Position numbers and translations under genes: made by a program
Assembly: GCA_947493215.1 (NCBI GenBank)
Contig: CANLQE010000001.1
Coordinates: 1,737,404-1,801,403 of the forward strand
From: an uncultured Sphingomonadaceae bacterium
GTDB taxonomy: Bacteria; Pseudomonadota; Alphaproteobacteria; Sphingomonadales; Sphingomonadaceae
DNA: 64,000 nucleotides
Direction of reading: 5' to 3'
Part shown: positions 1 through 64,000 of the stretch, piece after piece
Layout of the letters: each line of letters begins with the position of its first letter
Position numbering within the stretch: the stretch's first letter is position 1
Notes under the pieces: generated by a model
Databases searched by the model: none
Seen by the model: the letters and a program-made list of their open reading frames with translations, nothing else
Told to the model about the DNA's origin: nothing

Positions 1-1
1 C

Positions 2-973
2 GGGATCCGCCGTCAAATTTCCAAAGAACTCGGTTTTGTTGTGCCGCTGGTGCGGATCAAAGATGATCTGGAACTGGAACCCAATAGCTACCGGATCATG
101 ATGGGCGGCATGGTGCTGGGAGAGGGCACTGTATGGCCGAATGATTTCTTGGCTCTTGACGATGGTCATGTTGATGCGGTGGTTGAAGGACGGCATTGTA
201 AAGACCCCACATTTGGCATGGATGCAATTTGGATTGGAGCCGACAAAAAATCGCATGCCATTGCGGAAGGTTATACCGTTGTTGATGCTCCAACCGTTGT
301 TGCCACACATCTGAACGATGTCGTCCGGCGAAATGCGGCTCAATTGTTCAGCATGGACGAAACGCAAAAACTGCTCGACTTGCTCAAGGAAACAAGTCCT
401 CAGTTGGTCGATAGTCTAACGCCGCAACCACTTTCGCTATTTGCAATCACAGCTATTTGCCGTGAACTTCTAACCGAAAAAGTCCCAGTTAAAGATTTTC
501 AAAAAATCTGTCTGGCGATGCTTGAGGCGTCAACCCATCACAGTGAAACAGAGCAGATTGTTGATGTGATAAGGCAGAAGATCGGTAATCTTATCATACA
601 GACAATGGTGCCGATTAACCTGCCGCTGCCGGTTGTGACATTGGATGCAGAGCTAGAAAGCCTGCTCGTCAAAGCGCTCAAGATTGGTGAAGATGCAAGC
701 TATCCGATCGAACCACAATTGGCTCAGCAGTTGGTCGAAGCGGTCGATGAAACGGCGCGCACGTTGCCGATGGAATCACGCAACATCGCGCTCATCACGT
801 CGCCGATTGTTCGGCGACCGTTGGGGGGATTGTTGAAGAACCGGTTCCCGGATTTGACCGTACTTTCCTATCAGGAACTGCCGGAAGACAAATCTATCGA
901 AGTCTTGGCCAAAATTGGCGTCCCGCAATCCCGGCCTGAAACGCCGCGGGTTGAAGCAAATCAAACCTATTAA
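2..973 (+). CDS. flhA: FlhA, flagellar export gate, C-terminal part (5' truncated by window edge)
   Basis: The frame is open from base 2 and begins GIRRQISKELGFVVP, a recognisable stretch of FlhA just after its membrane part. About 323 residues are present, which is the cytoplasmic domain (FlhAc) that docks chaperone-substrate complexes during flagellar type III export. The eight membrane helices lie outside the window. The GTG at base 41 is an internal valine, not the start. fliA follows after 17 bases, so the two genes are probably co-transcribed. Family assignment is firm; only the 5' end is missing. Confidence 0.95.
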   Translation, partial: GIRRQISKELGFVVPLVRIKDDLELEPNSYRIMMGGMVLGEGTVWPNDFLALDDGHVDAVVEGRHCKDPTFGMDAIWIGADKKSHAIAEGYTVVDAPTVVATHLNDVVRRNAAQLFSMDETQKLLDLLKETSPQLVDSLTPQPLSLFAITAICRELLTEKVPVKDFQKICLAMLEASTHHSETEQIVDVIRQKIGNLIIQTMVPINLPLPVVTLDAELESLLVKALKIGEDASYPIEPQLAQQLVEAVDETARTLPMESRNIALITSPIVRRPLGGLLKNRFPDLTVLSYQELPEDKSIEVLAKIGVPQSRPETPRVEANQTY

Positions 974-990
974 TCGAGTGGAATGAACTT

Positions 991-1710
991 ATGTTTCAAT
1001 CAAAAATAAAAGCATCTCAAGCTTATGGAGCCATGCAGATTGACGAAACCAAATTGGTTTCCGAGCATCAGGGCCTGGTCACGAAAATTGCCTGGCAGAT
1101 TAAGGGGTTTTCGCCAGATCAGATTGAAATAGAAGATCTGATTCAGGTCGGCCTAGTGGCAATGGTCGAGGCTGCCGGAAAATATGTGGATCAGGGCCAT
1201 AATTTCAGCACCTATCTATATGTGCGCGTTCGTGGCGCGATGATTGACTATTTACGCAACACTTGCAGTCTGCGCAGGAGCGCGGTGGAGTGGAACAAAA
1301 GGTTGCGCCGGATTAGCGATCAGTTAGCGCAGCAAAACGGCCGAGAACCCAATGAAGTCGAACTTGCTGAAGCCATGGGTATGGATCAGGCCGAGTTTCG
1401 GAAAAATGCCGACCGCGCGATTGATGTCCATGTCGATTCCCTCGATGAAGTTTATTGTGATTCCAGCAGCTGGTTCACCAACGATGATGATGATCAGCAT
1501 GAGGCGTTGGAAAAAAGTCAGATGGTTGAGCTTTTGTCGGCAAATTTGAAGAAGCTTAATGAACGCGAACAACTGGTACTTAATAGTTATTTCATCGAAG
1601 AAATGCAGCTGGATGAAATTGGCGCAGTGCTGGACGTGTCATCTGTCCGTGTTTGTCAGATAAAAAAGCGGGCCTTGGAAAAGCTACAAGCAGCAATGAC
1701 AACCAAATAA
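991..1710 (+). CDS. fliA: FliA, flagellar sigma-28 factor
   Basis: Sigma factor of 239 residues, the usual FliA length, lacking region 1.1. Region 2 is seen around residues 40-90 (EDLIQVGLVAMVEAAGKY, then RVRGAMIDYLRN), which binds the -10 element and core polymerase. Region 4 lies near residues 185-235 with the FliA-type helix-turn-helix ending VSSVRVCQIKKRALEKL. FliA directs late flagellar genes such as flagellin. No anti-sigma flgM is in the window. FliA is not universal in alphaproteobacteria, many of which run flagella without it, so its presence says something about this lineage's regulatory scheme (inference). Confidence 0.93.
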   Translation: MFQSKIKASQAYGAMQIDETKLVSEHQGLVTKIAWQIKGFSPDQIEIEDLIQVGLVAMVEAAGKYVDQGHNFSTYLYVRVRGAMIDYLRNTCSLRRSAVEWNKRLRRISDQLAQQNGREPNEVELAEAMGMDQAEFRKNADRAIDVHVDSLDEVYCDSSSWFTNDDDDQHEALEKSQMVELLSANLKKLNEREQLVLNSYFIEEMQLDEIGAVLDVSSVRVCQIKKRALEKLQAAMTTK

Positions 1711-1743
1711 TTACCATCGATGTATTTTTGTGACTGCTTGAGG

Positions 1744-1782
1744 CAAAGAAAAAGCCTCCTCCCTATTTAGGGGAAGAGGCTT
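1744..1782 (-). terminator. Intrinsic terminator of the flagellin gene
   Basis: On the complement strand an arm AAGCCTC (with TTCCCC following) pairs with GGGAGGAGGCTT across a short TAAATA loop, and the 3' arm runs straight into TTTTTCTTT. That is a classic hairpin plus U-tract for the flagellin transcript. On the + strand the hairpin is followed only by a weak T-rich stretch, so it may also slow the convergent fliA transcript, but less surely. Confidence 0.85.
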
Positions 1783-1806
1783 CTCTATCATATTGAACCG
1801 AACTAA

Positions 1807-2622
1807 TTACCGGATCAGGCTCAATACGGACTGCTGAGACTGGTTAGCCTGAGCGAGCATCGCTGTGGATGCCTGGCTTAGGATCTGGTTCTTGGCCAGC
1901 TCAGTGGTTTCAGAGGAGAAATCTACGTCCATGATCCGCGAACGAGATTCCGTAATATTGGCTACTCGATCAGACAGGTTGGATACAGTGGTCTGCAGAC
2001 GGTTCTGCGAGGCACCTAAGTTAGCCTGTGCGGTTGTGACCGTATCCAGAGCGGTGTCCAGAAGACCCAATGCAGTGTTTGCGCCGGTATCGGTGCTGAT
2101 GTCTACTGCGGCAATAGCCAAGGCTGTTGCGTCGACGTCAGTCAGTGCGATGGAAACCGTCTGACTTGCGTCACTACCGGTCTGAATAGCGATTGATGCG
2201 TTCGTGCCATCAAGCAGAGCAACATCGTTGAAAGTTGTACGAGATGCAACATCACCGATCTGACCGATGAGCTGAGTGACCTCTGCCTGAAGGTTGGTAC
2301 GGTCACCGCCAGAAAGCGTGCCGTTGGCAGACTGAACGGACAGTTCACGCATACGTTGCAACATGTTCGTAATTTCGTTCATGCCGCCTTCTGCGGTTTG
2401 GGCTGCCGAAATACCGTCATTGGCGTTCCGGATTGCCATGTTCAGGCCGCGAACCTCAGAGGTCATACGGGTAGCGATGGCGTTACCGGCCGCATCATCA
2501 GATGCAGAGTTGATCCGGCGACCTGTAGACAGACGTTCGATTGATTTAGCTAGACCCATTTCAGCTTGGCTTGAAGCAAAGCTGGAGCGCAGGGCTGATA
2601 CGTTAGTTCCTATAACAGTCAT
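1807..2622 (-). CDS. fliC: Flagellin (filament subunit)
   Basis: Flagellin of 271 residues, a short type. The N-terminal D0/D1 helices (from [14 protein letters not shown], with [20 protein letters not shown]) and the C-terminal D1/D0 helices ([20 protein letters not shown] to the end) are well conserved. The middle, about residues 140-200, is a small hypervariable insert of Ala/Thr/Asp residues. The start is fixed by AGGAAG eight bases before the ATG. A strong terminator follows. The gene stands alone and convergent to fliA, as expected for a late gene. I could not find a convincing sigma-28 or sigma-54 promoter in its 5' region. Confidence 0.96.
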
Positions 2623-2735
2623 GGTGACTTCCTTTTCACAATTTACTTACACGATTGATACTGTGGGTCACCTCGTCTCCAGAAGCGGCCTCAGAGGAGT
2701 TAACGGCGGCCTCCACGATAATTAATAAAAAAACT

Positions 2736-2802
2736 TGTCGGTTCTCCGACATCTGGCCGCAATCGCTGTCGGAGAACCGGCAAAACTATCGGAAAACCGA
2801 CA
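2736..2802 (+). promoter_or_regulatory. Three phased TGTCGG-N4-CCGACA operators (candidate enhancer of the flagellar sigma-54 promoter)
   Basis: Three near-identical inverted repeats occur in 67 bases: 2736-2751 (TGTCGG-TTCT-CCGACA, perfect), 2767-2782 (TGTCGG-AGAA-CCGGCA, one mismatch) and 2787-2802 (TATCGG-AAAA-CCGACA, one mismatch). Centres are 31 and 20 bases apart, about three and two helical turns, so all sites face the same side. They lie 44-110 bases upstream of the -24/-12 promoter, the usual place for binding sites of a sigma-54 activator. Which of the two activators in the window binds is not shown by the sequence. They could also act on the divergent flagellin gene. Confidence 0.75.
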
Positions 2803-2845
2803 AGTTCAGAACAACTTATGCCAGTTTTTGGCCATTCCCCAAAAC

Positions 2846-2860
2846 TGGCACGCACATTGC
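2846..2860 (+). promoter_or_regulatory. Sigma-54 (-24/-12) promoter
   Basis: TGGCACG at 2846-2852, four bases, then TTGC at 2857-2860. The invariant GG and GC are separated by exactly ten bases, a full match to the RpoN consensus. Transcription would start near 2872 and give a leader of about 48 bases before the activator gene at 2920 and the fli genes behind it. Confidence 0.9.
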
Positions 2861-2919
2861 GAGGTATCGGATGAGCACAACAAGGATCCCGTGTTCAGAG
2901 TAAAACGTGAGGGAATGAG

Positions 2920-4191
2920 ATGATCAACAACGCAATAAAATCTAGCCTGGTCTCTAGGTTTCCAGAGCTTGTTGATATGCTCGGGAGTGTCGAACATTTC
3001 CACTCTAACCACATATTGTCATCTGGCGCTGCGCAACTACCCCACATTGATGGCGCAGCAAAATCAGGTGCTAATGGTGGTGCAAAAGATCCCATCGTAA
3101 TTTATCGCGATGGTCCATTCCGTTTCGTTCCGGCTACCCTCAGCCAGCCCCCACGCATTGAATTTGGTGAAGCAGACAAATTATTTGGTTTGTCCTGCAT
3201 CATCGAATGCATGCGCGGGGGCAAAGGGCCCGCTTTTGCAGACCCCAAATCTATTGCCTTGTATAAATATGCCGCCCGCGTGGCTGGCAGCGACGCCAAT
3301 GTCATGATCACCGGCGAGACCGGTACCGGCAAAGAAGGCGTCGCTCGCTATATTCACGAGCACAGTACGCGTGCTGACAAGCAACTCGTCACGGTTAATT
3401 GTGCGGCCATTACCGAAACGATGATCGAGTCTATTTTATTCGGCCATAAGAAAGGTGCCTTTACCGGAGCCTATGCTAGCGCCGTTGGTCTTTTCAAAGA
3501 AGCTGATGGCGGCACGATCTTTCTGGACGAGATTACTGAGATGCCACTGGAGAGCCAGTCGAAGCTCTTGCGCGTTCTGCAAGAAGGCGAAATTCTTCCG
3601 GTCGGTGCAACCCGTCACGAGAAAATTGATGTTCGTATCATCTGTGCTGCTAACCGCAATTTTGCTGAAGAAGTGAAAGCCGGAAAATTCCGGGAAGATC
3701 TGTACTGGCGTTTGAACGTCATGCCAGTTGAACTGGAACCACTGGCTTCTCGCCCAGCCGATATTGTTGCGATTTCCGCATTCATGATGATGGACTTTCA
3801 AAAGGGTCATGAGAAATTTGTATCGCTGTCACAATGCTGCATCGATCGGCTGAAAGCTCATCATTGGCCTGGCAATGTGCGCGAGCTTGCCAATGTGCTG
3901 CAACGCGCATTGGTTATGTGTGACGGCGATCGTATTGAAGCAAAGGACTTGATGATCTCGAGTGAGAACCTTTCGTCCCAACCAAAGCAAGACGCCGTCC
4001 AACCTGGCAGTTCCGCTCGGTTCGTACGTGGCCGCGATTTGCAGTCGATTTCAAAGAGCGTTGAATATGACGCAATCAACAAAACCCTCGAACAAACCAA
4101 CGGCAACCGCCGCGAAGCTGCAAAAGAGCTTGGCATTTCAGAACGGACGCTGCGCTATCGGATGGCCGATATGCGTGCGCTGGCGGCCTGA
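2920..4191 (+). CDS. Sigma-54-dependent flagellar activator (FleQ/FlbD-like)
   Basis: Enhancer-binding protein of 423 residues. The first ~100 residues match no receiver domain I can see and carry no clear phospho-acceptor pattern. The AAA+ domain follows, with Walker A GETGTGKE (132-139), the sigma-54-contacting loop GAFTGA (179-184) and Walker B GGTIFLDE (197-204). A Fis-type helix-turn-helix ends the protein (about 385-420, RREAAKELGISERTLRYRM). It sits behind its own -24/-12 promoter and the three operators, and fliE begins 14 bases after it. It is therefore likely the master activator of the fli operon and may regulate itself. FleQ and FlbD are its nearest named relatives; I cannot choose between them. 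Confidence 0.88.
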   Translation: MINNAIKSSLVSRFPELVDMLGSVEHFHSNHILSSGAAQLPHIDGAAKSGANGGAKDPIVIYRDGPFRFVPATLSQPPRIEFGEADKLFGLSCIIECMRGGKGPAFADPKSIALYKYAARVAGSDANVMITGETGTGKEGVARYIHEHSTRADKQLVTVNCAAITETMIESILFGHKKGAFTGAYASAVGLFKEADGGTIFLDEITEMPLESQSKLLRVLQEGEILPVGATRHEKIDVRIICAANRNFAEEVKAGKFREDLYWRLNVMPVELEPLASRPADIVAISAFMMMDFQKGHEKFVSLSQCCIDRLKAHHWPGNVRELANVLQRALVMCDGDRIEAKDLMISSENLSSQPKQDAVQPGSSARFVRGRDLQSISKSVEYDAINKTLEQTNGNRREAAKELGISERTLRYRMADMRALAA

Positions 4192-4205
4192 GCAGGAGAT
4201 AGAAT

Positions 4206-4568
4206 ATGTCTTCCGTCAATATGAATAGCCTGATGGCTGCACGCAATGCGATCTTGAATCGTAACAATGCGCTGCAGGATATTGCCAGTAAAACAAACAA
4301 TCTGGCTGGACCTGGTCAAGCGCGGCAAACGGAAAAAGCCGAAGGCCCAGCGGGCTTTGCTGCGCAGCTAACCGACGCCATTCAGGAAGTGAATAAAATG
4401 CAGGCGACTGCGAAAGCCGACACGGCCGCCTATCAAATGGGCGAAACCAATGATGTCGCAGCAGTCATGTTGTCCAAGCATAAAGCTTCTATCGGTTTTG
4501 AATCCACCTTGCAGGTCAGGAACAAACTTTTGTCCGCCTACAAGGACATCATGAACATGTCGGTATAA
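4206..4568 (+). CDS. fliE: FliE, hook-basal body junction protein
   Basis: FliE-type protein of 120 residues that joins the MS ring to the proximal rod and is an early export substrate. The C-terminal half carries the family signature: a GETNDVAAVMLSKHKASIGF segment followed by the terminal VRNKLLSAYKDIMNMSV helix. AGGAG lies nine bases before the ATG. The gene follows the activator by 14 bases and fliF starts one base after its stop, so it belongs to the same transcript. Confidence 0.92.
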   Translation: MSSVNMNSLMAARNAILNRNNALQDIASKTNNLAGPGQARQTEKAEGPAGFAAQLTDAIQEVNKMQATAKADTAAYQMGETNDVAAVMLSKHKASIGFESTLQVRNKLLSAYKDIMNMSV

Positions 4569-4569
4569 G

Positions 4570-6315
4570 ATGGCCGAGGAAACATCCCCAAATCAGAACC
4601 TGATGCCCGTCGCCGGGACAGGTGCGAGTGCGGCTAACATCGGCGGCGCTCTGGGTTCGATTCAAGCCTTTGTGCAGCAACCCGCCATAGCGCGAGCAAT
4701 GCCATTGATTATCCTGTCTGCGGTAATCATCGCCGCTTTGTCAGCTTGGTTGATGTTGCGTGAACCAGCGCAACGTGACTTGTTTCGTGGACTACCGGAT
4801 AATGACAAGGCGGCAGTGACGCAGGCGTTGCAAAGCGCAAATATTCCCTATCAGGTTGATGACGGTACCGGGACATTGACCGTCAGCAATGAAGATTATC
4901 ATACAGCGAAGATCGAATTGGCTGGCCAAGGTTTGCCGCGTTCCGCGCCTAGCAGCGATACAATAATGTCGAGCATGCCCATGGGGGCAAGTCGTGCCGT
5001 TGAATCGGAGAAATTACGCGCCGCAAGGGAGATGGATCTGGCCCGCTCGATAGAGGCGCTAGACAATGTACTGTCTGCCCGGGTTCACTTGGCTGTCGAA
5101 CAACCAAGTATTTTTCTGCGCGACAGAAATGAACCGGCAGCGTCGGTCATCTTGCAATTGACGGGCTCCACCAAATTGGATGAGCGGCAGACACAGGCGA
5201 TCTTAAATCTGGTCGCCAGTTCCGTCCCCGGTCTGTCGACTGGAAATGTATCCGTGATTGATCAGAATGGGACTTTGCTATCTCGCCGCGAAGACGAGGG
5301 CTCGCGTAACAATGATACCCAGCTGAAAATAAAGGCGGCGATAGAAGACCGTTACCGTGAGTCGTTGGCCAGTCTTTTGACGCCCATTGTCGGTCCCGGA
5401 AATTTCGTCGCTGAAGTCACGGCAGACGTCAATTTTGATGAGAAGCAGGCGACCAGTGAAATCTATCCCACTGATGGTTCGGTCCTGCGCTCTGAACAGG
5501 GCATGCGTTCCGAAGAACCCGCCGGTGGACAGCAATTAGGCGGTATACCCGGCGCGCTTGCGAACCGGCCGCCTGCGGAAGCTCAATTTGAAGACCAGCC
5601 TGATGGCGGAGAAGAGCAGGGCGCCCAAGCGGCTGCACCCAAGAAAACGAGCGAAGAATATCAACGCAACTTTGAGCTGGCGCGTGAAATTGCGATAACC
5701 AATCAGGCGACGGGCCAAGTATCGCGACTGTCAGTTGCTGTCGCAATTGATGACAAGGCTTTGAAAGACACCAAGTCACCAAAAGAAATTCAGGAAATCG
5801 AAAAACTGGTGAAAGGAACCATTGGTTTCAACGCTGAGCGCGGTGACCAGATTGCTGTATCGGCGCGTCAGTTCCGGCCAGTGACAGAGAAAGAGGCCAC
5901 AGAGGCTTGGTATGAATCGCCCTGGTTCGGCGTGATCAGCCGAAACGTCACGGCACTCATCGTTGCCTTGTTGATCATCTTTCTAATCGCTCGCCCGATA
6001 TTGAAACGTTGGTTGAATTCGGAGAAAAATCTGAAAGCCAATATGGCTGCGAACAGCGCGACTGTTCCCGCAGATATCATGATGCAAAATCGTAGTTTGC
6101 CAAATGGAGCATCAACAAATGCTGCAGGCGGAAATGGGTCGGCGGCACAGGGAGACGGTGCGCCGGTCACTATCGATATGATCCAGGCGGCTCCAAGCTA
6201 TCAGGAACGCGCGTTATTGACTCAGAATTTTGTCAAACAAAACCCTGATCATGCGGCGCTGGTTGTGAAAGAACTTTTGAAAGAGTCAGACGAGCTGGAG
6301 GAAGCTAATGGCTGA
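4570..6315 (+). CDS. fliF: FliF, flagellar MS-ring protein
   Basis: MS-ring protein of 581 residues, normal length. Two membrane segments are visible at about residues 44-64 and 457-476, and the periplasmic ring-building domains lie between them (with the DLARSIEALDNVLSARVHLA motif of the secretin-like ring modules). A Glu/Gly/Gln-rich insert lies at about 305-360. The cytoplasmic tail binds FliG, whose gene overlaps the end by eight bases. The ring is the platform for rod, C-ring and export gate assembly. Confidence 0.96.
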   Translation: MAEETSPNQNLMPVAGTGASAANIGGALGSIQAFVQQPAIARAMPLIILSAVIIAALSAWLMLREPAQRDLFRGLPDNDKAAVTQALQSANIPYQVDDGTGTLTVSNEDYHTAKIELAGQGLPRSAPSSDTIMSSMPMGASRAVESEKLRAAREMDLARSIEALDNVLSARVHLAVEQPSIFLRDRNEPAASVILQLTGSTKLDERQTQAILNLVASSVPGLSTGNVSVIDQNGTLLSRREDEGSRNNDTQLKIKAAIEDRYRESLASLLTPIVGPGNFVAEVTADVNFDEKQATSEIYPTDGSVLRSEQGMRSEEPAGGQQLGGIPGALANRPPAEAQFEDQPDGGEEQGAQAAAPKKTSEEYQRNFELAREIAITNQATGQVSRLSVAVAIDDKALKDTKSPKEIQEIEKLVKGTIGFNAERGDQIAVSARQFRPVTEKEATEAWYESPWFGVISRNVTALIVALLIIFLIARPILKRWLNSEKNLKANMAANSATVPADIMMQNRSLPNGASTNAAGGNGSAAQGDGAPVTIDMIQAAPSYQERALLTQNFVKQNPDHAALVVKELLKESDELEEANG

Positions 6316-7342
6316 GCCAGTAAAAGAAGAAGATGGTCAGCAGCTCGAACTGATTTCCGGTCGTCAAACCGCAGCGATTTTGATGCTGCTGTTTGATGAT
6401 GAGGAAGCGGCCAAGATTCTTGAGCGCCTTGAACCTGATGAAGCAGAACTTTTAGGGGAGGCCATGTTCAGCGTTGCTGATGTCGATGCTATTCAGATTG
6501 ACGGGTCGCTCGAAAAATTTCTGCAGCTGACCAAAAATCAATCGATGCTGGCCTATAAATCAGACGAAAAAGTCGGTCGGGTTTTCCGGCAGGCGCTTGG
6601 CACATCACGCGCGGAAACCATGATGAACCGCTTTGCTCCGAAAAGGCCAAGCAACATCGCAGAGCTGCTCAAATGGGTGCCCGGCAAGGATCTTGCCGAA
6701 TTGGTGGAAAATGAGCCACCGCAGATCGCGGCAGTCTTAATTTCCTTCATGACACCCGAAGCGGCTGCAGAAATGCTGCAGCTGGTGCCATCGGAATTGC
6801 AGGAAGAATTAATCTATCGGGTCGCCACTTTGGGACCAGTCAGTGCGCACGCCTTGGCACAAATTCATGCATTGTTAGAAAATAACGGACCATCGGCTGA
6901 AGAAATTGCACCGCCCATGGAAATTGGCGGCGTGACGGACAGCGCCTCCATCATCAACAGCCTGCCAAAGCAAATCAGCCAGTCGGTTTTAAAAGGCGTG
7001 ACAAAACGTGACCGGAAAATCGCTAAGCAGATTGAAGATGAAATGTTTGTTTTCGCTGATCTGATGAATCTGTCGAAAAAGGATATTGGTTCCGTGGTCC
7101 GCAAAGTGGACAGCGCCATTTTGGTGCCTGCATTGCGCGGTGCATCAAGCGAGCTCAAAGAAAAAATATTCGACGCTATGTCTCAACGTGCTGCTGAAAC
7201 CATCCAGGATGAAATGGATGAGGCACCACCGCAGCCGATGGAAGCTGTTATCAGTGCCCAGAAAGGTGTGATAGCGATCGCCAAAGTGATGATCGATAAT
7301 GGCGAAATCAGCATGTCCACGGGTGGCGCTGATTATGTCTGA
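6308..7342 (+). CDS. fliG: FliG, flagellar motor switch and torque protein
   Basis: C-ring protein of 344 residues. It couples MotAB stators to rotation and binds FliF through its N-terminus. The middle domain carries ENEPPQIAAVLISF, where EHPQ is usual, so the His of that motif is Pro here. The C-terminal domain has the charged torque helix DIGSVVRKVDSAILVPALRG. It overlaps fliF by eight bases and fliH by eight bases, which points to translational coupling. No motA/motB genes are in the window. Confidence 0.96.
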   Translation: MAEPVKEEDGQQLELISGRQTAAILMLLFDDEEAAKILERLEPDEAELLGEAMFSVADVDAIQIDGSLEKFLQLTKNQSMLAYKSDEKVGRVFRQALGTSRAETMMNRFAPKRPSNIAELLKWVPGKDLAELVENEPPQIAAVLISFMTPEAAAEMLQLVPSELQEELIYRVATLGPVSAHALAQIHALLENNGPSAEEIAPPMEIGGVTDSASIINSLPKQISQSVLKGVTKRDRKIAKQIEDEMFVFADLMNLSKKDIGSVVRKVDSAILVPALRGASSELKEKIFDAMSQRAAETIQDEMDEAPPQPMEAVISAQKGVIAIAKVMIDNGEISMSTGGADYV

Positions 7343-8006
7343 TCTGCATTCTGAAAAAAATCTCCACGACGATGATGTGGTTCCGCTCTGGCGCATGCCG
7401 ATGGAGCAGAAAGAGTTTTCCGCCTGGTCGGGAAGTTTATCCACAGAGGCGGGATCAACTTCCGGTGATACATTTCAAAGCTTTGGTCAATCAGGGGCGG
7501 CTGATAACTCTGCTTCTTCCGGCGGTGGCGACGATGATATATTTGAAGCGGCCTATCGCAAGGGGTGGGAAGATGGGCAGGCGGCTTTAGCCGCGGATGA
7601 GGAAGCGGCGGGAACCTTGGCAGACGCGATTCGTTACTTGAACGACCTCTATTCCACCGGCAGTTTTTCTTTGGTCCTCAATGCGATTGAATCGCTTTTT
7701 CGGCGTTGCTCTGAGCTCGCCGTGCCAGACCCCGTATTGTTGCAGGCTTGGGCAACCCAGTTGGCAGATAAAATTGATCAGGATCAGAAAGGCGCGACCT
7801 TGATACTGCATCCTGATGACTTGGAATTGATCGATCAGGATATGTGCAAGCTACCCTTGCGTGCTGACCCGTCCATGTTGCGGGGTAATGTGAAACTAAG
7901 TCACGCGGGCGGTTGGATCGAAAAAGGGTCTGAAGTGGTGCTGGACGAATTGCGGGGGTTGATCGACGAGTTTAGCGATCAACAATCGGGTACCGCGAAT
8001 GAGTGA
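7335..8006 (+). CDS. fliH: FliH, regulator of the flagellar export ATPase
   Basis: Protein of 223 residues between fliG and fliI, with a charged, low-complexity N-terminal third, a YRKGWEDGQAAL helix start and a C-terminal FliH/HrpE-like domain. It dimerises, binds FliI and holds it at the C-ring. The ATG at 7335 overlaps the fliG stop; an upstream in-frame start would run deep into fliG and is unlikely. Sequence conservation in this family is weak, so position in the operon carries much of the identification. Confidence 0.88.
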   Translation: MSDLHSEKNLHDDDVVPLWRMPMEQKEFSAWSGSLSTEAGSTSGDTFQSFGQSGAADNSASSGGGDDDIFEAAYRKGWEDGQAALAADEEAAGTLADAIRYLNDLYSTGSFSLVLNAIESLFRRCSELAVPDPVLLQAWATQLADKIDQDQKGATLILHPDDLELIDQDMCKLPLRADPSMLRGNVKLSHAGGWIEKGSEVVLDELRGLIDEFSDQQSGTANE

Positions 8007-9357
8007 TCCAGCCAAAACATTTGTTAGCGATCCCAATAGCGGAAAAGGCATCCAAGGCCTCTTGGCGCGGATTGAACATATCAGCAATGAACCCCGCCAT
8101 GTCGGAAAATTATCAGCCCATGATAATGGCATGTTGGAGGTGACAGGCTTTGCCTATCCTTTGGGATATTCTGGCCGCGTAATCGCAACCGATGGCAGAG
8201 AAATTAGTGCAGAAGTCGTGGGGTTCAAAGGATCACGAGCGCTCATGATTCCGATGGTGCAAGACGCACCGCTGCGGAGCGGAAGCCGGGTCTTACCTTA
8301 TGTGAAATCCAATGAAGCGGCCGTCGGCGATGCGTTATTTGGTCGGATCATTGGCCCGATGGGAGAACCGATTGACGGAAAAGGTCCGATATTGGCGACG
8401 GATAGTGTCCCGTTATCGGGAATGGAAGGCAATGTCATGCGCCGCGCCAGTGTGACGAAGCCGATAGATATGGGCATCCGCGCGCTCAATGGGCTATTGA
8501 CCTTTGGCCAGGGGCAACGGGTTGCAGTCATTGCCGGATCCGGTGTGGGCAAGTCGATGCTGATTAATCAGATACTCGACGGCGTCGTCGCGGATGTCGT
8601 GGTTGTCGGGCTGATCGGTGAACGTGGGCGCGAGGTGAATGACTTCGTCAACCGCCGAAATGAGAAAAAAGACGCGGTGCCCACCATCACGGTTGCGGTG
8701 CCGGCTGATCATTCGCCGTCTTCGCGGTTGAAGGCTGCGCATCGCGCAACAGCCATTGCCGAATATTTCCGATCGCAGGGCAAATCAGTTGTGCTGGTTA
8801 TCGATAGCCTGACGCGCGTTGCGCATGCGCAGAGGGAAATTGGTTTATCGGCAGGTGAACCGCCAACGATGAAAGGCTATCCGCCGTCGGCTTTGTCGAT
8901 GATCCCGCGGTTGATTGAGCGGGCAGGCAATGACAGCGAGACAGGCGGTTCGATAACCGCAATCTATACTGTGCTGGCCGATGGAGATGATCTTGATGAT
9001 CCCGTAGTCGATAGCGCCCGCGCGATTGCCGATGGCCATATCATATTGTCCCGGCCGCTCGCAGAGCAGGGTATTTTTCCTGCCATTGATGTTGGCAAGT
9101 CGATCAGCCGCGTTGCTGTCGATATTATCGATGACGCGCATCATGCCGCCCAAACCCATTTCCGAAGGCTTTGGTCTATCTATGAAGAAAATCGCGATTT
9201 GGTGCTGATGGGTGCCTATCAAGCGGGGAGTGATCCGAATATCGATGAGGCGCTCGCACAGTGGCCGATCATGGTCGAATATCTGAAGCAGAAACCCCGC
9301 GAACTGATCAACTTTCAGAAAAGCATTGGCGACCTCTTCGGTTTATTTGAGCCATGA
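7999..9357 (+). CDS. fliI: FliI, flagellar export ATPase
   Basis: F1-beta-like ATPase of 452 residues, standard length. Walker A is AGSGVGKSM near residue 180, followed by LIGERGREVNDFV and the Walker B strand VVLVIDSLTRVAHAQREIG. The C-terminal end LINFQKSIGDLFGLF is the expected helical domain. It energises unfolding and export of flagellar substrates with FliH and FliJ. It overlaps fliH by eight bases and fliJ by four. Confidence 0.97.
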   Translation: MSDPAKTFVSDPNSGKGIQGLLARIEHISNEPRHVGKLSAHDNGMLEVTGFAYPLGYSGRVIATDGREISAEVVGFKGSRALMIPMVQDAPLRSGSRVLPYVKSNEAAVGDALFGRIIGPMGEPIDGKGPILATDSVPLSGMEGNVMRRASVTKPIDMGIRALNGLLTFGQGQRVAVIAGSGVGKSMLINQILDGVVADVVVVGLIGERGREVNDFVNRRNEKKDAVPTITVAVPADHSPSSRLKAAHRATAIAEYFRSQGKSVVLVIDSLTRVAHAQREIGLSAGEPPTMKGYPPSALSMIPRLIERAGNDSETGGSITAIYTVLADGDDLDDPVVDSARAIADGHIILSRPLAEQGIFPAIDVGKSISRVAVDIIDDAHHAAQTHFRRLWSIYEENRDLVLMGAYQAGSDPNIDEALAQWPIMVEYLKQKPRELINFQKSIGDLFGLFEP

Positions 9358-9797
9358 AACGGAAAGTGAAAGGGCTGCAACGCATCTTGAAGGTGCGTGA
9401 TACGCAAAAAAAATTGAAAGAAATGGCGCTGGCCAAAGCCGGCAATCATTGTGCAACCTTAGAGCATAATGCGAGCAGGATTAGGAAGCTGCATATTGAA
9501 ACGCTTTCCGATGTTGAAGCCGTCAGTGCCGATACATTGTCGGCCAGGATGGAGCTTTCTGGACGTTTGGTCGATGCAGAACGATCGATCGAAGCATCGA
9601 TTGAGACGGCACGGCAAGATTTTGCCCATGCAGAGCGGCAAAACCTTGCCGCCCGGACGACCTATGAGGGTACCGAGAAGCTCCTCCAATCGAACCTTCG
9701 AAAAGCCCGTAGAGCAGAAATGTTCAAAACAGATGTTAGGCATAACATATTGTATAATATAGGTAATAACAGGAAAAAGGACCGCCGCGATGATTGA
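9354..9797 (+). CDS. fliJ: FliJ, flagellar export stalk protein
   Basis: Protein of 147 residues, almost entirely charged alpha-helix, with a predicted antiparallel coiled coil as in FliJ, the gamma-subunit-like stalk that penetrates the FliI hexamer and contacts FlhA. The start ATG overlaps the fliI stop (ATGA) and its end overlaps fliK by eight bases. Like most FliJ proteins it is poorly conserved; coiled-coil character, size and position support the call. Confidence 0.87.
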   Translation: MKRKVKGLQRILKVRDTQKKLKEMALAKAGNHCATLEHNASRIRKLHIETLSDVEAVSADTLSARMELSGRLVDAERSIEASIETARQDFAHAERQNLAARTTYEGTEKLLQSNLRKARRAEMFKTDVRHNILYNIGNNRKKDRRDD

Positions 9798-11370
9798 CAA
9801 GATCATGTCAGAAGCCTCTCATTCGATAATTGGCATGCTTTCTGCAAAGCCTTTGGACATGGAAACACGCACCGCAAATAACGAGTTCAGCTCTCTTCTA
9901 GTCCCGGGTGAAGCCTTGCCTGGTCCCGTGCTTGATAAGGACGGCGCCGATACAGCAGAAGATAAGCGCGGTGAAGAGTTTTTGGCTCAGTTAATCGGTG
10001 ATGATGCAAAGCCAGTTTCAGTCCCTAATGAGCAAGAAGCTGTCAAAACTGTCAAAGCCGTCGCGGCTAAGCTCTCCGTCGAAAGCCATGAGGGCGATAG
10101 TGAATTGCCTTTTGAAGCTGCGCCTTCTCCAGCTCCCGTTTCGGAAATGGAACGCTTCGTATCAATCATGCAACCGCCGTCAAACGGATCGGCCAATGTC
10201 GGTAACGACGTTGTGCGGTTGAACAAAGATAGCGCCCCAGGTCAACGAGCACGTATTTCAAACGCCGCCATTTCAAACACTGATATTTCAGACACCGCTA
10301 TCATAGCCGATGTAACTGTTGATCAGAAGGTTTCCGCTAAAGCCGGCATTCCAAAAACATCTGTCGTTGCAGATAGCGATGCCACCACATTGCCTCTTCC
10401 CAAGGTCTCGGAAGATACGACTGTAACACCGCCGGAAAATAAATCGCCGACTATGCTCAAACCGGCAATCGAGGGCAGTCAGCCAGTTGCCAGCAAGCCC
10501 GTTTTGGAAAATTCCGGAAAAACAGAAATTACTCATTCTGCAACAAATAGTCCGGTGAAGCAGCCTCTTAACATTGGGATGCCGAAGCCGGCTTTGGTCG
10601 AAACGAAATCTACGGACATCATGCAAAATGCGGCGGCGATAACGCCACCAGTATCTGGTTCAGAACGCAATATCCGGGATTCGCTTGATCTGCGGCTAGC
10701 CAGCAAGGGCAAAGTAGAGACTTCCAAACGGCCTCAAGCCGCAGAAACTGAAGTGCGTGACGCGGCTATAGCTGCCGACAAACCGCTGAAGATCGAGACC
10801 AAATTGCCTTTCACAGAAATGGAAAAACTTCCAGCTGCGGGGCAATTGGAAAAAAATATTGAGCTATCTGTACCGCTTCACTCCGCGCCCGTTACTGGCG
10901 GTCAAAACACCACGGCAAAGGCTGTGAGTTTTGATTGGAATGCGCCGAATTTTGCTCAACGCTTTGCGGCAGAAATCAGCGATCTTAACATTAGCGGTGA
11001 CCTTAAAAAATTCGAGATTAATCCTAGAAATCTGGGCCGTCTGGAAGTGTCGTTTATTTCGCGTGGTGGAGCCGAAGTGCTTCAGATCGACGCGGAGAGT
11101 GAAGCGGCGCGCGAGATGATTGTGCAGCATAGTCAAGCAATCCAAGACATGTTGAAAGCGCAGGGCCGTTCGGACCTGACACTGCGGGTGGATGTCAAAG
11201 AGAATATGTTTGCCCAATCCCATAATGAAAACATGAATTTCAGCGAGCAAGACGGCACCAACGAACAGGAGGAGCGCTCGGCTCCGTCCTCTCAAAATCG
11301 CGGGACTGGAATGTCGACTGAAGGTGATGTCGATCCACCGGCACCCTCCGACAACAGCCGCTACGCCTAA
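9790..11370 (+). CDS. fliK: FliK, hook-length control protein
   Basis: Protein of 526 residues. The first ~380 residues are low in hydrophobic clusters and rich in Ala, Pro, Ser and Lys, as expected of the ruler part. The C-terminal Flg_hook domain (about 395-475) has the signature FEINPRNLGRLEVSF and later LTLRVDVKENMF; this part binds FlhB to switch export specificity. A pentapeptide micro-repeat (ISNAA, ISNTD, ISDTA) lies at residues 156-170. The tail after residue 475 is polar and probably disordered. Confidence 0.92.
   Translation: MIDKIMSEASHSIIGMLSAKPLDMETRTANNEFSSLLVPGEALPGPVLDKDGADTAEDKRGEEFLAQLIGDDAKPVSVPNEQEAVKTVKAVAAKLSVESHEGDSELPFEAAPSPAPVSEMERFVSIMQPPSNGSANVGNDVVRLNKDSAPGQRARISNAAISNTDISDTAIIADVTVDQKVSAKAGIPKTSVVADSDATTLPLPKVSEDTTVTPPENKSPTMLKPAIEGSQPVASKPVLENSGKTEITHSATNSPVKQPLNIGMPKPALVETKSTDIMQNAAAITPPVSGSERNIRDSLDLRLASKGKVETSKRPQAAETEVRDAAIAADKPLKIETKLPFTEMEKLPAAGQLEKNIELSVPLHSAPVTGGQNTTAKAVSFDWNAPNFAQRFAAEISDLNISGDLKKFEINPRNLGRLEVSFISRGGAEVLQIDAESEAAREMIVQHSQAIQDMLKAQGRSDLTLRVDVKENMFAQSHNENMNFSEQDGTNEQEERSAPSSQNRGTGMSTEGDVDPPAPSDNSRYA
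10255..10299 (+). repeat. Three tandem 15-base repeats inside fliK
   Basis: Three in-frame 15-base units, each starting ATTTCA and encoding I-S-[N/D]-x-x (ISNAA, ISNTD, ISDTA). A fourth unit beginning ATCATA (IIADV) looks like a decayed copy. Unit count changes would alter the length of the ruler region of FliK without a frameshift. Confidence 0.7.
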
Positions 11371-11413
11371 GCTTCAATCAAACAATCAGAACCCATAAAT
11401 TTCAGAGGTCAAA

Positions 11414-11986
11414 ATGTCAGATACCAATCCAGAAGAAGAAAAACCCAAAAAGAAAAAGGGTAAGATGAAAGGCATCATCGTTGGTCTCGCCGCTGTGGCC
11501 GTATTGGGCGGCGGCGGTGCTGCAGGCGGATTTTATGTTGCCGGCACTATGGGCAGTGAAGGTGGCGAACCGGAAGATCCGAATGCACCTAAAATTATTT
11601 TGAAAGATGGTACCGCTGTTAGCGAAAAAGAAGCCAAGGCAGCTGTGCCGGACGAAAGCGACAGCAAGTTCAAAATCACCTATCATCAGATTGAACAGCC
11701 GTTCACATCGAACCTGTCCAATTCCGAGAGCTTTGCACAATTGTCGCTGGCGATCTCGACCTATTATGATGAGCGCGTTTTCGAACATGTGACCGAGCAT
11801 GAGATTGCGATCCGTTCCGCTATATTGATGGAGCTGGGTCAACAGGATCCGTTCGAACTCGATACCTCTGAAGGAAAACTTCAGCTCAAGAAAAAATTAC
11901 GCGACGTTATCAATGCGACACTGAAAGAAAAGTCAGGGTTCGGCGGCATCGAGGACGTTTATTTCACCAGCTTGGTCGTTCAGTAA
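11414..11986 (+). CDS. fliL: FliL, flagellar basal body-associated protein
   Basis: Protein of 190 residues. A Lys-rich cytoplasmic start (KPKKKKGKMKG) leads into one membrane helix at about residues 18-40 (IIVGLAAVAVLGGGGAAGGF), and the rest is a periplasmic FliL domain ending FTSLVVQ. FliL rings surround the stator and support torque. The gene starts 43 bases after fliK, the longest gap since fliE, with AGAGG nine bases ahead of the ATG. fliM follows after 23 bases. Confidence 0.92.
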   Translation: MSDTNPEEEKPKKKKGKMKGIIVGLAAVAVLGGGGAAGGFYVAGTMGSEGGEPEDPNAPKIILKDGTAVSEKEAKAAVPDESDSKFKITYHQIEQPFTSNLSNSESFAQLSLAISTYYDERVFEHVTEHEIAIRSAILMELGQQDPFELDTSEGKLQLKKKLRDVINATLKEKSGFGGIEDVYFTSLVVQ

Positions 11987-12009
11987 AAATTTCGGAAAGA
12001 GATAAACCA

Positions 12010-12933
12010 ATGTCCAATCCTACCTCAGAACCGAAGTCCTCCAGCGCCGCTGATGCCTCTGCGAGCCGCGCTCCAGTCGAACACAGTCTGCTGAAAAAAG
12101 GCGGTCCTGATGATATGCTGATGTCAGTATATCGGAAGGTAGAGAAACGGTTCGCTGGTCAACTCAAAAGCCATTTGATGAACATCATTGGTTGTGAATT
12201 GGCAGTCGAAACCGCGAGCAGTGATTTGTCGCCTTTTTCCGCCTGGTGCGAAGCACAGGAGGCGGACGCCGTTTATTTGGAATATCATACCGGTGGATCT
12301 GCGCCCGCTATTTGGGTTCGCGTTTCGCGGTTATTTCTAACCGGTTGTGTGGATTGTTTCTTTGGTGGGCAATTTGACGGTGAATCTTGCGCGCAAGGCA
12401 AGTTGAACCGGTCTGAAATCGGAATGATTGATCGGGTCGCTAACGCTATTGGTAATAGCCTCGCTGACAGTTGGTCGGTGGTGAACGAAACAACCGTTCG
12501 CTATGCTGGATATATTCACGACAAAGATGATCTCGAGATGGAACTTGATGATCCGAATGTTCTGGTAAGCAAAGCGAGGATCGCGCTTACTGGTCATGCG
12601 ATTGAGGCTATTGATTTTGTACAATCGATCGACGGCTTGATCGCGATTGAACCGCAACTGCAGCGTCCGGTCAGCCGTGAAACCAATAGTGTTGATCCGG
12701 CTTGGCAGAGGTCGCTGAAAGACTCTTTTGAGCAGGTTTACATGCCTGTGCGATCTGTACTGGCGCGTCCGACTATGGATTTGTCGCAATTATCGCGACT
12801 GGCTGTGGGTGATGTCTTGCCAGTGTCTCCCACCGATAACGTACCTCTGATCGTCGGCGATCGTGTCTTCGCACATGGCAGTATCGGCGAGCAAAATGGC
12901 GGCGTCGCCTTCAAAATCAAACAGTTTCTATAG
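12010..12933 (+). CDS. fliM: FliM, flagellar motor switch protein
   Basis: C-ring protein of 307 residues with the CheC-like middle domain and a C-terminal SpoA domain (about 235-305, VLARPTMDLSQLSRLAVGDVLP). FliM binds phospho-CheY at its N-terminus and controls rotation direction. The N-terminal CheY-binding peptide (LSQxEIDALL in enteric bacteria) is not evident in the Ser/Ala-rich first 25 residues, so CheY contact may differ. Gene order fliL-M-N-O-P-Q-R supports the call. Confidence 0.9.
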   Translation: MSNPTSEPKSSSAADASASRAPVEHSLLKKGGPDDMLMSVYRKVEKRFAGQLKSHLMNIIGCELAVETASSDLSPFSAWCEAQEADAVYLEYHTGGSAPAIWVRVSRLFLTGCVDCFFGGQFDGESCAQGKLNRSEIGMIDRVANAIGNSLADSWSVVNETTVRYAGYIHDKDDLEMELDDPNVLVSKARIALTGHAIEAIDFVQSIDGLIAIEPQLQRPVSRETNSVDPAWQRSLKDSFEQVYMPVRSVLARPTMDLSQLSRLAVGDVLPVSPTDNVPLIVGDRVFAHGSIGEQNGGVAFKIKQFL

Positions 12934-12942
12934 GACCAGACA

Positions 12943-13284
12943 ATGAACGATATGACTCATGATAGTGAGGCTCTGGGAGCCGCAGAAGCAACTGATGTAA
13001 ACATCAGCCAGCCACAAGACCACTATGCTTTTCTTGCCGACATAAAGGTTCGCCTTTCGGTCGAAGTGGGCAGCGTGTCGATGACGGTTTCCGACATCAT
13101 GGACCTACAAGAAGGCTCGGTTGTCGAACTGGATCGCCAAGTTGATCAACTGATCGACATTAACGTCAACGGCACATTGGTGGCCCGCGGCGAAGTGGTT
13201 CCGGTCAAGAATAAATTTGGCGTGCGGATCGCAGAGATCGTGTCGAATGGCATGGCGCGAGCGCGGGTTGAAAGGCGCAACTAA
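12943..13284 (+). CDS. fliN: FliN, flagellar motor switch protein
   Basis: Protein of 113 residues with a SpoA domain filling residues 28-107 (LADIKVRLSVEVGSVSMTV, later LVARGEVVPVKNKFGVRI). FliN forms the base of the C-ring with FliM and is a docking site for FliH-FliI. It follows fliM by nine bases and overlaps fliO by one base. Confidence 0.94.
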   Translation: MNDMTHDSEALGAAEATDVNISQPQDHYAFLADIKVRLSVEVGSVSMTVSDIMDLQEGSVVELDRQVDQLIDINVNGTLVARGEVVPVKNKFGVRIAEIVSNGMARARVERRN

Positions 13285-13538
13285 TGACCTTTTATATTCT
13301 CAAACTGGTGATCATGCTGCCGCTGATCGGCTTGCTGATTTATGGATCGCTCTGGCTCTATAAAAGATATCAACCGCAGACGATGATGCGCCAAAAAGAA
13401 AATGGTCTCCATATTGTCGAAGTCCTCCCCATTGGTGTGAACAATAAATTGGCAGTCGTCGATTTTGAAGGGCGCAAAATTCTTCTCTCCGTCACCCGCA
13501 ATGGCGTTTCAAAGATTGATGTGAAAAATGCGGAATAG
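13284..13538 (+). CDS. fliO: FliO, flagellar export gate assembly factor
   Basis: Small protein of 84 residues with one N-terminal membrane helix ([20 protein letters not shown]) followed by a cytoplasmic FliO domain ([20 protein letters not shown], then GRKILLSVT). FliO helps FliP form its complex with FliQ and FliR. It is short, missing the long tail of some homologues. Start overlaps the fliN stop (TAATG) and end overlaps fliP by 11 bases. Confidence 0.9.
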
Positions 13539-14304
13539 TCTCAAATATATCTGGGTCATTATTGCCCTTTTTGCCTCTGCATTTGTCGCGGACCCGGCTT
13601 TCGCACAAGATACCGCTCCGGGCGCATCTGCCGCGCTGGAAAGGGCTTTGGATGATGTGTCGGGCGACGGACAACCGCTGAGCACAACGCTGCAGATCCT
13701 CATCGTGATGGGCTTGCTGACGGTATTACCATCCATAGTACTCATGATGACCAGCTTTACCCGGATCATCATCGTTCTATCGATATTGCGCCATGCGCTC
13801 GGTTTGCAACAAACGCCTCCAAACCAGGTTTTGATTGGGCTGTCCTTGTTCCTTTCGCTGTTCATAATGGCGCCCAGTATTGAGAAGATTAACGAACAGG
13901 CCATCACGCCTTATTCGGCAGACGAGATTACCTTAACCGAGGCAATTGATCGTTCCGGTAAAGTCATGCACAGCTTCATGGCGAAACAGACACGGCAATC
14001 CGATCTCAGATTGTTCATGGATTTGGCCGATGAGGAAGGTTTCGATACAGCCGAAGAAATCCCGTTTTCGATCATGCTGCCTGCCTTTGTCACCAGCGAA
14101 CTGAAAACCGCTTTTCAAATCGGTTTTCTCGTATTTCTGCCATTTCTGATCATCGACCTGGTGGTGGCAGCGGTGCTGATGGCGCTGGGCATGATGATGT
14201 TGTCACCGGTGATCATATCGATGCCATTCAAGCTGCTTCTCTTCGTGCTGGTGGATGGCTGGGCCCTGACTATGGGCTCCCTAGCGGCCTCGTTTGCGAG
14301 CTAG
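13528..14304 (+). CDS. fliP: FliP, flagellar export gate protein
   Basis: Protein of 258 residues. A cleavable signal peptide is visible (hydrophobic core [14 protein letters not shown], then DPAFAQ), as is typical of FliP, followed by four membrane segments. Signature stretches are [20 protein letters not shown] and [19 protein letters not shown]. FliP makes the core of the FliPQR gate. fliQ begins three bases after the stop. Confidence 0.96.
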
Positions 14305-14307
14305 CTC

Positions 14308-14583
14308 ATGGCTGATAATACAGATTTCTTTGTCGGCATTGCCCAGCAAGCATTGTGGATCACCGCTCTGTCGGCTGCGCCCTTTCTGATCCCGGCACTG
14401 CTCGTCGGATTGTTGCTAGGCATGGTACAGGCGGCGACGTCGATCAATGAGCAGACGCTGACCTTCGTGCCGAAACTAATGATCGTTGCCGTCGTAGCGG
14501 CTGTATTCGGCGGTTCGATCCTTGTACTGATCGTCGATTTCACCAGAGAAATTTATACACGCATACCGGACTTGCTCTTATGA
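14308..14583 (+). CDS. fliQ: FliQ, flagellar export gate protein
   Basis: Protein of 91 residues with two membrane helices (WITALSAAPFLIPALLVGLL and MIVAVVAAVFGGSILVLIVD) joined by the family loop ATSINEQTLTFVPK. It is part of the FliPQR gate. It overlaps fliR by four bases (ATGA). Confidence 0.96.
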   Translation: MADNTDFFVGIAQQALWITALSAAPFLIPALLVGLLLGMVQAATSINEQTLTFVPKLMIVAVVAAVFGGSILVLIVDFTREIYTRIPDLLL

Positions 14584-15362
14584 TTATCCCGGGATTTGCA
14601 GATGTAGAGAGCCAGATCTGGATGTGGATGATGGCGATGATCCGCCCTGGTGCGGCGATGGTCGTAACACCGGTTTTCGGTGCGGCCAACGTGCCGATCC
14701 AAATCCGCATTATATTGGCCTTCATGATCGGTATGGTGGCCACGAATAGCGCCAGTTTTGACTTGCCGACGGACACGGCGATCAGTCTGGGAAACATTAT
14801 TTTCGTCATGGGCGAAGTGCTCGTCGGTGTCGCCATCGGTTTCTCGTTGCAGCTGGGTTATTCCAGCGTGGTCATTGCAGGCGAAGCGATCAGTAACGCT
14901 ATGGGCCTTGGCTTTGCCAGTATGGCCGACCCTCAGACCGGTCAATCTACTCCGGTTATTGGGCAGTTTTTGACCATAATGGCGACGCTGTTGCTACTCG
15001 CCATTGATGGTCACTTATTGCTGCTCGCGACGATTGTGCAAAGCTATTCGGCATTGCCGCCCGGCTATGCGTTCCTTGGTCCCGAATTGTTATGGGGCAT
15101 CGTGAAATTCGGCGGGACGCTATTCTCTATGGGGCTGCTCATTGCGCTGCCGGTTGGTGGCTCGCTCATTCTCATTCAATTTGTCATGGGTTTTCTGGCT
15201 CGAACCGCTCCTGCCTTGAACCTGTTTGCGGTGGGTATCCCCGTCACGATTACGGGCGGTTTGATCGCATTGGCTATCACGGCGCCGATCATGGCGGACA
15301 CGATTATCCAGTCGCTTGGCATGGGACTTAATCACGCAGCTATGATTGCGGAGGGCGGATAA
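14580..15362 (+). CDS. fliR: FliR, flagellar export gate protein
   Basis: Protein of 260 residues with about six membrane segments, matching FliR throughout (MIRPGAAMVVTPVFGAANVP near the start, SMADPQTGQSTPVIGQF in the middle, FAVGIPVTITGGLIAL near the end). It completes the FliPQR export gate. Its stop codon overlaps the flhB start. Confidence 0.95.
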   Translation: MIIPGFADVESQIWMWMMAMIRPGAAMVVTPVFGAANVPIQIRIILAFMIGMVATNSASFDLPTDTAISLGNIIFVMGEVLVGVAIGFSLQLGYSSVVIAGEAISNAMGLGFASMADPQTGQSTPVIGQFLTIMATLLLLAIDGHLLLLATIVQSYSALPPGYAFLGPELLWGIVKFGGTLFSMGLLIALPVGGSLILIQFVMGFLARTAPALNLFAVGIPVTITGGLIALAITAPIMADTIIQSLGMGLNHAAMIAEGG

Positions 15363-16504
15363 TGGCACAAGAAGCTCCTGGTGGCGGCGAAAAGACCGAA
15401 GCACCAACCCCAAAGAAACTAAAGGACAGTTCCGAAAAAGGTGATGTCCTTCAGTCCAAGGATTTGGGCGGGGCAATGGTCACTTTTGTCGGCACAGTTG
15501 CCGTCGTGATATTTGGAGGCACGCTGTATCAAGCGCTTGCCGATATGCTGGCCGGTGCGCTGGTTTTTGATCACCGTGATGTTGAGATATTTGACATAGA
15601 AGGTCGCAGTTTCTCGCTTGTTTACGGTCTGGTTCCGGAATTTATGAGCTTGTTCGCTGTGCTGTTGGTGGCCGCTATCGCGACGCCAGCTTTGTTAGGT
15701 TCGTTGGGTTTTCGGTGGTCAGCTATGAAACCAAAGCCATCCAAGCTCGATCCGATCAAGGGGCTCGGTAAAATATTCGGTACAAATGGACTGATGGAAC
15801 TGGGCAAATCGATCATCAAGGTTTTGCTGCTCGGCGTTGTTGGCGGGACGATATTATACATCCATCTCGAAGACCTGGCTCAAATGGGGGCTCAAGATCT
15901 GAATATGGCCGTTACAAGCTATACGTCCATCTTCCTGACATTACTTGTCGGTATAACGGTCAGCCTCTCGTTGATCGCAATGGTTGACGTGCCGATCCAG
16001 CTATTCCAGCGCGGCAAACGATTGAAAATGTCTAAGCAAGAGATCAAGGACGAACATAAACAAACAGAAGGTTCACCCGATACGCGCGCTATCCAGCGTC
16101 AGCGCCGCAGTGAAATGCTGAATGATTCGACCCGCAAGGCTGTCGCTGACGCTACTGTCCTGTTGGTCAACCCAACCCACTTCGCGGTCGCTTTGCGCTA
16201 TGACAGAGAGCAAGATTATGCGCCTGTCCTGCTGGGCAAAGGCTGTGACGCGATTGCCTTGGCGATGCGGGAAATGGCGGCAGAAGTTGGCACACCGGTT
16301 ATGGAATATCAGGATCTCACGCGCTCCATCTATTATACGTCGCAGGTGGGTGAGACTATTGATGACCGTCTCTATGCCGTAGTTGCTGCGATACTAAGCT
16401 TCTTGATCCAGCTTGATGAAAAAATGGTCAGTCCGCTCCACAAACCGAAAATCAGTCTGCCGGAAGATATGCAATATAGCACCGATGGCAGCCGATTGGC
16501 CTGA
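15362..16504 (+). CDS. flhB: FlhB, export switch protein
   Basis: Protein of 380 residues with the family start GEKTEAPTPKKLKDSSEKGD, four membrane helices and a cytoplasmic autocleaving domain. The cleavage motif NPTH is intact at residues 270-273 (VNPTHFAVALRYD). Cleavage between Asn270 and Pro271 lets FliK switch export from rod/hook to filament proteins. This is the last export gene of the run; fliD starts 70 bases downstream. Confidence 0.97.
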   Translation: MAQEAPGGGEKTEAPTPKKLKDSSEKGDVLQSKDLGGAMVTFVGTVAVVIFGGTLYQALADMLAGALVFDHRDVEIFDIEGRSFSLVYGLVPEFMSLFAVLLVAAIATPALLGSLGFRWSAMKPKPSKLDPIKGLGKIFGTNGLMELGKSIIKVLLLGVVGGTILYIHLEDLAQMGAQDLNMAVTSYTSIFLTLLVGITVSLSLIAMVDVPIQLFQRGKRLKMSKQEIKDEHKQTEGSPDTRAIQRQRRSEMLNDSTRKAVADATVLLVNPTHFAVALRYDREQDYAPVLLGKGCDAIALAMREMAAEVGTPVMEYQDLTRSIYYTSQVGETIDDRLYAVVAAILSFLIQLDEKMVSPLHKPKISLPEDMQYSTDGSRLA

Positions 16505-16574
16505 TCTGAAATGCCCAACGTGACCTTAATCCATCTCCAAACGTACCGTATATCACCCGGAAGGTGAGCAAAAT

Positions 16575-17927
16575 ATGTTTAGTAATGTCATAAATAGCCT
16601 TGGCGCCGGTTCGGGCATCAACTCCGGACAGTTGGTGGCTGATCTTGTGGCTGCATCCACGGGCGTGAAGCTTGGCCAGCTCAATGAGCGCAGCCAGCTG
16701 AATAGCACGCGGATATCTGCCATGGCCGCAACTGCGTCGGCGCTCAGCACCTTTTCTGATGCGGTAAAAGAAACCCTGAATGGTCAGGGCTTTGTCGGCG
16801 AGCTTATATCCAGCCGAGCCGATCTGGCCAATGCGACCGTATTGGAAGATGCCCGGCCAGAAGGATTGCCAGCGACCATAGAGGTGGTTCAAATAGCCGC
16901 GGCACAACGGGAAATGACCGATGTATTCGCCAGTGCGTCTGATCCGATTGGGGAGCGGACGTTGACCCTCACCAATAGCGGCGGAACCTTTGATATCGTC
17001 ATCGACGATACCAACAACAGCCTCGCTGGGCTTAAAGATGCGATTAACGCCAGCAATAGCGGTGTCACTGCATCGATCCTGACCGATAATGCCGGCTCCC
17101 GTTTGGTGTTTGAAGCCCAGGAAGGTGTCGAAAATGCCTTTAGCATATCGCACAGCGGCCCTTCAGCGGCCTTGAACTTGTCGAATATCGGTACGGCGGC
17201 AGACAGTGTCATCCGGGTCGATGGCATAGAATTGACCAATAGCAGCAATGCGATTACCGGAGCCATTCCCGGCGTGGAGCTATCGCTCCTCGGCGCTGAG
17301 GTGGGCACTAGCTTTACGATCAGCGGTGATTCAGAGCCGCTAGATGTCCGCAGTTTAGTCACAGAATTTGTTACCGCCTATAATGAACTGCGCAGCTCTT
17401 TGAATGACGCGACGGCACCTGGTTTGGCGGGCGGAAGTGGCGGACCGCTGGCCGGCGATCGGGGTGCGCGCGAAGTCATCCGGCAAATGAGCCAACTGAC
17501 ATCGACACAATTAACCGACAGCGGTGATTTTCGTAACTTAGCCTCCATCGGCGTCCGAACCGAGAGTGACGGCACCTTGAGCATCGACGATACCCGGCTT
17601 GATGCAGCGCTGGAATCGGATAGCGGCGCAATCAAGTTGATGCTGGAGCCGGTGATTGTGACGGAGACTAATGTCGGTCTCAGCGGCGCCCTCGATGCCA
17701 TTTCTTCTCGATTGCAAGATGATAGTGGTGCCTTGTCACAGGCCCAGGAACGGCTCGATTCCATTCGGGAATCCATAGAAGAGCGGCGCATTAAAATTAA
17801 TGATGAGGGCGACCGTTTGCGCGAACAATTACAGACCACATTTGCAGGTCTGGAGCGACAGCTTTCCGTCCTGCGTGCCACCCAATCCTATGTCGAACAA
17901 CAATTCGCCTCCTTTGACGATAACTGA
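16575..17927 (+). CDS. fliD: FliD, filament cap protein
   Basis: Cap protein of 450 residues (HAP2). The N-terminal D0 part begins with GAGSGINSGQLVADLVAAS and the C-terminal FliD domain ends in a coiled coil (SIEERRIKINDEGDRLREQ, then VLRATQSYVEQQFASF), both typical. It caps the filament and aids flagellin folding. GGAAGGTGAG lies before the ATG and decides the start. fliS follows after 19 bases. Confidence 0.95.
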   Translation: MFSNVINSLGAGSGINSGQLVADLVAASTGVKLGQLNERSQLNSTRISAMAATASALSTFSDAVKETLNGQGFVGELISSRADLANATVLEDARPEGLPATIEVVQIAAAQREMTDVFASASDPIGERTLTLTNSGGTFDIVIDDTNNSLAGLKDAINASNSGVTASILTDNAGSRLVFEAQEGVENAFSISHSGPSAALNLSNIGTAADSVIRVDGIELTNSSNAITGAIPGVELSLLGAEVGTSFTISGDSEPLDVRSLVTEFVTAYNELRSSLNDATAPGLAGGSGGPLAGDRGAREVIRQMSQLTSTQLTDSGDFRNLASIGVRTESDGTLSIDDTRLDAALESDSGAIKLMLEPVIVTETNVGLSGALDAISSRLQDDSGALSQAQERLDSIRESIEERRIKINDEGDRLREQLQTTFAGLERQLSVLRATQSYVEQQFASFDDN

Positions 17928-17946
17928 CGTTAGAAAGAATTAAAGC

Positions 17947-18342
17947 ATGACATTTCAATCAAATATCCGGCGTACTTCAAACTATCGGTCTATTGAGAAA
18001 AATAGCCGGGTCTTGTCAGCCAACCCTTATGATTTAGTCGCTGTGCTCTTTGCCGAGCTGCGCGATAATTTGGACCTGATGATAGAAAGCGCCCGGCGTA
18101 ATGATCATGGGAAAATGTTCCAATTTCGGGCAAAAGCATTGGGTATCCTCAATGGCCTTGATGAGTCTTTGGATTTTGAAGCCGCCGGTGAGCTAGCCCA
18201 AACGCTCCATGCGATCTACGCCGAAGCCGGGCGACGGATACAAGCAGAAGTTGGGGCGTCGTTTATCGAACGAACCGAGTCTGCACGAGAAATGTTGCAT
18301 GAAATAGAGAAAGCTTGGCTGGCGATAGCGCCCGGCCGATAG
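17947..18342 (+). CDS. fliS: FliS, flagellin export chaperone
   Basis: All-helical protein of 131 residues with the FliS pattern: an early NYRSIEKNSRVLSANPYDLV segment, then AVLFAELRDNLDLMIESA and ALGILNGLDESLDFEAAGEL. FliS binds the C-terminus of flagellin and prevents early polymerisation. It follows fliD as in most flagellated bacteria. The ribosome-binding site (AGAAAG) is weak. The stop lies 30 bases from the stop of the convergent activator gene, with no clear terminator between. Confidence 0.9.
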   Translation: MTFQSNIRRTSNYRSIEKNSRVLSANPYDLVAVLFAELRDNLDLMIESARRNDHGKMFQFRAKALGILNGLDESLDFEAAGELAQTLHAIYAEAGRRIQAEVGASFIERTESAREMLHEIEKAWLAIAPGR

Positions 18343-18372
18343 GAATTAGACGGTAGCAGCTAAGCTCGCTTT

Positions 18373-19518
18373 TTAGGCGTACTGAAATTCAGTCGCTGAT
18401 GTGGTGCTGGTTTCTAATTGCTTATCGATATTATATTTGCGCATTTTGTCGATAAACGTGGTCCGTTTGATGTTGATGGAACGGGCCGCTTTTGAAACAA
18501 CGCCATGTGATGCTTCCAAAGCATGACTTATGATACGCCGTTCTTCATTTTGAATATGCACGCTCAGATCGTTCACGATTGTGGACGGTTTTTGAGAAGC
18601 CGCTGCCATTGTCTCTGCAAAAGAGGGACGATGGGTATTAGCAGGGAAATCCTCAACAAATTGTGACGGTTGTTGCGCTGTAGGTGCCTGAAATGCGGGC
18701 TGTTGCAATACCGGTTCTGCATGGACGGGCCGAGCAAGGTCGGATTGAACCAATGTCGCAATATCCTGGGCATGAACTGGCTGACCAGCGAAAAAAACCG
18801 TCGCGCGTTCCACGACATTGCGCAGCTCGCGAACGTTGCCCGGCCAATCATAATTTTGCATCGCAGCAAAAGCTTCGGCTGTAAAAATTGGCCGTTGATC
18901 CACACTGATTTGATGGCCCAGAAAATGCTCGACCAAGGCTGGAATATCTTCAGCGCGCTCATTCAGGGCAGGGACTTCAATGGGAACAACACATAGGCGG
19001 TAGAAAAGATCTTCACGAAAAGAACCGCCACGAATGGCTGCGCCGAGATTTTTATGTGTTGCCGCAATGACGCGGACGTCGATAGGAATATTCTGACTAC
19101 CGCCAACGCGGTTGACGATGCGAGATTCCAGGACCCGTAGCAATTTCACTTGCATGTTGAGCGGCATGTCGCCGATTTCATCCAGGAAGATGGTACCGTT
19201 GTTCGATTGCTCAAACAGACCGATATGCTTGTTGACGGCGCCGGTAAAACTACCTTTTTCGTGACCGAATAATTCTGATTCAATCAGCTGTTCGGGCAGG
19301 GCGCCGCAATTGACTGTAATATTGGGGCCGGCCGTGCGTTGTGAGATGCTGTGAATGGCGTCGGCGACAACTTCTTTACCGCTACCGGAAGGTCCTGTGA
19401 TCATGATCGAGCTGTTGCAACGTCCGGCGAATTTCACCAACATCCGCAGCTGCTGCATTTTGGGACTGCTACCTATAAGCTTGGTCGCTAGTAGCGTTTC
19501 TAAATTTGCGTCGTTCAT
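18373..19518 (-). CDS. Second sigma-54-dependent activator of the flagellar cluster (FlbD/FleQ-like)
   Basis: Enhancer-binding protein of 381 residues from this start. Numbering from the longer ATG at 19614 (413 residues), Walker A is GPSGSGKE (74-81), the sigma-54 loop reads GSFTGA (121-126, Ser for the usual Ala), and Walker B is TIFLDE (141-146). A Gln/Pro-rich linker and a Fis-type helix-turn-helix (GVVSKAARSINIKRTTFIDKM) follow. There is no receiver domain. I prefer the ATG at 19518 because the 19614 ATG has no ribosome-binding site, and because the CtrA-type box at 19631-19645 would place the transcript start near 19600. The two activators are clearly paralogous in the AAA+ domain but differ at both ends. 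Confidence 0.85.
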   Translation of the reverse strand: MNDANLETLLATKLIGSSPKMQQLRMLVKFAGRCNSSIMITGPSGSGKEVVADAIHSISQRTAGPNITVNCGALPEQLIESELFGHEKGSFTGAVNKHIGLFEQSNNGTIFLDEIGDMPLNMQVKLLRVLESRIVNRVGGSQNIPIDVRVIAATHKNLGAAIRGGSFREDLFYRLCVVPIEVPALNERAEDIPALVEHFLGHQISVDQRPIFTAEAFAAMQNYDWPGNVRELRNVVERATVFFAGQPVHAQDIATLVQSDLARPVHAEPVLQQPAFQAPTAQQPSQFVEDFPANTHRPSFAETMAAASQKPSTIVNDLSVHIQNEERRIISHALEASHGVVSKAARSINIKRTTFIDKMRKYNIDKQLETSTTSATEFQYA

Positions 19519-19630
19519 TAAACTACCCAGATAACTAACCACAAAATCCGGCACCGCCGGGGTTGGGTGGTTCGAAGATCCCGCAATCTCCGAACCGTCA
19601 CCTGGTAAAAACATAAATGAACAAAGATGG

Positions 19631-19645
19631 TTAAAGTGAAGTTAA
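19631..19645 (-). promoter_or_regulatory. Perfect CtrA-type box (TTAA-N7-TTAA) upstream of the second activator
   Basis: TTAA at 19631-19634, seven bases, TTAA at 19642-19645, exactly the CtrA consensus of alphaproteobacteria. On the complement strand it would cover the -35 region of a promoter starting near 19600, consistent with the shorter reading of the activator gene. CtrA control of early flagellar regulators is well known in Caulobacter and sphingomonads. Binding here is inferred. Confidence 0.6.
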
Positions 19646-19714
19646 CGCAATCAGATACTCTTTGGGGTGTGCGTTAGAAAAGACCTTCCAACCGGTATCC
19701 GGTGGGAATTTATT

Positions 19715-20191
19715 TCAATCCAAATGGCGTAATATGGTAGAAATTTTGGCTTTGCAGGTCGCCGAGGTCGATATAAATATCATGCGATGGTCAGAAGGGT
19801 TTTGCGATTTTCCTAATAATCCCTGTTCTGCCATCACATTTATGTAGCGCATAGCCGTTGTCATTGGGATGCCTGAACTATGTGCGATTGATGATACGGT
19901 GATTTTCTCGCCCTTGAGATCACAGATATATGTATCGAGACACATGTTCCAACAGGAATCTGCAAACAGACCAGCGCCAAGATTCAGCGTATCTGCTTTG
20001 AGCCGACTCCACTTCAGCAGTTTCTCGGCCCGACGAATTAGTTCGGCAGTATTGATTTTTCCGGCAGCCGGGGCTTGGCCCTGCGGTTTATCATCTGAAG
20101 AGGTGACCAGTCCGTCCAAAGCCTGTATTTTTTCGGAAGCCTGCGCCAGCGCCAGCTTGATCGCGGCGATTTCAACACTGACTTGGTCCAT
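19715..20191 (-). CDS. MarR-like winged-helix protein
   Basis: Protein of 158 residues from the ATG at 20191 (MDQVSVEIAAIKLALAQASE); an ATG five codons upstream at 20206 is possible. Residues 1-35 look like a coiled coil, then a polar linker, then a winged-helix domain (KITVSSIAHSSGIPMTTAMR, then YINVMAEQGLLGKSQNPSDH) of MarR type. Two Cys residues lie just before the helix-turn-helix (SCWNMC). It follows the flagellar activator on the same strand but 196 bases away from its preferred start. Function unknown; a transcription regulator is the best reading. Confidence 0.75.
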   Translation of the reverse strand: MDQVSVEIAAIKLALAQASEKIQALDGLVTSSDDKPQGQAPAAGKINTAELIRRAEKLLKWSRLKADTLNLGAGLFADSCWNMCLDTYICDLKGEKITVSSIAHSSGIPMTTAMRYINVMAEQGLLGKSQNPSDHRMIFISTSATCKAKISTILRHLD

Positions 20192-20206
20192 ATCTAAAGG
20201 CAGCAC

Positions 20207-20585
20207 TTTATCATAGTGTTTCTAAGTAACCCAATCCCCTTGAAATAGCTATACTATTACTGCTGTTTATTTGCATAGTGCGGCCAGTTTGTTGAATATC
20301 GACTTTCAATCTTCCTTTCCAAGCAAAATCGAAATCTCTGATAATGCGTATTATTTTCGTTATGTGGTGGCGGAAATAGGTCTAGCGCCGCGCCAAAACT
20401 AATTTGTAGCTTCGGTGGATTATATACTAATACTAACGGGTATTTTATGATATATTGAGCCGATGGCATTGAAATATGTTCGTATGTTCATTGAAAATAT
20501 ACGATATTTACTGAATTCAGGCGGATTTTTACGGTTCCATAACTGGCTATGCGGCAAGCTCGAAATCTATGGACTCTGAATCGTG
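20207..20585. other. AT-rich intergenic region with no gene
   Basis: About 380 bases, clearly richer in A and T than the surroundings, between the MarR-like gene and the ABC-F gene. I see no convincing coding frame; a 70-codon frame at 20257-20469 on the complement has no ribosome-binding site and no family features. An inverted repeat AATAG-CTATA-CTATT lies at 20246-20260, about 55-70 bases upstream of the MarR-like start, and could be its operator. The stretch 20410-20500 is a run of ATA/TAT-rich sequence that may bend DNA or hold a promoter. Confidence 0.5.
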
Positions 20586-22397
20586 CTACTGTTGCAACTG
20601 CTCAACTTGTTCCGCCAGTTCCAACCAGCGCATTTCGGCTTCATCCTTCTCGTCCACAAGAGCGGCATTCTCTTTCGTGAGCTTTTCAAAGCGCGTAAAA
20701 TCTTTGGTGTATAAATCGGCGTCCGCCAGCGCTTCGGCAATTTCTTCCACCCGCTTGTCGATAGCTTCGATCCGACTTGGCAGCATGTCATAATCGCGCT
20801 GGTCTTTGTAGCTCAGTTTCTTGGCCGGGCTGCTGGATTTCCGTTCAGGCTTCGCAGTTGCCGTTTTGCCTGGACCCTTTGATTTTGGTTTGTCGCCGTC
20901 CGCTTTGCGTTTGGCTTCCCATTCCGCGTAACCGCCGGCGATAATGTCTACTTTGCCGCTGCCATCAAGGCCCAAGGTGACCGTGACCGTGCGGTCCAGA
21001 AAATCACGATCATGGCTTACAAGCAACACCGTGCCCTCATAATCAGCGATGACTTCCTGCAGCAAATCGAGCGTTTCAAGATCGAGATCGTTGGTCGGTT
21101 CATCCAGTACCAGCAAATTTGACATCCGCGCGAATTCACGGGCAAGGAGCAACCGCGATTGTTCGCCGCCAGACAATGTTCCGACCTTTGCATCAATCAG
21201 GCTGGGCGCAAACAGAAAGTCTTTGAGATAGCCCTGCACATGTTTTTTGTCGCCGCGCACCTCAACCCAGTCGCTGCCATCGGCGAGCACGTCTCGGACG
21301 GTTTTATTGCCTTCCAAAAGGCTGCGCTGTTGGTCGATAAAAACCCCGTTCAGGGTTTTGGCTAAATTGACCGAGCCGCTATCGGGATCCAGTTCGCCCG
21401 TCAGCATCTTGAGCAATGTCGTCTTGCCAGCACCATTGGCTCCAACAATACCGATGCGATCACCACGTTGAATGCGGAGGGAGAAGTCGCGAATGATGGT
21501 GCGCTTGGCATCACCTTCTCCAAATGTTTTGGAAATATGCTCGGCCATGATTACCGATTTGGTGCGGACATCGTCGCTTTGGGCTTTGAGATTTGCGGTT
21601 CCAGCTGGTCCGATCATCGCGGCGCGCTGGGCCCGCATTTGATAGAGTTTTTCCAGTCGCCCCTGATTACGTTTGCGCCGCGCGGTGACACCGCGTTCGA
21701 GCCAGCGAGCTTCCAGTTTCAGTTTTGCGTCGATCTTATGGGCGGCCTGCGCTTCGTCGGCATGGATTTTTTCCATCCATGCATCATAGCCGCCGAAACC
21801 GATTTCCTGACGTCGGATTGCGCCGCGGTCGAGCCAGATGGTCTGCTTGGTTAGGCGGGTCAGGAAAGTTCGGTCATGTGATATGGTAATAAAAGCGCCC
21901 TTGTAACGCCGCAGCCAATCTTCCAGCCAGTCAATCGCGCTTAGATCGAGATGGTTCGTCGGTTCGTCGAGAAGCAGCAGGTCAGGCTCCAACGCGAGGG
22001 CGCGGCATATAGCGGCACGGCGCTTTTCACCGCCACTGGCCTTGTCGGCGCGGATGGACAAATTCGTTGATAGTTGATCGGCAATAGATTGAACTTCATG
22101 TTCCGCAGGGCCGGGATTTCCGGCAATCGCGAAATCGAAAAGTGTTTCAAAGGGGCTAAAATCCGGTTCCTGTTCCAGCATAACGATATTGGTGCCCGGC
22201 TGGATCATCCGTTTGCCTTTGTCCGGTTCAATCTGATCGGCAATCAAACGTAATAGCGTCGTCTTGCCAGCGCCATTACGGCCGATGAGAGCCAACCGGT
22301 CGCGGGGGCCAACATGCAGATCAAGGTCACGAAACAGCCACCCTTCGCCTTGATGGAGAGATAAGCCTTCATAGGCAAAGATCGGTGGTTGTGACAT
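20586..22397 (-). CDS. uup: ABC-F family ATPase, Uup type
   Basis: Soluble ABC-F protein of 603 residues with two ATPase domains. Walker A motifs are GRNGAGKTTLLRL and GANGAGKTTLLKM, signatures SGGEKRR and SGGEQSR, Walker B DLLLLDEPTNHLD and LLVLDEPTNDLD. A Lys/Arg-rich linker follows the first domain (VTARRKRNQGRLEKLYQMR), and a C-terminal charged coiled coil (about 510-603) is the Uup hallmark, able to bind nucleic acid. Such proteins act on ribosomes or branched DNA rather than transport. The ATG at 22397 begins MSQPPIFAYEG; a start 12 codons upstream adds unconserved residues. Confidence 0.88.
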   Translation of the reverse strand: MSQPPIFAYEGLSLHQGEGWLFRDLDLHVGPRDRLALIGRNGAGKTTLLRLIADQIEPDKGKRMIQPGTNIVMLEQEPDFSPFETLFDFAIAGNPGPAEHEVQSIADQLSTNLSIRADKASGGEKRRAAICRALALEPDLLLLDEPTNHLDLSAIDWLEDWLRRYKGAFITISHDRTFLTRLTKQTIWLDRGAIRRQEIGFGGYDAWMEKIHADEAQAAHKIDAKLKLEARWLERGVTARRKRNQGRLEKLYQMRAQRAAMIGPAGTANLKAQSDDVRTKSVIMAEHISKTFGEGDAKRTIIRDFSLRIQRGDRIGIVGANGAGKTTLLKMLTGELDPDSGSVNLAKTLNGVFIDQQRSLLEGNKTVRDVLADGSDWVEVRGDKKHVQGYLKDFLFAPSLIDAKVGTLSGGEQSRLLLAREFARMSNLLVLDEPTNDLDLETLDLLQEVIADYEGTVLLVSHDRDFLDRTVTVTLGLDGSGKVDIIAGGYAEWEAKRKADGDKPKSKGPGKTATAKPERKSSSPAKKLSYKDQRDYDMLPSRIEAIDKRVEEIAEALADADLYTKDFTRFEKLTKENAALVDEKDEAEMRWLELAEQVEQLQQ

Positions 22398-22456
22398 GTT
22401 AGCGGCGTTACGGCTAAGCGTCGTCAGGCTCAAGTCTTGTGATTGATAAAAAGCTA

Positions 22457-22487
22457 TTGACGGGGAAACAAAAAACGATTGTAAAAT
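22457..22487 (+). promoter_or_regulatory. Possible sigma-70 promoter of the PepSY/two-component genes
   Basis: TTGACG at 22457-22462 and TAAAAT at 22482-22487, spacer 19 bases, which is longer than ideal. It lies in the divergent gap between the uup start and the PepSY-like gene and points toward the latter. Confidence 0.35.
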
Positions 22488-22547
22488 AGGTTGGATGAAT
22501 AAAAATGCCCTAAAAACTGAACCTGTCGTTCACGTGGTGTTAAAAGC

Positions 22548-22877
22548 ATGAGGCCTAAACAGCTGTTGATGTTGAAAAAATCAATCCTTTCCGGGCTTAT
22601 TGCCGTCACATCTTTGGCTGTGGCAGCTGTCCCCGCGCAGGCCGTTCAACGCGACAACGAGCAGAAGGCGGCCCGTGCGCAGATGATGGCCGGTAAAGGT
22701 AAATCTTTACGCTCGATTGAAAATAAAGTTTTGCCAAGAATGGCGGGTAGCCAGTATTTGGGCCCTGAATATGATCCTTCAGCTCAAGTCTATCGACTAA
22801 AATTTATCCAGAAAGGTCATGTCATCTTTGTTGATGTTGATGGCCGGACCGGAGCCATTATCCGTGAGCGCCGCTAA
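22548..22877 (+). CDS. Secreted PepSY-like small protein
   Basis: Protein of 109 residues with a signal peptide (positive MLKKS, hydrophobic ILSGLIAVTSLAVAAV, cut after PAQA). The mature part ends in a PepSY-like strand pair (AQVYRLKFIQKGHVIFVDVD, then GRTGAIIRERR). The ATG at 22569 (MLKKS) is an alternative start with the better signal-peptide geometry. It lies 83 bases upstream of the response regulator gene and points the same way. Small PepSY proteins next to two-component systems often modulate the sensor, but that role here is inferred. Confidence 0.75.
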   Translation: MRPKQLLMLKKSILSGLIAVTSLAVAAVPAQAVQRDNEQKAARAQMMAGKGKSLRSIENKVLPRMAGSQYLGPEYDPSAQVYRLKFIQKGHVIFVDVDGRTGAIIRERR

Positions 22878-22914
22878 GTCGTTTTCTCTTTATCATTGTG
22901 GGATTTAATGATGG

Positions 22915-22930
22915 TGATATAGCTATATCA
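22915..22930. promoter_or_regulatory. 16-base perfect palindrome before the response regulator gene
   Basis: TGATATAGCTATATCA is a perfect 16-base palindrome located 31 bases before the response regulator start. There is no U-tract behind it, so it is not a terminator. A dimeric regulator site, perhaps for autoregulation, is the simplest reading. Confidence 0.5.
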
Positions 22931-22960
22931 TCATGAAAACCGGTTTCCTGGAGTAACTTT

Positions 22961-23626
22961 ATGCGCGTGCTTATAGTCGAAGATGAACCCACATTGGGGC
23001 AACAGCTGAAATCGACGCTGGAAAGCAATGGCTATGCAATTGACCTGTCCACGGATGGCGAAGATGGCCATTTCATGGGCTCAACCGAAGAATATGACGC
23101 GGTTATCCTTGATTTGGGCCTGCCCGAAATTGACGGTCTGACCGTATTGGATCGCTGGCGCAAGGAAGAGCGGAATTTTCCGGTTCTGGTCCTAACTGCG
23201 CGCGATAGCTGGTCTGATAAGGTTGCAGGGTTGGATGCCGGCGCTGATGATTATCTGGCCAAGCCGTTCCAGACCGAAGAGCTCATCGCGCGCTTGCGCG
23301 CGCTTATCCGCCGTGCGTCGGGCAATGCGTCTTCGGAACTAACCGCTGGGGCAGTTCGACTGGACACGCGTTCGGGTAAAGTCACCTTGGACGGCGGTCC
23401 GGTCAAACTGACGGCACAGGAATATAAGCTTCTATCCTATCTGATGCATCATAAAGGGAAGGTTGTGTCCCGGACTGAATTGATCGAGCATATTTATGAT
23501 CAGGACTTTGATCGTGATTCTAACACAATCGAAGTGTTCGTGACGCGCATCCGCAAAAAACTGGGCGCGGATGTCATTTCGACCATCAGGGGGCTGGGCT
23601 ATAGTCTAGAGGATCCGGACAGCTGA
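22961..23626 (+). CDS. OmpR/PhoP-type response regulator
   Basis: Response regulator of 221 residues. The receiver has acidic pocket E7/D8, phospho-acceptor Asp51 (VILDLGLPEIDG), Thr79 region (VLVLTARDS) and Lys101 (YLAKPF). The C-terminal winged helix is of OmpR type, ending IEVFVTRIRKKLGADVISTI then RGLGYSL. CTGGAG lies 10 bases before the ATG. The sensor kinase gene follows directly, so the two form one system. PhoP-like in overall layout; stimulus unknown. Confidence 0.92.
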   Translation: MRVLIVEDEPTLGQQLKSTLESNGYAIDLSTDGEDGHFMGSTEEYDAVILDLGLPEIDGLTVLDRWRKEERNFPVLVLTARDSWSDKVAGLDAGADDYLAKPFQTEELIARLRALIRRASGNASSELTAGAVRLDTRSGKVTLDGGPVKLTAQEYKLLSYLMHHKGKVVSRTELIEHIYDQDFDRDSNTIEVFVTRIRKKLGADVISTIRGLGYSLEDPDS

Positions 23627-23721
23627 ATGAAACAAGCAAAATAGATCTTCCGACTGATGAAGCAGATATTCAGCCGACCCCCCCGTTAGGCACACAAACG
23701 ACAGGGTCGCTGAGCCGCCGG

Positions 23722-25038
23722 ATGATCGGTATCGCGGCTGCTTGGATTGTTGTTCTGTTATTGGGTGGCGGAGTTGCGCTGGACAGGGTGCTCGTCAATG
23801 CGGTGACCCGAAATTTTGACAATCAGTTGGAATATTCGCTGACTGCGATGATTGCTTCGGCAGAAATAGGGCCTGATGGAGAGATATTGTTCAATCGGCC
23901 ACTCGGTGAACAACGTTTTCTGGAACCCAATAGCGGATCATATTGGCAGATTAGCGGTGCAGGCTATGATGATTGGGCTTCCCGCTCGTTGTGGGACCGG
24001 ACATTGGAACAAGCAATGCCCCATGAGGATCTGGAGACTCATCTTTATGAAAGCGACCAATTTTCCGAAGAGCCGTTGCGGATTGCAGAGCGCAGCGTAG
24101 TTCTTCCCGATTCAGAGGTGCGATGGTCGTTTCAAGTTGCCCAAAGCAGGGAAGGTCTCGACGCCCAAGTCAATGAAATACGATCCATATTGATCAACAG
24201 CTTTTTGCTACTTGCGCTCGGGCTGATTGGCATGGCTGCATTGCAGACGCTTTATGGGCTCTGGCCCCTGCGGAAAATTCGCAAAGCGATTGCTGAAATG
24301 CGCAATGGCCAGCAAAAGCGGGTCAGCGAGCCCATGCCCAATGAGGTGACACCGATGGTCGATGAGCTAAACGAGCTGCTCGATCACAATGAAAAACAGG
24401 CAGAAGAAGCGCGGCGGCATGCCGGAAATCTTGCGCACGCGCTAAAAACACCGCTTACGGTCATCATGAATAGTGCCACAGCAAAGGCCGAGGATCTCGC
24501 CGATACCGTCATCCGCGAATCGGGTGTTATGCGCCGTCAGGTGGACCATCATCTCGCGCGCGCTCGTGCCGTTGGCCGCCGGGGGCATGCGCATAGCCGC
24601 GCCCGTGTCTGGCCAAGCCTGCAGGCCGTGGAACGCGCAGTGGGCCGGCTCTATAAACATGTTCGTATCGATATTGACGGGGATCAGGATGCTGTCGTCT
24701 CCGTCGAGCGTCAGGATCTGGATGAAATGATCGGCAATTTGGTGGAAAATGCTGCGAAATATGGCGGTGGCAGTGTCTTTGTCACAGTGGAAACCAGTGA
24801 TGAATTTGTCGAACTACTGATTGAGGATGATGGTAGGGGCATCCCTGCAGAGGAACGCCAACGCATATTCGACCGCGGCGTGCGTCTTGATACTGGTAAG
24901 CCTGGTACTGGCCTTGGCCTTGCCATTGTGCGCGACGTGGCTGAAATCTATCAGGGGATGGTATCGCTGGAGGAAAGCGAAGACCTTGGCGGGTTGATGG
25001 TAAGGTTATGCTTGCCGAAATCGATGGTAAGTTCCTGA
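23722..25038 (+). CDS. Sensor histidine kinase (PhoQ-like layout)
   Basis: Membrane histidine kinase of 438 residues: first membrane helix at about 3-22, periplasmic sensor of ~130 residues, second helix at about 157-181, HAMP-like linker, phospho-acceptor His239 (NLAHALKTPL), then ATPase boxes NLVENAAKYGG, DDGRGI and GTGLGLAIV. The ATG at 23722 has no ribosome-binding site and lies 95 bases after the regulator. The frame stays open back to 23623, where CTGA overlaps the regulator stop; a CTG start there would add 33 residues (beginning LNETSKIDLP). No ATG, GTG or TTG lies in that extension, so the true N-terminus is unsettled. Confidence 0.9.
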   Translation: MIGIAAAWIVVLLLGGGVALDRVLVNAVTRNFDNQLEYSLTAMIASAEIGPDGEILFNRPLGEQRFLEPNSGSYWQISGAGYDDWASRSLWDRTLEQAMPHEDLETHLYESDQFSEEPLRIAERSVVLPDSEVRWSFQVAQSREGLDAQVNEIRSILINSFLLLALGLIGMAALQTLYGLWPLRKIRKAIAEMRNGQQKRVSEPMPNEVTPMVDELNELLDHNEKQAEEARRHAGNLAHALKTPLTVIMNSATAKAEDLADTVIRESGVMRRQVDHHLARARAVGRRGHAHSRARVWPSLQAVERAVGRLYKHVRIDIDGDQDAVVSVERQDLDEMIGNLVENAAKYGGGSVFVTVETSDEFVELLIEDDGRGIPAEERQRIFDRGVRLDTGKPGTGLGLAIVRDVAEIYQGMVSLEESEDLGGLMVRLCLPKSMVSS

Positions 25039-25063
25039 CACCGACGTGGTGTATCGGCGATAA

Positions 25064-26269
25064 TTGGGCATCAGAGATTTGGGGTTAGTCACACAAAATA
25101 TTGCGATAATCGGATGCGGGCCGGGTGGTCTGGCATCTGCTCTATTTCTTGCGCGACAGGGGCATGACGTAACCCTGTTTGAGCGTTTTTCCGAACCCAA
25201 GCCACTCGGATCGGGTTTACTGATTCAACCGTCCGGACAGCAAATATTACAATCATTAGGCTTGCTGCATGATATCAAGCAGCGCGCGAGCCCGGTCCAT
25301 CAACTACATGGGATTTCTGTCCACAATAATCGCCGGGCGCTGGACATGAAATACGAACATGCCCGCAATCCGGTGTCTGCTTTGGGCATTCACCGCGCCA
25401 GTCTTTTTCAAGTGTTGATGGATGCCGTCGAGAAGATGGGCATCCGCATAGTCGTGAACAGCGAGTTGGTCGGCGTGAAGGAAACAGAATCGATTATTCA
25501 GCCAGTTTTTGCTGGCGATGTAACAGGTGAGCCATTTGATTTGCTGATTGATGCCAGCGGCGCACGCACTCCTTTGGCGACGGGCCGCATCCGGAAGCTC
25601 AGCTATGGCGCGTTTTGGGGAACGGTCGATATGCCTGCACATCATACCGTCATGCCAAATGCATTGGATCAACGTTACTGGCATGCCAGTAAAATGGCCG
25701 GGATCATGCCGGTCGGTGTTAATCCGGCCACCGGTAATCAGGGGGCGGCGATATTTTGGTCTGAAAAACCGGAAAATGCTGACAGCGTCATTGATGCTGG
25801 AATCGATAGCTTTCGAAAGGAGTTTTGCAAGCTCTGGCCAGAGGCGGAGCCCTTTGTTGCGCAAATCGGGTCTATGGATGATCTCACCATGGCGGTTTAT
25901 GGGCATCGTACCGGTCGCTCGCAAAGCTCAAAGCGCCTATATCATGTTGGTGACAGTTGGCATTGCACCAGTCCGCAATTGGGGCAGGGGGCCAATATGG
26001 CTCTTATTGACGCCGGTGCGTTGGCAATGGCGATGGAGGTCGCGGTTGATCTCAATGATACATCGAAACGTTATCGCCGCTCGCGGTCATTCCATATCAA
26101 ACTCTATCAAACGCTTAGCGTGATGTTCACGCCGCTATATCAATCAAACGGCAGGTTTTTGCCATTGATCCGCGATTTGACCATCCATTATTTCGCAAGA
26201 TGGCCATTGGTGCGCCGTTTTATAACCCGCACCGTATCAGGCGTTTTGGGATTAAAACGCATCCGATAA
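25064..26269 (+). CDS. FAD-dependent monooxygenase/oxidoreductase
   Basis: Flavoprotein of 401 residues. The N-terminal dinucleotide-binding fold reads IAIIGCGPGGLASALFLARQ, ending in VTLFER, and the second FAD motif lies near residue 295 (YHVGDSW, then SPQLGQGANMALIDAGALA), the arrangement of PHBH-class aromatic hydroxylases and UbiH-like enzymes. Substrate is not deducible. The start is a TTG at 25064; another TTG six codons in is possible. It follows the kinase by 25 bases but is unlikely to be functionally linked. Confidence 0.82.
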   Translation: MGIRDLGLVTQNIAIIGCGPGGLASALFLARQGHDVTLFERFSEPKPLGSGLLIQPSGQQILQSLGLLHDIKQRASPVHQLHGISVHNNRRALDMKYEHARNPVSALGIHRASLFQVLMDAVEKMGIRIVVNSELVGVKETESIIQPVFAGDVTGEPFDLLIDASGARTPLATGRIRKLSYGAFWGTVDMPAHHTVMPNALDQRYWHASKMAGIMPVGVNPATGNQGAAIFWSEKPENADSVIDAGIDSFRKEFCKLWPEAEPFVAQIGSMDDLTMAVYGHRTGRSQSSKRLYHVGDSWHCTSPQLGQGANMALIDAGALAMAMEVAVDLNDTSKRYRRSRSFHIKLYQTLSVMFTPLYQSNGRFLPLIRDLTIHYFARWPLVRRFITRTVSGVLGLKRIR

Positions 26270-26277
26270 AAACGTGC

Positions 26278-26562
26278 CTAGCGAGCCTCTTCGCGGATCT
26301 GTTCATGGTGACGGATAACTTCATCGATGATGAAGCGCAGGAATTTTTCCGAAAATTCAGGATCAAGATCGGCATCGCTGGCGAGCTGCCGCAAGCGAGC
26401 GATTTGTTCCTGCTCACGCGATGGATCAGCCGGGGGTAGCTTGTTTGCCGCTTTATATTCGCCAACAGCTTGGGTGACTTTGAAACGCTCTGCCAGCATG
26501 AAGACCAACGCGGCGTCGATATTGTTGATGCTTTGGCGATATTGCTTGAGCTTGTCGTCCAT
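26278..26562 (-). CDS. Chorismate mutase (AroQ class)
   Basis: Stand-alone all-helical chorismate mutase of 94 residues, converting chorismate to prephenate for phenylalanine and tyrosine synthesis. The pattern fits the AroQ fold: a first long helix with an early charged residue (YRQSINNIDAALVFMLAERF), then VGEYKAANKLPPADPSREQEQ, and a last helix with FLRFIIDEVIRHHEQI. Convergent with the flavoprotein gene, nine bases apart. Confidence 0.85.
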   Translation of the reverse strand: MDDKLKQYRQSINNIDAALVFMLAERFKVTQAVGEYKAANKLPPADPSREQEQIARLRQLASDADLDPEFSEKFLRFIIDEVIRHHEQIREEAR

Positions 26563-26691
26563 GGATAGCTACCTGATTTCCCTTATTGAATTTCCTGTTG
26601 ATAGACTTCCACGCAAGTTTTGCAAACTTCACCTGCTGTTGCTTGGATTTCACTTGCCTTATCGATGTTCCCTTGCCACATCGCATGGGAT

Positions 26692-27705
26692 ATGTCTGCA
26701 ACAGTCCATCATTTGGGGCGTGAAGCCGCTCCGTCGCTAGAACCGCTTATGACGCTTGTCGCCAGCGATATGAATCAGGTGAACAGTGTCATTTTGGACC
26801 GTATGCAGTCCGAAATCCCCTTGATCCCGGAATTGGCGGGTCATCTGATCGCGGGCGGCGGCAAGAGGATGCGTCCCATGCTGACGCTGGCCGCTGCAAA
26901 ATTGATCGGATATGAAGGCAATCGCCATTATAAACTGGCTGCTGCGGTAGAGTTTATCCACACTGCCACTTTGCTGCATGATGATGTCGTTGATGGGTCT
27001 GATCTCAGGCGCGGCAAAAAAACGGCCAATCTGGTTTTCGGAAACCCGGCAACAGTATTGGTTGGCGACTTTCTGTTCAGCCGGTCTTTTGAATTGATGG
27101 TAGAAGATGGTTCGCTCAAAGTATTGAAAATCCTGTCCAGCGCGTCAGCGATTATTGCGGAGGGTGAGGTTAACCAGCTCACTGCTCAGCGCAAAATTGA
27201 TACCAGCGAAGATCGTTACCTCGATATCATCGGATCGAAGACGGCGGCCCTGTTTGCCGCCGCCAGCCGTATCTCTGCGGTCGTTGCCGAACGGGATGAA
27301 GAGACGGAATTGGCGCTGGATTCATATGGCCGCAACCTCGGCATTGCTTTTCAATTGGTGGACGACGCCATTGATTATTCTTCCGATAGCGAAACTATGG
27401 GCAAAGATGCCGGTGATGATTTCCGTGAAGGCAAGGTTACGCTGCCCGTAATTTTTGCCTATGCACGCGGCAGTGAAGAGGATCGCAAATTCTGGAAAGA
27501 CGCGATTATCGGTCATAAAATCACCGATGATGATCTGGCTTATGCAACCGGTCTGCTCAAGAAAACCGGCGCAATTGACGATACGATTTCCCGCGCGCGC
27601 CATTATGGACAGCGGGCTATTGATGCACTGGGCACCTTTCCGTCGGGCAAGGCAAAAGCCGCGATGACCGAAGCAGTTGAATTTGCAATTTCACGCGCTT
27701 ATTGA
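26692..27705 (+). CDS. ispB: Polyprenyl (octaprenyl/decaprenyl) diphosphate synthase
   Basis: Trans-prenyltransferase of 337 residues. First Asp-rich motif LLHDDVVDGSDLRRG and second QLVDDAIDYSSD are intact, with the preceding GGGKRMRPML stretch. It builds the isoprenoid side chain of ubiquinone. The ATG at 26692 follows ATGGGAT; a frame extending 24 codons upstream adds unconserved residues. The divergent chorismate mutase lies 129 bases away. Chain length cannot be read from sequence by eye; sphingomonads usually make Q-10. Confidence 0.92.
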   Translation: MSATVHHLGREAAPSLEPLMTLVASDMNQVNSVILDRMQSEIPLIPELAGHLIAGGGKRMRPMLTLAAAKLIGYEGNRHYKLAAAVEFIHTATLLHDDVVDGSDLRRGKKTANLVFGNPATVLVGDFLFSRSFELMVEDGSLKVLKILSSASAIIAEGEVNQLTAQRKIDTSEDRYLDIIGSKTAALFAAASRISAVVAERDEETELALDSYGRNLGIAFQLVDDAIDYSSDSETMGKDAGDDFREGKVTLPVIFAYARGSEEDRKFWKDAIIGHKITDDDLAYATGLLKKTGAIDDTISRARHYGQRAIDALGTFPSGKAKAAMTEAVEFAISRAY

Positions 27706-27731
27706 GACGCTCATCTACTAAGGAAAATGTG

Positions 27732-28010
27732 ATGGCCGCACGGATTTATCAAAACCCTATGAATGCAATGCAGTCGGGCAGAGCGCTGACGGACAAATGG
27801 ATGCTGGAATTTGAACCCTCCGAAGCGCGTAAGGCTGATGCATTGACCGGTTGGGCCGGGTCTGGTGATACCCAGCGTCAAGTGGAGATGAAGTTTCCGA
27901 CAGTGGAAGCTGCAAAGGCTTATGCCGACAAATATGGCATTGCTTATTCCATTGTACCAACGCCTAATAAGACATTGAAATTACAAGCCTATGCCGACAA
28001 TTTCCGGTAA
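27732..28010 (+). CDS. NDUFS4-type complex I accessory subunit
   Basis: Protein of 92 residues of the ETC complex I subunit family, the alphaproteobacterial counterpart of mitochondrial NDUFS4. Seen are the N-terminal ARIYQNPMNAMQSG stretch, the W-x-LEFEP segment, DALTGWAGSGDTQRQV and KYGIAYSIVP. It stabilises the NADH dehydrogenase arm. AGGAAAATGTG before the ATG fixes the start. It is far from nuo genes, as is common for this subunit. Its position just behind the ubiquinone-tail synthase is suggestive only. Confidence 0.88.
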   Translation: MAARIYQNPMNAMQSGRALTDKWMLEFEPSEARKADALTGWAGSGDTQRQVEMKFPTVEAAKAYADKYGIAYSIVPTPNKTLKLQAYADNFR

Positions 28011-28019
28011 ACTTTCTGC

Positions 28020-28562
28020 TTACCTAGGTTGAAGAAGCAACAATAGTCTAACGTCAATAGCGGCGCCTTCAGCGCGTTTGGCGTCGATAAAATCACCCAA
28101 TTCTTCAAGGGCGACCCGATGGACGGTTATATTCTCTCCCGCGACGCCACCGCCTTCCCCAACCTTGGTCAGGCCTCCTGCTTTGAACAGAGAAAAGCTT
28201 TCGGATACCATGCCGGGGGATGAATAAAACTCACCGCAATCTTCCATTTGTTCGGCGCGATAGCCGGTCTCTTCTTCCAGTTCGCGGTTGGCAGCTAGCG
28301 AGGCATCTTCATTGCTATTGTCGTGATGATCCCCAACAAGACCAGCCGGCAGCTCGATGCATTTTTTGCCAAGCGGGACGCGATATTGTTCGACCAGCAG
28401 CACATGACCGTCATCAATTGCTAAAATCACAGCGGCCCTTATGCCCCGGCTGCGCGAGACATATTCCCAGCGGCCTTGTCGCTTGGCCGTGATGAAGCGG
28501 CCCTCCCACATGGTTTCGACGGGCGCGTCGGCATCGGGGAAGTCGGAATCGCCGGTGCTCAA
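28020..28562 (-). CDS. Nudix hydrolase (ADP-ribose pyrophosphatase-like)
   Basis: Protein of 180 residues with a Nudix box ending NRELEEETGY (residues REL-EE-x-GY coordinate Mg). The usual Gly before the box sits two residues early because the GLVGDHHDNSNED loop is longer, as in the ADP-ribose/NDP-sugar subgroup. The preceding LVEQYRVPLGKKCIELPAG is typical of ADP-ribose pyrophosphatases. Last gene of the LemA-TPM operon; its start overlaps the stop of the TPM gene before it by four bases. Confidence 0.87.
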   Translation of the reverse strand: MSTGDSDFPDADAPVETMWEGRFITAKRQGRWEYVSRSRGIRAAVILAIDDGHVLLVEQYRVPLGKKCIELPAGLVGDHHDNSNEDASLAANRELEEETGYRAEQMEDCGEFYSSPGMVSESFSLFKAGGLTKVGEGGGVAGENITVHRVALEELGDFIDAKRAEGAAIDVRLLLLLQPR

Positions 28563-29245
28563 ATTTCGATCAACCGATCGGGCAGTTCATTCGGGTTTTT
28601 ATCGGTTTTGGGGAAATGCTCTTTCAGCACCACACCAACATGACGCACGGCGGCGGCCATGCCTTCACCGGGGCGGCCCGCGCGGACTTCATCGATCAGC
28701 GCTACCATCGCCTCACCCCAGACTTCCGGTGAAACCTTCTGCGCAATCGCTTCGTCAGCCACTATTTCAGCACGATGTTCTGAAAGGGAAACGTAAATTA
28801 ATATTCCCGTGAGACCCATGGTGCGGCGTTCTGCGCCAACCTTGAAGAAATCTATCGCCCGCTTGCGGACGCGGCGTTGTTTGGTGCTTTTTGGCGTGAC
28901 GAAAAGCCGAAGGGGCATCCAGGCGAAAACATAACGCATGATCAGAAACAAGGCGACGCTGGCAACGAAGAGAATGGCCATCTGTTCACCCGCGGTGGTA
29001 AAATCTTGCTCCCAGCCGCCGAATAAGCCCGTGATGATGGATTGATAAAAGGCTGGAAAAATCGCTAGTGATGACAGGAATAAAAAGGTGATACCAATGG
29101 CCCATTGAAGGCCTGCATCATGATATTTGTCCGATAGATCGGTGACGATCGTTACAATCTCTCCATCGGTAAATTTCTCAGCCTCGCTGACCGCTGCGGT
29201 GACAAGTTCGTGGTCTGCTTCAGAAAGCTGATTTACTTTTTTCAT
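28559..29245 (-). CDS. TPM-domain membrane protein
   Basis: Protein of 228 residues with a TPM fold split by two membrane helices at about residues 48-66 and 90-110 (IGITFLFLSSLAIFPAFYQ and MAILFVASVALFLIMRYVF). The family features are DGEIVTIVTDLSDKYHDAG and, after the helices, TMGLTGILIYVSLSEHRAEI. AGGAGG lies six bases before the ATG at 29245, which makes this the start instead of the ATG two codons upstream; stop and start then share TAATG with the previous gene. Third TPM gene of the operon. Confidence 0.85.
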   Translation of the reverse strand: MKKVNQLSEADHELVTAAVSEAEKFTDGEIVTIVTDLSDKYHDAGLQWAIGITFLFLSSLAIFPAFYQSIITGLFGGWEQDFTTAGEQMAILFVASVALFLIMRYVFAWMPLRLFVTPKSTKQRRVRKRAIDFFKVGAERRTMGLTGILIYVSLSEHRAEIVADEAIAQKVSPEVWGEAMVALIDEVRAGRPGEGMAAAVRHVGVVLKEHFPKTDKNPNELPDRLIEI

Positions 29246-30048
29246 TACCATCCTCCTGATGCGCCGCCGCCGCCAAAGCTACCGCCTCCGCCGCCAAAGC
29301 CGCCTCCGCCAAAACCACCGCCGCCGCCAAATCCTCCACCGGAGCTGCCCCATCCACTCGAGCCACCACCGCCCCAGATAACAACCGGGCCAGCGCCACC
29401 ACGATAGCGTCTGCCGCCCCGTGAGTTGGAGACGGACATGATGAAAATAACGATCATCACCACGATCCAAAATATCGCCAGACCGCCTTCACCGTCATTA
29501 GAGCGTTCGCGTTGTTGGCTGGCTGCCTGTGAAGCAAAGGCGCGTGCTTCCTCTTCGGGCAGCATTAGCTGAGACGTAATCGCGTCCACACCAGCCGTTA
29601 TGCCTGCGGGCATGTCATTATTGCGAAACTGCGGTAATATGGCGTTCTGAATGATCATGGCAGACAAGGCATCCGTCATGATAGCTTCCAATCCATAACC
29701 CACTTCGATGCGGACCTTGCGATCATTGGGCGCGATCAGCAATATGATACCATTATCTTTCTCGGTTTCGCCGTCGCCATCCTGTCCTATGCCCCATTTC
29801 CGGCCCAACTGATAGCCATAGTCAGAAATATCATAACCCTCTAAACTGGACACCGTGGCGACAACCATTTGCCGGTTTGAGTTTGTTTCCAGTGCTTCCA
29901 ATTTGGCCGCAAGCGCGGCCTCTTGGGCAGGATCAAGCAAGTTTGCCTGATCCACGACCTGGCCCGTGAGTTCGGGGAAATTTTGTGCTGCAGCGGGAAC
30001 CGCTAACGCGCATAATACCAAAATGAACAGCGAACGTATCAGCGTCAT
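29245..30048 (-). CDS. TPM-domain protein with signal peptide and Gly-rich tail (YgcG-like)
   Basis: Protein of 267 residues. A signal peptide (LIRSLFILVLCALAVPAAAQ) precedes a TPM domain (about 25-150: LTGQVVDQANLLDPAQEAAL, VRIEVGYGLEAIMTDA). A single membrane helix follows near 195-212 (IFWIVVMIVIFIMSV), then a tail made of Gly, Ser and Phe ending GGGGASGGW. This is the YgcG layout. Its start overlaps the stop of the upstream TPM lipoprotein gene by four bases (ATGA). TPM proteins have been linked to membrane stress and photosystem repair, but no reaction can be assigned here. Confidence 0.87.
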   Translation of the reverse strand: MTLIRSLFILVLCALAVPAAAQNFPELTGQVVDQANLLDPAQEAALAAKLEALETNSNRQMVVATVSSLEGYDISDYGYQLGRKWGIGQDGDGETEKDNGIILLIAPNDRKVRIEVGYGLEAIMTDALSAMIIQNAILPQFRNNDMPAGITAGVDAITSQLMLPEEEARAFASQAASQQRERSNDGEGGLAIFWIVVMIVIFIMSVSNSRGGRRYRGGAGPVVIWGGGGSSGWGSSGGGFGGGGGFGGGGFGGGGGSFGGGGASGGW

Positions 30049-30632
30049 GATGCTTGTTTCTCCTTGAGGGTTAGCGGCAACTCATTATCATTCAATTTTA
30101 TGGTCGGGCTCGTCCGCATCTTTGCGATTAAACTGTCGGCGCCCGACACAATGCCTTCTTCCATCTTGCCGTCTTCAAATGCCGGTAAGATATCTTCCCG
30201 TATCACCTTTGCGCAAAAGGGATCGCTCAGGGAGCCTTCAAGACCATAGCCGACCGCAATGCGAACTTTACGTTCATTGGGAGCTACCAATAAGATAACG
30301 CCGTCATCGCGTTCGGAATGTCCGATTGCCCAGCGTCTGCCCAGATCGACTGAATATTCAACTATGTCCAAACCGTTTAGACTGTCCGTCGTGACAATCA
30401 CAAACTGTGGGCCAGCTTCTCTCTCAAGCCTCGCAAGTTTTTCAGTTAATATCTTCTCAACCTGGATATCCAATAGATCGGCTTGATCGACTACTCGGCC
30501 AGTCAGTTGGATCGTAGCGTCGTTGACTTTGGCACTGTTGTTCTCAAAGGGCGTTGTCGCCTCATTGCACCCTGCAACCAGCAGCGATGTGAAGACAACG
30601 CTTTGGAGCAAGGGCAGGCGATTTACTTTCAC
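30045..30632 (-). CDS. TPM-domain lipoprotein
   Basis: Protein of 195 residues starting with GTG. A lipoprotein signal ends in LLVAGC (Cys about residue 22), so it is probably anchored in a membrane. The TPM domain shares LTGRVVDQADLLDIQVE and VRIAVGYGLEGSLSD with the next gene, showing that the two are duplicates. It lacks the Gly-rich tail and second membrane helix. It lies three bases after lemA. Confidence 0.85.
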   Translation of the reverse strand: MKVNRLPLLQSVVFTSLLVAGCNEATTPFENNSAKVNDATIQLTGRVVDQADLLDIQVEKILTEKLARLEREAGPQFVIVTTDSLNGLDIVEYSVDLGRRWAIGHSERDDGVILLVAPNERKVRIAVGYGLEGSLSDPFCAKVIREDILPAFEDGKMEEGIVSGADSLIAKMRTSPTIKLNDNELPLTLKEKQAS

Positions 30633-30635
30633 CCC

Positions 30636-31226
30636 TTAAAAAGCAACTGCTGGTGCTTCATCCGCGCCTTCGGTCGTGGCAGCAAATGGTTCCATCGGCT
30701 CTGCACCGTGAATAATCTTTGCACCGATAATATCGGGGAAGGTCCGGATGGTTGTATTATATTGCCGGACCGCCTCATTATAATCGCGGCGTGCCACATT
30801 GATGCGGTTTTCCGTCCCTTCAAGCTGGCTTTGCAGCGCGAGGAAGTTCTGATTGGATTTGAGATCAGGATAGGCCTCTACGGTTGCCAATAGACGGCCA
30901 AGACCTTGCGAAAGCTGTCCTTGTGCTGCGGCATATTCCTGAATTTTTGAAGCATCGCCCAAATCATCGGCGCTGACTTGAATGGAAGTCGCCTTTGCGC
31001 GTGCTTCAACCACAGCGGTCAGCGTGTCCTGTTCCTGTGCTGCAAAGCCTTTCACGGTCTCGACCAGATTGGGGATAAGGTCAGCACGGCGTTGATAGGT
31101 GCTCTCGACATCGGCCCATTTGGCCTTGGCTTGTTCTTCCGCCGTCGGGACGCTGTTAATGCCGCACGCGCTCAACGCGAGGGCCAATACTGGTACCGCC
31201 AAAAACTTGGTGAATCTGCCACGCAT
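30636..31226 (-). CDS. lemA: LemA family lipoprotein
   Basis: LemA protein of 196 residues. The N-terminus is a lipoprotein signal (FLAVPVLALALSAC). The mature part is long helices with the family signature AKWADVESTYQRRADLIPNL and a later DYNEAVRQYNTTIRTFPD. GGGAGA nine bases before the ATG at 31226 decides this start over one six codons upstream. First gene of an operon with three TPM genes and a Nudix gene. LemA and TPM proteins are frequent neighbours, which suggests joint work at the membrane; their function is not settled. Confidence 0.9.
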   Translation of the reverse strand: MRGRFTKFLAVPVLALALSACGINSVPTAEEQAKAKWADVESTYQRRADLIPNLVETVKGFAAQEQDTLTAVVEARAKATSIQVSADDLGDASKIQEYAAAQGQLSQGLGRLLATVEAYPDLKSNQNFLALQSQLEGTENRINVARRDYNEAVRQYNTTIRTFPDIIGAKIIHGAEPMEPFAATTEGADEAPAVAF

Positions 31227-31370
31227 ATTAATTTTCTCCCTCATTCAGGCCTAGCGCCTTCTCATATGTAAAAAATAGGTACGAAAACCGGCAAATGCAA
31301 TGACTTCCCTCGACAAATTCGGGGTTATCGGGCATTTAACCATCATCTTACGGGGAAGAGGAGTATTTCA

Positions 31371-31790
31371 ATGTTTTCAGAATTTAAAGAGTTTATCCTA
31401 AAAGGCAATGTGCTGGATTTGGCAGTTGCGGTCATTATCGGGGCCGCTTTTGCAACGATTACGACATCATTGACCGAAGATGTGATTATGCCGATTGTTA
31501 GCGCGATTTTCGGTACCCCTGATTTTGGCAGCATGTTCATCCTGCTCGCCACACCGCCAGCGGAACTGGCCGGGTCTACTGACTATGCGGCACTGAAAGA
31601 AGCCGGCGTTCCGATGCTGGGTTGGGGACAATTCCTGACGGTTGTAATCAACTTTGTGATACTGGCGTTCATCATCTTCATGATCGTGCGCTATGCCAAT
31701 AAAGTGATGGCGAAGAAGGAAGCAGAAGCACCGTCCGGTCCAAGCGAAATTGATTTGCTGACCGAAATTCGCGATAGCCTTAAAAAATAA
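31371..31790 (+). CDS. mscL: MscL, large-conductance mechanosensitive channel
   Basis: Channel protein of 139 residues with the N-terminal amphipathic helix (FSEFKEFILKGNVLDLAVAV), the pore helix TM1 (VIIGAAFATITTSLTEDVIM) and TM2 (FLTVVINFVILAFIIFMIV), then a charged cytoplasmic helix (SEIDLLTEIRDSLK). It opens on membrane tension to release solutes after osmotic downshift. GAAGAGGAG precedes the ATG. Stand-alone gene with its own terminator. Confidence 0.96.
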   Translation: MFSEFKEFILKGNVLDLAVAVIIGAAFATITTSLTEDVIMPIVSAIFGTPDFGSMFILLATPPAELAGSTDYAALKEAGVPMLGWGQFLTVVINFVILAFIIFMIVRYANKVMAKKEAEAPSGPSEIDLLTEIRDSLKK

Positions 31791-31820
31791 ACGTTAATTC
31801 AATCGTTTAGCGAAATATCT

Positions 31821-31856
31821 ATAGGCGCGGATAGCAATATCCGCGCCTATATTTTT
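31821..31856 (+). terminator. Intrinsic terminator of mscL
   Basis: A perfect 13-base stem, ATAGGCGCGGATA (31821-31833) with TATCCGCGCCTAT (31838-31850), closed by a GCAA tetraloop and followed by ATTTTT. Confidence 0.93.
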
Positions 31857-32098
31857 GCGGCATTCTCTTTTCATTCAGAATTAAGCGCCTATATAGGGTC
31901 TGTCTGCTTCGGCGGACTATGGTGATAAATTGTGATGTGCAATAGGCACAACGGACCCGGGGGCGGTACCCGGCGGCTCCACCATTTGGGATGTTTTTAC
32001 AGCATCTTTGTTGATGGGGCCGAACTAGGATCGACGTGTGTTGAAAAGCATTATTTTTACCCGGCCTGAGTATGCCGTGATTGCTCATAACTATAAGT

Positions 32099-32134
32099 GC
32101 AAATGATAATGAAGCACTCGCAGTAGCGGCTTAA
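32099..32134 (+). other. ssrA: tmRNA proteolysis-tag reading frame
   Basis: Starting at the resume codon GCA the frame reads ANDNEALAVAA and then TAA. The AAA-like hydrophobic end (VAA) is what ClpXP recognises. This tag supports placement in Sphingomonadales, where ANDNEALA-type tags are usual. Confidence 0.93.
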
Positions 32135-32185
32135 TCTATCGACCTTCGTGGTCGTAACTTAAGAAGTTAAAGCGCGGTTGGACCC

Positions 32186-32277
32186 ACCGGGCAACAGAAG
32201 GGATACCGGCGGCCTGGGGGTGCCGAGCAACAGAAACCCCCACCTTTCAAAATTACGCTGAGCGCCGAGCAACAGAA
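32186..32277 (+). repeat. ssrA: Three copies of a 14-base loop sequence in the tmRNA coding piece
   Basis: The 14-mer GCCGAGCAACAGAA occurs identically at 32222-32235 and 32264-32277, and as ACCGGGCAACAGAA at 32186-32199. Each copy sits in a hairpin loop closed by a different stem: CCC/GGG, TGGGGGT/ACCCCCA and TGAGC/GCTCA. Loop sequence is kept while stems differ, which points to a recognised RNA module. Confidence 0.8.
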
Positions 32278-32319
32278 GCTCACCACTTTATTTTTGGCGA
32301 AGTGCGGAGAGTTGACCGA

Positions 32320-32550
32320 TCAATATTCCCGACCGAAGCTTCTATGATAGTCAATCGCTTCGATCATTTTTGCGCCAGCCATGAACACCGCGCCGGTGCA
32401 GGCGAGGAATAATAGCTTTCCACCAAATCCGGGATATTGCACCAGATAATCTTGGCCGCGCGCCACAGCCCCTGTGGCAAGGGCATAGACAATCAGGAAT
32501 GCTTCAAATTTCGTCTTGATGATGAACAGTCTTTTGAATTTTTTCCACAT
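32320..32550 (-). CDS. Small two-helix membrane protein, function unknown
   Basis: Protein of 76 residues with a basic start (MWKKFKRLFIIKTKFE) and two membrane segments at about 17-35 (FLIVYALATGAVARG) and 45-65 (LLFLACTGAVFMAGAK). I recognise no named family. It ends next to the tmRNA gene and begins 67 bases from a perfect CtrA-type box. A coding gene is likely because the frame is compact, membrane-like and starts with an ATG in an otherwise open gap. Confidence 0.65.
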   Translation of the reverse strand: MWKKFKRLFIIKTKFEAFLIVYALATGAVARGQDYLVQYPGFGGKLLFLACTGAVFMAGAKMIEAIDYHRSFGREY

Positions 32551-32616
32551 GTAAAATTAGGTAGCAAGCCCTGTGCCAAGCCCGAAAAAGTGGGATTTTT
32601 CAGGACTCGAACATAG

Positions 32617-32631
32617 TTAACTGTAAGTTAA
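32617..32631 (-). promoter_or_regulatory. Perfect CtrA-type box (TTAA-N7-TTAA)
   Basis: TTAA at 32617-32620 and TTAA at 32628-32631 with seven bases between; the whole is also a 15-base inverted repeat (TTAACT-GTA-AGTTAA). It lies 67 bases before the small membrane protein gene and just behind astB. Only that small gene is in position to be controlled by it. A weak astB terminator is a less likely alternative, as no T-run follows. Confidence 0.45.
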
Positions 32632-32653
32632 TTCGACAGTTGGCGACCGAAAT

Positions 32654-33916
32654 TCAGCTGTCGAGTTCCGTCAATGTGCAACGTTGCAATAGTTTCCCGC
32701 GGGCGCTTTGTACTTGCTCTAGCAAACTGGCGTCGGTCAACTGATTGGGCAATATGGTTTTCGGCCAATATTGCTCCACCACTTCGGCAATGATATCCAG
32801 TTTTTCGGGCGTCGCCATGAAGCGCTGATCAACGCGCGCAGGGTCAGCAACAACCCGTAACCTTAAGCATGCTGGACCGCCGCCATTGGCCATCGATTGG
32901 CGCACATCAACGGGGCATAGCGTGCGGACCGGGCCGTTGCCGGACACCAGCTCCTGCAGATAGGACCAAACCGCCTGATTGTCCTTTGCCTCGGTTGGCA
33001 GGATCAGGGCCATACCGCCGTTATCAGGCAGGGTGACCAACTGCGCATTGAACAAATAGGATTTGATCGCGTCGGCGAGGCTGACCTTGTCCGCTGGCAC
33101 CGTGATGATCTCGACTGCCGGAAATTTGCGCGCGACTTCGGCGTAAAATTCTTCCCGGTGCTCAAACGCATCTTCATGGGCAAAAAGCACTTGATCATTG
33201 GCAACCGCGACGACGTCATTGTGGAATGCGCCAGCGGCAATGGCTTTTTCCGATTGCTGGGCAAAGATGACGCGGTCTTTCGACAGTCCATGCTTTCGCG
33301 CAACGGCTTTGCTGGACTCGATATGCTGGCGCGCCGGAAAAGGTCCGCCGGTTTTGCCATAGATAAATATCTCAACCCCAGCTTTGCCATGAGAGGGGCA
33401 AAGTCGCATGTGATTTGCCGCGCCCTCGTCTCCAAATGGCGGCGGTACGGGCGCGTGAACGCTGAAATGGTCGTGATCAGCAAAAGCGAGTTGCAGCTGC
33501 GCCAAGGTGCCGGACCATTCATGGCTGCGGTGCGGCATGGTTTGGAGATTGGCCACGGTGAGATGACATTTGCCATCGGTGCTATCGGCGGCAGGCGAGA
33601 TGGTCGCGGCATTGGCCGCCCACATAGAGGAGGCCGAATAAGCTGCGGCCCGGATATGGGATTCTGCCTGTTCCACTGTCGTGCCGAGCGCATTTAACCA
33701 GGCTTTATTGGGCCGGTCGAGCGGCATGAAGAAGCCCTGCGCCAAACCCAGATCGATATTGTGCCGCATCTTTGCGATGCCCTGAAGGGCGGCCTGACGC
33801 GGATAAGAAGCCTCTCCGGCATTGGTTGATGATGCGATATTGCCGAGGCTGAGGCCGGCATAATTATGGCTGGGACCAATAATCCCATCGAAGTTAATTT
33901 CCTGAATCATGGTCAT
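32654..33916 (-). CDS. astB: AstB, N-succinylarginine dihydrolase
   Basis: Enzyme of 420 residues, close to the usual ~445. It hydrolyses N2-succinylarginine to succinylornithine, CO2 and ammonia, the second step of the arginine succinyltransferase pathway. Family stretches are EINFDGIIGPSHNYAGLSLG at the start, GAFHNDVVAVANDQVLFAHE in the middle with the catalytic His, and MANGGGPACLRLRVV near the end with the catalytic Cys. AAGG seven bases before the ATG at 33916 fixes the start. It follows astA by four bases. Confidence 0.95.
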   Translation of the reverse strand: MTMIQEINFDGIIGPSHNYAGLSLGNIASSTNAGEASYPRQAALQGIAKMRHNIDLGLAQGFFMPLDRPNKAWLNALGTTVEQAESHIRAAAYSASSMWAANAATISPAADSTDGKCHLTVANLQTMPHRSHEWSGTLAQLQLAFADHDHFSVHAPVPPPFGDEGAANHMRLCPSHGKAGVEIFIYGKTGGPFPARQHIESSKAVARKHGLSKDRVIFAQQSEKAIAAGAFHNDVVAVANDQVLFAHEDAFEHREEFYAEVARKFPAVEIITVPADKVSLADAIKSYLFNAQLVTLPDNGGMALILPTEAKDNQAVWSYLQELVSGNGPVRTLCPVDVRQSMANGGGPACLRLRVVADPARVDQRFMATPEKLDIIAEVVEQYWPKTILPNQLTDASLLEQVQSARGKLLQRCTLTELDS

Positions 33917-33920
33917 TTAT

Positions 33921-34940
33921 CTACCTTGGAATGTGGCGGATCGTATCGCCGACCGAGAGACCGATATTGGCAGCAGCATCTTCATCGATCGTCACGCCGC
34001 CATCGGCTTCTCCGATATAGGCATAAGTCGCCTGAAAATCATGCAGCCGCCCGGAGGAAATGATGGACTTCAGTCCCGCTCCAGAAGCCGTGATAGCAGT
34101 TATCTCGTCAGACTTTGAATTTCTGACGCTGCTGACATCATTGGTCTTGGCGATCATCGTCGGGCCACCGTCAAATATATCGATATAGCCGTCATAGGAG
34201 AAATTCTCATTCTCCAGCATCCGCATCGCTGCGCGTCCATTGGGGTGGGGGATGCCGATTGCAGCGCGGGCCGTTTCGCTTAACATCGCCGTATAGATGG
34301 GATGTTTGGGCATCAGGTCCGCGATAAATTGGTTGCCGTGAATAGCGTTGAAATAGTCCGCTTCCTGAAATCCCATGCCGAAGAAACGGCCGGCGAGGCC
34401 GTCCCAGAATGGGGAGCCTCCGGCTTCGTCGATCACGCCGCGCAGCTCTGCAAACAGGCGGTCGCCAAAACGGGGGCGATGTTCCTTGATGAACAGATAG
34501 CGGCTGCGCGCCAAAAGCATCCCAAGCCCGCCAGCGCGCTCACCGGGATGAAGGAATAGACCGCCAACTTCACTCGCCCCTTCCAGGTCAGTCACCAAAG
34601 TCAGCATTTGCGCACTAAACGTCCGGTCCAGTTCCTTGCTCGTCTGTGACAAAGTGCTCAATCGATAGGAATAAAAGGGCCAGCTCTGCCCGACCATCGT
34701 GAACAATTGTGATGTCCCGCGCACCGCGCCGGTTTCAACATTTTCGAGCACCATGACAAAAAGATCATTGCCATGCTCGTCCGTGGTCCGATCAAATGCG
34801 CGCGCAGAACGTCCCAGCTTTTCTGTCAGGCTGTCCTTGTCGGCGGGCAGATTGGTAAAACCACCGCCGGTTAGCTTTGCCATCTCGTATAGATGCTGCA
34901 AATCATCGATCTGCGCAGCTCTTATCCTGAAATTTGTCAT
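33921..34940 (-). CDS. astA: AstA, arginine N-succinyltransferase
   Basis: Acyltransferase of 339 residues that transfers succinyl from succinyl-CoA to arginine, first step of the pathway. Characteristic stretches: IRAAQIDDLQHLYEMAKLTG, GGFTNLPADKDSLTEKL, and EVGGLFLHPGERAGGLGMLL. Only one subunit gene is present, not the aruF/aruG pair of pseudomonads. Its ATG overlaps the stop of the M20 hydrolase gene (ATGA), so the three genes form one operon. Confidence 0.95.
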   Translation of the reverse strand: MTNFRIRAAQIDDLQHLYEMAKLTGGGFTNLPADKDSLTEKLGRSARAFDRTTDEHGNDLFVMVLENVETGAVRGTSQLFTMVGQSWPFYSYRLSTLSQTSKELDRTFSAQMLTLVTDLEGASEVGGLFLHPGERAGGLGMLLARSRYLFIKEHRPRFGDRLFAELRGVIDEAGGSPFWDGLAGRFFGMGFQEADYFNAIHGNQFIADLMPKHPIYTAMLSETARAAIGIPHPNGRAAMRMLENENFSYDGYIDIFDGGPTMIAKTNDVSSVRNSKSDEITAITASGAGLKSIISSGRLHDFQATYAYIGEADGGVTIDEDAAANIGLSVGDTIRHIPR

Positions 34941-36181
34941 AGTCCCCCTTTGGCGGCAATGCGCATGATCGTCAGTGCCGATAGCTGCGTGCGTTCGACA
35001 AGACTGTCCGCGAGCAGAAATTCGTCAGCGCTATGAATAGCGCCGCCGCGCACGCCCATTGTGTCCACTACCGGTACACCGCAAGCGGCAATATTATTGC
35101 CATCACAAACACCGCCAGTGCCGCGCCAGCTAATATCCAGCCCCAAATCCGCGCCGCAGCTTTTGACCAAATGGAACAGCTTTGCCGCTTGCGGATCAAT
35201 CGGTTTGGGTGGGCGGCCAAAACCGCCATGGCAATGCACGTCGAGATCATGCTCGCGGGCAATGCTGCTAACCAGCTTATCCAATATGCTCTGCGCCTCT
35301 TGCTGATCGGCCAGCGCCTTGGGCCGGAAATTGACTCGCAGGATCGCGTGGTCCGGCACGGCATTATTGGGTCCGCCGCCTTCGATTTTGGCCGGGTTAA
35401 CGCTGAGCCCCTCGCGATGCATGGCCTTGAGTTGCAAAGCCATATCAGCCGCAGCGACCAAGGCATTGCGCCCTTCGTCAGGATTGCGACCGGCATGGGC
35501 GCTCTTGCCTGAAAAGATGATCGAAAAATTACCGCTACCGCCGCGTTCCCCGGCCAGAGTGCCATCGGGCAGGGCGGGTTCATAGGTGAGGGCTGCGACC
35601 TTGTCCTTGGCGCATGTCTCGATGAGCGCAGCGGAAGAAGCGGAGCCGACTTCTTCATCGCTGTTGATCATGATGTCATAACCGATGCGGCTGGCCTGTT
35701 CGCTTTGTTCCAGCAATTGCAGCGCGCCGAGCATGACGGATATCCCGCCCTTCATATCGGCAACGCCGGGGCCGTTGAGAACGCCCTCTTCCAGCCATTC
35801 GAGATTCTGGAAATGATGATCGGCCGGGAATACCGTGTCCATATGACCCGTGAGCAATATGCGCACGGGCGCGTCGGGACGGATGGTGCCGAGCAGATGC
35901 CGGCCGCGCTGGACCTGATCGATAGAACCGTTGGGACGCACCGCCTCGACCGGGTCAGGTTCAACCAGCTCTATGTCCCCGGGTAAGACGGCAAAGGCAT
36001 CGGCAAGATATCCGGCAACGGTTTTGAGGCCATCCAGATTGGTCGTTCCGCTGTTGACCTTTGCCCAGTCTTCTGTGCGTTTCAGCAGCGCAATATCATT
36101 CGCTTTTTCGAGCAGGGGCGTTTCTGGCAATGTTTGGATAGTCATCGCAAACTGATAGCATTTGTAATCAATCGCTGTCAC
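34937..36181 (-). CDS. M20-family metallohydrolase in the ast operon
   Basis: Di-zinc hydrolase of 414 residues, carboxypeptidase G2/ArgE type. Zinc ligands appear in LTGHMDTVFPADHH (His, Asp), GPGVADMKGG (Asp), NSDEEVGS (Glu-Glu) and near the end GGAIHSADEFLL (His). The dimerisation insert has FSGKSAHAGRNPDEGRNAL. The GTG at 36181 follows GGAAACAG and is preferred over the ATG at 36145. As it leads an astA-astB operon it may remove the succinyl group from succinylglutamate in place of AstE, but this is inference; family members act on many N-acylated amino acids. astC, astD and astE are not in the window. Confidence 0.85.
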   Translation of the reverse strand: MTAIDYKCYQFAMTIQTLPETPLLEKANDIALLKRTEDWAKVNSGTTNLDGLKTVAGYLADAFAVLPGDIELVEPDPVEAVRPNGSIDQVQRGRHLLGTIRPDAPVRILLTGHMDTVFPADHHFQNLEWLEEGVLNGPGVADMKGGISVMLGALQLLEQSEQASRIGYDIMINSDEEVGSASSAALIETCAKDKVAALTYEPALPDGTLAGERGGSGNFSIIFSGKSAHAGRNPDEGRNALVAAADMALQLKAMHREGLSVNPAKIEGGGPNNAVPDHAILRVNFRPKALADQQEAQSILDKLVSSIAREHDLDVHCHGGFGRPPKPIDPQAAKLFHLVKSCGADLGLDISWRGTGGVCDGNNIAACGVPVVDTMGVRGGAIHSADEFLLADSLVERTQLSALTIMRIAAKGGL

Positions 36182-36215
36182 CTGTTTCCGACAGCCTTGG
36201 AAAACAACTTCTGGA

Positions 36216-36638
36216 TCAGTATCGGGCGTCTGCGATCAGCGCGTTGACCCCTTGATGGATTTCTTCCCAAAGTTCGCGCTCGTCCTGCTTCGCTGTGGGG
36301 ATGGTTGCGGTGATCACATGGGTTGCGGCATCAACCAGCCCGGTGAACCAGTCGCTGTCGACATGCAATGTCTCCTCATGATGCGGCACGGTGCTGCCAA
36401 ACATGACGCGGATTTCCTGCGGGCGGTCGAGCCAGTTCATCAGGCAATAGACAACACTTTCCACCATTTCCGCTTCGAGTTTGACCGTATTTCCCAAACC
36501 ATGTTCGCGAAAAGATGCCCGGGCGCCGGGATGGACGGCATAATAGCGCTCCATCACCGGATCGGTAATATCGCCCAGCGCATCTGCCGCACGCTCCAGA
36601 CTGGTTTCCAGCAGGGTCATTTTTGCATTCAAGTCCAT
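36216..36638 (-). CDS. Conserved-looking helical protein, function unknown
   Basis: Protein of 140 residues, predicted almost all helix. It has one Cys and several His in a middle stretch (FGSTVPHHEETLHVDSDWF). The pattern YYAVHPGARASFREHGLG followed by helices vaguely recalls globin-fold sensors, but I cannot confirm a haem ligand. It lies 34 bases upstream of the M20 gene on the same strand and may lead the ast operon. No ribosome-binding site is strong; an ATG at codon 7 is an alternative start. Confidence 0.65.
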   Translation of the reverse strand: MDLNAKMTLLETSLERAADALGDITDPVMERYYAVHPGARASFREHGLGNTVKLEAEMVESVVYCLMNWLDRPQEIRVMFGSTVPHHEETLHVDSDWFTGLVDAATHVITATIPTAKQDERELWEEIHQGVNALIADARY

Positions 36639-36813
36639 TGCAGACGATTTTGAACCATCCCCGCACGATCATCAAGGAATTGATTTCCTGCATTTACAAA
36701 AACGGCATCAACAGCCATAGGATGCGACCGATTCCTCCCCGGATTATCTGCTTTCACGCTCAGGCAATGATGTCGGGGCGTGTTATGTTTTTTATGAATA
36801 AGAGGAACTATCC

Positions 36814-38919
36814 ATGTCCGAATATGTCCGTCAAAACGGTGTCCAGATTGCTCAGCAGCTGTTCGATTTTGTCAATGATCGCGCTTTGTCTGGTACGGGT
36901 GTGGATCAGGATCAATTCTGGTCTGGCTTTGCAGATCTTCTGGGCAAATTTGCGCCGCGCAATGCAGAGCTATTGGCCAAACGGGAAAAACTGCAATCGC
37001 AAATTGATGAATGGCATATCGCTAACAAGGGCAAGCCAATGGATCAGGCGGCGTATCAGGCGTTTCTCAAAGAGATCGGCTATCTGGTTGATGAACCAGC
37101 GCCATTTGCCATCACCACGGAAAATGTTGATCCGGAAATCGCGACCATGGCAGGGCCACAGCTGGTGGTGCCATCGTTGAATGACCGGTTTGTGCTCAAT
37201 GCGGCCAATGCGCGCTGGGGCAGCCTCTATGATGCCTTTTACGGCACGGATGCTCTGGATGCAGCGCCAGCCCAACCGGGTGGCTATGATCCGGTGCGCG
37301 GCGCGGCGGTGATCAAGGCGGCAAAGGCCTTTCTGGACGAGACCTTCCCCTTGGCGTCAGGGTCGTGGACCGACTATCAGGGCGGCACCCCGGCACTGTC
37401 AGACGCTTCGCAACTGGTTGGCCGCAATGGCGACTCTCTGCTGCTCAAGCATAACGGGCTGCATGTCGAAGTGGTTATCAATGCCACTCATCCCATCGGC
37501 AAAGACGATCCGGCCCATATTGCGGATGTACTGATGGAAGCGGCACTAACGACGATTATCGATATGGAAGATTCTGTCGCGGCCGTCGATGCCGAAGACA
37601 AAGTACTGGCCTATACCAACTGGCTTGGCCTGATGCGCGGGGATCTCGCGGCCAAATTTATGAAGGGTGGCAAAGAAGCCGAACGTCGCGCCAATCCTGA
37701 CCGCGTTTATGAGGATTTGGAGGGCGGTTCCTTCACCCTGCACGGACGCAGTCTGATGTTTGTTCGCAATGTCGGGCATTTGATGACCAATCCGGCGGTC
37801 TTGCGGGCTGACGGATCGGAAGCACCGGAAGGCTTGCTCGATGGCGTGTTTACCAGCCTGATTGCGATGCATGATCTCAAAGGCTTGGGCGATTTGCGCA
37901 ACAGCAAGGCCGGGTCCATCTATATTGTGAAACCGAAAATGCATGGGCCGGAAGAATGTGCGTTCACCAACGATCTGTTTGACGCTGTTGAAGACCTGCT
38001 GGGTCTTGCCCGCAATACCATCAAAGTCGGCGTGATGGACGAAGAGCGCCGGACCTCTGCCAATCTCGCGGCCTGCATCCATGCTGTGAAAGATCGGATC
38101 GTATTTATCAACACGGGTTTCCTCGACCGCACTGGGGATGAAATTCATACCAGCATGCAGGGCGGGGCGATGGTCGCCAAGGCTGATATGAAATCCAGTG
38201 ATTGGATACAATCCTATGAAGCGCGCAATGTCGCCATCGGTTTAGCTTGCGGCATGTCCGGCAAGGCGCAAATCGGTAAAGGCATGTGGGCGGCGCCTGA
38301 CATGATGGCCGACATGATGGAGCAGAAAATCGGCCACCCGATGACGGGCGCGAATACCGCATGGGTGCCTAGCCCGACGGCGGCAACGCTGCACGCTATT
38401 CACTATCACCGGCTGGACGTGTTCGCGCGTCAGAAGGAAGTGGCAGATGATGGTATTCCAGCACTCGATAAGTTGCTCACCATTCCTTTGGCAGAAGGCC
38501 ATAACTGGTCAGCCGAGGAAATTGAGCGCGAGCTCGACAATAATGCGCAGGGCATTTTGGGCTATGTGGTGCGCTGGGTTGACCAAGGCATCGGCTGTTC
38601 CAAAGTTCCGGATATTCATGATGTCGGTTTGATGGAGGATCGCGCGACTTTGCGGATTTCTTCTCAGCATATGGCCAATTGGATGCTGCACGGTGTGTGT
38701 TCGGCAGAACAGGTTGATGCGGCCCTGTTGCGTATGGCGGCCAAGGTGGATGGGCAAAATGCCGGCGATCCGCTCTATCGTCCGATGGCGAGCGATCCAG
38801 CGAGCAGTCTGGCGTTTCAGGCGGCGCGCGATCTGGTGTTCAAAGGCGTCGAACAGCCGAGTGGCTATACCGAGCCATTGCTCCACGCCTATCGCCGGAA
38901 GTTAAAGGCCACTGGCTGA
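36814..38919 (+). CDS. glcB: Malate synthase G
   Basis: Enzyme of 701 residues, close to the ~720 of the G isoform. It condenses glyoxylate and acetyl-CoA to malate. Landmarks are [19 protein letters not shown] (metal-site Glu/Asp region), [49 protein letters not shown] and the catalytic end part [32 protein letters not shown] before the ATG gives a good start. No isocitrate lyase or glycolate oxidase gene is nearby, so its carbon source is not evident. Confidence 0.97.
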
Positions 38920-38938
38920 ATTTTACAGCCTGATCGCG

Positions 38939-39772
38939 TTATTTTGAAAGAAACCGCGCCAGCGCGACAAATTCTTCGACGCTCACCGTTTCCGGTCGCC
39001 GCGCCCCATCAATTCCGGTATCGACTAACGCATCCAGTCCGCCGGGCAGGCCTTTCAAACTTTGCCGCAGCATTTTGCGGCGTTGGCTAAACGCGGTCTG
39101 GGTGAGTTTTGCCAATATGCCCGGATCAACGCCTTCGGGTTGGGCTTTGGGTTTCAGGTGCACAATCGCCGACATCACCTTGGGCGGCGGCGTAAAGGCG
39201 GAGCGATGGACCGACATGGCGAGCTTGGCCTCACAACGCCATTGCGCCAGAATCGAAAGCCTGCCGTATGTGCCAGATCCCTCTTTGGCGACGATCCGGT
39301 CTGCCACTTCACGCTGAAACATGAGCGTTAGCGATTGCCATGCAGGCGGCCAACTAGGGTTAGAGAGCCACTTGATCAGCAAAGCCGAACCAACATTATA
39401 GGGCAGGTTGGAAACGATGTGAAAAGGGGTGTCGAATAGCGCGGCCAAATCGATTTTGAGGGCATCTGCGTTGATAATTGTAAGCTGACCCGGAAAATGA
39501 TCGGACAGGTCCGCCAAAGCGGGCAGGCATCGTTCGTCCCGTTCGACGGCCGTAACTTTCGCGCCGGCTTGCAGCAACGCCTGGGTCAATCCGCCGGGGC
39601 CGGGGCCGACCTCAAAAACATGGTTATCTTGTAAGTCACCGGGAACCGCCGCAATGCGAGACAATAGTTGGGTATCGAGCAAAAAATTTTGACCAAGCGC
39701 CTTGTTGGCGGTCAGGCCGTACTTTTTTATTACCTCCCGCAACGGGGGCAGGGGCGGCGATGGCTCGCTCAA
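38939..39772 (-). CDS. rsmA: RsmA (KsgA), 16S rRNA dimethyladenosine transferase
   Basis: Methyltransferase of 277 residues that dimethylates two adjacent adenines near the 3' end of 16S rRNA. Motifs: [13 protein letters not shown] site [31 protein letters not shown], and the catalytic [14 protein letters not shown]. Last gene of the lptD-surA-pdxA-rsmA operon; it overlaps pdxA by four bases. Confidence 0.97.
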
Positions 39773-40794
39773 AGGTCGTATTTTTCGCGGTTGGATACGG
39801 CGGTTTCCGCCATCTGAATCGCCGCAATCATGGACCGTGGGTCGGCAATGCCTTGTCCTGCGATACCAAATGCTGTGCCATGATCGGGCGAAGTCCGAAC
39901 GATCGGAAGGCCCAGTGTCATGTTAACGCCATCAAAAAAGTGCAGTGTTTTTAAAGGGATCAGTGCTTGATCATGATAGGGGCATAAGGCGACATCATAT
40001 TGCGCCCGGGCCTCTTCATGGAACATCGTGTCAGCCGGCAACGGGCCAGTAACATCAAAGCCTTGTTGTGAAAGCTCTTCAATCGCCGGCCGCATGACGA
40101 GATTTTCTTCCTTCCCCAAATTGCCATTTTCCCCGGCGTGGGGATTAAGGCCGGCAATAGCGATCCGAGGGTTCTCGACTCCGAAATTGCGGATCATCGC
40201 TTTATGCGCGGCTTTGGTACGGGCGATAATCAGTGGCTTGGTGAGCTGCGCAGGGACATCTTTTAAAGCAATATGGGTGGTCATGGGTATGACTCGCAAA
40301 GATGGGCCAGCCAGCATCATCACAGCATTTTCGCGCGCTATACCGCACCGTTCCGAAACAAATTCCGTTTGCCCGGGATAGCGGAAGCCTACCTTATACA
40401 GTTGGGACTTGGATATGGGAGCTGTAATAACGGCGGCGGCATCTCCGGACCGGGCAAGACCACAAGCTATTTCCAGCGCGTGCAGGGCGCACTGCGCTCC
40501 ATCAAGGCTTGGTTTGCCCGGTACCGTGGTCTCGCCACTATGGATATGAAAGACAGGCAATGCCGTATCGAAATGATCGTGGGCCTCTGCAGGGTCCGAT
40601 ATTTTTGCAATCGGAATACCGCCCAATCCATTGCCGCCGGCGGCCTTGAAATCTTCAAAATTTCCGACGACAAAAAACGGCCTCAAACCAAGTTTTTCTC
40701 GTTCAGACCAACTTTTGCAGACAATCTCGGGACCAATTCCGGCCGGATCACCGCAAGATAGGGCAAAGGGTTTTATCACCCTCCCATCCATCAA
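39769..40794 (-). CDS. pdxA: PdxA, 4-hydroxythreonine-4-phosphate dehydrogenase
   Basis: Enzyme of 341 residues in the DXP-dependent pyridoxal phosphate pathway; oxidises 4-phospho-hydroxythreonine with NAD. Landmarks are [13 protein letters not shown] at the start, [35 protein letters not shown], and the metal-binding His in NPHAGENG and [12 protein letters not shown]. It overlaps surA upstream and rsmA downstream by four bases each, indicating tight coupling. Confidence 0.96.
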
Positions 40795-42155
40795 TTATAG
40801 TCGATAATAGCGTCGCGACGAAGATCGCGCAGATAGATTTGCGCACGTTTATTGACCCGTTCATTTTCCAGGTCCGACATGATCTGGTCGAAAGATGGTG
40901 CCGATGCCGTTTGTGGATCATCACGGCCGCACAGGATTAAAACACGCACGCCATCAGCTACGGAACCGAAGGGTTGGCTGGCTTGTCCGATAGGCAAGTC
41001 GACGATGGTGTTTTGCAGCGGACCCGGCAAGTCTTTCAGGCGAACCTGATCATTATCGACAATCGCTGCACCGATGTTGGAGGCGATTTCATTCGCCGCA
41101 CCACAGCCTTTGATATTTTGGGTGGCCGTCGCAAATTCTGCTGCGCGGGCAGTTGCTTGCGCCTCGGTTGTCCCTGGTGGGAAACCGATCGATAATTGTT
41201 TCAGACTGAGTACAGCATTGCGCGGATCAGCAGTCAAAATCTGGCGCTGATCTATGAGATACAGTATTGAAAACCCACCAGGCACCTGAACCGGTCCTAC
41301 AACCTGACCGATCTGCATCTGCGCAGCCGCTTCGGCAAGAGACTGTGGCAGCTGTCCGGGACGGACCCAGCCCAGATCACCACCTGTGACTGCGGTTGAG
41401 GCTTCAGAAAACTGTCGTGCATAGGCCACGAACGAGCCGCCTTGGCGGATTTGGTCCAATATCTGCCGCATGTTAGCGGCGACCTGTTCTGCGGCTTCCG
41501 GCGCGGCGGACATGTAAATCTCGCCAATGCGATATTCGGTGGTGCCTTTGGACGCGTTCAATCGCTCGATAATGGAATTCACCTCTTCGTCACCCACGTT
41601 GATGAAGGGTTGAATATTGCGACGAAGCAGGCGGCTCCAAGCCAGTTCGCCCTTAATTTGGCGCTTCAGAGTATCCGTCGATGACCCTTTGGAACGCAGA
41701 TAAGCGTCAAAGGCGCTAATATCCTGCTTGAAATTCTGTTGGGCGACCTGATTAAAAGTCTGTTGAATTTCGGCGGCTGATATCGTGATTTCGTTCGCTT
41801 CAGCTTCTTGTATCTGCAGCGTTTCGTCGATCAAATTCCGCAACACTTGTAGTCGCAAACGGTTTTTTTCTTCTTCGGCAACTGTACCGCCGTTGGCGGC
41901 AACGATCAGAGCCAGTCGATGCCCGACATCTGTTCCCGTTATAATGTCGCCGTTGACCAAAGCGGTTGCGCGCCGGACGTTGGGATCGTTCTTCCCAAAA
42001 ATGGTAAGCTGCTCGGGAATATTAAGGCCCGCTTGGGGAACCGAATTGTCCGAAACTGTCTGGCTGGTTGATGGTGTTGCAGCGAACAAAGCGGCGGTTG
42101 CAGCAATCGCAAATTTCGCGTGTCTGCTAGATATTCCTGTACGCATAAAATTCAT
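40791..42155 (-). CDS. surA: SurA-like periplasmic chaperone/peptidyl-prolyl isomerase
   Basis: Protein of 454 residues from the ATG at 42155 (MNFMRTGIS); the ATG at 42146 is equally possible. The signal peptide (AIAATAALFAATPSTSQ) is followed by a SurA N-terminal domain (ATALVNGDIITGTDVGHRLA) and a parvulin domain near 245-340 with AYARQFSEAST, GGDLGWVRPGQLPQSL and the strand VPGGFSILYLIDQR. It helps outer-membrane proteins such as LptD, whose gene lies upstream in the operon. Confidence 0.92.
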   Translation of the reverse strand: MNFMRTGISSRHAKFAIAATAALFAATPSTSQTVSDNSVPQAGLNIPEQLTIFGKNDPNVRRATALVNGDIITGTDVGHRLALIVAANGGTVAEEEKNRLRLQVLRNLIDETLQIQEAEANEITISAAEIQQTFNQVAQQNFKQDISAFDAYLRSKGSSTDTLKRQIKGELAWSRLLRRNIQPFINVGDEEVNSIIERLNASKGTTEYRIGEIYMSAAPEAAEQVAANMRQILDQIRQGGSFVAYARQFSEASTAVTGGDLGWVRPGQLPQSLAEAAAQMQIGQVVGPVQVPGGFSILYLIDQRQILTADPRNAVLSLKQLSIGFPPGTTEAQATARAAEFATATQNIKGCGAANEIASNIGAAIVDNDQVRLKDLPGPLQNTIVDLPIGQASQPFGSVADGVRVLILCGRDDPQTASAPSFDQIMSDLENERVNKRAQIYLRDLRRDAIIDYN

Positions 42156-42254
42156 TTTTCGTTTCTTTTCAAACTCTAAGAACATATTGGGTTCAATGAA
42201 TATCAAAATTCGGCTGAACCTAATATGAGCAATCAAACATCATTACCAAATGCC

Positions 42255-44492
42255 TTACACACCCAAATTGCGTAAGGCCAGCCGGAACAGGAAAGTGCTG
42301 CCGCGCTGGTCATCACCGCTGTCGTCATAATCATAGCGCCACGTCACGCCGAGTGACAAACAGCCATCGTCATAGGCGACACCAATGCGATGTCGGACTG
42401 GTTCAAATCCGTCAGCTGAGGATAGAGGATCTTCCTGTTCATCGGTGAGGTCGATAATCGCAGAGCCGAAAACGGACCAATATTTATCAATTTGATAGCG
42501 CCCGCCGACGCGAACTTCTTCGCGGTCGCTGAGATCTTCAAGTCCTTCTCCGATATCGCGATTGAGCCGCAAATAACCGATTTGCGCATAGGTGTTTTTC
42601 GATCCCAATGTCGCATCGATCTCGTTGCGGCGAACCGCTAGATTATCTTTATCGAGCCGATAGCGATGCGTAAATTTTACGATATCCTTGAACCGCACTT
42701 CTGTCCGCCCGACAACATCGGAAAACCGCTCCGACAGGCCGGTTCCTTCGGGAACAATATTGCTCTTATTAGCTAGCCTGTAGCTTTGACCAACGATGGC
42801 ATCGACCCGCAAATTAGGGCGATTGAGGTTCCATTCCAATCCATAAGTCGCCCGAACATTATCTTCATAGCGATCAAAGCCGGGAAAACGGTTCAATGCA
42901 AAAAGGTTTGTGTCTTCCAAATCGACAGAACGAGAGTCTTCATTGGGAACAGAGAGATTTGATATCGCCGGTGTTGCCACGACCTGAAAGCGCGGCGTCA
43001 AGGTTTGGGTGCCACCAAAGGCTTCGCCAATAAACGGCCATTTTATATCAACTGCAGCCGTCACAATTCCGCGCGCTTGCCAACCCGATTCACCGCGATA
43101 AATAGCGGTATCGTTGAGGGCGTTGTCTTCGCTATTATAAACATCGCCCCGGGCAAAGCCTGTTAGCGTGATTTCCTGACCCATGGCCGTTAGTTTTCGT
43201 AAATCCCAGCGTGCGGATGCAAAAGCGCGTTGGGTATCCTGACCTTCTGAGCGCCCAATGGCGAGGCTGTTAAACTGAATTTGTGTCTTGCCGCCCAATA
43301 TCGGTTCTGCAAAGCGTTTGCGATAATCAACCACGGGCAGGGCGACCGGAACCCGGTTTTGTGGATCGCCTGCGCGCAAAGTTTGAAAGGCCCATCCGGC
43401 TAAAGAAAAATAACTGCTATCGTCTATCCGTTCGACATTGATGGTCGATCGCAGGCTATCATCGTCACTAATATCGTAGCGGCGCAGAAAGGTACGGTCG
43501 GAAACAAGGCGAGCGGATTGCGATATGCTCCAGTTCTCGTCGAGTATGAAACGACCGCTTGTTGCAAAATATCCTCTGAAATCTCTTTCTGAGTCCGGCA
43601 ACGGTCCTCCTGCACCGGTCGGAATCCGCGAACCATAGGTTGCATAGCCGGTGAGCTGGAAAGCGCCTTTTTCACTGAGATTTCTATATGTCCCGCTGAC
43701 CAACGGTGCCACCTCGGTAAACACCTGAGTGGTTATTGTGGCATCTTCATTGGGGGCGAGGCTGAAATAATAAGGCAGTGAAACCGCGACTCCGTTTGTC
43801 GAATCAAACCGCAGGTTGGGTACCAAAATACCGCTACGGTTTTCGAAGCTGACGGGGTGTGACAGGCCGGGCAAGGGGATGACCGGCAGGCCGAATATTT
43901 CTATCCGCGCGCCATCATAGCTGACGCGCTTTTTGATCGGATCATAGCGAACTTTAACGGCCTTAATCTGCCAGCTAGGATTTTTTGGGCAACCCTCTTC
44001 CGTCGTCACGGCACAGGCTGTGTAGGCGGCATTGTCAAGGGTCAGCGAGCCATCTGCAAACCGTTCACCTTTCAGTGCGGCTAAACGGCTGCCATCATCA
44101 AGCACCAGCAGCAGGTTGTCGACAATTCCGTCACGCAAGCTATCGGTTAGAACGATATTGTCGCCATAGGCCGTGTCGCCATCCGGGCTTATCGAGCGAA
44201 TATTGCCTTCCGCACGCACAATGCCGGTTTTCCGATCCCAGGTCACCTGATCAGAGCGCAGCTTGTAGCCGTCCCGGTCTAACTCGACATTGCCCTTTGC
44301 GGTGACGACATCATTTTCAAAATCATAATCGATGCTGTCCGCGCTAAACTCAATTTCTTCGGATGTCGCAGGTAGCGGCGGCGCTGCCTCTTTAGCTACA
44401 GATGTGGGATTGTCCGCTCCCGTTTGCGCAGCAACGGTTTGTGGAACGGCGAACGGAAGAGCCAGTGCAATCAATGCGATTGAAGATTTCAT
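42255..44492 (-). CDS. lptD: LptD, LPS-assembly outer-membrane protein
   Basis: Protein of 745 residues. The ATG at 44492 begins a clean signal peptide (MKSSIALIALALPFAVPQ); the frame runs 63 codons farther upstream but without signal features. The N-terminal OstA/LptA-like domain (about 45-150) has DFENDVVTAKGNVELDRDGY, and the rest is a 26-strand-type beta barrel. Cysteines are present near residue 150 (TACAVTTEEGCPKNP) and near the end (YDDGCLSLGVTWRY), placed to form the disulphides of LptD. It inserts LPS into the outer leaflet with LptE. Confidence 0.94.
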   Translation of the reverse strand: MKSSIALIALALPFAVPQTVAAQTGADNPTSVAKEAAPPLPATSEEIEFSADSIDYDFENDVVTAKGNVELDRDGYKLRSDQVTWDRKTGIVRAEGNIRSISPDGDTAYGDNIVLTDSLRDGIVDNLLLVLDDGSRLAALKGERFADGSLTLDNAAYTACAVTTEEGCPKNPSWQIKAVKVRYDPIKKRVSYDGARIEIFGLPVIPLPGLSHPVSFENRSGILVPNLRFDSTNGVAVSLPYYFSLAPNEDATITTQVFTEVAPLVSGTYRNLSEKGAFQLTGYATYGSRIPTGAGGPLPDSERDFRGYFATSGRFILDENWSISQSARLVSDRTFLRRYDISDDDSLRSTINVERIDDSSYFSLAGWAFQTLRAGDPQNRVPVALPVVDYRKRFAEPILGGKTQIQFNSLAIGRSEGQDTQRAFASARWDLRKLTAMGQEITLTGFARGDVYNSEDNALNDTAIYRGESGWQARGIVTAAVDIKWPFIGEAFGGTQTLTPRFQVVATPAISNLSVPNEDSRSVDLEDTNLFALNRFPGFDRYEDNVRATYGLEWNLNRPNLRVDAIVGQSYRLANKSNIVPEGTGLSERFSDVVGRTEVRFKDIVKFTHRYRLDKDNLAVRRNEIDATLGSKNTYAQIGYLRLNRDIGEGLEDLSDREEVRVGGRYQIDKYWSVFGSAIIDLTDEQEDPLSSADGFEPVRHRIGVAYDDGCLSLGVTWRYDYDDSGDDQRGSTFLFRLALRNLGV

Positions 44493-44755
44493 CGACGAGA
44501 TTAACCTACCTTTGACCCCATGAGATATTGGCGCTGTTTCTTTTGCCGCCAACCCGATCACCGCCCTATTGCACCAGATCGCGTTCGCTGCAAATTTTCT
44601 GTTGTAGATTTTTGGCAATGTCCCAATTCGATTGTTAACCGGAGTGAAATGATGATTGCAAAGACAGTGCCAATCTTTCATTGATCCACCCTGAACAGAA
44701 GATCAGATATCCGCGATTTTGATGCGGCTGATCCATTGATAAGGACGCTTTACTC

Positions 44756-46213
44756 ATGAAATTCACATTTGCCGCCAGCCCGTCTTCTAAGCCAGATGCA
44801 ATAGCCTTTGCCGTCGGTAAAGATGCCTTGGGCAGCGCAGAAATATCTCTTGAACAAGCAGACATGGTTCGCGCAGCTGCAAAAGCAGGACGGTTCGAAG
44901 GTAAGGCCGGGCAGATATTCCAAACATTTGTGACGGAAGGCGATGCCGTCATACAGGTCGTGCTGACGGGCATTGGCAAAGGCGAGCGTAACGATTGCGA
45001 AGCGGCTGGCGGAGCAATTGTCGCCAAGTTGATTGCGTCCGGTGTGAAACATCTTGCTATTAACGGTGCAGGGCTCGCTCAGGATCAGTTGGCGCGCTTG
45101 TTGTTTGGCGCAAAACTGCGCAGCTGGAGAATTGACAAATATCGCACAACCATGCCGGAGAATGCCAAGCAGACGCTGACGGCCATCACGGTGTTGGATA
45201 CCGATATGGAGTCGGCGCAAGTCTGGCAGGATTTGTCGGCAGTGGCTGATGGTGTGGCGCTGACCCGTGAGTTGGTCTCGGAACCGGCGAATGTCATCTA
45301 TCCTGAAAGCTTCGTCGCGCGTTGCGAAGAGCTTCGCGAGATGGGCGTAGAATTTACCGTGCTCGGTCAAGAGGAAATGGAAAAGCTCGGCATGGGCGCA
45401 CTTTTGGGCGTATCGCAAGGTTCGGTGCGGCCACCACGGATGCTGGCTATGCGTTGGGATGGCACTAATGGCGCGCAGAAAAAGCCGCTCGCACTGGTTG
45501 GTAAAGGTGTGACCTTTGATACTGGCGGTATCTCTCTGAAACCGCCAGGCGGCATGGAAGATATGAAATGGGATATGGGCGGTGCTGGCGCGGTTGCAGG
45601 CACGATGAAGGCACTCGCCGGTCGTAAAGCCAAAGCCCATGTCATCGGCGTTTGTGGGTTGGTTGAGAATATGCCGGATGGCAATGCGCAGCGACCGGGC
45701 GATGTTGTGACCAGCATGAGTGGCCAGACTATCGAAGTCATCAATACTGATGCGGAAGGGCGCTTGGTATTATGCGATGCGTTGCATTGGACACAGGAGA
45801 CGTTTGAACCGGAGGTTGTGGTCAATCTGGCAACGCTGACCGGTGCCATTATTGTATCTCTTGGCAATGAACATGCAGGTTGTTTCAGCAATGATGATGG
45901 CCTGTCTGACAATCTGTTGGCTGCGGGTAAGACGGCTGGTGATCCGCTATGGCGTTTCCCGCTGACCGCCGCTTATGACAAGCAAATCAACTCGCCAATC
46001 GCAGATATGAAGAACGTTGGCGGTAAGGGCGCTGGTTCGATTACTGCGGCACAGTTTTTGAAGCGGTATATCAAGGACGGCGTTAAATGGGCGCATTTGG
46101 ATATCGCCGGCATGGTCTGGGCGGATAAGCCGGGCCCAGTCTGGGAAAAAGGGGCGACCGGTTTTGGCGTGCGTTTGCTCGACCAATATGTTGCCGACAA
46201 TTTTGAGCAATAG
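44756..46213 (+). CDS. pepA: Leucyl aminopeptidase (M17)
   Basis: Aminopeptidase of 485 residues. The catalytic C-terminal domain carries the two-metal site: GKGVTFDTGGISLKPPGGME (Lys, Asp), MKWDMGGAGAVAGTM (Asp) and the family signature NTDAEGRLVLCDAL (Asp, Glu, Arg). It releases N-terminal amino acids in the cytoplasm and in some bacteria also binds DNA. Divergent from lptD. holC follows after 25 bases, a common pairing. Confidence 0.96.
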   Translation: MKFTFAASPSSKPDAIAFAVGKDALGSAEISLEQADMVRAAAKAGRFEGKAGQIFQTFVTEGDAVIQVVLTGIGKGERNDCEAAGGAIVAKLIASGVKHLAINGAGLAQDQLARLLFGAKLRSWRIDKYRTTMPENAKQTLTAITVLDTDMESAQVWQDLSAVADGVALTRELVSEPANVIYPESFVARCEELREMGVEFTVLGQEEMEKLGMGALLGVSQGSVRPPRMLAMRWDGTNGAQKKPLALVGKGVTFDTGGISLKPPGGMEDMKWDMGGAGAVAGTMKALAGRKAKAHVIGVCGLVENMPDGNAQRPGDVVTSMSGQTIEVINTDAEGRLVLCDALHWTQETFEPEVVVNLATLTGAIIVSLGNEHAGCFSNDDGLSDNLLAAGKTAGDPLWRFPLTAAYDKQINSPIADMKNVGGKGAGSITAAQFLKRYIKDGVKWAHLDIAGMVWADKPGPVWEKGATGFGVRLLDQYVADNFEQ

Positions 46214-46238
46214 TTCACGCTGAAGGATGGTTTGACCA

Positions 46239-46676
46239 GTGCAGGTCGATTTTTATCATTTGACCCGCGATCCGGCGGAAAAACTGGTGCCAGTACTGGC
46301 TCAGAAAACGTTGGATGGCGGTCAACGAATGCTGCTTGTGTCAAGCTTCGTTGGGCAACTGGAAAAACTGAGCAATGCGCTGTGGCAGGCTGGGCCGACG
46401 AGCTTTCTGGCTCATGATCTGTCGGGAAAAGGGCAGGATGATGCGCAACCGATTCTGATTTCCGCTCAATGTGAAGCTACTAACGGTGCGCGCTTTGTTG
46501 CGCTGACCGATGGTGAGTGGCGCGATGACGCCTTGGCATTTGACCGAGCCTTTTACCTCTTCACGGCCGAGCAGATCGACAATGCAAGGACGGCATGGCG
46601 CGCCTTGTCAGCAAAGGATGAAGTGACGCCTCGCTATTGGAAGCAGGATGGCGGTCGCTGGGTCGAAGGGCCTTAG
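46239..46676 (+). CDS. holC: DNA polymerase III chi subunit
   Basis: Protein of 145 residues starting with GTG (VQVDFYHL). HolC features are DFYHLTRDPAEKLVPVLAQK at the start, GQRMLLVSSFVGQLEKLSNA and WRDDALAFDRAFYLF. Chi links the clamp loader to SSB. Its place behind pepA matches many proteobacteria. Confidence 0.9.
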   Translation: MQVDFYHLTRDPAEKLVPVLAQKTLDGGQRMLLVSSFVGQLEKLSNALWQAGPTSFLAHDLSGKGQDDAQPILISAQCEATNGARFVALTDGEWRDDALAFDRAFYLFTAEQIDNARTAWRALSAKDEVTPRYWKQDGGRWVEGP

Positions 46677-46772
46677 CTGCGTCTCAATACTTGCCATGTT
46701 GCAATGCAGCAGCTAAGGGCGGCGCAACTTTATAACGAACCCCTGTTTTTATCATTTTTACGGAGCAATATC

Positions 46773-47195
46773 ATGGCCGGTACACGGACATTTTCGATCA
46801 TCAAACCAGACGCTACCAAGCGTAACCTAACCGGCGCAGTTACCAAAATGCTGGAAGAAGCCGGTCTGCGTATTATTGCATCCAAACGTATCCACATGAC
46901 CCGCGATCAAGCAGAAGGCTTTTACGCTGTTCACAAAGAACGTCCTTTCTTTGGCGAGCTGGTTGACTTCATGATTAGCGGCCCGGTTGTCGTTCAGGTT
47001 CTCGAAGGCGAAAACGCTATGCAGCGTAACCGCGATATCATGGGCGCCACTAACCCTGCAGATGCAGCACCCGGCACCATTCGCAAAGAACTAGCCGAGA
47101 GCATTGAAGCCAATTCGGTTCACGGTTCAGACAGCGATGAAAATGCAGCGATCGAAATCGCTTATTTCTTCAACGAAGATGAAATTGTAGGCTAG
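46773..47195 (+). CDS. ndk: Nucleoside diphosphate kinase
   Basis: Kinase of 140 residues, standard length, balancing nucleoside triphosphates. The start region [19 protein letters not shown] and the phospho-histidine motif [16 protein letters not shown] are intact. The ATG at 46773 is preceded by CGGAG; an in-frame start 23 codons upstream lacks family residues. Confidence 0.97.
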
Positions 47196-47330
47196 TTCCA
47201 CTTTCGATAAGTCACCGTTTTGTAGGGCTTTCATCGAATTTTAAGCCTGATCTGTTAATCCGCAATCTGATCGTCAGCACTGGAGTGGGAAATCCGGCGC
47301 TGCGCGATCAGAATTGTGGGAACAGGACCA

Positions 47331-49211
47331 GTGCAACACATTATCAAGCATTTCATGCTGATCATGATTTATGCCGTGGCTGCCGTCAGTTTTGGCGGCT
47401 CTACAGCTATGGCTGCGACTTGCTCCCCCGCCGGAGCGCAGGGCGCGGCGCCGGCGGCTTGGCAAACCTATTGCTGGCTGGATTTTTCATCTTACAGCGA
47501 TACCGCCGTGCGCTCTGGATCGGGCCAAAATTTCTCCTTTGATCTGGATGACGGATCGCAGCTGACTTTCAACCTCAGAGCAACAAGCACGACCGCATCG
47601 GCAGCGGATGACCGCGCAGCACCCAGCTGGACTGGAGCGGCCGTTGGTAACTCGTCTTTCCTCAATATCCCGGGGCGACCGATCCTTTACATGGTCAATA
47701 GCGGCGCGTTGGTGGATTTTACTTTCTCCAACATCACAATCATTCCGCCTCCCGGTGTTGCGTCCGTTTCGAGCTATGCCTTCGTGGCTGCTGATGCAGA
47801 ATCGACGGATAATAGCGAATTTTTGGAATTCGGGACCAACGGGTCAAGCTGGCAGATACTGGATGCTGTGCCGCCCATTAGCGGTAGCCAGTTTCCGGTT
47901 TTGACCGGCACGGGTACGAACATATTGCGCATGTCTGGCGGCGGTCAAACTGGGCGGATAGGTGGCTATATTGCCGGTACAGATTCGCCTACCAATGTAA
48001 CGGCTTCCATGCGGGGACAGGGGTTGCAGGGTATGATGTTTGCTGTGCGCTTTGCATCAATCACGTTGAATAAAACCATCACGGGAGCACGGGTCGACCC
48101 AGCTGATCAGTTCACATTTCAGATTACATCGACATCATCAGGAGACTTACTGGCATCCGGGACTACAACCGGCGCTGGCAACGGCCCATTCCCGGCAGCT
48201 GTCATTTCTACAGCATCCGGAATTCCGATCAGTTTGGGCGAAGTTCTCGCCAGCGGTAGCGCCAGCGCATTAAGCCAATATCGTCCCCAGTTGACTTGCG
48301 TAAACAATAGCGCTGGCTCACCAACGGTGATGCCGACAAATGTTGAAACGACAAGTTACAGCTTTGGATCTCTGGCTTTTGGGGATGCCGTCCAATGTGT
48401 GTTTAACAACACGCCCTATCCGCATCTTTCGCTGGAAAAGCAGCTCAGTTCGGCTGGCCGGATATTTGACAGCGACGAATTCCGTATCCGCATAAGAGAA
48501 GGAAGTAACACGGTTGCTGCAACAACGACGGCTGGTACGGGAACTGTCATTAGTAACGCGCCAATTGCGATGACCCAATTGGTAAGCGGGAATAACTATA
48601 ATGTCGATGAATTGGCGCGCGGAACAACGGACCTTGGCCGTTACACCGCCGCTCTGTCCTGTACCAATGCGAATACGGGTTCCGCCACCGCGCTACCAAG
48701 CACATTGGGTGCAGACTTTACCCCGGCCGTTGGCGACGTGATTACATGCGTCATCACGAACACACGTGAACCAGCCAATGCAGTGCTTGAGATCAGCAAG
48801 CAATCATTCGTGCTTTCCGATCCGGTAAATGGTTCAGCTAATCCGAAAGCGATTCCGGGCGCTGTCATACGATACACGATTGAAGTGACCAATCAGGGTG
48901 ATGCGCCGGTCGATACCAGCAGCATACAGATTTCCGATGTTCTGCCGGCTAACATCAGTTATAACGGCGCATCATCAATTGTGTTTGCTGATGGGTCGAC
49001 ATTAAGCGGTTTGGATACATTTGATCCTGCAACCATGGCCAATTTTTCTGATCAGCCATCTGGTGCCGCGCCCTACAGCTACACACCCAATGCAGCGGGC
49101 TTTGATTCTAATGTTACGGGCATTGTCGTCAATCCATCAGGCATATTGGCTGCCTCTGACGGCGTTAACAATCCCAGTTTCACAATCAGCTTTGAGGCGC
49201 GTTTAGACTAG
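47331..49211 (+). CDS. Secreted CshA-like/DUF11 surface protein
   Basis: Exported protein of 626 residues. A signal peptide (MLIMIYAVAAVSFGGSTAMA) is followed by a domain that resembles the CshA non-repetitive region of fibrillar adhesins (WQTYCWLDFSSYSDTA, FSFDLDDGSQLTFNLRATS; residues ~40-250). Two repeated prealbumin-like modules come next, each starting with a K-x-[IL] strand (ITLNKTITGARVDP, LSLEKQLSSAGRIFD) and ending in C-x-[FI]-x-N-T. A DUF11-type module closes it (ISKQSFVLSDPVNG, VIRYTIEVTNQGDAPVDTSS). No membrane anchor or sorting signal is seen at the C-terminus. GTG at 47331 with AGGA six bases ahead is preferred over GTG 47316. Probable adhesin or surface layer component. Confidence 0.8.
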   Translation: MQHIIKHFMLIMIYAVAAVSFGGSTAMAATCSPAGAQGAAPAAWQTYCWLDFSSYSDTAVRSGSGQNFSFDLDDGSQLTFNLRATSTTASAADDRAAPSWTGAAVGNSSFLNIPGRPILYMVNSGALVDFTFSNITIIPPPGVASVSSYAFVAADAESTDNSEFLEFGTNGSSWQILDAVPPISGSQFPVLTGTGTNILRMSGGGQTGRIGGYIAGTDSPTNVTASMRGQGLQGMMFAVRFASITLNKTITGARVDPADQFTFQITSTSSGDLLASGTTTGAGNGPFPAAVISTASGIPISLGEVLASGSASALSQYRPQLTCVNNSAGSPTVMPTNVETTSYSFGSLAFGDAVQCVFNNTPYPHLSLEKQLSSAGRIFDSDEFRIRIREGSNTVAATTTAGTGTVISNAPIAMTQLVSGNNYNVDELARGTTDLGRYTAALSCTNANTGSATALPSTLGADFTPAVGDVITCVITNTREPANAVLEISKQSFVLSDPVNGSANPKAIPGAVIRYTIEVTNQGDAPVDTSSIQISDVLPANISYNGASSIVFADGSTLSGLDTFDPATMANFSDQPSGAAPYSYTPNAAGFDSNVTGIVVNPSGILAASDGVNNPSFTISFEARLD

Positions 49212-49675
49212 GTTCTAGGATTGGCTTCTTCATAGCGTTCCCAATCATGGAATGCTTCACGCCGAACGATGATCCATTTGCCGTCCCGCTTTTCGAATTT
49301 ATCGCAATAGCGCCCTGCGACAATCCAATCGGTGGCTTTGCCTTCCGTGGGGACCGGCCCGAATTCTGGCGTGCCTTCTTGAATATAATGATAGGCTACA
49401 AAATTCGCTTCGGTTGACGCGCTGTTGCCGTCGTCACCAAAGGTGAAATGGACGTTGGAAATGGAATGATGCGTGTTGGGTACTTTTTTCAGTATCTCGC
49501 TGGCAAAGCCGATAAATTCATCTGGTGGACCCGAATATTCTGCGTGTTTGTGGATATGGTCATCGGCAAAGCAGGACCGCACGAGGGCCCAATCGCGGCG
49601 ATCAATACCTTTGCAATAACGGTGTAGCAAATCGCGCATTTCCTCGCGTGCCAACAGTTGATCAACCTTATCCAT
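49208..49675 (-). CDS. NTF2-like (SnoaL/ring-hydroxylating beta type) protein
   Basis: Protein of 155 residues with the NTF2-like cone fold of the SnoaL_4 type: a start of MDKVDQLLAREEMRDLLHRY then CKGIDRRDWALVRSCFADDH, the strand pattern THHSISNVHFTF and EANFVAYHYIQ, and DRWIV-like end (GRYCDKFEKRDGKWIIVRRE). Such proteins act as small isomerases, dehydratases or hydroxylase partners. GGGAGAGC ahead of the ATG at 49675 decides the start. Divergent from the SDR gene with 84 bases between; the pair may share a catabolic task (steroid or aromatic breakdown), which is inference. Confidence 0.82.
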   Translation of the reverse strand: MDKVDQLLAREEMRDLLHRYCKGIDRRDWALVRSCFADDHIHKHAEYSGPPDEFIGFASEILKKVPNTHHSISNVHFTFGDDGNSASTEANFVAYHYIQEGTPEFGPVPTEGKATDWIVAGRYCDKFEKRDGKWIIVRREAFHDWERYEEANPRT

Positions 49676-49759
49676 CCCGCTCTCCCTTATATTGTTAGGG
49701 CCAGTGCGTAGCATGTGCTGCTAATCTATGGATAGTTGGCAAAAAAGAGAGGGACGAAT

Positions 49760-50533
49760 ATGGGCAGACTCGATGGCAAAGTGGCGATCATTACCGGTGC
49801 GGCAAAGGGGTTGGGCGAGGCTGATGCCCGCATGTTCGCGCGGGAAGGGGCGACCGTCATCCTCACTGATATGGATAAAGATAATGGAACGCGAGTCGCT
49901 TCTGAGATTGGTGCTTCGGCCGAATTTCACATCCAGGATGTCCGCGACGAATCCGCATGGGAAGATTTAATCGCTGATGTTGTATCGCGTCATGGCAAGC
50001 TTGACATTCTGGTCAACAATGCTGGTGTGGTCGAGCCTGGAACCATTGAAACTCAAACTGCTGAGGAATGGCGCTTCGTGATGGCGGTCAGCGCTGACGG
50101 CACATTTTTCGGGTGCAAATATGCTGTGCCAGCGATGAAGGCGTCGGGCGGCGGTTCCATTATTAACATGGCATCCATCGCCTCGATCCAAGGGGAGCCA
50201 GTCGTAGCGGCTTATGCGGCGGCAAAAGGCGCGGTGGAGAGTCTCACCCGCAGCATCGCCGTCCATTGCGCAAATAATGGCTATAATGTGCGCTGTAACA
50301 GCGTTCATCCCGCTGGAATATTAACGCCGATGGTTGAAGAGATAGGACCGAAGATGATGGAACGGGATGATTTGCGTCCGGCCAGCGAAGGTCCAGCTGC
50401 CAGTGCCTTGGGTGAACCGGATGACATTGCCAACACCGTGTTGTTTTTGGCGTCCGATGAATCAAAATTTATCAACGGTGCGGCGATAAGAGTGGATAAT
50501 GCGAAATCAGTGGTGGAAGGTGTCGTTCCATAA
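49760..50533 (+). CDS. Short-chain dehydrogenase/reductase
   Basis: Classical SDR of 257 residues. Cofactor motif TGAAKGLGEADAR, NNAG at about residue 88, catalytic Ser in NMASIASIQG and Tyr-Lys in AAYAAAKGAVE, then the usual NSVHPAGILTPM. The acidic Asp after the second strand (LTDMDKDNG) favours NAD over NADP. GAGAGGGACG before ATG 49760 gives the start. Resembles hydroxysteroid and cyclohexanol dehydrogenases; substrate unknown. Divergent to the NTF2-like gene. Confidence 0.88.
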   Translation: MGRLDGKVAIITGAAKGLGEADARMFAREGATVILTDMDKDNGTRVASEIGASAEFHIQDVRDESAWEDLIADVVSRHGKLDILVNNAGVVEPGTIETQTAEEWRFVMAVSADGTFFGCKYAVPAMKASGGGSIINMASIASIQGEPVVAAYAAAKGAVESLTRSIAVHCANNGYNVRCNSVHPAGILTPMVEEIGPKMMERDDLRPASEGPAASALGEPDDIANTVLFLASDESKFINGAAIRVDNAKSVVEGVVP

Positions 50534-50545
50534 TAATGCGCGTTT

Positions 50546-50695
50546 ATGGCCGCCAAAAAACAAATCAAGAAACAGAATCTGCCCCAGAAAACCTGCATCA
50601 CATGTGGGCGACCATTTACTTGGCGCAAGAAATGGAAAGATGTTTGGAATGATGTCAAATATTGCTCCAAACGTTGTAAAGGTGAGGTAAAATAG
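50546..50695 (+). CDS. DUF2256 zinc-ribbon-like mini-protein
   Basis: Small protein of 49 residues: basic start (MAAKKQIKKQNLPQKT), then two Cys pairs, CITC and, 20 residues on, CSKRC, enclosing GRPFTWRKKWKDVWNDVKY. This is the DUF2256 pattern, likely a treble-clef or zinc-ribbon knuckle. It starts 12 bases after the SDR stop and ends 59 bases before the LOV photoreceptor gene. DUF2256 genes elsewhere are often found beside photolyase/cryptochrome-family genes, so its place next to a blue-light receptor is notable. No strong ribosome-binding site. Confidence 0.85.
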   Translation: MAAKKQIKKQNLPQKTCITCGRPFTWRKKWKDVWNDVKYCSKRCKGEVK

Positions 50696-50754
50696 ATCGG
50701 AACAGTTTGGCATTCCGCTTGCCATAGCTGACGGGAATGGACTAAGTTTATCTT

Positions 50755-51411
50755 ATGAATGCAGAGCCAGAGAACATGAAGGGCGGGCAGCAATCAATCC
50801 CTAAGGTTGATATGCCCAAAGCCTCTGTCGAAGCGTTGATAAAAAACAGCCCGATAGCGTCAGTGATTAGCAATCCAAGACTGCAGGACAATCCCATTGT
50901 GGCATCTAACCAAGCGTTTTCTGATCTGACAGGTTATGCGCCGGATTTTATCATCGGACGCAACTGTCGGTTTTTGGCGGGGCCTTCGACTGAACCTTGG
51001 TTGACGGATGAGATTCGCCGCGGTGTGCGGGAACACAAGCCAGTGCTCGTCGAAATATTAAACTATAAAAAAGACGGTACGCCCTTTCAAAATGCAGTGT
51101 TAGTCGCACCTTTATTTGATGATGAAGGGGAGCTCGAATTTTTTCTCGGTTCTCAGGTTGAGATTGAAAGCGATGGCCCGAGCCTCGCGAAGGCGCGACG
51201 AATGCGGGCTACTGAGGTCGTAAAAGACCTGTCCAAAAGGCAGCGTGAAGTCTTAAAGTACATCGCCAAGGGCCTGCTAAACAAGCAAATTGCACATGAA
51301 CTCGGTTTAAGCGAACGAACTATAAAAATGCACCGTGCAATCCTCATGAAACGGTTGGATGTGCCTAGTGCTGCAGATATGGTTCGCCTGGCGGTGGAAG
51401 CGGGCATGTGA
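50755..51411 (+). CDS. LOV-HTH blue-light transcription factor (EL222-like)
   Basis: Protein of 218 residues. The LOV domain (about 25-140) has [20 protein letters not shown] followed by CRFL; Cys71 is the flavin-adduct cysteine. Later strands read [17 protein letters not shown] and [12 protein letters not shown] linker helix leads to a LuxR-type helix-turn-helix (about 155-215: [36 protein letters not shown]). This is the layout and length of Erythrobacter EL222, which dimerises and binds DNA in blue light. Its target genes are not evident here. Convergent with purN, 167 bases apart. Confidence 0.93.
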
Positions 51412-51578
51412 GTAAAATAGACTACGGCCCTAATACCGTATCTATATTATGAAGTCGTTGGCCTATATAATCTATAAGCATCGCGGATGGAGCAATCATC
51501 CCAGATATAGACTTTATAGTGGTGAATCCTCCCTCCTCCTCACCGCTGTAGGTTTGTTCCCCCCGCGATGCGAATTCC

Positions 51579-52547
51579 TTAAAATTCTTCTGCGATGCTC
51601 ATCAATTTGGTGAGCCGTTTTGGCGCGACCATAGTCCAGCTTTTTTTCAGCCAGTCTGCGATGTGATCCCAGTCGGTTCGGCCCGTATCGAGCCTGATGG
51701 CAAGCCAACCCGATTTTCCGTAAAATTTGGGTGCGAAATAAAGTTGAGGATCAGCGTCTAACAGAGCGCTTTGTTCGTCCAGACCGCTAGTCTTTACAAA
51801 TATCGATATACCGGTCTCACCAAAATGCCGGCGAGAGAAATAGGCAAAATATTTGCCAGTTTTCTCGCTACCCACGCGCCAACCGGGGGTTCCGAAACTA
51901 GGACGTTCATGGGTTTCCGCCAACCCCAAAGCTCGCGTGCGAACTTGTTCCAAAATCCAATCGGGATCGTTTTCGCGAGTGACATATTGGGCCAGCGTCG
52001 CTGAATAGATTTGATGTTCGGCAATAAGGACGCGGTCGGCCAGAATATCAGCAGTATCGCCCGGTAGAATGGCAACTTCCGTTTGGGCCAGTACCGGCCC
52101 GTCATCCAATTCCGGGGTGACGAGATGAACGCTACATCCTCCATGGCTGTCACCGGCATCCAGCGCGCGCTGATATGTGTTAAGGCCTTTATATTTAGGC
52201 AACAGGCTGGGATGAATGTTGAGCATGCGATCGTTCCATTTTCGAACAAAATCGTCGCTCAAAATCCGCATATATCCTGCTAAGGCGATATAGTCAGCAC
52301 CGGCTTCAACAACCGCTTCGTGCACAATCTGATCATGTGCTTCCCGGCTCAATCCTTTGTGGGAGTGTGCGAATGTAGCGATGCCTTCCGCTTCCGCCAG
52401 TATCAAGCCAGGTGCCTGAGGGTCATTGGACGCTACGAGAACCACTTCATAAGGACAATTATCGGCCTTTGCGGCGTATAGCAGGGCGGCCATGTTGGAC
52501 CCGCGACCAGATATCAGGACAGCGACTTTGGCCCGGTCAGGCATCAT
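51579..52547 (-). CDS. purN: PurN glycinamide ribonucleotide formyltransferase fused to a YjbR/MmcQ domain
   Basis: Protein of 322 residues, over 100 longer than usual PurN. Residues 1-205 are a complete formyltransferase (VLISGRGSNMAALL, catalytic Asn-x-His in MLNIHPSLLPKYKGLNTY, then Asp in LDDGPVLAQTEV), the third step of purine synthesis using 10-formyl-THF. Residues ~210-322 match the YjbR/MmcQ fold (GTPGWRVGSEKTGKYFAYFS, YGKSGWLAIRLD, DWLKKSWTMVAPKRL). The joint is in one frame with no stop, so this is a fusion. It follows purM by three bases. Confidence 0.9.
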   Translation of the reverse strand: MMPDRAKVAVLISGRGSNMAALLYAAKADNCPYEVVLVASNDPQAPGLILAEAEGIATFAHSHKGLSREAHDQIVHEAVVEAGADYIALAGYMRILSDDFVRKWNDRMLNIHPSLLPKYKGLNTYQRALDAGDSHGGCSVHLVTPELDDGPVLAQTEVAILPGDTADILADRVLIAEHQIYSATLAQYVTRENDPDWILEQVRTRALGLAETHERPSFGTPGWRVGSEKTGKYFAYFSRRHFGETGISIFVKTSGLDEQSALLDADPQLYFAPKFYGKSGWLAIRLDTGRTDWDHIADWLKKSWTMVAPKRLTKLMSIAEEF

Positions 52548-52550
52548 ATA

Positions 52551-53657
52551 TCATCCATTATGCGTCGCGGCCCAATCGCTGCGGGCTGACCATGTCTCGG
52601 TGCTGCCAGAAACCGTGCAGCCCTTTGTGCCTGTTTTAACAAGGCCAACCTGATGTACGGTTTCGCCAGCAGCCTCCAGGTCGGCGCTCACTGAAGCAAC
52701 TTCATCCGAAGACACGGCCAAGATCATTCCGATGCCGCAGTTAAACGTCCGCGCCATTTCTTCCGGTTCGATATTGCCTTGCGCTTGCAGGAAAGCCATG
52801 AGGCGCGGCTGTTCCCAGCTATCCGCATCGACATGCCCATGTAGGTCATCTGGCAGGACACGTGGAATGTTTTCTAGCAATCCGCCGCCGGTAATATGTG
52901 CGAGTGCCTTGATCCGGCCCGATTGCATCTGTGGTAGCAAGGATTTGACGTAAATCCGGGTTGGGGCGATTAAGGCTTCGATCAAAAGGACATCGGGATC
53001 GAACAACGCAGGCCGATCCATTTTCCAGCCCTTGTCCTTCGCCAAACGACGCACGAGTGAATAGCCATTGGAATGGATGCCCGAGGATGCCAGTCCCAAT
53101 AGGACATCGCCATCCGCCAATTTTGTACCGGTAAGCGCTTTTTCGCGCTCGACAGCGCCGACACAAAATCCGGCCAAGTCATAGTCGCCTTCAGCATACA
53201 TGCCCGGCATCTCTGCTGTTTCTCCGCCAATTAGGGCGCAACCTGACATTTTGCAGCCCTCTGCAATTCCTGCCACGACCCGTTCAGCAACGCCGTTTTC
53301 CAGTTTTCCGGTGGCAAAATAGTCTAAGAAAAATAGCGGTTCTGCACCTTGCACGATCAGATCATTCACGCACATGGCCACCAGATCGATTCCCACGCTG
53401 TCATGGCGGTCATGGTCAATGGCCAGTTTCAGCTTTGTGCCGACGCCGTCATTGGCGGCGACTAGTAAGGGGTCATCATAGCCGGCGGCCTTTAGGTCGA
53501 AAAACCCGCCAAATCCGCCAAGTTCGGCGTTGGCCCCCGGCCGTGCGGTTGCTTTTGCCAACGGTGCAATGGCCTTGACCAATGCGTTGCCTGCCTCAAT
53601 CGATACACCGGCTTTCGCATAAGTGTAAGTTTCTGGTTCATTTTGTTTGTCACTCAT
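52551..53657 (-). CDS. purM: PurM, AIR synthetase
   Basis: Enzyme of 368 residues that closes the imidazole ring to aminoimidazole ribotide with ATP. Landmarks: [69 protein letters not shown] and [15 protein letters not shown]. Starts 62 bases from the divergent DUF2066 gene; leads a purM-purN operon. Confidence 0.96.
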
Positions 53658-53719
53658 AAAATAGGCGATTAGACAAGTCGCGGGTGGATTTCCACGTCAT
53701 AATCGTCAAAAGAGCGGAA

Positions 53720-55048
53720 ATGAAATTTTTGACCAGTTTTAAAACCCCTATTGTTGCGATTTTAGCGCTTCTCAGTCTGGCTGTGGCTGGGGTTGTTTAT
53801 GCGCAGCTGGAAGGCAGCGACCGGGGTGTTGCGCCGCTTGCCAGCACCGGTGATTTCGAAGTTTTCGGGGTGGAGGTTGATACTAGAGGCGATAATGCCT
53901 TTGAAGCCCGAAAAAAAGGTTGGGAAGAGGCCCAGCGCAAAGCATGGAAAATGCTATATGCCCGAACTCAAGGTGGGAAGACCGCTGGCTTGTCAGATGG
54001 CGCGCTCAACAACATCGTGTCTGCCATCATTGTTGAACAAGAGCAGATCGGTCCGAAACGCTATATTGCCAGATTGGGTGTGATGTTTGATCGCGCCCGG
54101 GCTGGTCAGATATTGGGCGTTAGCGGTCGGCGACTGCGTTCGCCACCATTACTGGTTCTGCCGATTATGTGGAGCGGTGGATCGGCGCAGGTGTTTGAAA
54201 ATAAAACCGAGTGGCAAAAAGCATGGGCGCGGTTTCGTGCCGGCGATAGCGCGATCGATTATGTTCGCCCCTATGGTTCTGATAGCGAATCACTAGTGCT
54301 AACGGCAGGGCAAGCGGAGCGCCGCGATCGGCGATGGTGGCGGACCATATTAGACCAGTTTAGCGCCGCTGATGTCATTATACCTATTGCCCGCTTGGAA
54401 CGCGAATATCCTGGCGGCCCAGTGACTGCTAGATTTAGCGCTCGCTATGGCCCAGACAGCAAATATATCGACAGTTTTTCTCTAAAGGCCCAGTCTTCTG
54501 ACGGCATCCCCGCAATGATGGATCAGGCTATCGCGCGGCTCGACAGTGTCTATACTCAGGCGCTGTCCCGCGGACTGTTGAAGACCGATAAATCGCTTAT
54601 CATTGAGGATTCCTTCGATTTAGAGGCACTAGAAAGAGAAATTGAAGCTGAATTGGCCGCAGAAATTGGCGAGAGCAGCAGCGAGAATGCCCAAATCAGC
54701 AGTTCAGAAACTACAAGTCAAGAAACCGCTGCTGTCACTCCTGGCGGTACAGCCATAACGGTGACGGTCCAGTTTGATACGCCCGACGTTGGCGCGGTTG
54801 GACGTGGCGAGTCATCTTTGCGCTCGGTTCCTGGAGTGTCCTCTGCCTCGACTTCCAGCTTAGCATTGGGCGGGGTATCGGTGATGCGTGTATCTTATAC
54901 GGGTGATCTGGCGACCTTGGCTTCGGCATTACGGGCCAAGGGATGGCAAGTACAGCAAGGGGCTGGCGCGCTAAGGATCAGTCGTGGTGGCGGATCTGCC
55001 AATCCACCTGCTGAAAACAATTCCGGGAGTGATGAGCAAAGCCAGTGA
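53720..55048 (+). CDS. DUF2066 periplasmic protein
   Basis: Protein of 442 residues from the ATG at 53720 (MKFLTSFKTPIVAILALLS), which starts a signal peptide. The mature protein has the DUF2066 pattern: VFGVEVDTRGDNAFEARKKG early and VMFDRARAGQILGVSGR in the first half. A Ser/Glu-rich linker (about 318-345) precedes a last ~70-residue module with IAVTVQF-like strands. Function is unknown; the gene sits directly before hdaA (stop and start overlap, GTGA), an order common in alphaproteobacteria. Confidence 0.85.
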   Translation: MKFLTSFKTPIVAILALLSLAVAGVVYAQLEGSDRGVAPLASTGDFEVFGVEVDTRGDNAFEARKKGWEEAQRKAWKMLYARTQGGKTAGLSDGALNNIVSAIIVEQEQIGPKRYIARLGVMFDRARAGQILGVSGRRLRSPPLLVLPIMWSGGSAQVFENKTEWQKAWARFRAGDSAIDYVRPYGSDSESLVLTAGQAERRDRRWWRTILDQFSAADVIIPIARLEREYPGGPVTARFSARYGPDSKYIDSFSLKAQSSDGIPAMMDQAIARLDSVYTQALSRGLLKTDKSLIIEDSFDLEALEREIEAELAAEIGESSSENAQISSSETTSQETAAVTPGGTAITVTVQFDTPDVGAVGRGESSLRSVPGVSSASTSSLALGGVSVMRVSYTGDLATLASALRAKGWQVQQGAGALRISRGGGSANPPAENNSGSDEQSQ

Positions 55049-55695
55049 GCCAGATTGCTCTTCCTTTGGATATCGCGTCAATATCGCATGGCGAGGGTTA
55101 TCTTGTTACCGATTGTAATGCTGAAGCGCACGAGCAATTGATCAATTGGGCGCGCTGGCCAAACGCAACCGCAATATTGATTGGCGCCTATGGTTCAGGC
55201 AAACTTTCCATGGCGCATCAATTTGAACGACAAAGCGGGGGCCGATTTGTTTCAAATGCCAACAAGGTGGCTGACGACGATCTGTTTCATCTCTGGAATC
55301 AATCTCAAGTCGATAAACGGCCACTGTTGCTTATGTCCTCGCGCGAAGTTTCACGCTGGGGCGTTCAGCTCCCTGACCTCAAGTCCCGTTTAGCAGCTTC
55401 ATTGCTCATAGAAGTCGGTGCGCCAGACGAAGCGATGATCGCAGGCTTGTTTCAGAAATATTTTGCGTTGCGGGGACTTTCTATTTCCGAAGACGCGCTC
55501 TCCTATCTCGGCAAACGTATGGAACGCAGTTATCAAAATGTTGAGCTTTTGGCGCAAAAGATGAACGTTCTTGCGACGGAGAGAAAAAAACCAATCACCC
55601 GTGCCATCGCTATAGAGATACTGGCGCAGCATGAGGGTGCCGGTTACAAACCAGGTTCCGAATCCGCAGCCGCCCAAAGCGACGAGGAAAATTAG
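55045..55695 (+). CDS. hdaA: HdaA, DnaA-related replication regulator
   Basis: Protein of 216 residues starting with GTG. The N-terminal sliding-clamp motif QIALPL is followed by a DnaA-like AAA+ fold with a Walker A variant GAYGSGKLSM, sensor strand LLLMSSREVSRWGVQLPDLK and Arg in RLAASLLIEVG. With the beta clamp it stimulates ATP hydrolysis by DnaA to stop re-initiation. No DNA-binding domain IV is present, as expected. Acidic tail. ppk begins on the base after its stop. Confidence 0.88.
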   Translation: MSQIALPLDIASISHGEGYLVTDCNAEAHEQLINWARWPNATAILIGAYGSGKLSMAHQFERQSGGRFVSNANKVADDDLFHLWNQSQVDKRPLLLMSSREVSRWGVQLPDLKSRLAASLLIEVGAPDEAMIAGLFQKYFALRGLSISEDALSYLGKRMERSYQNVELLAQKMNVLATERKKPITRAIAIEILAQHEGAGYKPGSESAAAQSDEEN

Positions 55696-57873
55696 ATGGA
55701 TGGTCTTGTCCCTCAGGCACCAGACATGGACGAAAATGAGAATACGAGCGTCGACGACAGTGGTTCTGATCGCTATTTCAATCGCGAACTCAGCTGGCTC
55801 GGCTTTAATGATCGCGTAATTGAAGAGGCGCAGAACAAGTCACATCCGCTGCTTGACCGGCTTCGTTTTCTTTCAATTTCCGGAAATAATCTCGACGAGT
55901 TTTTCATGGTCCGTTTTGCTGGGTTGGTTGGACAGTTTCGACAGAATATTGAGGAACGATCAGCCGATGGATTGACCGTTAAACAACAATTGCTGGCGAT
56001 AGCTGATCATAGCGACAAGTTAATGTCCAATCAGCAACTGGTGTGGAACCTACTTTCCGAAGCGCTGGCGGAAGAGGACATATATGTTCTAAGCGCGGAA
56101 GAATTGGATGATGCCGGAGCTGCTTGGCTGAAGCAGCATTTCCTTGATCAGATATTTCCGGTTTTGACACCGCAGGCGCTCGATCCTGCCCATCCCTTTC
56201 CGTTTATTCCGAATAAAGGGCTCAGTCTGGTATTTGATTTGGTCCGGCAATCGGACAGTCAAGGCATTCGGGAACTGGTCATGATCCCGTCAGGCCTACC
56301 TCGGTTTATTCGGATGCCCAATGAAACTGCGACCTATGTTTCGGTGGAATCGGTCATCCAAAGCTATTCTGACCAGCTTTTCCCCGGCTATGATGTAACG
56401 AATAGCGGCCTTTTTCGCATCATCCGCGACAGCGATATTGAGGTCGAGGAGGAAGCCGAAGATCTAGTCCGTTATTTCCGTAGTGCCATCAAACGCCGCC
56501 GGCGCGGTGATGTAATCCGTCTGGAAATGGGCCCCGGTTTATCAGAAACCGTCGTTACGCTGCTGCGCGATAATCTTTTGACCGAAGGCGCGACCGAAAG
56601 CCGGGTGACGGGGCTTGTTGGTATCGGCGATCTGGACCTGCTGGTTGAGGAGGATCGACCGGATTTAAAGTTCACGCCCTACAGTCCGCGCTTTCCAGAA
56701 CGGATTCGCGAGCATGGCGGAGATTGCTTCGCGGCGATTCGCGATAAGGATATCCTTGTCCACCACCCATATGAGTCTTTTGAAGTGGTGATTGAGTTCT
56801 TGCGGCAAGCCGCTGCCGACCCCGATGTCGTGGCAATCAAGCAAACGCTCTACCGCGCGGGCAAGCAATCGGCTGTTATTCGCGCTCTGATTGACGCAGC
56901 CGAGGCTGGCAAATCTGTGACAGCCATTGTTGAGTTAAAAGCACGCTTTGATGAGGAGCAAAATTTGCTCTGGGCCAGCGCGTTGGAGCGCGCGGGCGTG
57001 CAGGTCGTCTATGGATTTATTGAGTGGAAAACCCACGCCAAGATTTCGATGGTGATCCGTAAAGAGCAGGAAGGTTATCGGACCTATTGTCACTTCGGGA
57101 CTGGCAATTATCACCCCGTAACTGCCAAGATATACACGGATCTCAGCTTCTTCACCGCCGATCCGAAAGCTGCCCGCGATGCTGCGCAGTTATTCAACTA
57201 CATCACTGGCTATGTCGAACCGGAAAAACTGGAATTAATCTCGATGTCTCCGCGCTATATGCGGCGAGATTTGATGGATTTGATCGACCGGGAAATCGCC
57301 AATGAACGCGCTGGAAAGCCCGGCATGATCTGGGCGAAGATGAATTCACTGGTTGATCCCGCACTGATCGAAAAACTATACGCCGCGAGCAATGCCGGGG
57401 TAGAGATAGACCTTGTTATCCGTGGGATTTGCTGTTTGCGCCCGGGTGTTTCCGGCATGTCAGATCACATTCGCGTGAAGTCGGTTGTTGGCCGTTTTCT
57501 GGAACACAGCCGGATATGGGCCTTTGGCAATGGCGCTGATCTACCGAATGATAAAGCAGCGCTTTATATAAGTTCTGCCGATTGGATGCCGCGTAATCTT
57601 GATCGGCGTGTGGAATATATGATGCCGATTACCAACGCGACAGTACATGACCAGATACTGGACCAGGTCATGGTCGCAAACCTGATTGATGACGAACAAA
57701 GCTGGGAGCTTAATAGTGACGGCAGTTACAGCCGCATCGCTGCGTCCGAGAAACCTTTTAATCTGCATCGCTATTTTATGACCAATCCATCGCTATCCGG
57801 TCGCGGTAAAGCCTTGAACAAAAGCAATGCGGTGCCCCGGTTGTCCTTGCGCCGCCGCAAGAAAAAAGCCTGA
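55696..57873 (+). CDS. ppk: Polyphosphate kinase
   Basis: PPK1 of 725 residues. The N-domain has RYFNRELSWLGFNDRVIEEA and FFMVRFAGLVGQ; catalytic C-domains show the phospho-histidine region IEWKTHAKISMVIRKE and the second site HFGTGNYHPVTAKIYTDL, and a final HSRIWAF stretch. It makes polyphosphate from ATP. The gene order hdaA-ppk-ppx is typical of alphaproteobacteria. The tail is Arg/Lys-rich (LSLRRRKKKA). Confidence 0.97.
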   Translation: MDGLVPQAPDMDENENTSVDDSGSDRYFNRELSWLGFNDRVIEEAQNKSHPLLDRLRFLSISGNNLDEFFMVRFAGLVGQFRQNIEERSADGLTVKQQLLAIADHSDKLMSNQQLVWNLLSEALAEEDIYVLSAEELDDAGAAWLKQHFLDQIFPVLTPQALDPAHPFPFIPNKGLSLVFDLVRQSDSQGIRELVMIPSGLPRFIRMPNETATYVSVESVIQSYSDQLFPGYDVTNSGLFRIIRDSDIEVEEEAEDLVRYFRSAIKRRRRGDVIRLEMGPGLSETVVTLLRDNLLTEGATESRVTGLVGIGDLDLLVEEDRPDLKFTPYSPRFPERIREHGGDCFAAIRDKDILVHHPYESFEVVIEFLRQAAADPDVVAIKQTLYRAGKQSAVIRALIDAAEAGKSVTAIVELKARFDEEQNLLWASALERAGVQVVYGFIEWKTHAKISMVIRKEQEGYRTYCHFGTGNYHPVTAKIYTDLSFFTADPKAARDAAQLFNYITGYVEPEKLELISMSPRYMRRDLMDLIDREIANERAGKPGMIWAKMNSLVDPALIEKLYAASNAGVEIDLVIRGICCLRPGVSGMSDHIRVKSVVGRFLEHSRIWAFGNGADLPNDKAALYISSADWMPRNLDRRVEYMMPITNATVHDQILDQVMVANLIDDEQSWELNSDGSYSRIAASEKPFNLHRYFMTNPSLSGRGKALNKSNAVPRLSLRRRKKKA

Positions 57874-57886
57874 TCGCGGTCACCAG

Positions 57887-59392
57887 ATGCAGGTCGGGGG
57901 ATTGCAAATAACCAGGAAGAGAAAAACACCGCGGACCGGTCGTCGGACTGCGATTGTTGATATCGGCTCGAACTCGATCCGTCTGGTTGTCTATCAGGGC
58001 GCGGCGCGGGTTCCGGCGATATTATTCAATGAAAAAGTCATGGCTGGGTTAGGCAAAGAGCTGGCGAGCACCGGCGCTATTGCCGCTGACTCGATGGCCC
58101 TCGCGGTTAAGGCTTTGGGGCGGTTTTATCGCCTTTGCACCCAGATGGACGTCGACTCGATAAAATGTTTCGCAACATCAGCGGTTCGTGACGCGACCAA
58201 TGGCGCTGATCTGCTTCAAGCGGCCACAAAAATCGGCTTTGAAACAAGCGTTTTAAACGGAGAAGAAGAAGCGGAGTTAGCCGGGCTTGGGGTTCTGTCA
58301 GCGATGCCCAACGCTAAAGGTATCGTGGGCGATCTTGGTGGCGGTAGCCTTGAATTGGCTTTGGTGGACAAGGGTAAAGTGCTGGAACGCTATAGTTTTC
58401 CACTCGGGGTTCTGCGCGTCGCTGATTTGCGGGCCAAGGGCAAAGACAAGCTGAAGCGGCATGTCCGCAAAATGTTGAAAAAAACCGGTTGGGACCAAGA
58501 CGCGCAAGGCCTGCCATTTTATCTGGTTGGCGGTTCCTGGCGTTCGCTGGCGCGGCTTGACATGTTTGATAGCGGCTATCCGCTGCCGGTGATCCACCAT
58601 TATGAGATGCAACCACAGCGAGCGCGCCGGTTGGTCAGCCAGTTGGCTCGGATGAACAAGGCGAAGTTGAAAGCAGTTCCCGGCCTTTCAACATCACGGA
58701 TCCCGACGCTAGACGATGCTGCATGGCTTTTATCGTTCATCGTCCGCTATCTCGGCAGCAGCACGATGATCGTCTCTGCTTATGGTGTCCGGGAGGGATT
58801 ACTCTTTCAGAATGTCAGCAAAGCAGAGAGTAAACGTGATCCGTTGCTGCTTGCCACTGAGGAATCCGGGGCCGCCCAAGCGCGGTTCCCTGCAAATAGT
58901 AAGCTGCTGGGGAAATGGATCGCGCCGATTTTTGCGGAAGACCCTCCTGAGTGGCAGCGGATAAGGCAAGCGGCGTGTAATCTCGGGGATGTTGCTTGGC
59001 GGGCTAACCCGAATTTTCGCGCCGAGCGTGGACTGGTAATGGGGCTGCACGGCAATTGGGTCGGTATTACGGGCGCGGAACGGGAGCTATTGGGACAGGC
59101 TCTGTTCACCAGCTTTGGCGGGGGAAACAGTATTTTTGCTGGCGGTGGCAAACTGGCGAGTGAAAAGGCAACGCAGCGCGCAATTTGTTGGGGCCTCGCG
59201 ATGCGATTAGGACAACGCCTTAGTGGCGGCACGCGCAATCCGCTGGAGCAGACTCAACTCAGGAAGGTTGATGGCCGGTTGGAAATCATCATGGCCGCCG
59301 ATTTGCGCGATCTTTACGGTGATGCCGTTGCTAAACGGCATATGCAATTGGCCAACATGCTGGATTTGGAGCCGGTATTAGTTACCGAGTAG
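57887..59392 (+). CDS. ppx: Exopolyphosphatase (Ppx/GppA family)
   Basis: Protein of 501 residues from ATG 57887, 13 bases after ppk. The actin-like fold shows the phosphate loops AIVDIGSNSIRLVVYQGA and GIVGDLGGGSLELALVD; the C-terminal part matches the longer alphaproteobacterial Ppx. It degrades polyphosphate or pppGpp. Paired with ppk it sets polyphosphate level. A start 20 codons upstream would overlap ppk and adds a Cys/Arg-rich stretch without family features. Confidence 0.93.
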   Translation: MQVGGLQITRKRKTPRTGRRTAIVDIGSNSIRLVVYQGAARVPAILFNEKVMAGLGKELASTGAIAADSMALAVKALGRFYRLCTQMDVDSIKCFATSAVRDATNGADLLQAATKIGFETSVLNGEEEAELAGLGVLSAMPNAKGIVGDLGGGSLELALVDKGKVLERYSFPLGVLRVADLRAKGKDKLKRHVRKMLKKTGWDQDAQGLPFYLVGGSWRSLARLDMFDSGYPLPVIHHYEMQPQRARRLVSQLARMNKAKLKAVPGLSTSRIPTLDDAAWLLSFIVRYLGSSTMIVSAYGVREGLLFQNVSKAESKRDPLLLATEESGAAQARFPANSKLLGKWIAPIFAEDPPEWQRIRQAACNLGDVAWRANPNFRAERGLVMGLHGNWVGITGAERELLGQALFTSFGGGNSIFAGGGKLASEKATQRAICWGLAMRLGQRLSGGTRNPLEQTQLRKVDGRLEIIMAADLRDLYGDAVAKRHMQLANMLDLEPVLVTE

Positions 59393-59399
59393 TTTCCGA

Positions 59400-59708
59400 T
59401 TAGCCGCAATTCACACGCGTGATCACCATTTTGTAATCATATGAAATGTTCAGACGATCCTCACGAAAGTCCATGGTTACTGCGGTGTTGGGAGCAATCC
59501 AGCGGAGGTGTCTAGCTCCAGATTTGTTGAGTGCACCCGCGCCAACTTCGCTATTTGCTTGGGTCCCTACCAGAGCCTCAAGGCCATTTGTCTTGCACAT
59601 ATAGCCAGGAGTAACGCCGCGTTCCGGGATTTCCGGTTCGATGTCAGTTGTCGCACAGGCTAGCAATGTGGGGCAGGCGATAGCCACAAAAGAAAACTGC
59701 CATTTCAC
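59400..59708 (-). CDS. I78-type peptidase-inhibitor-like lipoprotein
   Basis: Small protein of 102 residues with a lipoprotein signal (FVAIACPTLLAC). The mature part carries the I78 inhibitor pattern: C-x-x-x-GLEALVG, then GARHLRWIAPNTAVTMDFRE, DRLNISYD and a last Cys in RVNCG; the two outer Cys likely pair. Family members inhibit serine peptidases of the subtilisin type, but many are uncharacterised. Start overlaps the rnd stop by four bases (ATGA). Confidence 0.83.
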   Translation of the reverse strand: MKWQFSFVAIACPTLLACATTDIEPEIPERGVTPGYMCKTNGLEALVGTQANSEVGAGALNKSGARHLRWIAPNTAVTMDFREDRLNISYDYKMVITRVNCG

Positions 59709-60895
59709 TCTGTTTCTTCAGCCTGTGTTTCCGGTTGATGGGTCATCTGTAATTTGCCATCTTTGACGGTGAAGCTCATTCGCCCTTCGATGAGGTCGAT
59801 CGCGTCGCGGCCAAATTCTTCGTAACGCCAGCCTTCGAGTAAGGCCACTCCGGCCCGCTCTCCGCCGACAATGCGTTCCAGATCATCAGCGCGCGCCAGC
59901 AGTTTCGACGCTACATTCATCTCTGCAGACCGAATTTTCAACAACAGTTTCAGCAGGTCCGCCACCAAAGCGTTTTCCTTACTGAACTTGGGCCGGCGAC
60001 CGCTACGGTCTGGAAGCTCATCTTTGGTAAGGGGCTCTGCATTGGCCAGCGTATTCATCAACCGCTCACCGATGTCATTGTTCTTCCAGCCCGATGACAG
60101 GCCGCGCACTTGCGATAGTTTATTTTGATCTTTCGGCGGATGGGCCGCGACATCAGCCAAGGTTTCATCGCGCATGATCCGGCCGCGTGGCATGTCTTTC
60201 GACTGGGCTTCTTTCTCCCGCCATGCAGCCAGCGCTTTAAGACGGCCAAGGGCTTCCAGATTGCGGCCTTGGAATTTGACCCGTCGCCAAGACTTTTGCG
60301 GATCATTGACGTAATTATCGGGATCAGCGAGTTTTTCCATTTCCGCGTTGATCCAGATGCCGCGACCGGTTTCGATGAGTTTTTCGAGCATCATCGGAAA
60401 AATCGTCGATAAATGCGTTACATCACCGATGGCATATTCAATCTGCCGATCGTTCAACGGCCGGCGTGACCAATCGGTAAAGCGTGCGCCTTTGTCGAGT
60501 GTGATGCCGAGCCAGCTATCCACGAGATTGGCATAGCCAATCTGTTCACTGGGGCCCAACGCCATGGCAGCGACCTGCGTGTCAAAGATTGGATGCGGTG
60601 TCTTTCCGGTCATATTGTGAATGATTTCCACATCCTGACCGCCCGCGTGGAAGATTTTCAGAACATCTTCATTATCGACTAGCAAGTCCAGTAACGGCTT
60701 AAGATCAACGTCTTTCGCCAAGGGATCAATCGCCGCCGCTTCTTTGCCGTCGGAAATCTGGATCAGGCAGAGGATCGGCCAATAGGTATTTTCGCGCATG
60801 AACTCTGTGTCCACCGCGACAAAGTCGGCGGTTGAAAAGCGTTCGCAAATATCGGCAATATCCTGACTATCAGTCAGTAAAGGATGAATTTTCAT
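59705..60895 (-). CDS. rnd: Ribonuclease D
   Basis: DEDDy exonuclease of 396 residues from ATG 60895. Exo motifs are FVAVDTEFMRENTYW (Asp, Glu), IFHAGGQDVEIIHN (Asp) and YAIGDVTHL (Tyr, Asp); an HRDC domain (about 205-285) follows with LKALAAWREKEAQSKDMPRG. It trims the 3' ends of tRNA precursors and stable RNAs. Divergent from aspS. Confidence 0.95.
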   Translation of the reverse strand: MKIHPLLTDSQDIADICERFSTADFVAVDTEFMRENTYWPILCLIQISDGKEAAAIDPLAKDVDLKPLLDLLVDNEDVLKIFHAGGQDVEIIHNMTGKTPHPIFDTQVAAMALGPSEQIGYANLVDSWLGITLDKGARFTDWSRRPLNDRQIEYAIGDVTHLSTIFPMMLEKLIETGRGIWINAEMEKLADPDNYVNDPQKSWRRVKFQGRNLEALGRLKALAAWREKEAQSKDMPRGRIMRDETLADVAAHPPKDQNKLSQVRGLSSGWKNNDIGERLMNTLANAEPLTKDELPDRSGRRPKFSKENALVADLLKLLLKIRSAEMNVASKLLARADDLERIVGGERAGVALLEGWRYEEFGRDAIDLIEGRMSFTVKDGKLQMTHQPETQAEETE

Positions 60896-61017
60896 GGATG
60901 TTCTATACAAGCTGAGCCGAGTGTCGCAAACATTTCCGATAGAGATTGTCTATTATCAATAACTTCCCCCTGTCTTTTGCTACAAGTGATTTATGGCCTG
61001 CAATTGCACCTTCTTCC

Positions 61018-61046
61018 TTGACAAAAGAGCCTCCGGCCTGTGTTAC
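61018..61046 (+). promoter_or_regulatory. aspS: Probable sigma-70 promoter of aspS
   Basis: TTGACA at 61018-61023, 17-base spacer, TGTTAC at 61041-61046. The -35 is perfect and the -10 is weak. It lies about 60 bases before the aspS start. Confidence 0.5.
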
Positions 61047-61107
61047 GCGCAGTCATATAAAAGACTAGCACTTAGTTATTTCTACTGAACTTCTGATAGG
61101 GCTCACC

Positions 61108-62892
61108 ATGCACGCATTTCGCTCCCATAACTGCTCACAACTTCGCGCCGCCAATGTTGGTGAAGAAGTCCGCCTGTCGGGCTGGATCCACAATGTTCGT
61201 GATCATGGTAATTTGATGTTTGTTGATCTGCGTGATCATTTTGGTCTGACGCAAATTGTCAGTGAAGAGGGCAGCGAGGCATTCAAAGTCCTCAACGCCG
61301 CGCGCAAAGAGTCGGTCATCACAGTTACCGGCAAGGTTGCGGCGCGCTCGACCGAGACGGTGAATGCGAACCTGCCCACTGGAGAAGTCGAACTTGTTGC
61401 CGAAGCTGTCGAAATGCAGGGGCCGGCCGAAGAGTTGCCCATGCCGGTCTTTGGTGAACAGGAATATCCAGAAGATATCCGGTTGCGGTACCGTTTCCTC
61501 GATCTGCGACGGGAAAAGGTTCACGCCAACATGATGTTGCGCTCAAAGGTCATTTCGTCCTTGCGGAACCGTATGACGGAACAAGGCTTTACCGAGTTTC
61601 AAACACCGATTTTGACCGCTTCTTCACCTGAAGGCGCACGCGATTATCTGGTGCCCAGCCGTGTGCACCCCGGTAAATTCTACGCGCTGCCACAGGCACC
61701 ACAGATGTTTAAACAGATGCTGATGGTGGCTGGCTTTGATCGCTATTTCCAGATCGCCCCCTGTTTCCGGGACGAAGACGCCCGTGCGGACCGGTCCCCC
61801 GGCGAGTTTTACCAGCTCGATCTTGAGATGAGCTTTGTCACTCAGGAGGACGTGTTTCAGGCGCTTGAACCGGTTCTGGCGGGTGTGTTCGAAGAATTTG
61901 CTAATGGTAAGAGCGTGACTCCAGCCGGTGAATTCCCGCGCATTCCTTATAAGGAGTCCATGCTGAAATATGGTTCGGATAAGCCCGATTTGCGGAACCC
62001 GATTATCATTCAGGATGTGTCGGATCATTTCAAAGGTTCGGGCTTCGGTCTGTTTGACAAGATCACTTCATCCGGCGGCACTGTGCGCGCATTTGTTGCG
62101 CCGGGCGCGGGCAAAAACAGTCGCAAATTCTTTGATGATATGAATAACTGGGCGCGCAGCGAAGGCTTCGCGGGTCTCGGTTATATCAACATGAAGGAAG
62201 GCGCAGCTGGTGGCCCGATTGCCAAAAACCATGGCGAAGAAGGCACCGCGAAATTGCTTACTGACCTTGGTTGCGGTCCTGACGACGGTGTTTTCTTTGC
62301 TGCTGGCAAGGAAGCGGAAGCGGCGAAGCTGGCGGGCGTGGCCCGTACCCGGGCGGCAGAAAAGCTTGATCTGATCAGCGATGATGAGTTTAAATTCTGC
62401 TGGGTCGTCGATTATCCGATGTATGAATATGATGAGGAATTGAAGAAGCTGGACTTCTCGCACAACCCCTTCTCTATGCCGCAGGGTGAGATGGATGCGT
62501 TGGAAAACAAAGACCCGCTCGATATTCTTGCATGGCAATATGATATTGTCTGTAACGGCATCGAACTGTCATCTGGTGCGATCCGGAATCATCGTCCCGA
62601 TATCATGTACAAGGCATTTGAAATTGCCGGCTATGACAAAGCGGCAGTCGACAGCGAGTTTTCCGGTATGATCAACGCATTGAAATATGGAGCGCCGCCG
62701 CATGGTGGTTCTGCGCCGGGTGTTGACCGGATCGTGATGCTGTTGGCGGACGAACCGAATATCCGTGAAGTTGTTCTCTTTCCGATGAACCAAAAAGCGG
62801 AAGACTTGATGATGAGCGCTCCAAGCGGCGTCTCGCACAAGCAATTGCGCGAGCTGCATATCCGTGTCGTGGAGCCGCCGAAAGAAGGATGA
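61108..62892 (+). CDS. aspS: Aspartyl-tRNA synthetase
   Basis: Class II synthetase of 594 residues of the bacterial type. The N-terminal OB fold ([20 protein letters not shown]) binds the anticodon; motif 2 lies at [20 protein letters not shown] and motif 3 at [13 protein letters not shown]; the GAD insertion domain is present (about 290-420). In bacteria with GatCAB the enzyme may also charge tRNA-Asn; that is not decided here. Overlaps the alpha/beta hydrolase gene by four bases. Confidence 0.97.
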
Positions 62893-63788
62893 GCGAAGCG
62901 GGGCAGCCAACAGAAAAAAGGTTTCAACAGGGAAAAACCAACCTCTGCTATTTCGAGTGGGGCGATCCGAGCGATCAGACGATTCTGATGGTTCACGCCA
63001 CCGGATTTCATGCACGCTGCTGGGACAAGACCATCGCGGCATTGCCGCCCGGTTACCATATCGTTGCGGTCGATCAGCGCGGTCACGGCCGCAGTAGCAA
63101 GCCAGACAGCCTAGTCGATTGGAGCTTGATGGGCCGAGATGTCGGTGCATTGGTAACAGGGCTTGGTCTGCAAAATATCGTCGGAGTGGGCCATAGTATG
63201 GGGGCCCATGTGATCGTGCAGATTGCCGATGTCATGACAGAGCGGTTTGAACGACTTGTGCTGCTTGACCCTACTATTACCGAACCAGAAGCCTATCAAA
63301 GCCCTACGCAATTGGCGGACCTTGATCCCAGTCAGAACCCCGTATCGCGGCGGCGCAACCGCTGGGAATCTCCAGAGGCTATGTTTTCCGCGTTCAAGGA
63401 CCGGCATCCGTTTAGTCTTTGGCGGCCTGACGTGCTGATGGATTATTGCCAATATGGCTTGCTGGCCGTTGATGACGGCGAAGGCTTTATTCTTGCCTGT
63501 CCGCCTTATCTCGAAGCCTCTGTCTATGAGGGATTTCGTTCTCTGGACCCTTATCCATTGGTGAAACGCATTACATTGCCGGTGGCGATTTTAAGGGCGC
63601 AGATGGCCAGCGATGACGTAACGTCGGTGAGAGATTTTGCCAACAGTCCGACTTGGCCCGGACTGGTAGATGTGTTTCCCGACGCACAAGAGGTTCACAT
63701 GCCCGAGCTTTCGCACTTTATGCCGATGCAGGACCCGCAGCGGATGGCCGAATATATTGCCGCCGGACTTGACCATCGTAGCACATGA
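62889..63788 (+). CDS. Alpha/beta hydrolase
   Basis: Protein of 299 residues with the alpha/beta hydrolase fold. The oxyanion stretch is [14 protein letters not shown], the nucleophile elbow [10 protein letters not shown] (Ser), and the catalytic His is in [20 protein letters not shown] follows the third strand as usual. The ATG overlaps the aspS stop (ATGA). Substrate unknown; esterase or C-C hydrolase are possible. Confidence 0.87.
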
Positions 63789-63857
63789 ACAACCTCGTAA
63801 TTGTCTATTCAGATGAAGTGAGATAGTTCCTTTTGGTGAGTGACTTAGGGGGACTAT

Positions 63858-64000
63858 ATGATTAAAATTCTATCTATTGGTAAAGCGGTTTCGGTGACAC
63901 TCACCGCGCTTTGTTTGATCACGACGGCACAGGCGGAAACACTTCGAGTAGAGGGGCTATATCCTGCCCGCGCTCCGAATATCGCATCGATTAAATCGAT
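63858..64000 (+). CDS. Exported protein, N-terminal part only (3' truncated by window edge)
   Basis: A TAGGGGGAC ribosome-binding site is followed by ATG and 47 codons to the window end. The start is a signal peptide (VSVTLTALCLITTAQA, cut before ETL). The mature part begins ETLRVEGLYPARAPNIASIK. Too little remains to name the family. Confidence 0.7.
   Translation, partial: MIKILSIGKAVSVTLTALCLITTAQAETLRVEGLYPARAPNIASIKS

Follow-up and report, generated by a model that had tools for sequence, protein, structure and literature searches.

Three inverted repeats before a flagellar sigma-54 promoter as predicted sites of a short FleQ-like activator in Sphingomonadaceae

Genes and regulatory features of the locus

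The window analysed here is a stretch of 64,000 nucleotides from the genome of an uncultured Sphingomonadaceae bacterium. A sigma-54 activator of the FlrC/FleR/FlbD type, here called ACT1, is encoded on its plus strand at 2920-4191, and the divergent neighbour on the minus strand (1807-2622) is a flagellin; both genes had been assigned in the initial annotation and were confirmed. A search of ACT1 for a receiver domain gave no match among nine listed Pfam families. Its best NCBIfam match is FlbD, with 320.7 bits against an equivalog cut-off of 750. ACT1 aligns with FleQ in a single stretch, which ends before its helix, and no kinase gene adjoins it. Closely packed behind ACT1 on the plus strand are fliE, fliF, fliG, fliH and fliI (4206-9357; fliH is a weak match under the Pfam cut-off), and this spacing suggests that ACT1 and fliE-fliI form one operon. 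The genome holds a second FliF on contig 1 at 2414169, which probably belongs to a second flagellar system, and two FliF are found in 9 of 32 genomes of the same genus.

The gap between flagellin and ACT1 contains three copies of a 16-bp inverted repeat, TGTCGG-N4-CCGACA, none of them assigned to a strand. Box 1 (2736-2751, TGTCGGTTCTCCGACA) is a perfect inverted repeat without mismatches, with its centre 103 bp before the GG of the -24 element. Box 2 (2767-2782, TGTCGGAGAACCGGCA) and box 3 (2787-2802, TATCGGAAAACCGACA) have one mismatch each and are centred at -72 and -52, so that the earlier description of three sites with centres 31 and 20 bp apart is borne out. A sigma-54 (-24/-12) promoter (TGGCACGCACATTGCG) follows at 2846-2861 on the plus strand, 43 bases beyond box 3, which agrees with the previous placing of the sites 44-110 bases upstream of it. 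This promoter had been called perfect; all fixed bases of TGGCACG-N4-TTGCW do match, but the final W does not, and the wording was slightly too strong. On the flagellin side, no sigma-54 promoter was found within two mismatches in the scanned region. The box spacings correspond to 2.95 and 1.90 turns at 10.5 bp per turn. The proposal that the boxes lie on one helical face thus holds approximately in the window, but not as strict phasing in the wider family: as a general rule it was ruled out by the spacings in other genera, mostly 23, 22 and 17-18 bp.

The cluster was compared with 300 windows simulated by a first-order Markov model with the composition of the real one. Allowing one mismatch, the simulated windows averaged 0.13 sites, and not one of them had a pair inside 70 bp; the real window has four, three of them in the promoter cluster. 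The three boxes and the sigma-54 promoter are confirmed as real, and their clustering is beyond chance. By itself the box pattern is not rare in the genome, because the whole 3.69 Mb contain 12 sites with at most one mismatch versus 19 for a reversed control pattern; the signal is the cluster. Seven of the nine other genomic sites were inspected (L099-L105; the sites at 13658 of the window and 2142539 of the contig were left out), and none had a sigma-54 match with at most one mismatch nearby. Near three of them (L099, L100 and L104) there is a sigma-54 match with two mismatches, and the site lies downstream of it.

A second sigma-54 activator gene, here called ACT2, lies on the minus strand at 18373-19518. 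The start at 19518, given by the initial annotation, fits the relatives better than the longest open reading frame (18373-19614); it is supported by early stops in the long frame upstream of 19518 in two relatives (G026 and G003). ACT2 contains a sigma-54 AAA+ domain (PF00158, E 2.5e-67), whose first residue is number 46 in the long frame and roughly number 14 when counted from 19518, and its best matches in the structure database are FleQ and then FlrA. Two stretches of ACT2, the AAA+ domain and the helix-turn-helix, align with FleQ of P. aeruginosa (chain 8p53). The second of these, residues 349-399 of ACT2, is a Fis helix of FleQ type (IKRTTFIDKMRKY versus IRRTTLVEKMRKY). The N-terminal receiver-like domain of FleQ gave no Pfam match in ACT2 at E 0.001. 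FleQ binds c-di-GMP through the arginines R144, R185 and R334, according to the available part of PMC10723142; by eye, and assuming a numbering offset of two residues, ACT2 has T, D and H at these positions.

The published FleQ box has two bases between GTCAAT and ATTGAC (PMC10723142 and PMC6120874, in the parts available) and is alternatively written GTCaNTAAAtTGAC (available part of PMC6120874). The same portion of PMC6120874 describes a genome-wide FleQ consensus as hard to define in Pseudomonas and reports that it could not be confirmed. The FleQ-box frame GTC-N8-GAC is exact in box 1, and boxes 2 and 3 deviate from it at one of six bases each. The inner bases AAT/ATT are absent from the boxes of this genus, which have GG/CC there. 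In sites chosen by YGTC-N8-GACR, whose named bases are hence fixed by construction, the two bases after GTC are G in 83% and 91% of the genus sites and A in 72% and 52% of those in other genera. Near-consensus FleQ boxes occur at the equivalent place in other genera (58 sites), for example CGTCAATGAATTGACG in G094. A comparison of ACT2 helices by eye gave no clear residue correlate of the change from GG to AA.

Conservation of the module and co-occurrence with ACT2

Conservation was examined in 32 genomes of the same genus, the present one included, of which 20 have an ACT1 orthologue that is at least 57% identical. The promoter (TGGCACG-N4-TTGC) is kept in all 20 loci, in 19 without a mismatch and in one with a single mismatch. 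At up to two mismatches, 16 loci have three sites and the remaining four have two, among them G005, which has a different layout. Box 1 has no mismatch at its place in 18 of the 20 loci and one in G026. Over 19 loci, with G005 excluded, identity is 94% for half-site bases, 80% for the N4 centres and 92% for the promoter, compared with 68% for the remaining bases of 2725-2845. Spacings between GTC-N8-GAC sites in the genus are 20 bp (n=13), 30-31 bp (n=18) and, in G005, 35 bp (n=1); relative to the ACT1 promoter the site positions vary by no more than 2 bp, again except in G005. A search for the sites in relatives had been proposed as a check, and loss was not seen within the genus, where promoter and two or three sites accompany every ACT1 gene. 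The idea of an enhancer module before the sigma-54 promoter of an activator gene is well supported by these comparisons, with ACT1 as the gene that it would serve.

The occurrence of the promoter was then compared with that of ACT2. In a first set of 47 ACT1 loci, the promoter was found in all 28 with an ACT2-type gene (in 27 within one mismatch, in the last at two) and in one of the 19 without. The second set comprised 84 new ACT1 loci taken from 219 family genomes, some of which had been seen in the first set. Here the promoter with at most one mismatch was present in 21 of 24 loci with ACT2, the other three having the two-mismatch form, and in five of 60 loci first classed as lacking ACT2; the opposite strand gave none in 84. 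Uncorrected for kinship, the association in the second set has a Fisher p of 3e-12. Three of the 28 first-set loci with ACT2 (G075, G082 and G055) and one of the 21 second-set loci with a one-mismatch promoter (G158) have no intact GTC-N8-GAC within 150 bp of the promoter. One further genome, G234, was skipped with ACT1 at a contig edge. Three genomes (G003, G026 and G081) were counted as having ACT2 on the strength of a long match, an internal stop having hidden the helix from the script.

The E-value cut-offs of the family ACT1/ACT2 searches (1e-79 and 1e-74) missed weak ACT2 genes, and of the 79 loci with no ACT2 recognised at that stage, 60 were searched with a profile of the FleQ-type helix. 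Four of the six promoter exceptions, in all of which an overlooked ACT2 was expected, turned out to be the top four matches in these 60 genomes (1e-20 to 5e-13), the weakest being G053 with 5e-13 in an open frame of 217 residues; the next match (G207, 2.5e-11) is promoter-negative. In the fifth exception, G136 (L290), ACT1 and ACT2 are both truncated before their helices and lie end to end, a layout as after deletion of the cluster between them. The sixth, G188, has boxes and promoter with no ACT2 found in an assembly that is 84% complete and in 720 contigs. In the final tally of 131 ACT1 loci, a promoter within one mismatch accompanies ACT2 at 53 of 57 loci, the truncated ACT2 of G136 included, versus one of 74 loci without ACT2; at two mismatches the numbers are 57 of 57 and 3 of 74. 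The four ACT2-bearing genomes with a promoter at two mismatches only belong to one genus (G055, G139, G199 and G244), and two genomes without ACT2, G169 and G241, have two-mismatch matches.

Kinship was assessed on an ACT1 tree of 130 of the 131 loci; G186, of which only the upstream part had been taken, was left out. With scoring at two mismatches, the four genomes of the one genus were set as positive and G169 and G241 as negative. The two traits need 6 and 5 changes on this tree. Independent pairs on supported branches number three, two concordant and one without a difference, which is not significant (p 0.5). Because the tree needs only five to six changes, the co-occurrence is not independent proof.

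Four genomes of the collection have lost ACT1 (G006, G008, G011 and G020; L189-L192). An N-terminal remnant of ACT1 remains in each, recognised by BLAST in G006 and by eye in the other three, and fliA, fliS, ACT2 and part of flhA are kept. No gene from fliE to fliD was recognised in the 20-kb stretch at these loci, and FliF has no match anywhere in G008, G011 and G020, G006 having one elsewhere. The sigma-54 promoter nevertheless persists, with one site in G006, two in G008 and three in G011 and G020 (at most two mismatches). This persistence fits ACT2, and not ACT1, as the reader of the boxes; slow decay rather than selection is a possible cause of the remnant loci.

The region upstream of ACT2 and sigma-54 sites in the genome

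A box of CtrA type, TTAA-N7-TTAAC, lies upstream of ACT2 on the minus strand at 19630-19645. TTAA-N7-TTAA is a full CtrA site in the available part of PMC8921679. The pattern is present upstream of ACT2 in all 23 loci L106-L128 and absent in L129, and it occurs in 2 of 16 loci scanned in other genera. ACT2 is thus probably switched on by CtrA, as far as the occurrence of this motif indicates. From 19608 to 19516 on the minus strand, up to the start codon, extends a conserved leader that is predicted to fold and was seen between the CtrA-type box and the start codon in 22 genomes (that of G026 was not extracted). The alignment of 19 leaders shows hardly any variation in an outer stem (CCAGGUGAC/GUUAUCUGG) and in an inner hairpin; a third hairpin is variable. 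Kept changes on both sides occur in two of the 23 predicted pairs, so that the fold is a likely one that covariation tests lightly. Nothing in Rfam matched the leader at the gathering score, the weak matches having E 4.2 and E 0.37 (opposite strand of L128 as stored). An RNA model of the leader was searched in 119 family genomes with strict filters and 35 candidates scored per genome; it gave one match each in this genome and in G008, both of this genus, and none in the other 117.

A sigma-54 promoter with no or one mismatch lies at the flgB place (L095) in this genome and in all 16 relatives taken, where the identity of flgB rests on position and similar sequence rather than on annotation. 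Upstream of it, repeats resembling CGGCAA-N4-TTGCCG were seen by eye in this genome and in all 16 relatives. A likely target of ACT1 is flgB, and these repeats would be the motif read by ACT1. Sigma-54-like sites listed in this genome number 49. Among the 30 of them that were inspected, the ACT1 promoter alone is preceded within 220 bp by an exact GTC-N8-GAC, from which it follows that ACT2 may serve one single promoter.

A proposed activator cascade and its alternatives

The three boxes are quite probably sites of the FleQ-like ACT2, predicted to turn on ACT1 and the early fli genes. ACT2, a short enhancer-binding protein encoded about 15 kb away, would bind the boxes as dimers via its helix of Fis type. 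The bound dimers would touch the sigma-54 RNA polymerase stationed at the -24/-12 promoter, probably through a loop in the DNA. ACT1 and the early fli genes behind it would thereby come on, and ACT1 would in turn act on the next tier, such as flgB, via the different motif CGGCAA-N4-TTGCCG; at the top of the scheme, CtrA would probably switch on ACT2. The computed basis of this proposal consists of box and promoter conservation, co-occurrence with ACT2, the match of helix and box geometry, and persistence after ACT1 loss. From these we infer binding, activation and looping, and likewise CtrA control, the operon structure and the ACT1 target motif. Control by the second activator was one of two routes envisaged in the initial annotation, and the FleQ-type helix, the co-occurrence and the persistence without ACT1 argue for it. 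Against ACT2 as the reader stand G188, with boxes and promoter in its incomplete assembly and ACT2 not found, the inner GG/CC that differ from the AAT/ATT of FleQ, and the single-base deviations of boxes 2 and 3 from GTC/GAC. The small number of changes on the tree, the two-mismatch promoters on both sides of the tally, the ACT2 loci that lack an intact GTC-N8-GAC near the promoter and the single site left in G006 count against it as well.

The other route was autoregulation, with ACT1 binding the three boxes and activating its own promoter. The boxes do lie directly upstream of ACT1 and are present in 20 of 20 loci of the genus. The promoter, however, is absent in 18 of 19 and 55 of 60 loci first classed as lacking ACT2, and in the final tally it is missing in 73 of 74 loci with ACT1 but no ACT2 found (71 of 74 at two mismatches). 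In four genomes the arrangement has outlived ACT1, a different motif stands at flgB, and the FleQ-matching stretch of ACT1 excludes the helix; on this evidence autoregulation through the boxes is unlikely. A division of labour is a more credible alternative, and we regard it as a tentative possibility: ACT2 would act via the distal boxes and ACT1 via a promoter-proximal repeat of CGGCA type, giving feedback like that of FlbD at Caulobacter ftr4, where FlbD represses fliF (available part of PMC3930126). A CGGCA...TTGCCG repeat was seen by eye just upstream of -24 in five loci of the genus (L019-L023), but the window and, as judged by eye, the other loci of the genus have it in degenerate form.

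Another FleQ-type or global regulator might also read the boxes, such as the ACT2 paralogue at position 177388 of contig 1, which shares 53% identity with ACT2 across residues 44-294. Its reading frame here (1764-2795 of L193) ends before any FleQ-type helix, and at E up to 1e-60 no such paralogue was found in a number of box-bearing genomes, G029, G018, G023 and G008 among them, which makes this reading very unlikely. It is more improbable still that the boxes serve the divergent flagellin gene. They do lie in the gap that it shares with ACT1, but no sigma-54 promoter was seen nearby on the flagellin strand in the window, and apart from G005 the site positions in the genus are fixed to the ACT1 promoter.

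In comparison with known systems, and judged from sequence, the arrangement with ACT2 as the reader would be a modified form, new in its details, of the FleQ-to-FleR/FlrC cascade: a switch of familiar type in bacteria where it is unusual. It would not be a full FleQ system, because ACT2 has neither the N-terminal domain nor the c-di-GMP arginines and ACT1 has no receiver domain. In Pseudomonas gene order, fliE adjoins the next activator. The likeness to Pseudomonas FleQ, which acts on fleSR and fliE (PMC6120874, available part), extends to a FleQ-type helix, GTC-N8-GAC boxes and a sigma-54 promoter, and to a predicted target that is the next activator beside fliE. In contrast to that system, ACT2 lacks the N-terminal FleQ domain and the three c-di-GMP arginines, no kinase gene stands beside ACT1, the inner box bases in this genus are GG, and one candidate target was found among 30 inspected sites. 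In Vibrio, the master sigma-54 activator FlrA turns on a second one through flrBC (PMC3930126, available part). The gene arrangement would allow such an activator-on-activator step here too, and FlrA is among the best structure-database matches of ACT2, whereas ACT1 differs from FlrC/FleR in having no receiver domain and no adjoining partner kinase gene.

The Caulobacter CtrA - FlbD/FliX - ftr system shares a CtrA-type box on top and a sigma-54 activator below, with FlbD as the best NCBIfam match of ACT1. It differs in that ACT1, which is without a receiver domain, scores far under the cut-off for FlbD, and an extra FleQ-like tier would stand between. Rhodobacter sphaeroides Fla1 is governed by a FleQ/FleT cascade, in which FleT has no helix. 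The resemblance lies in an alphaproteobacterium with two flagellar systems; ACT1, unlike FleT, keeps its helix. In the open-licence literature on FleQ in sphingomonads or alphaproteobacteria and on CtrA control, no description of the present cascade was found in titles and abstract beginnings, and the box letters had a single match in that literature, on a type VI secretion system.

A stripped-down FleQ may serve essentially one promoter, under CtrA and a previously unlisted structured leader RNA, and keep its role in relatives without a flagellum; this wider picture is put forward as a speculative one. If true, it would join an alphaproteobacterial cell-cycle regulator to a flagellar cascade of gammaproteobacterial style, and it suggests how a FleQ cascade can come under CtrA. 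For the top flagellar tier of some Sphingomonadaceae, the boxes offer a specific recognition sequence with a named candidate reader. Their fixed positions at a single promoter, shared by many species, would also make a clean system for studying site choice by FleQ-type helices. Elsewhere in the window, an alphaproteobacterial tmRNA was found on the plus strand at 31864-32208, which the permuted tmRNA model also matches.
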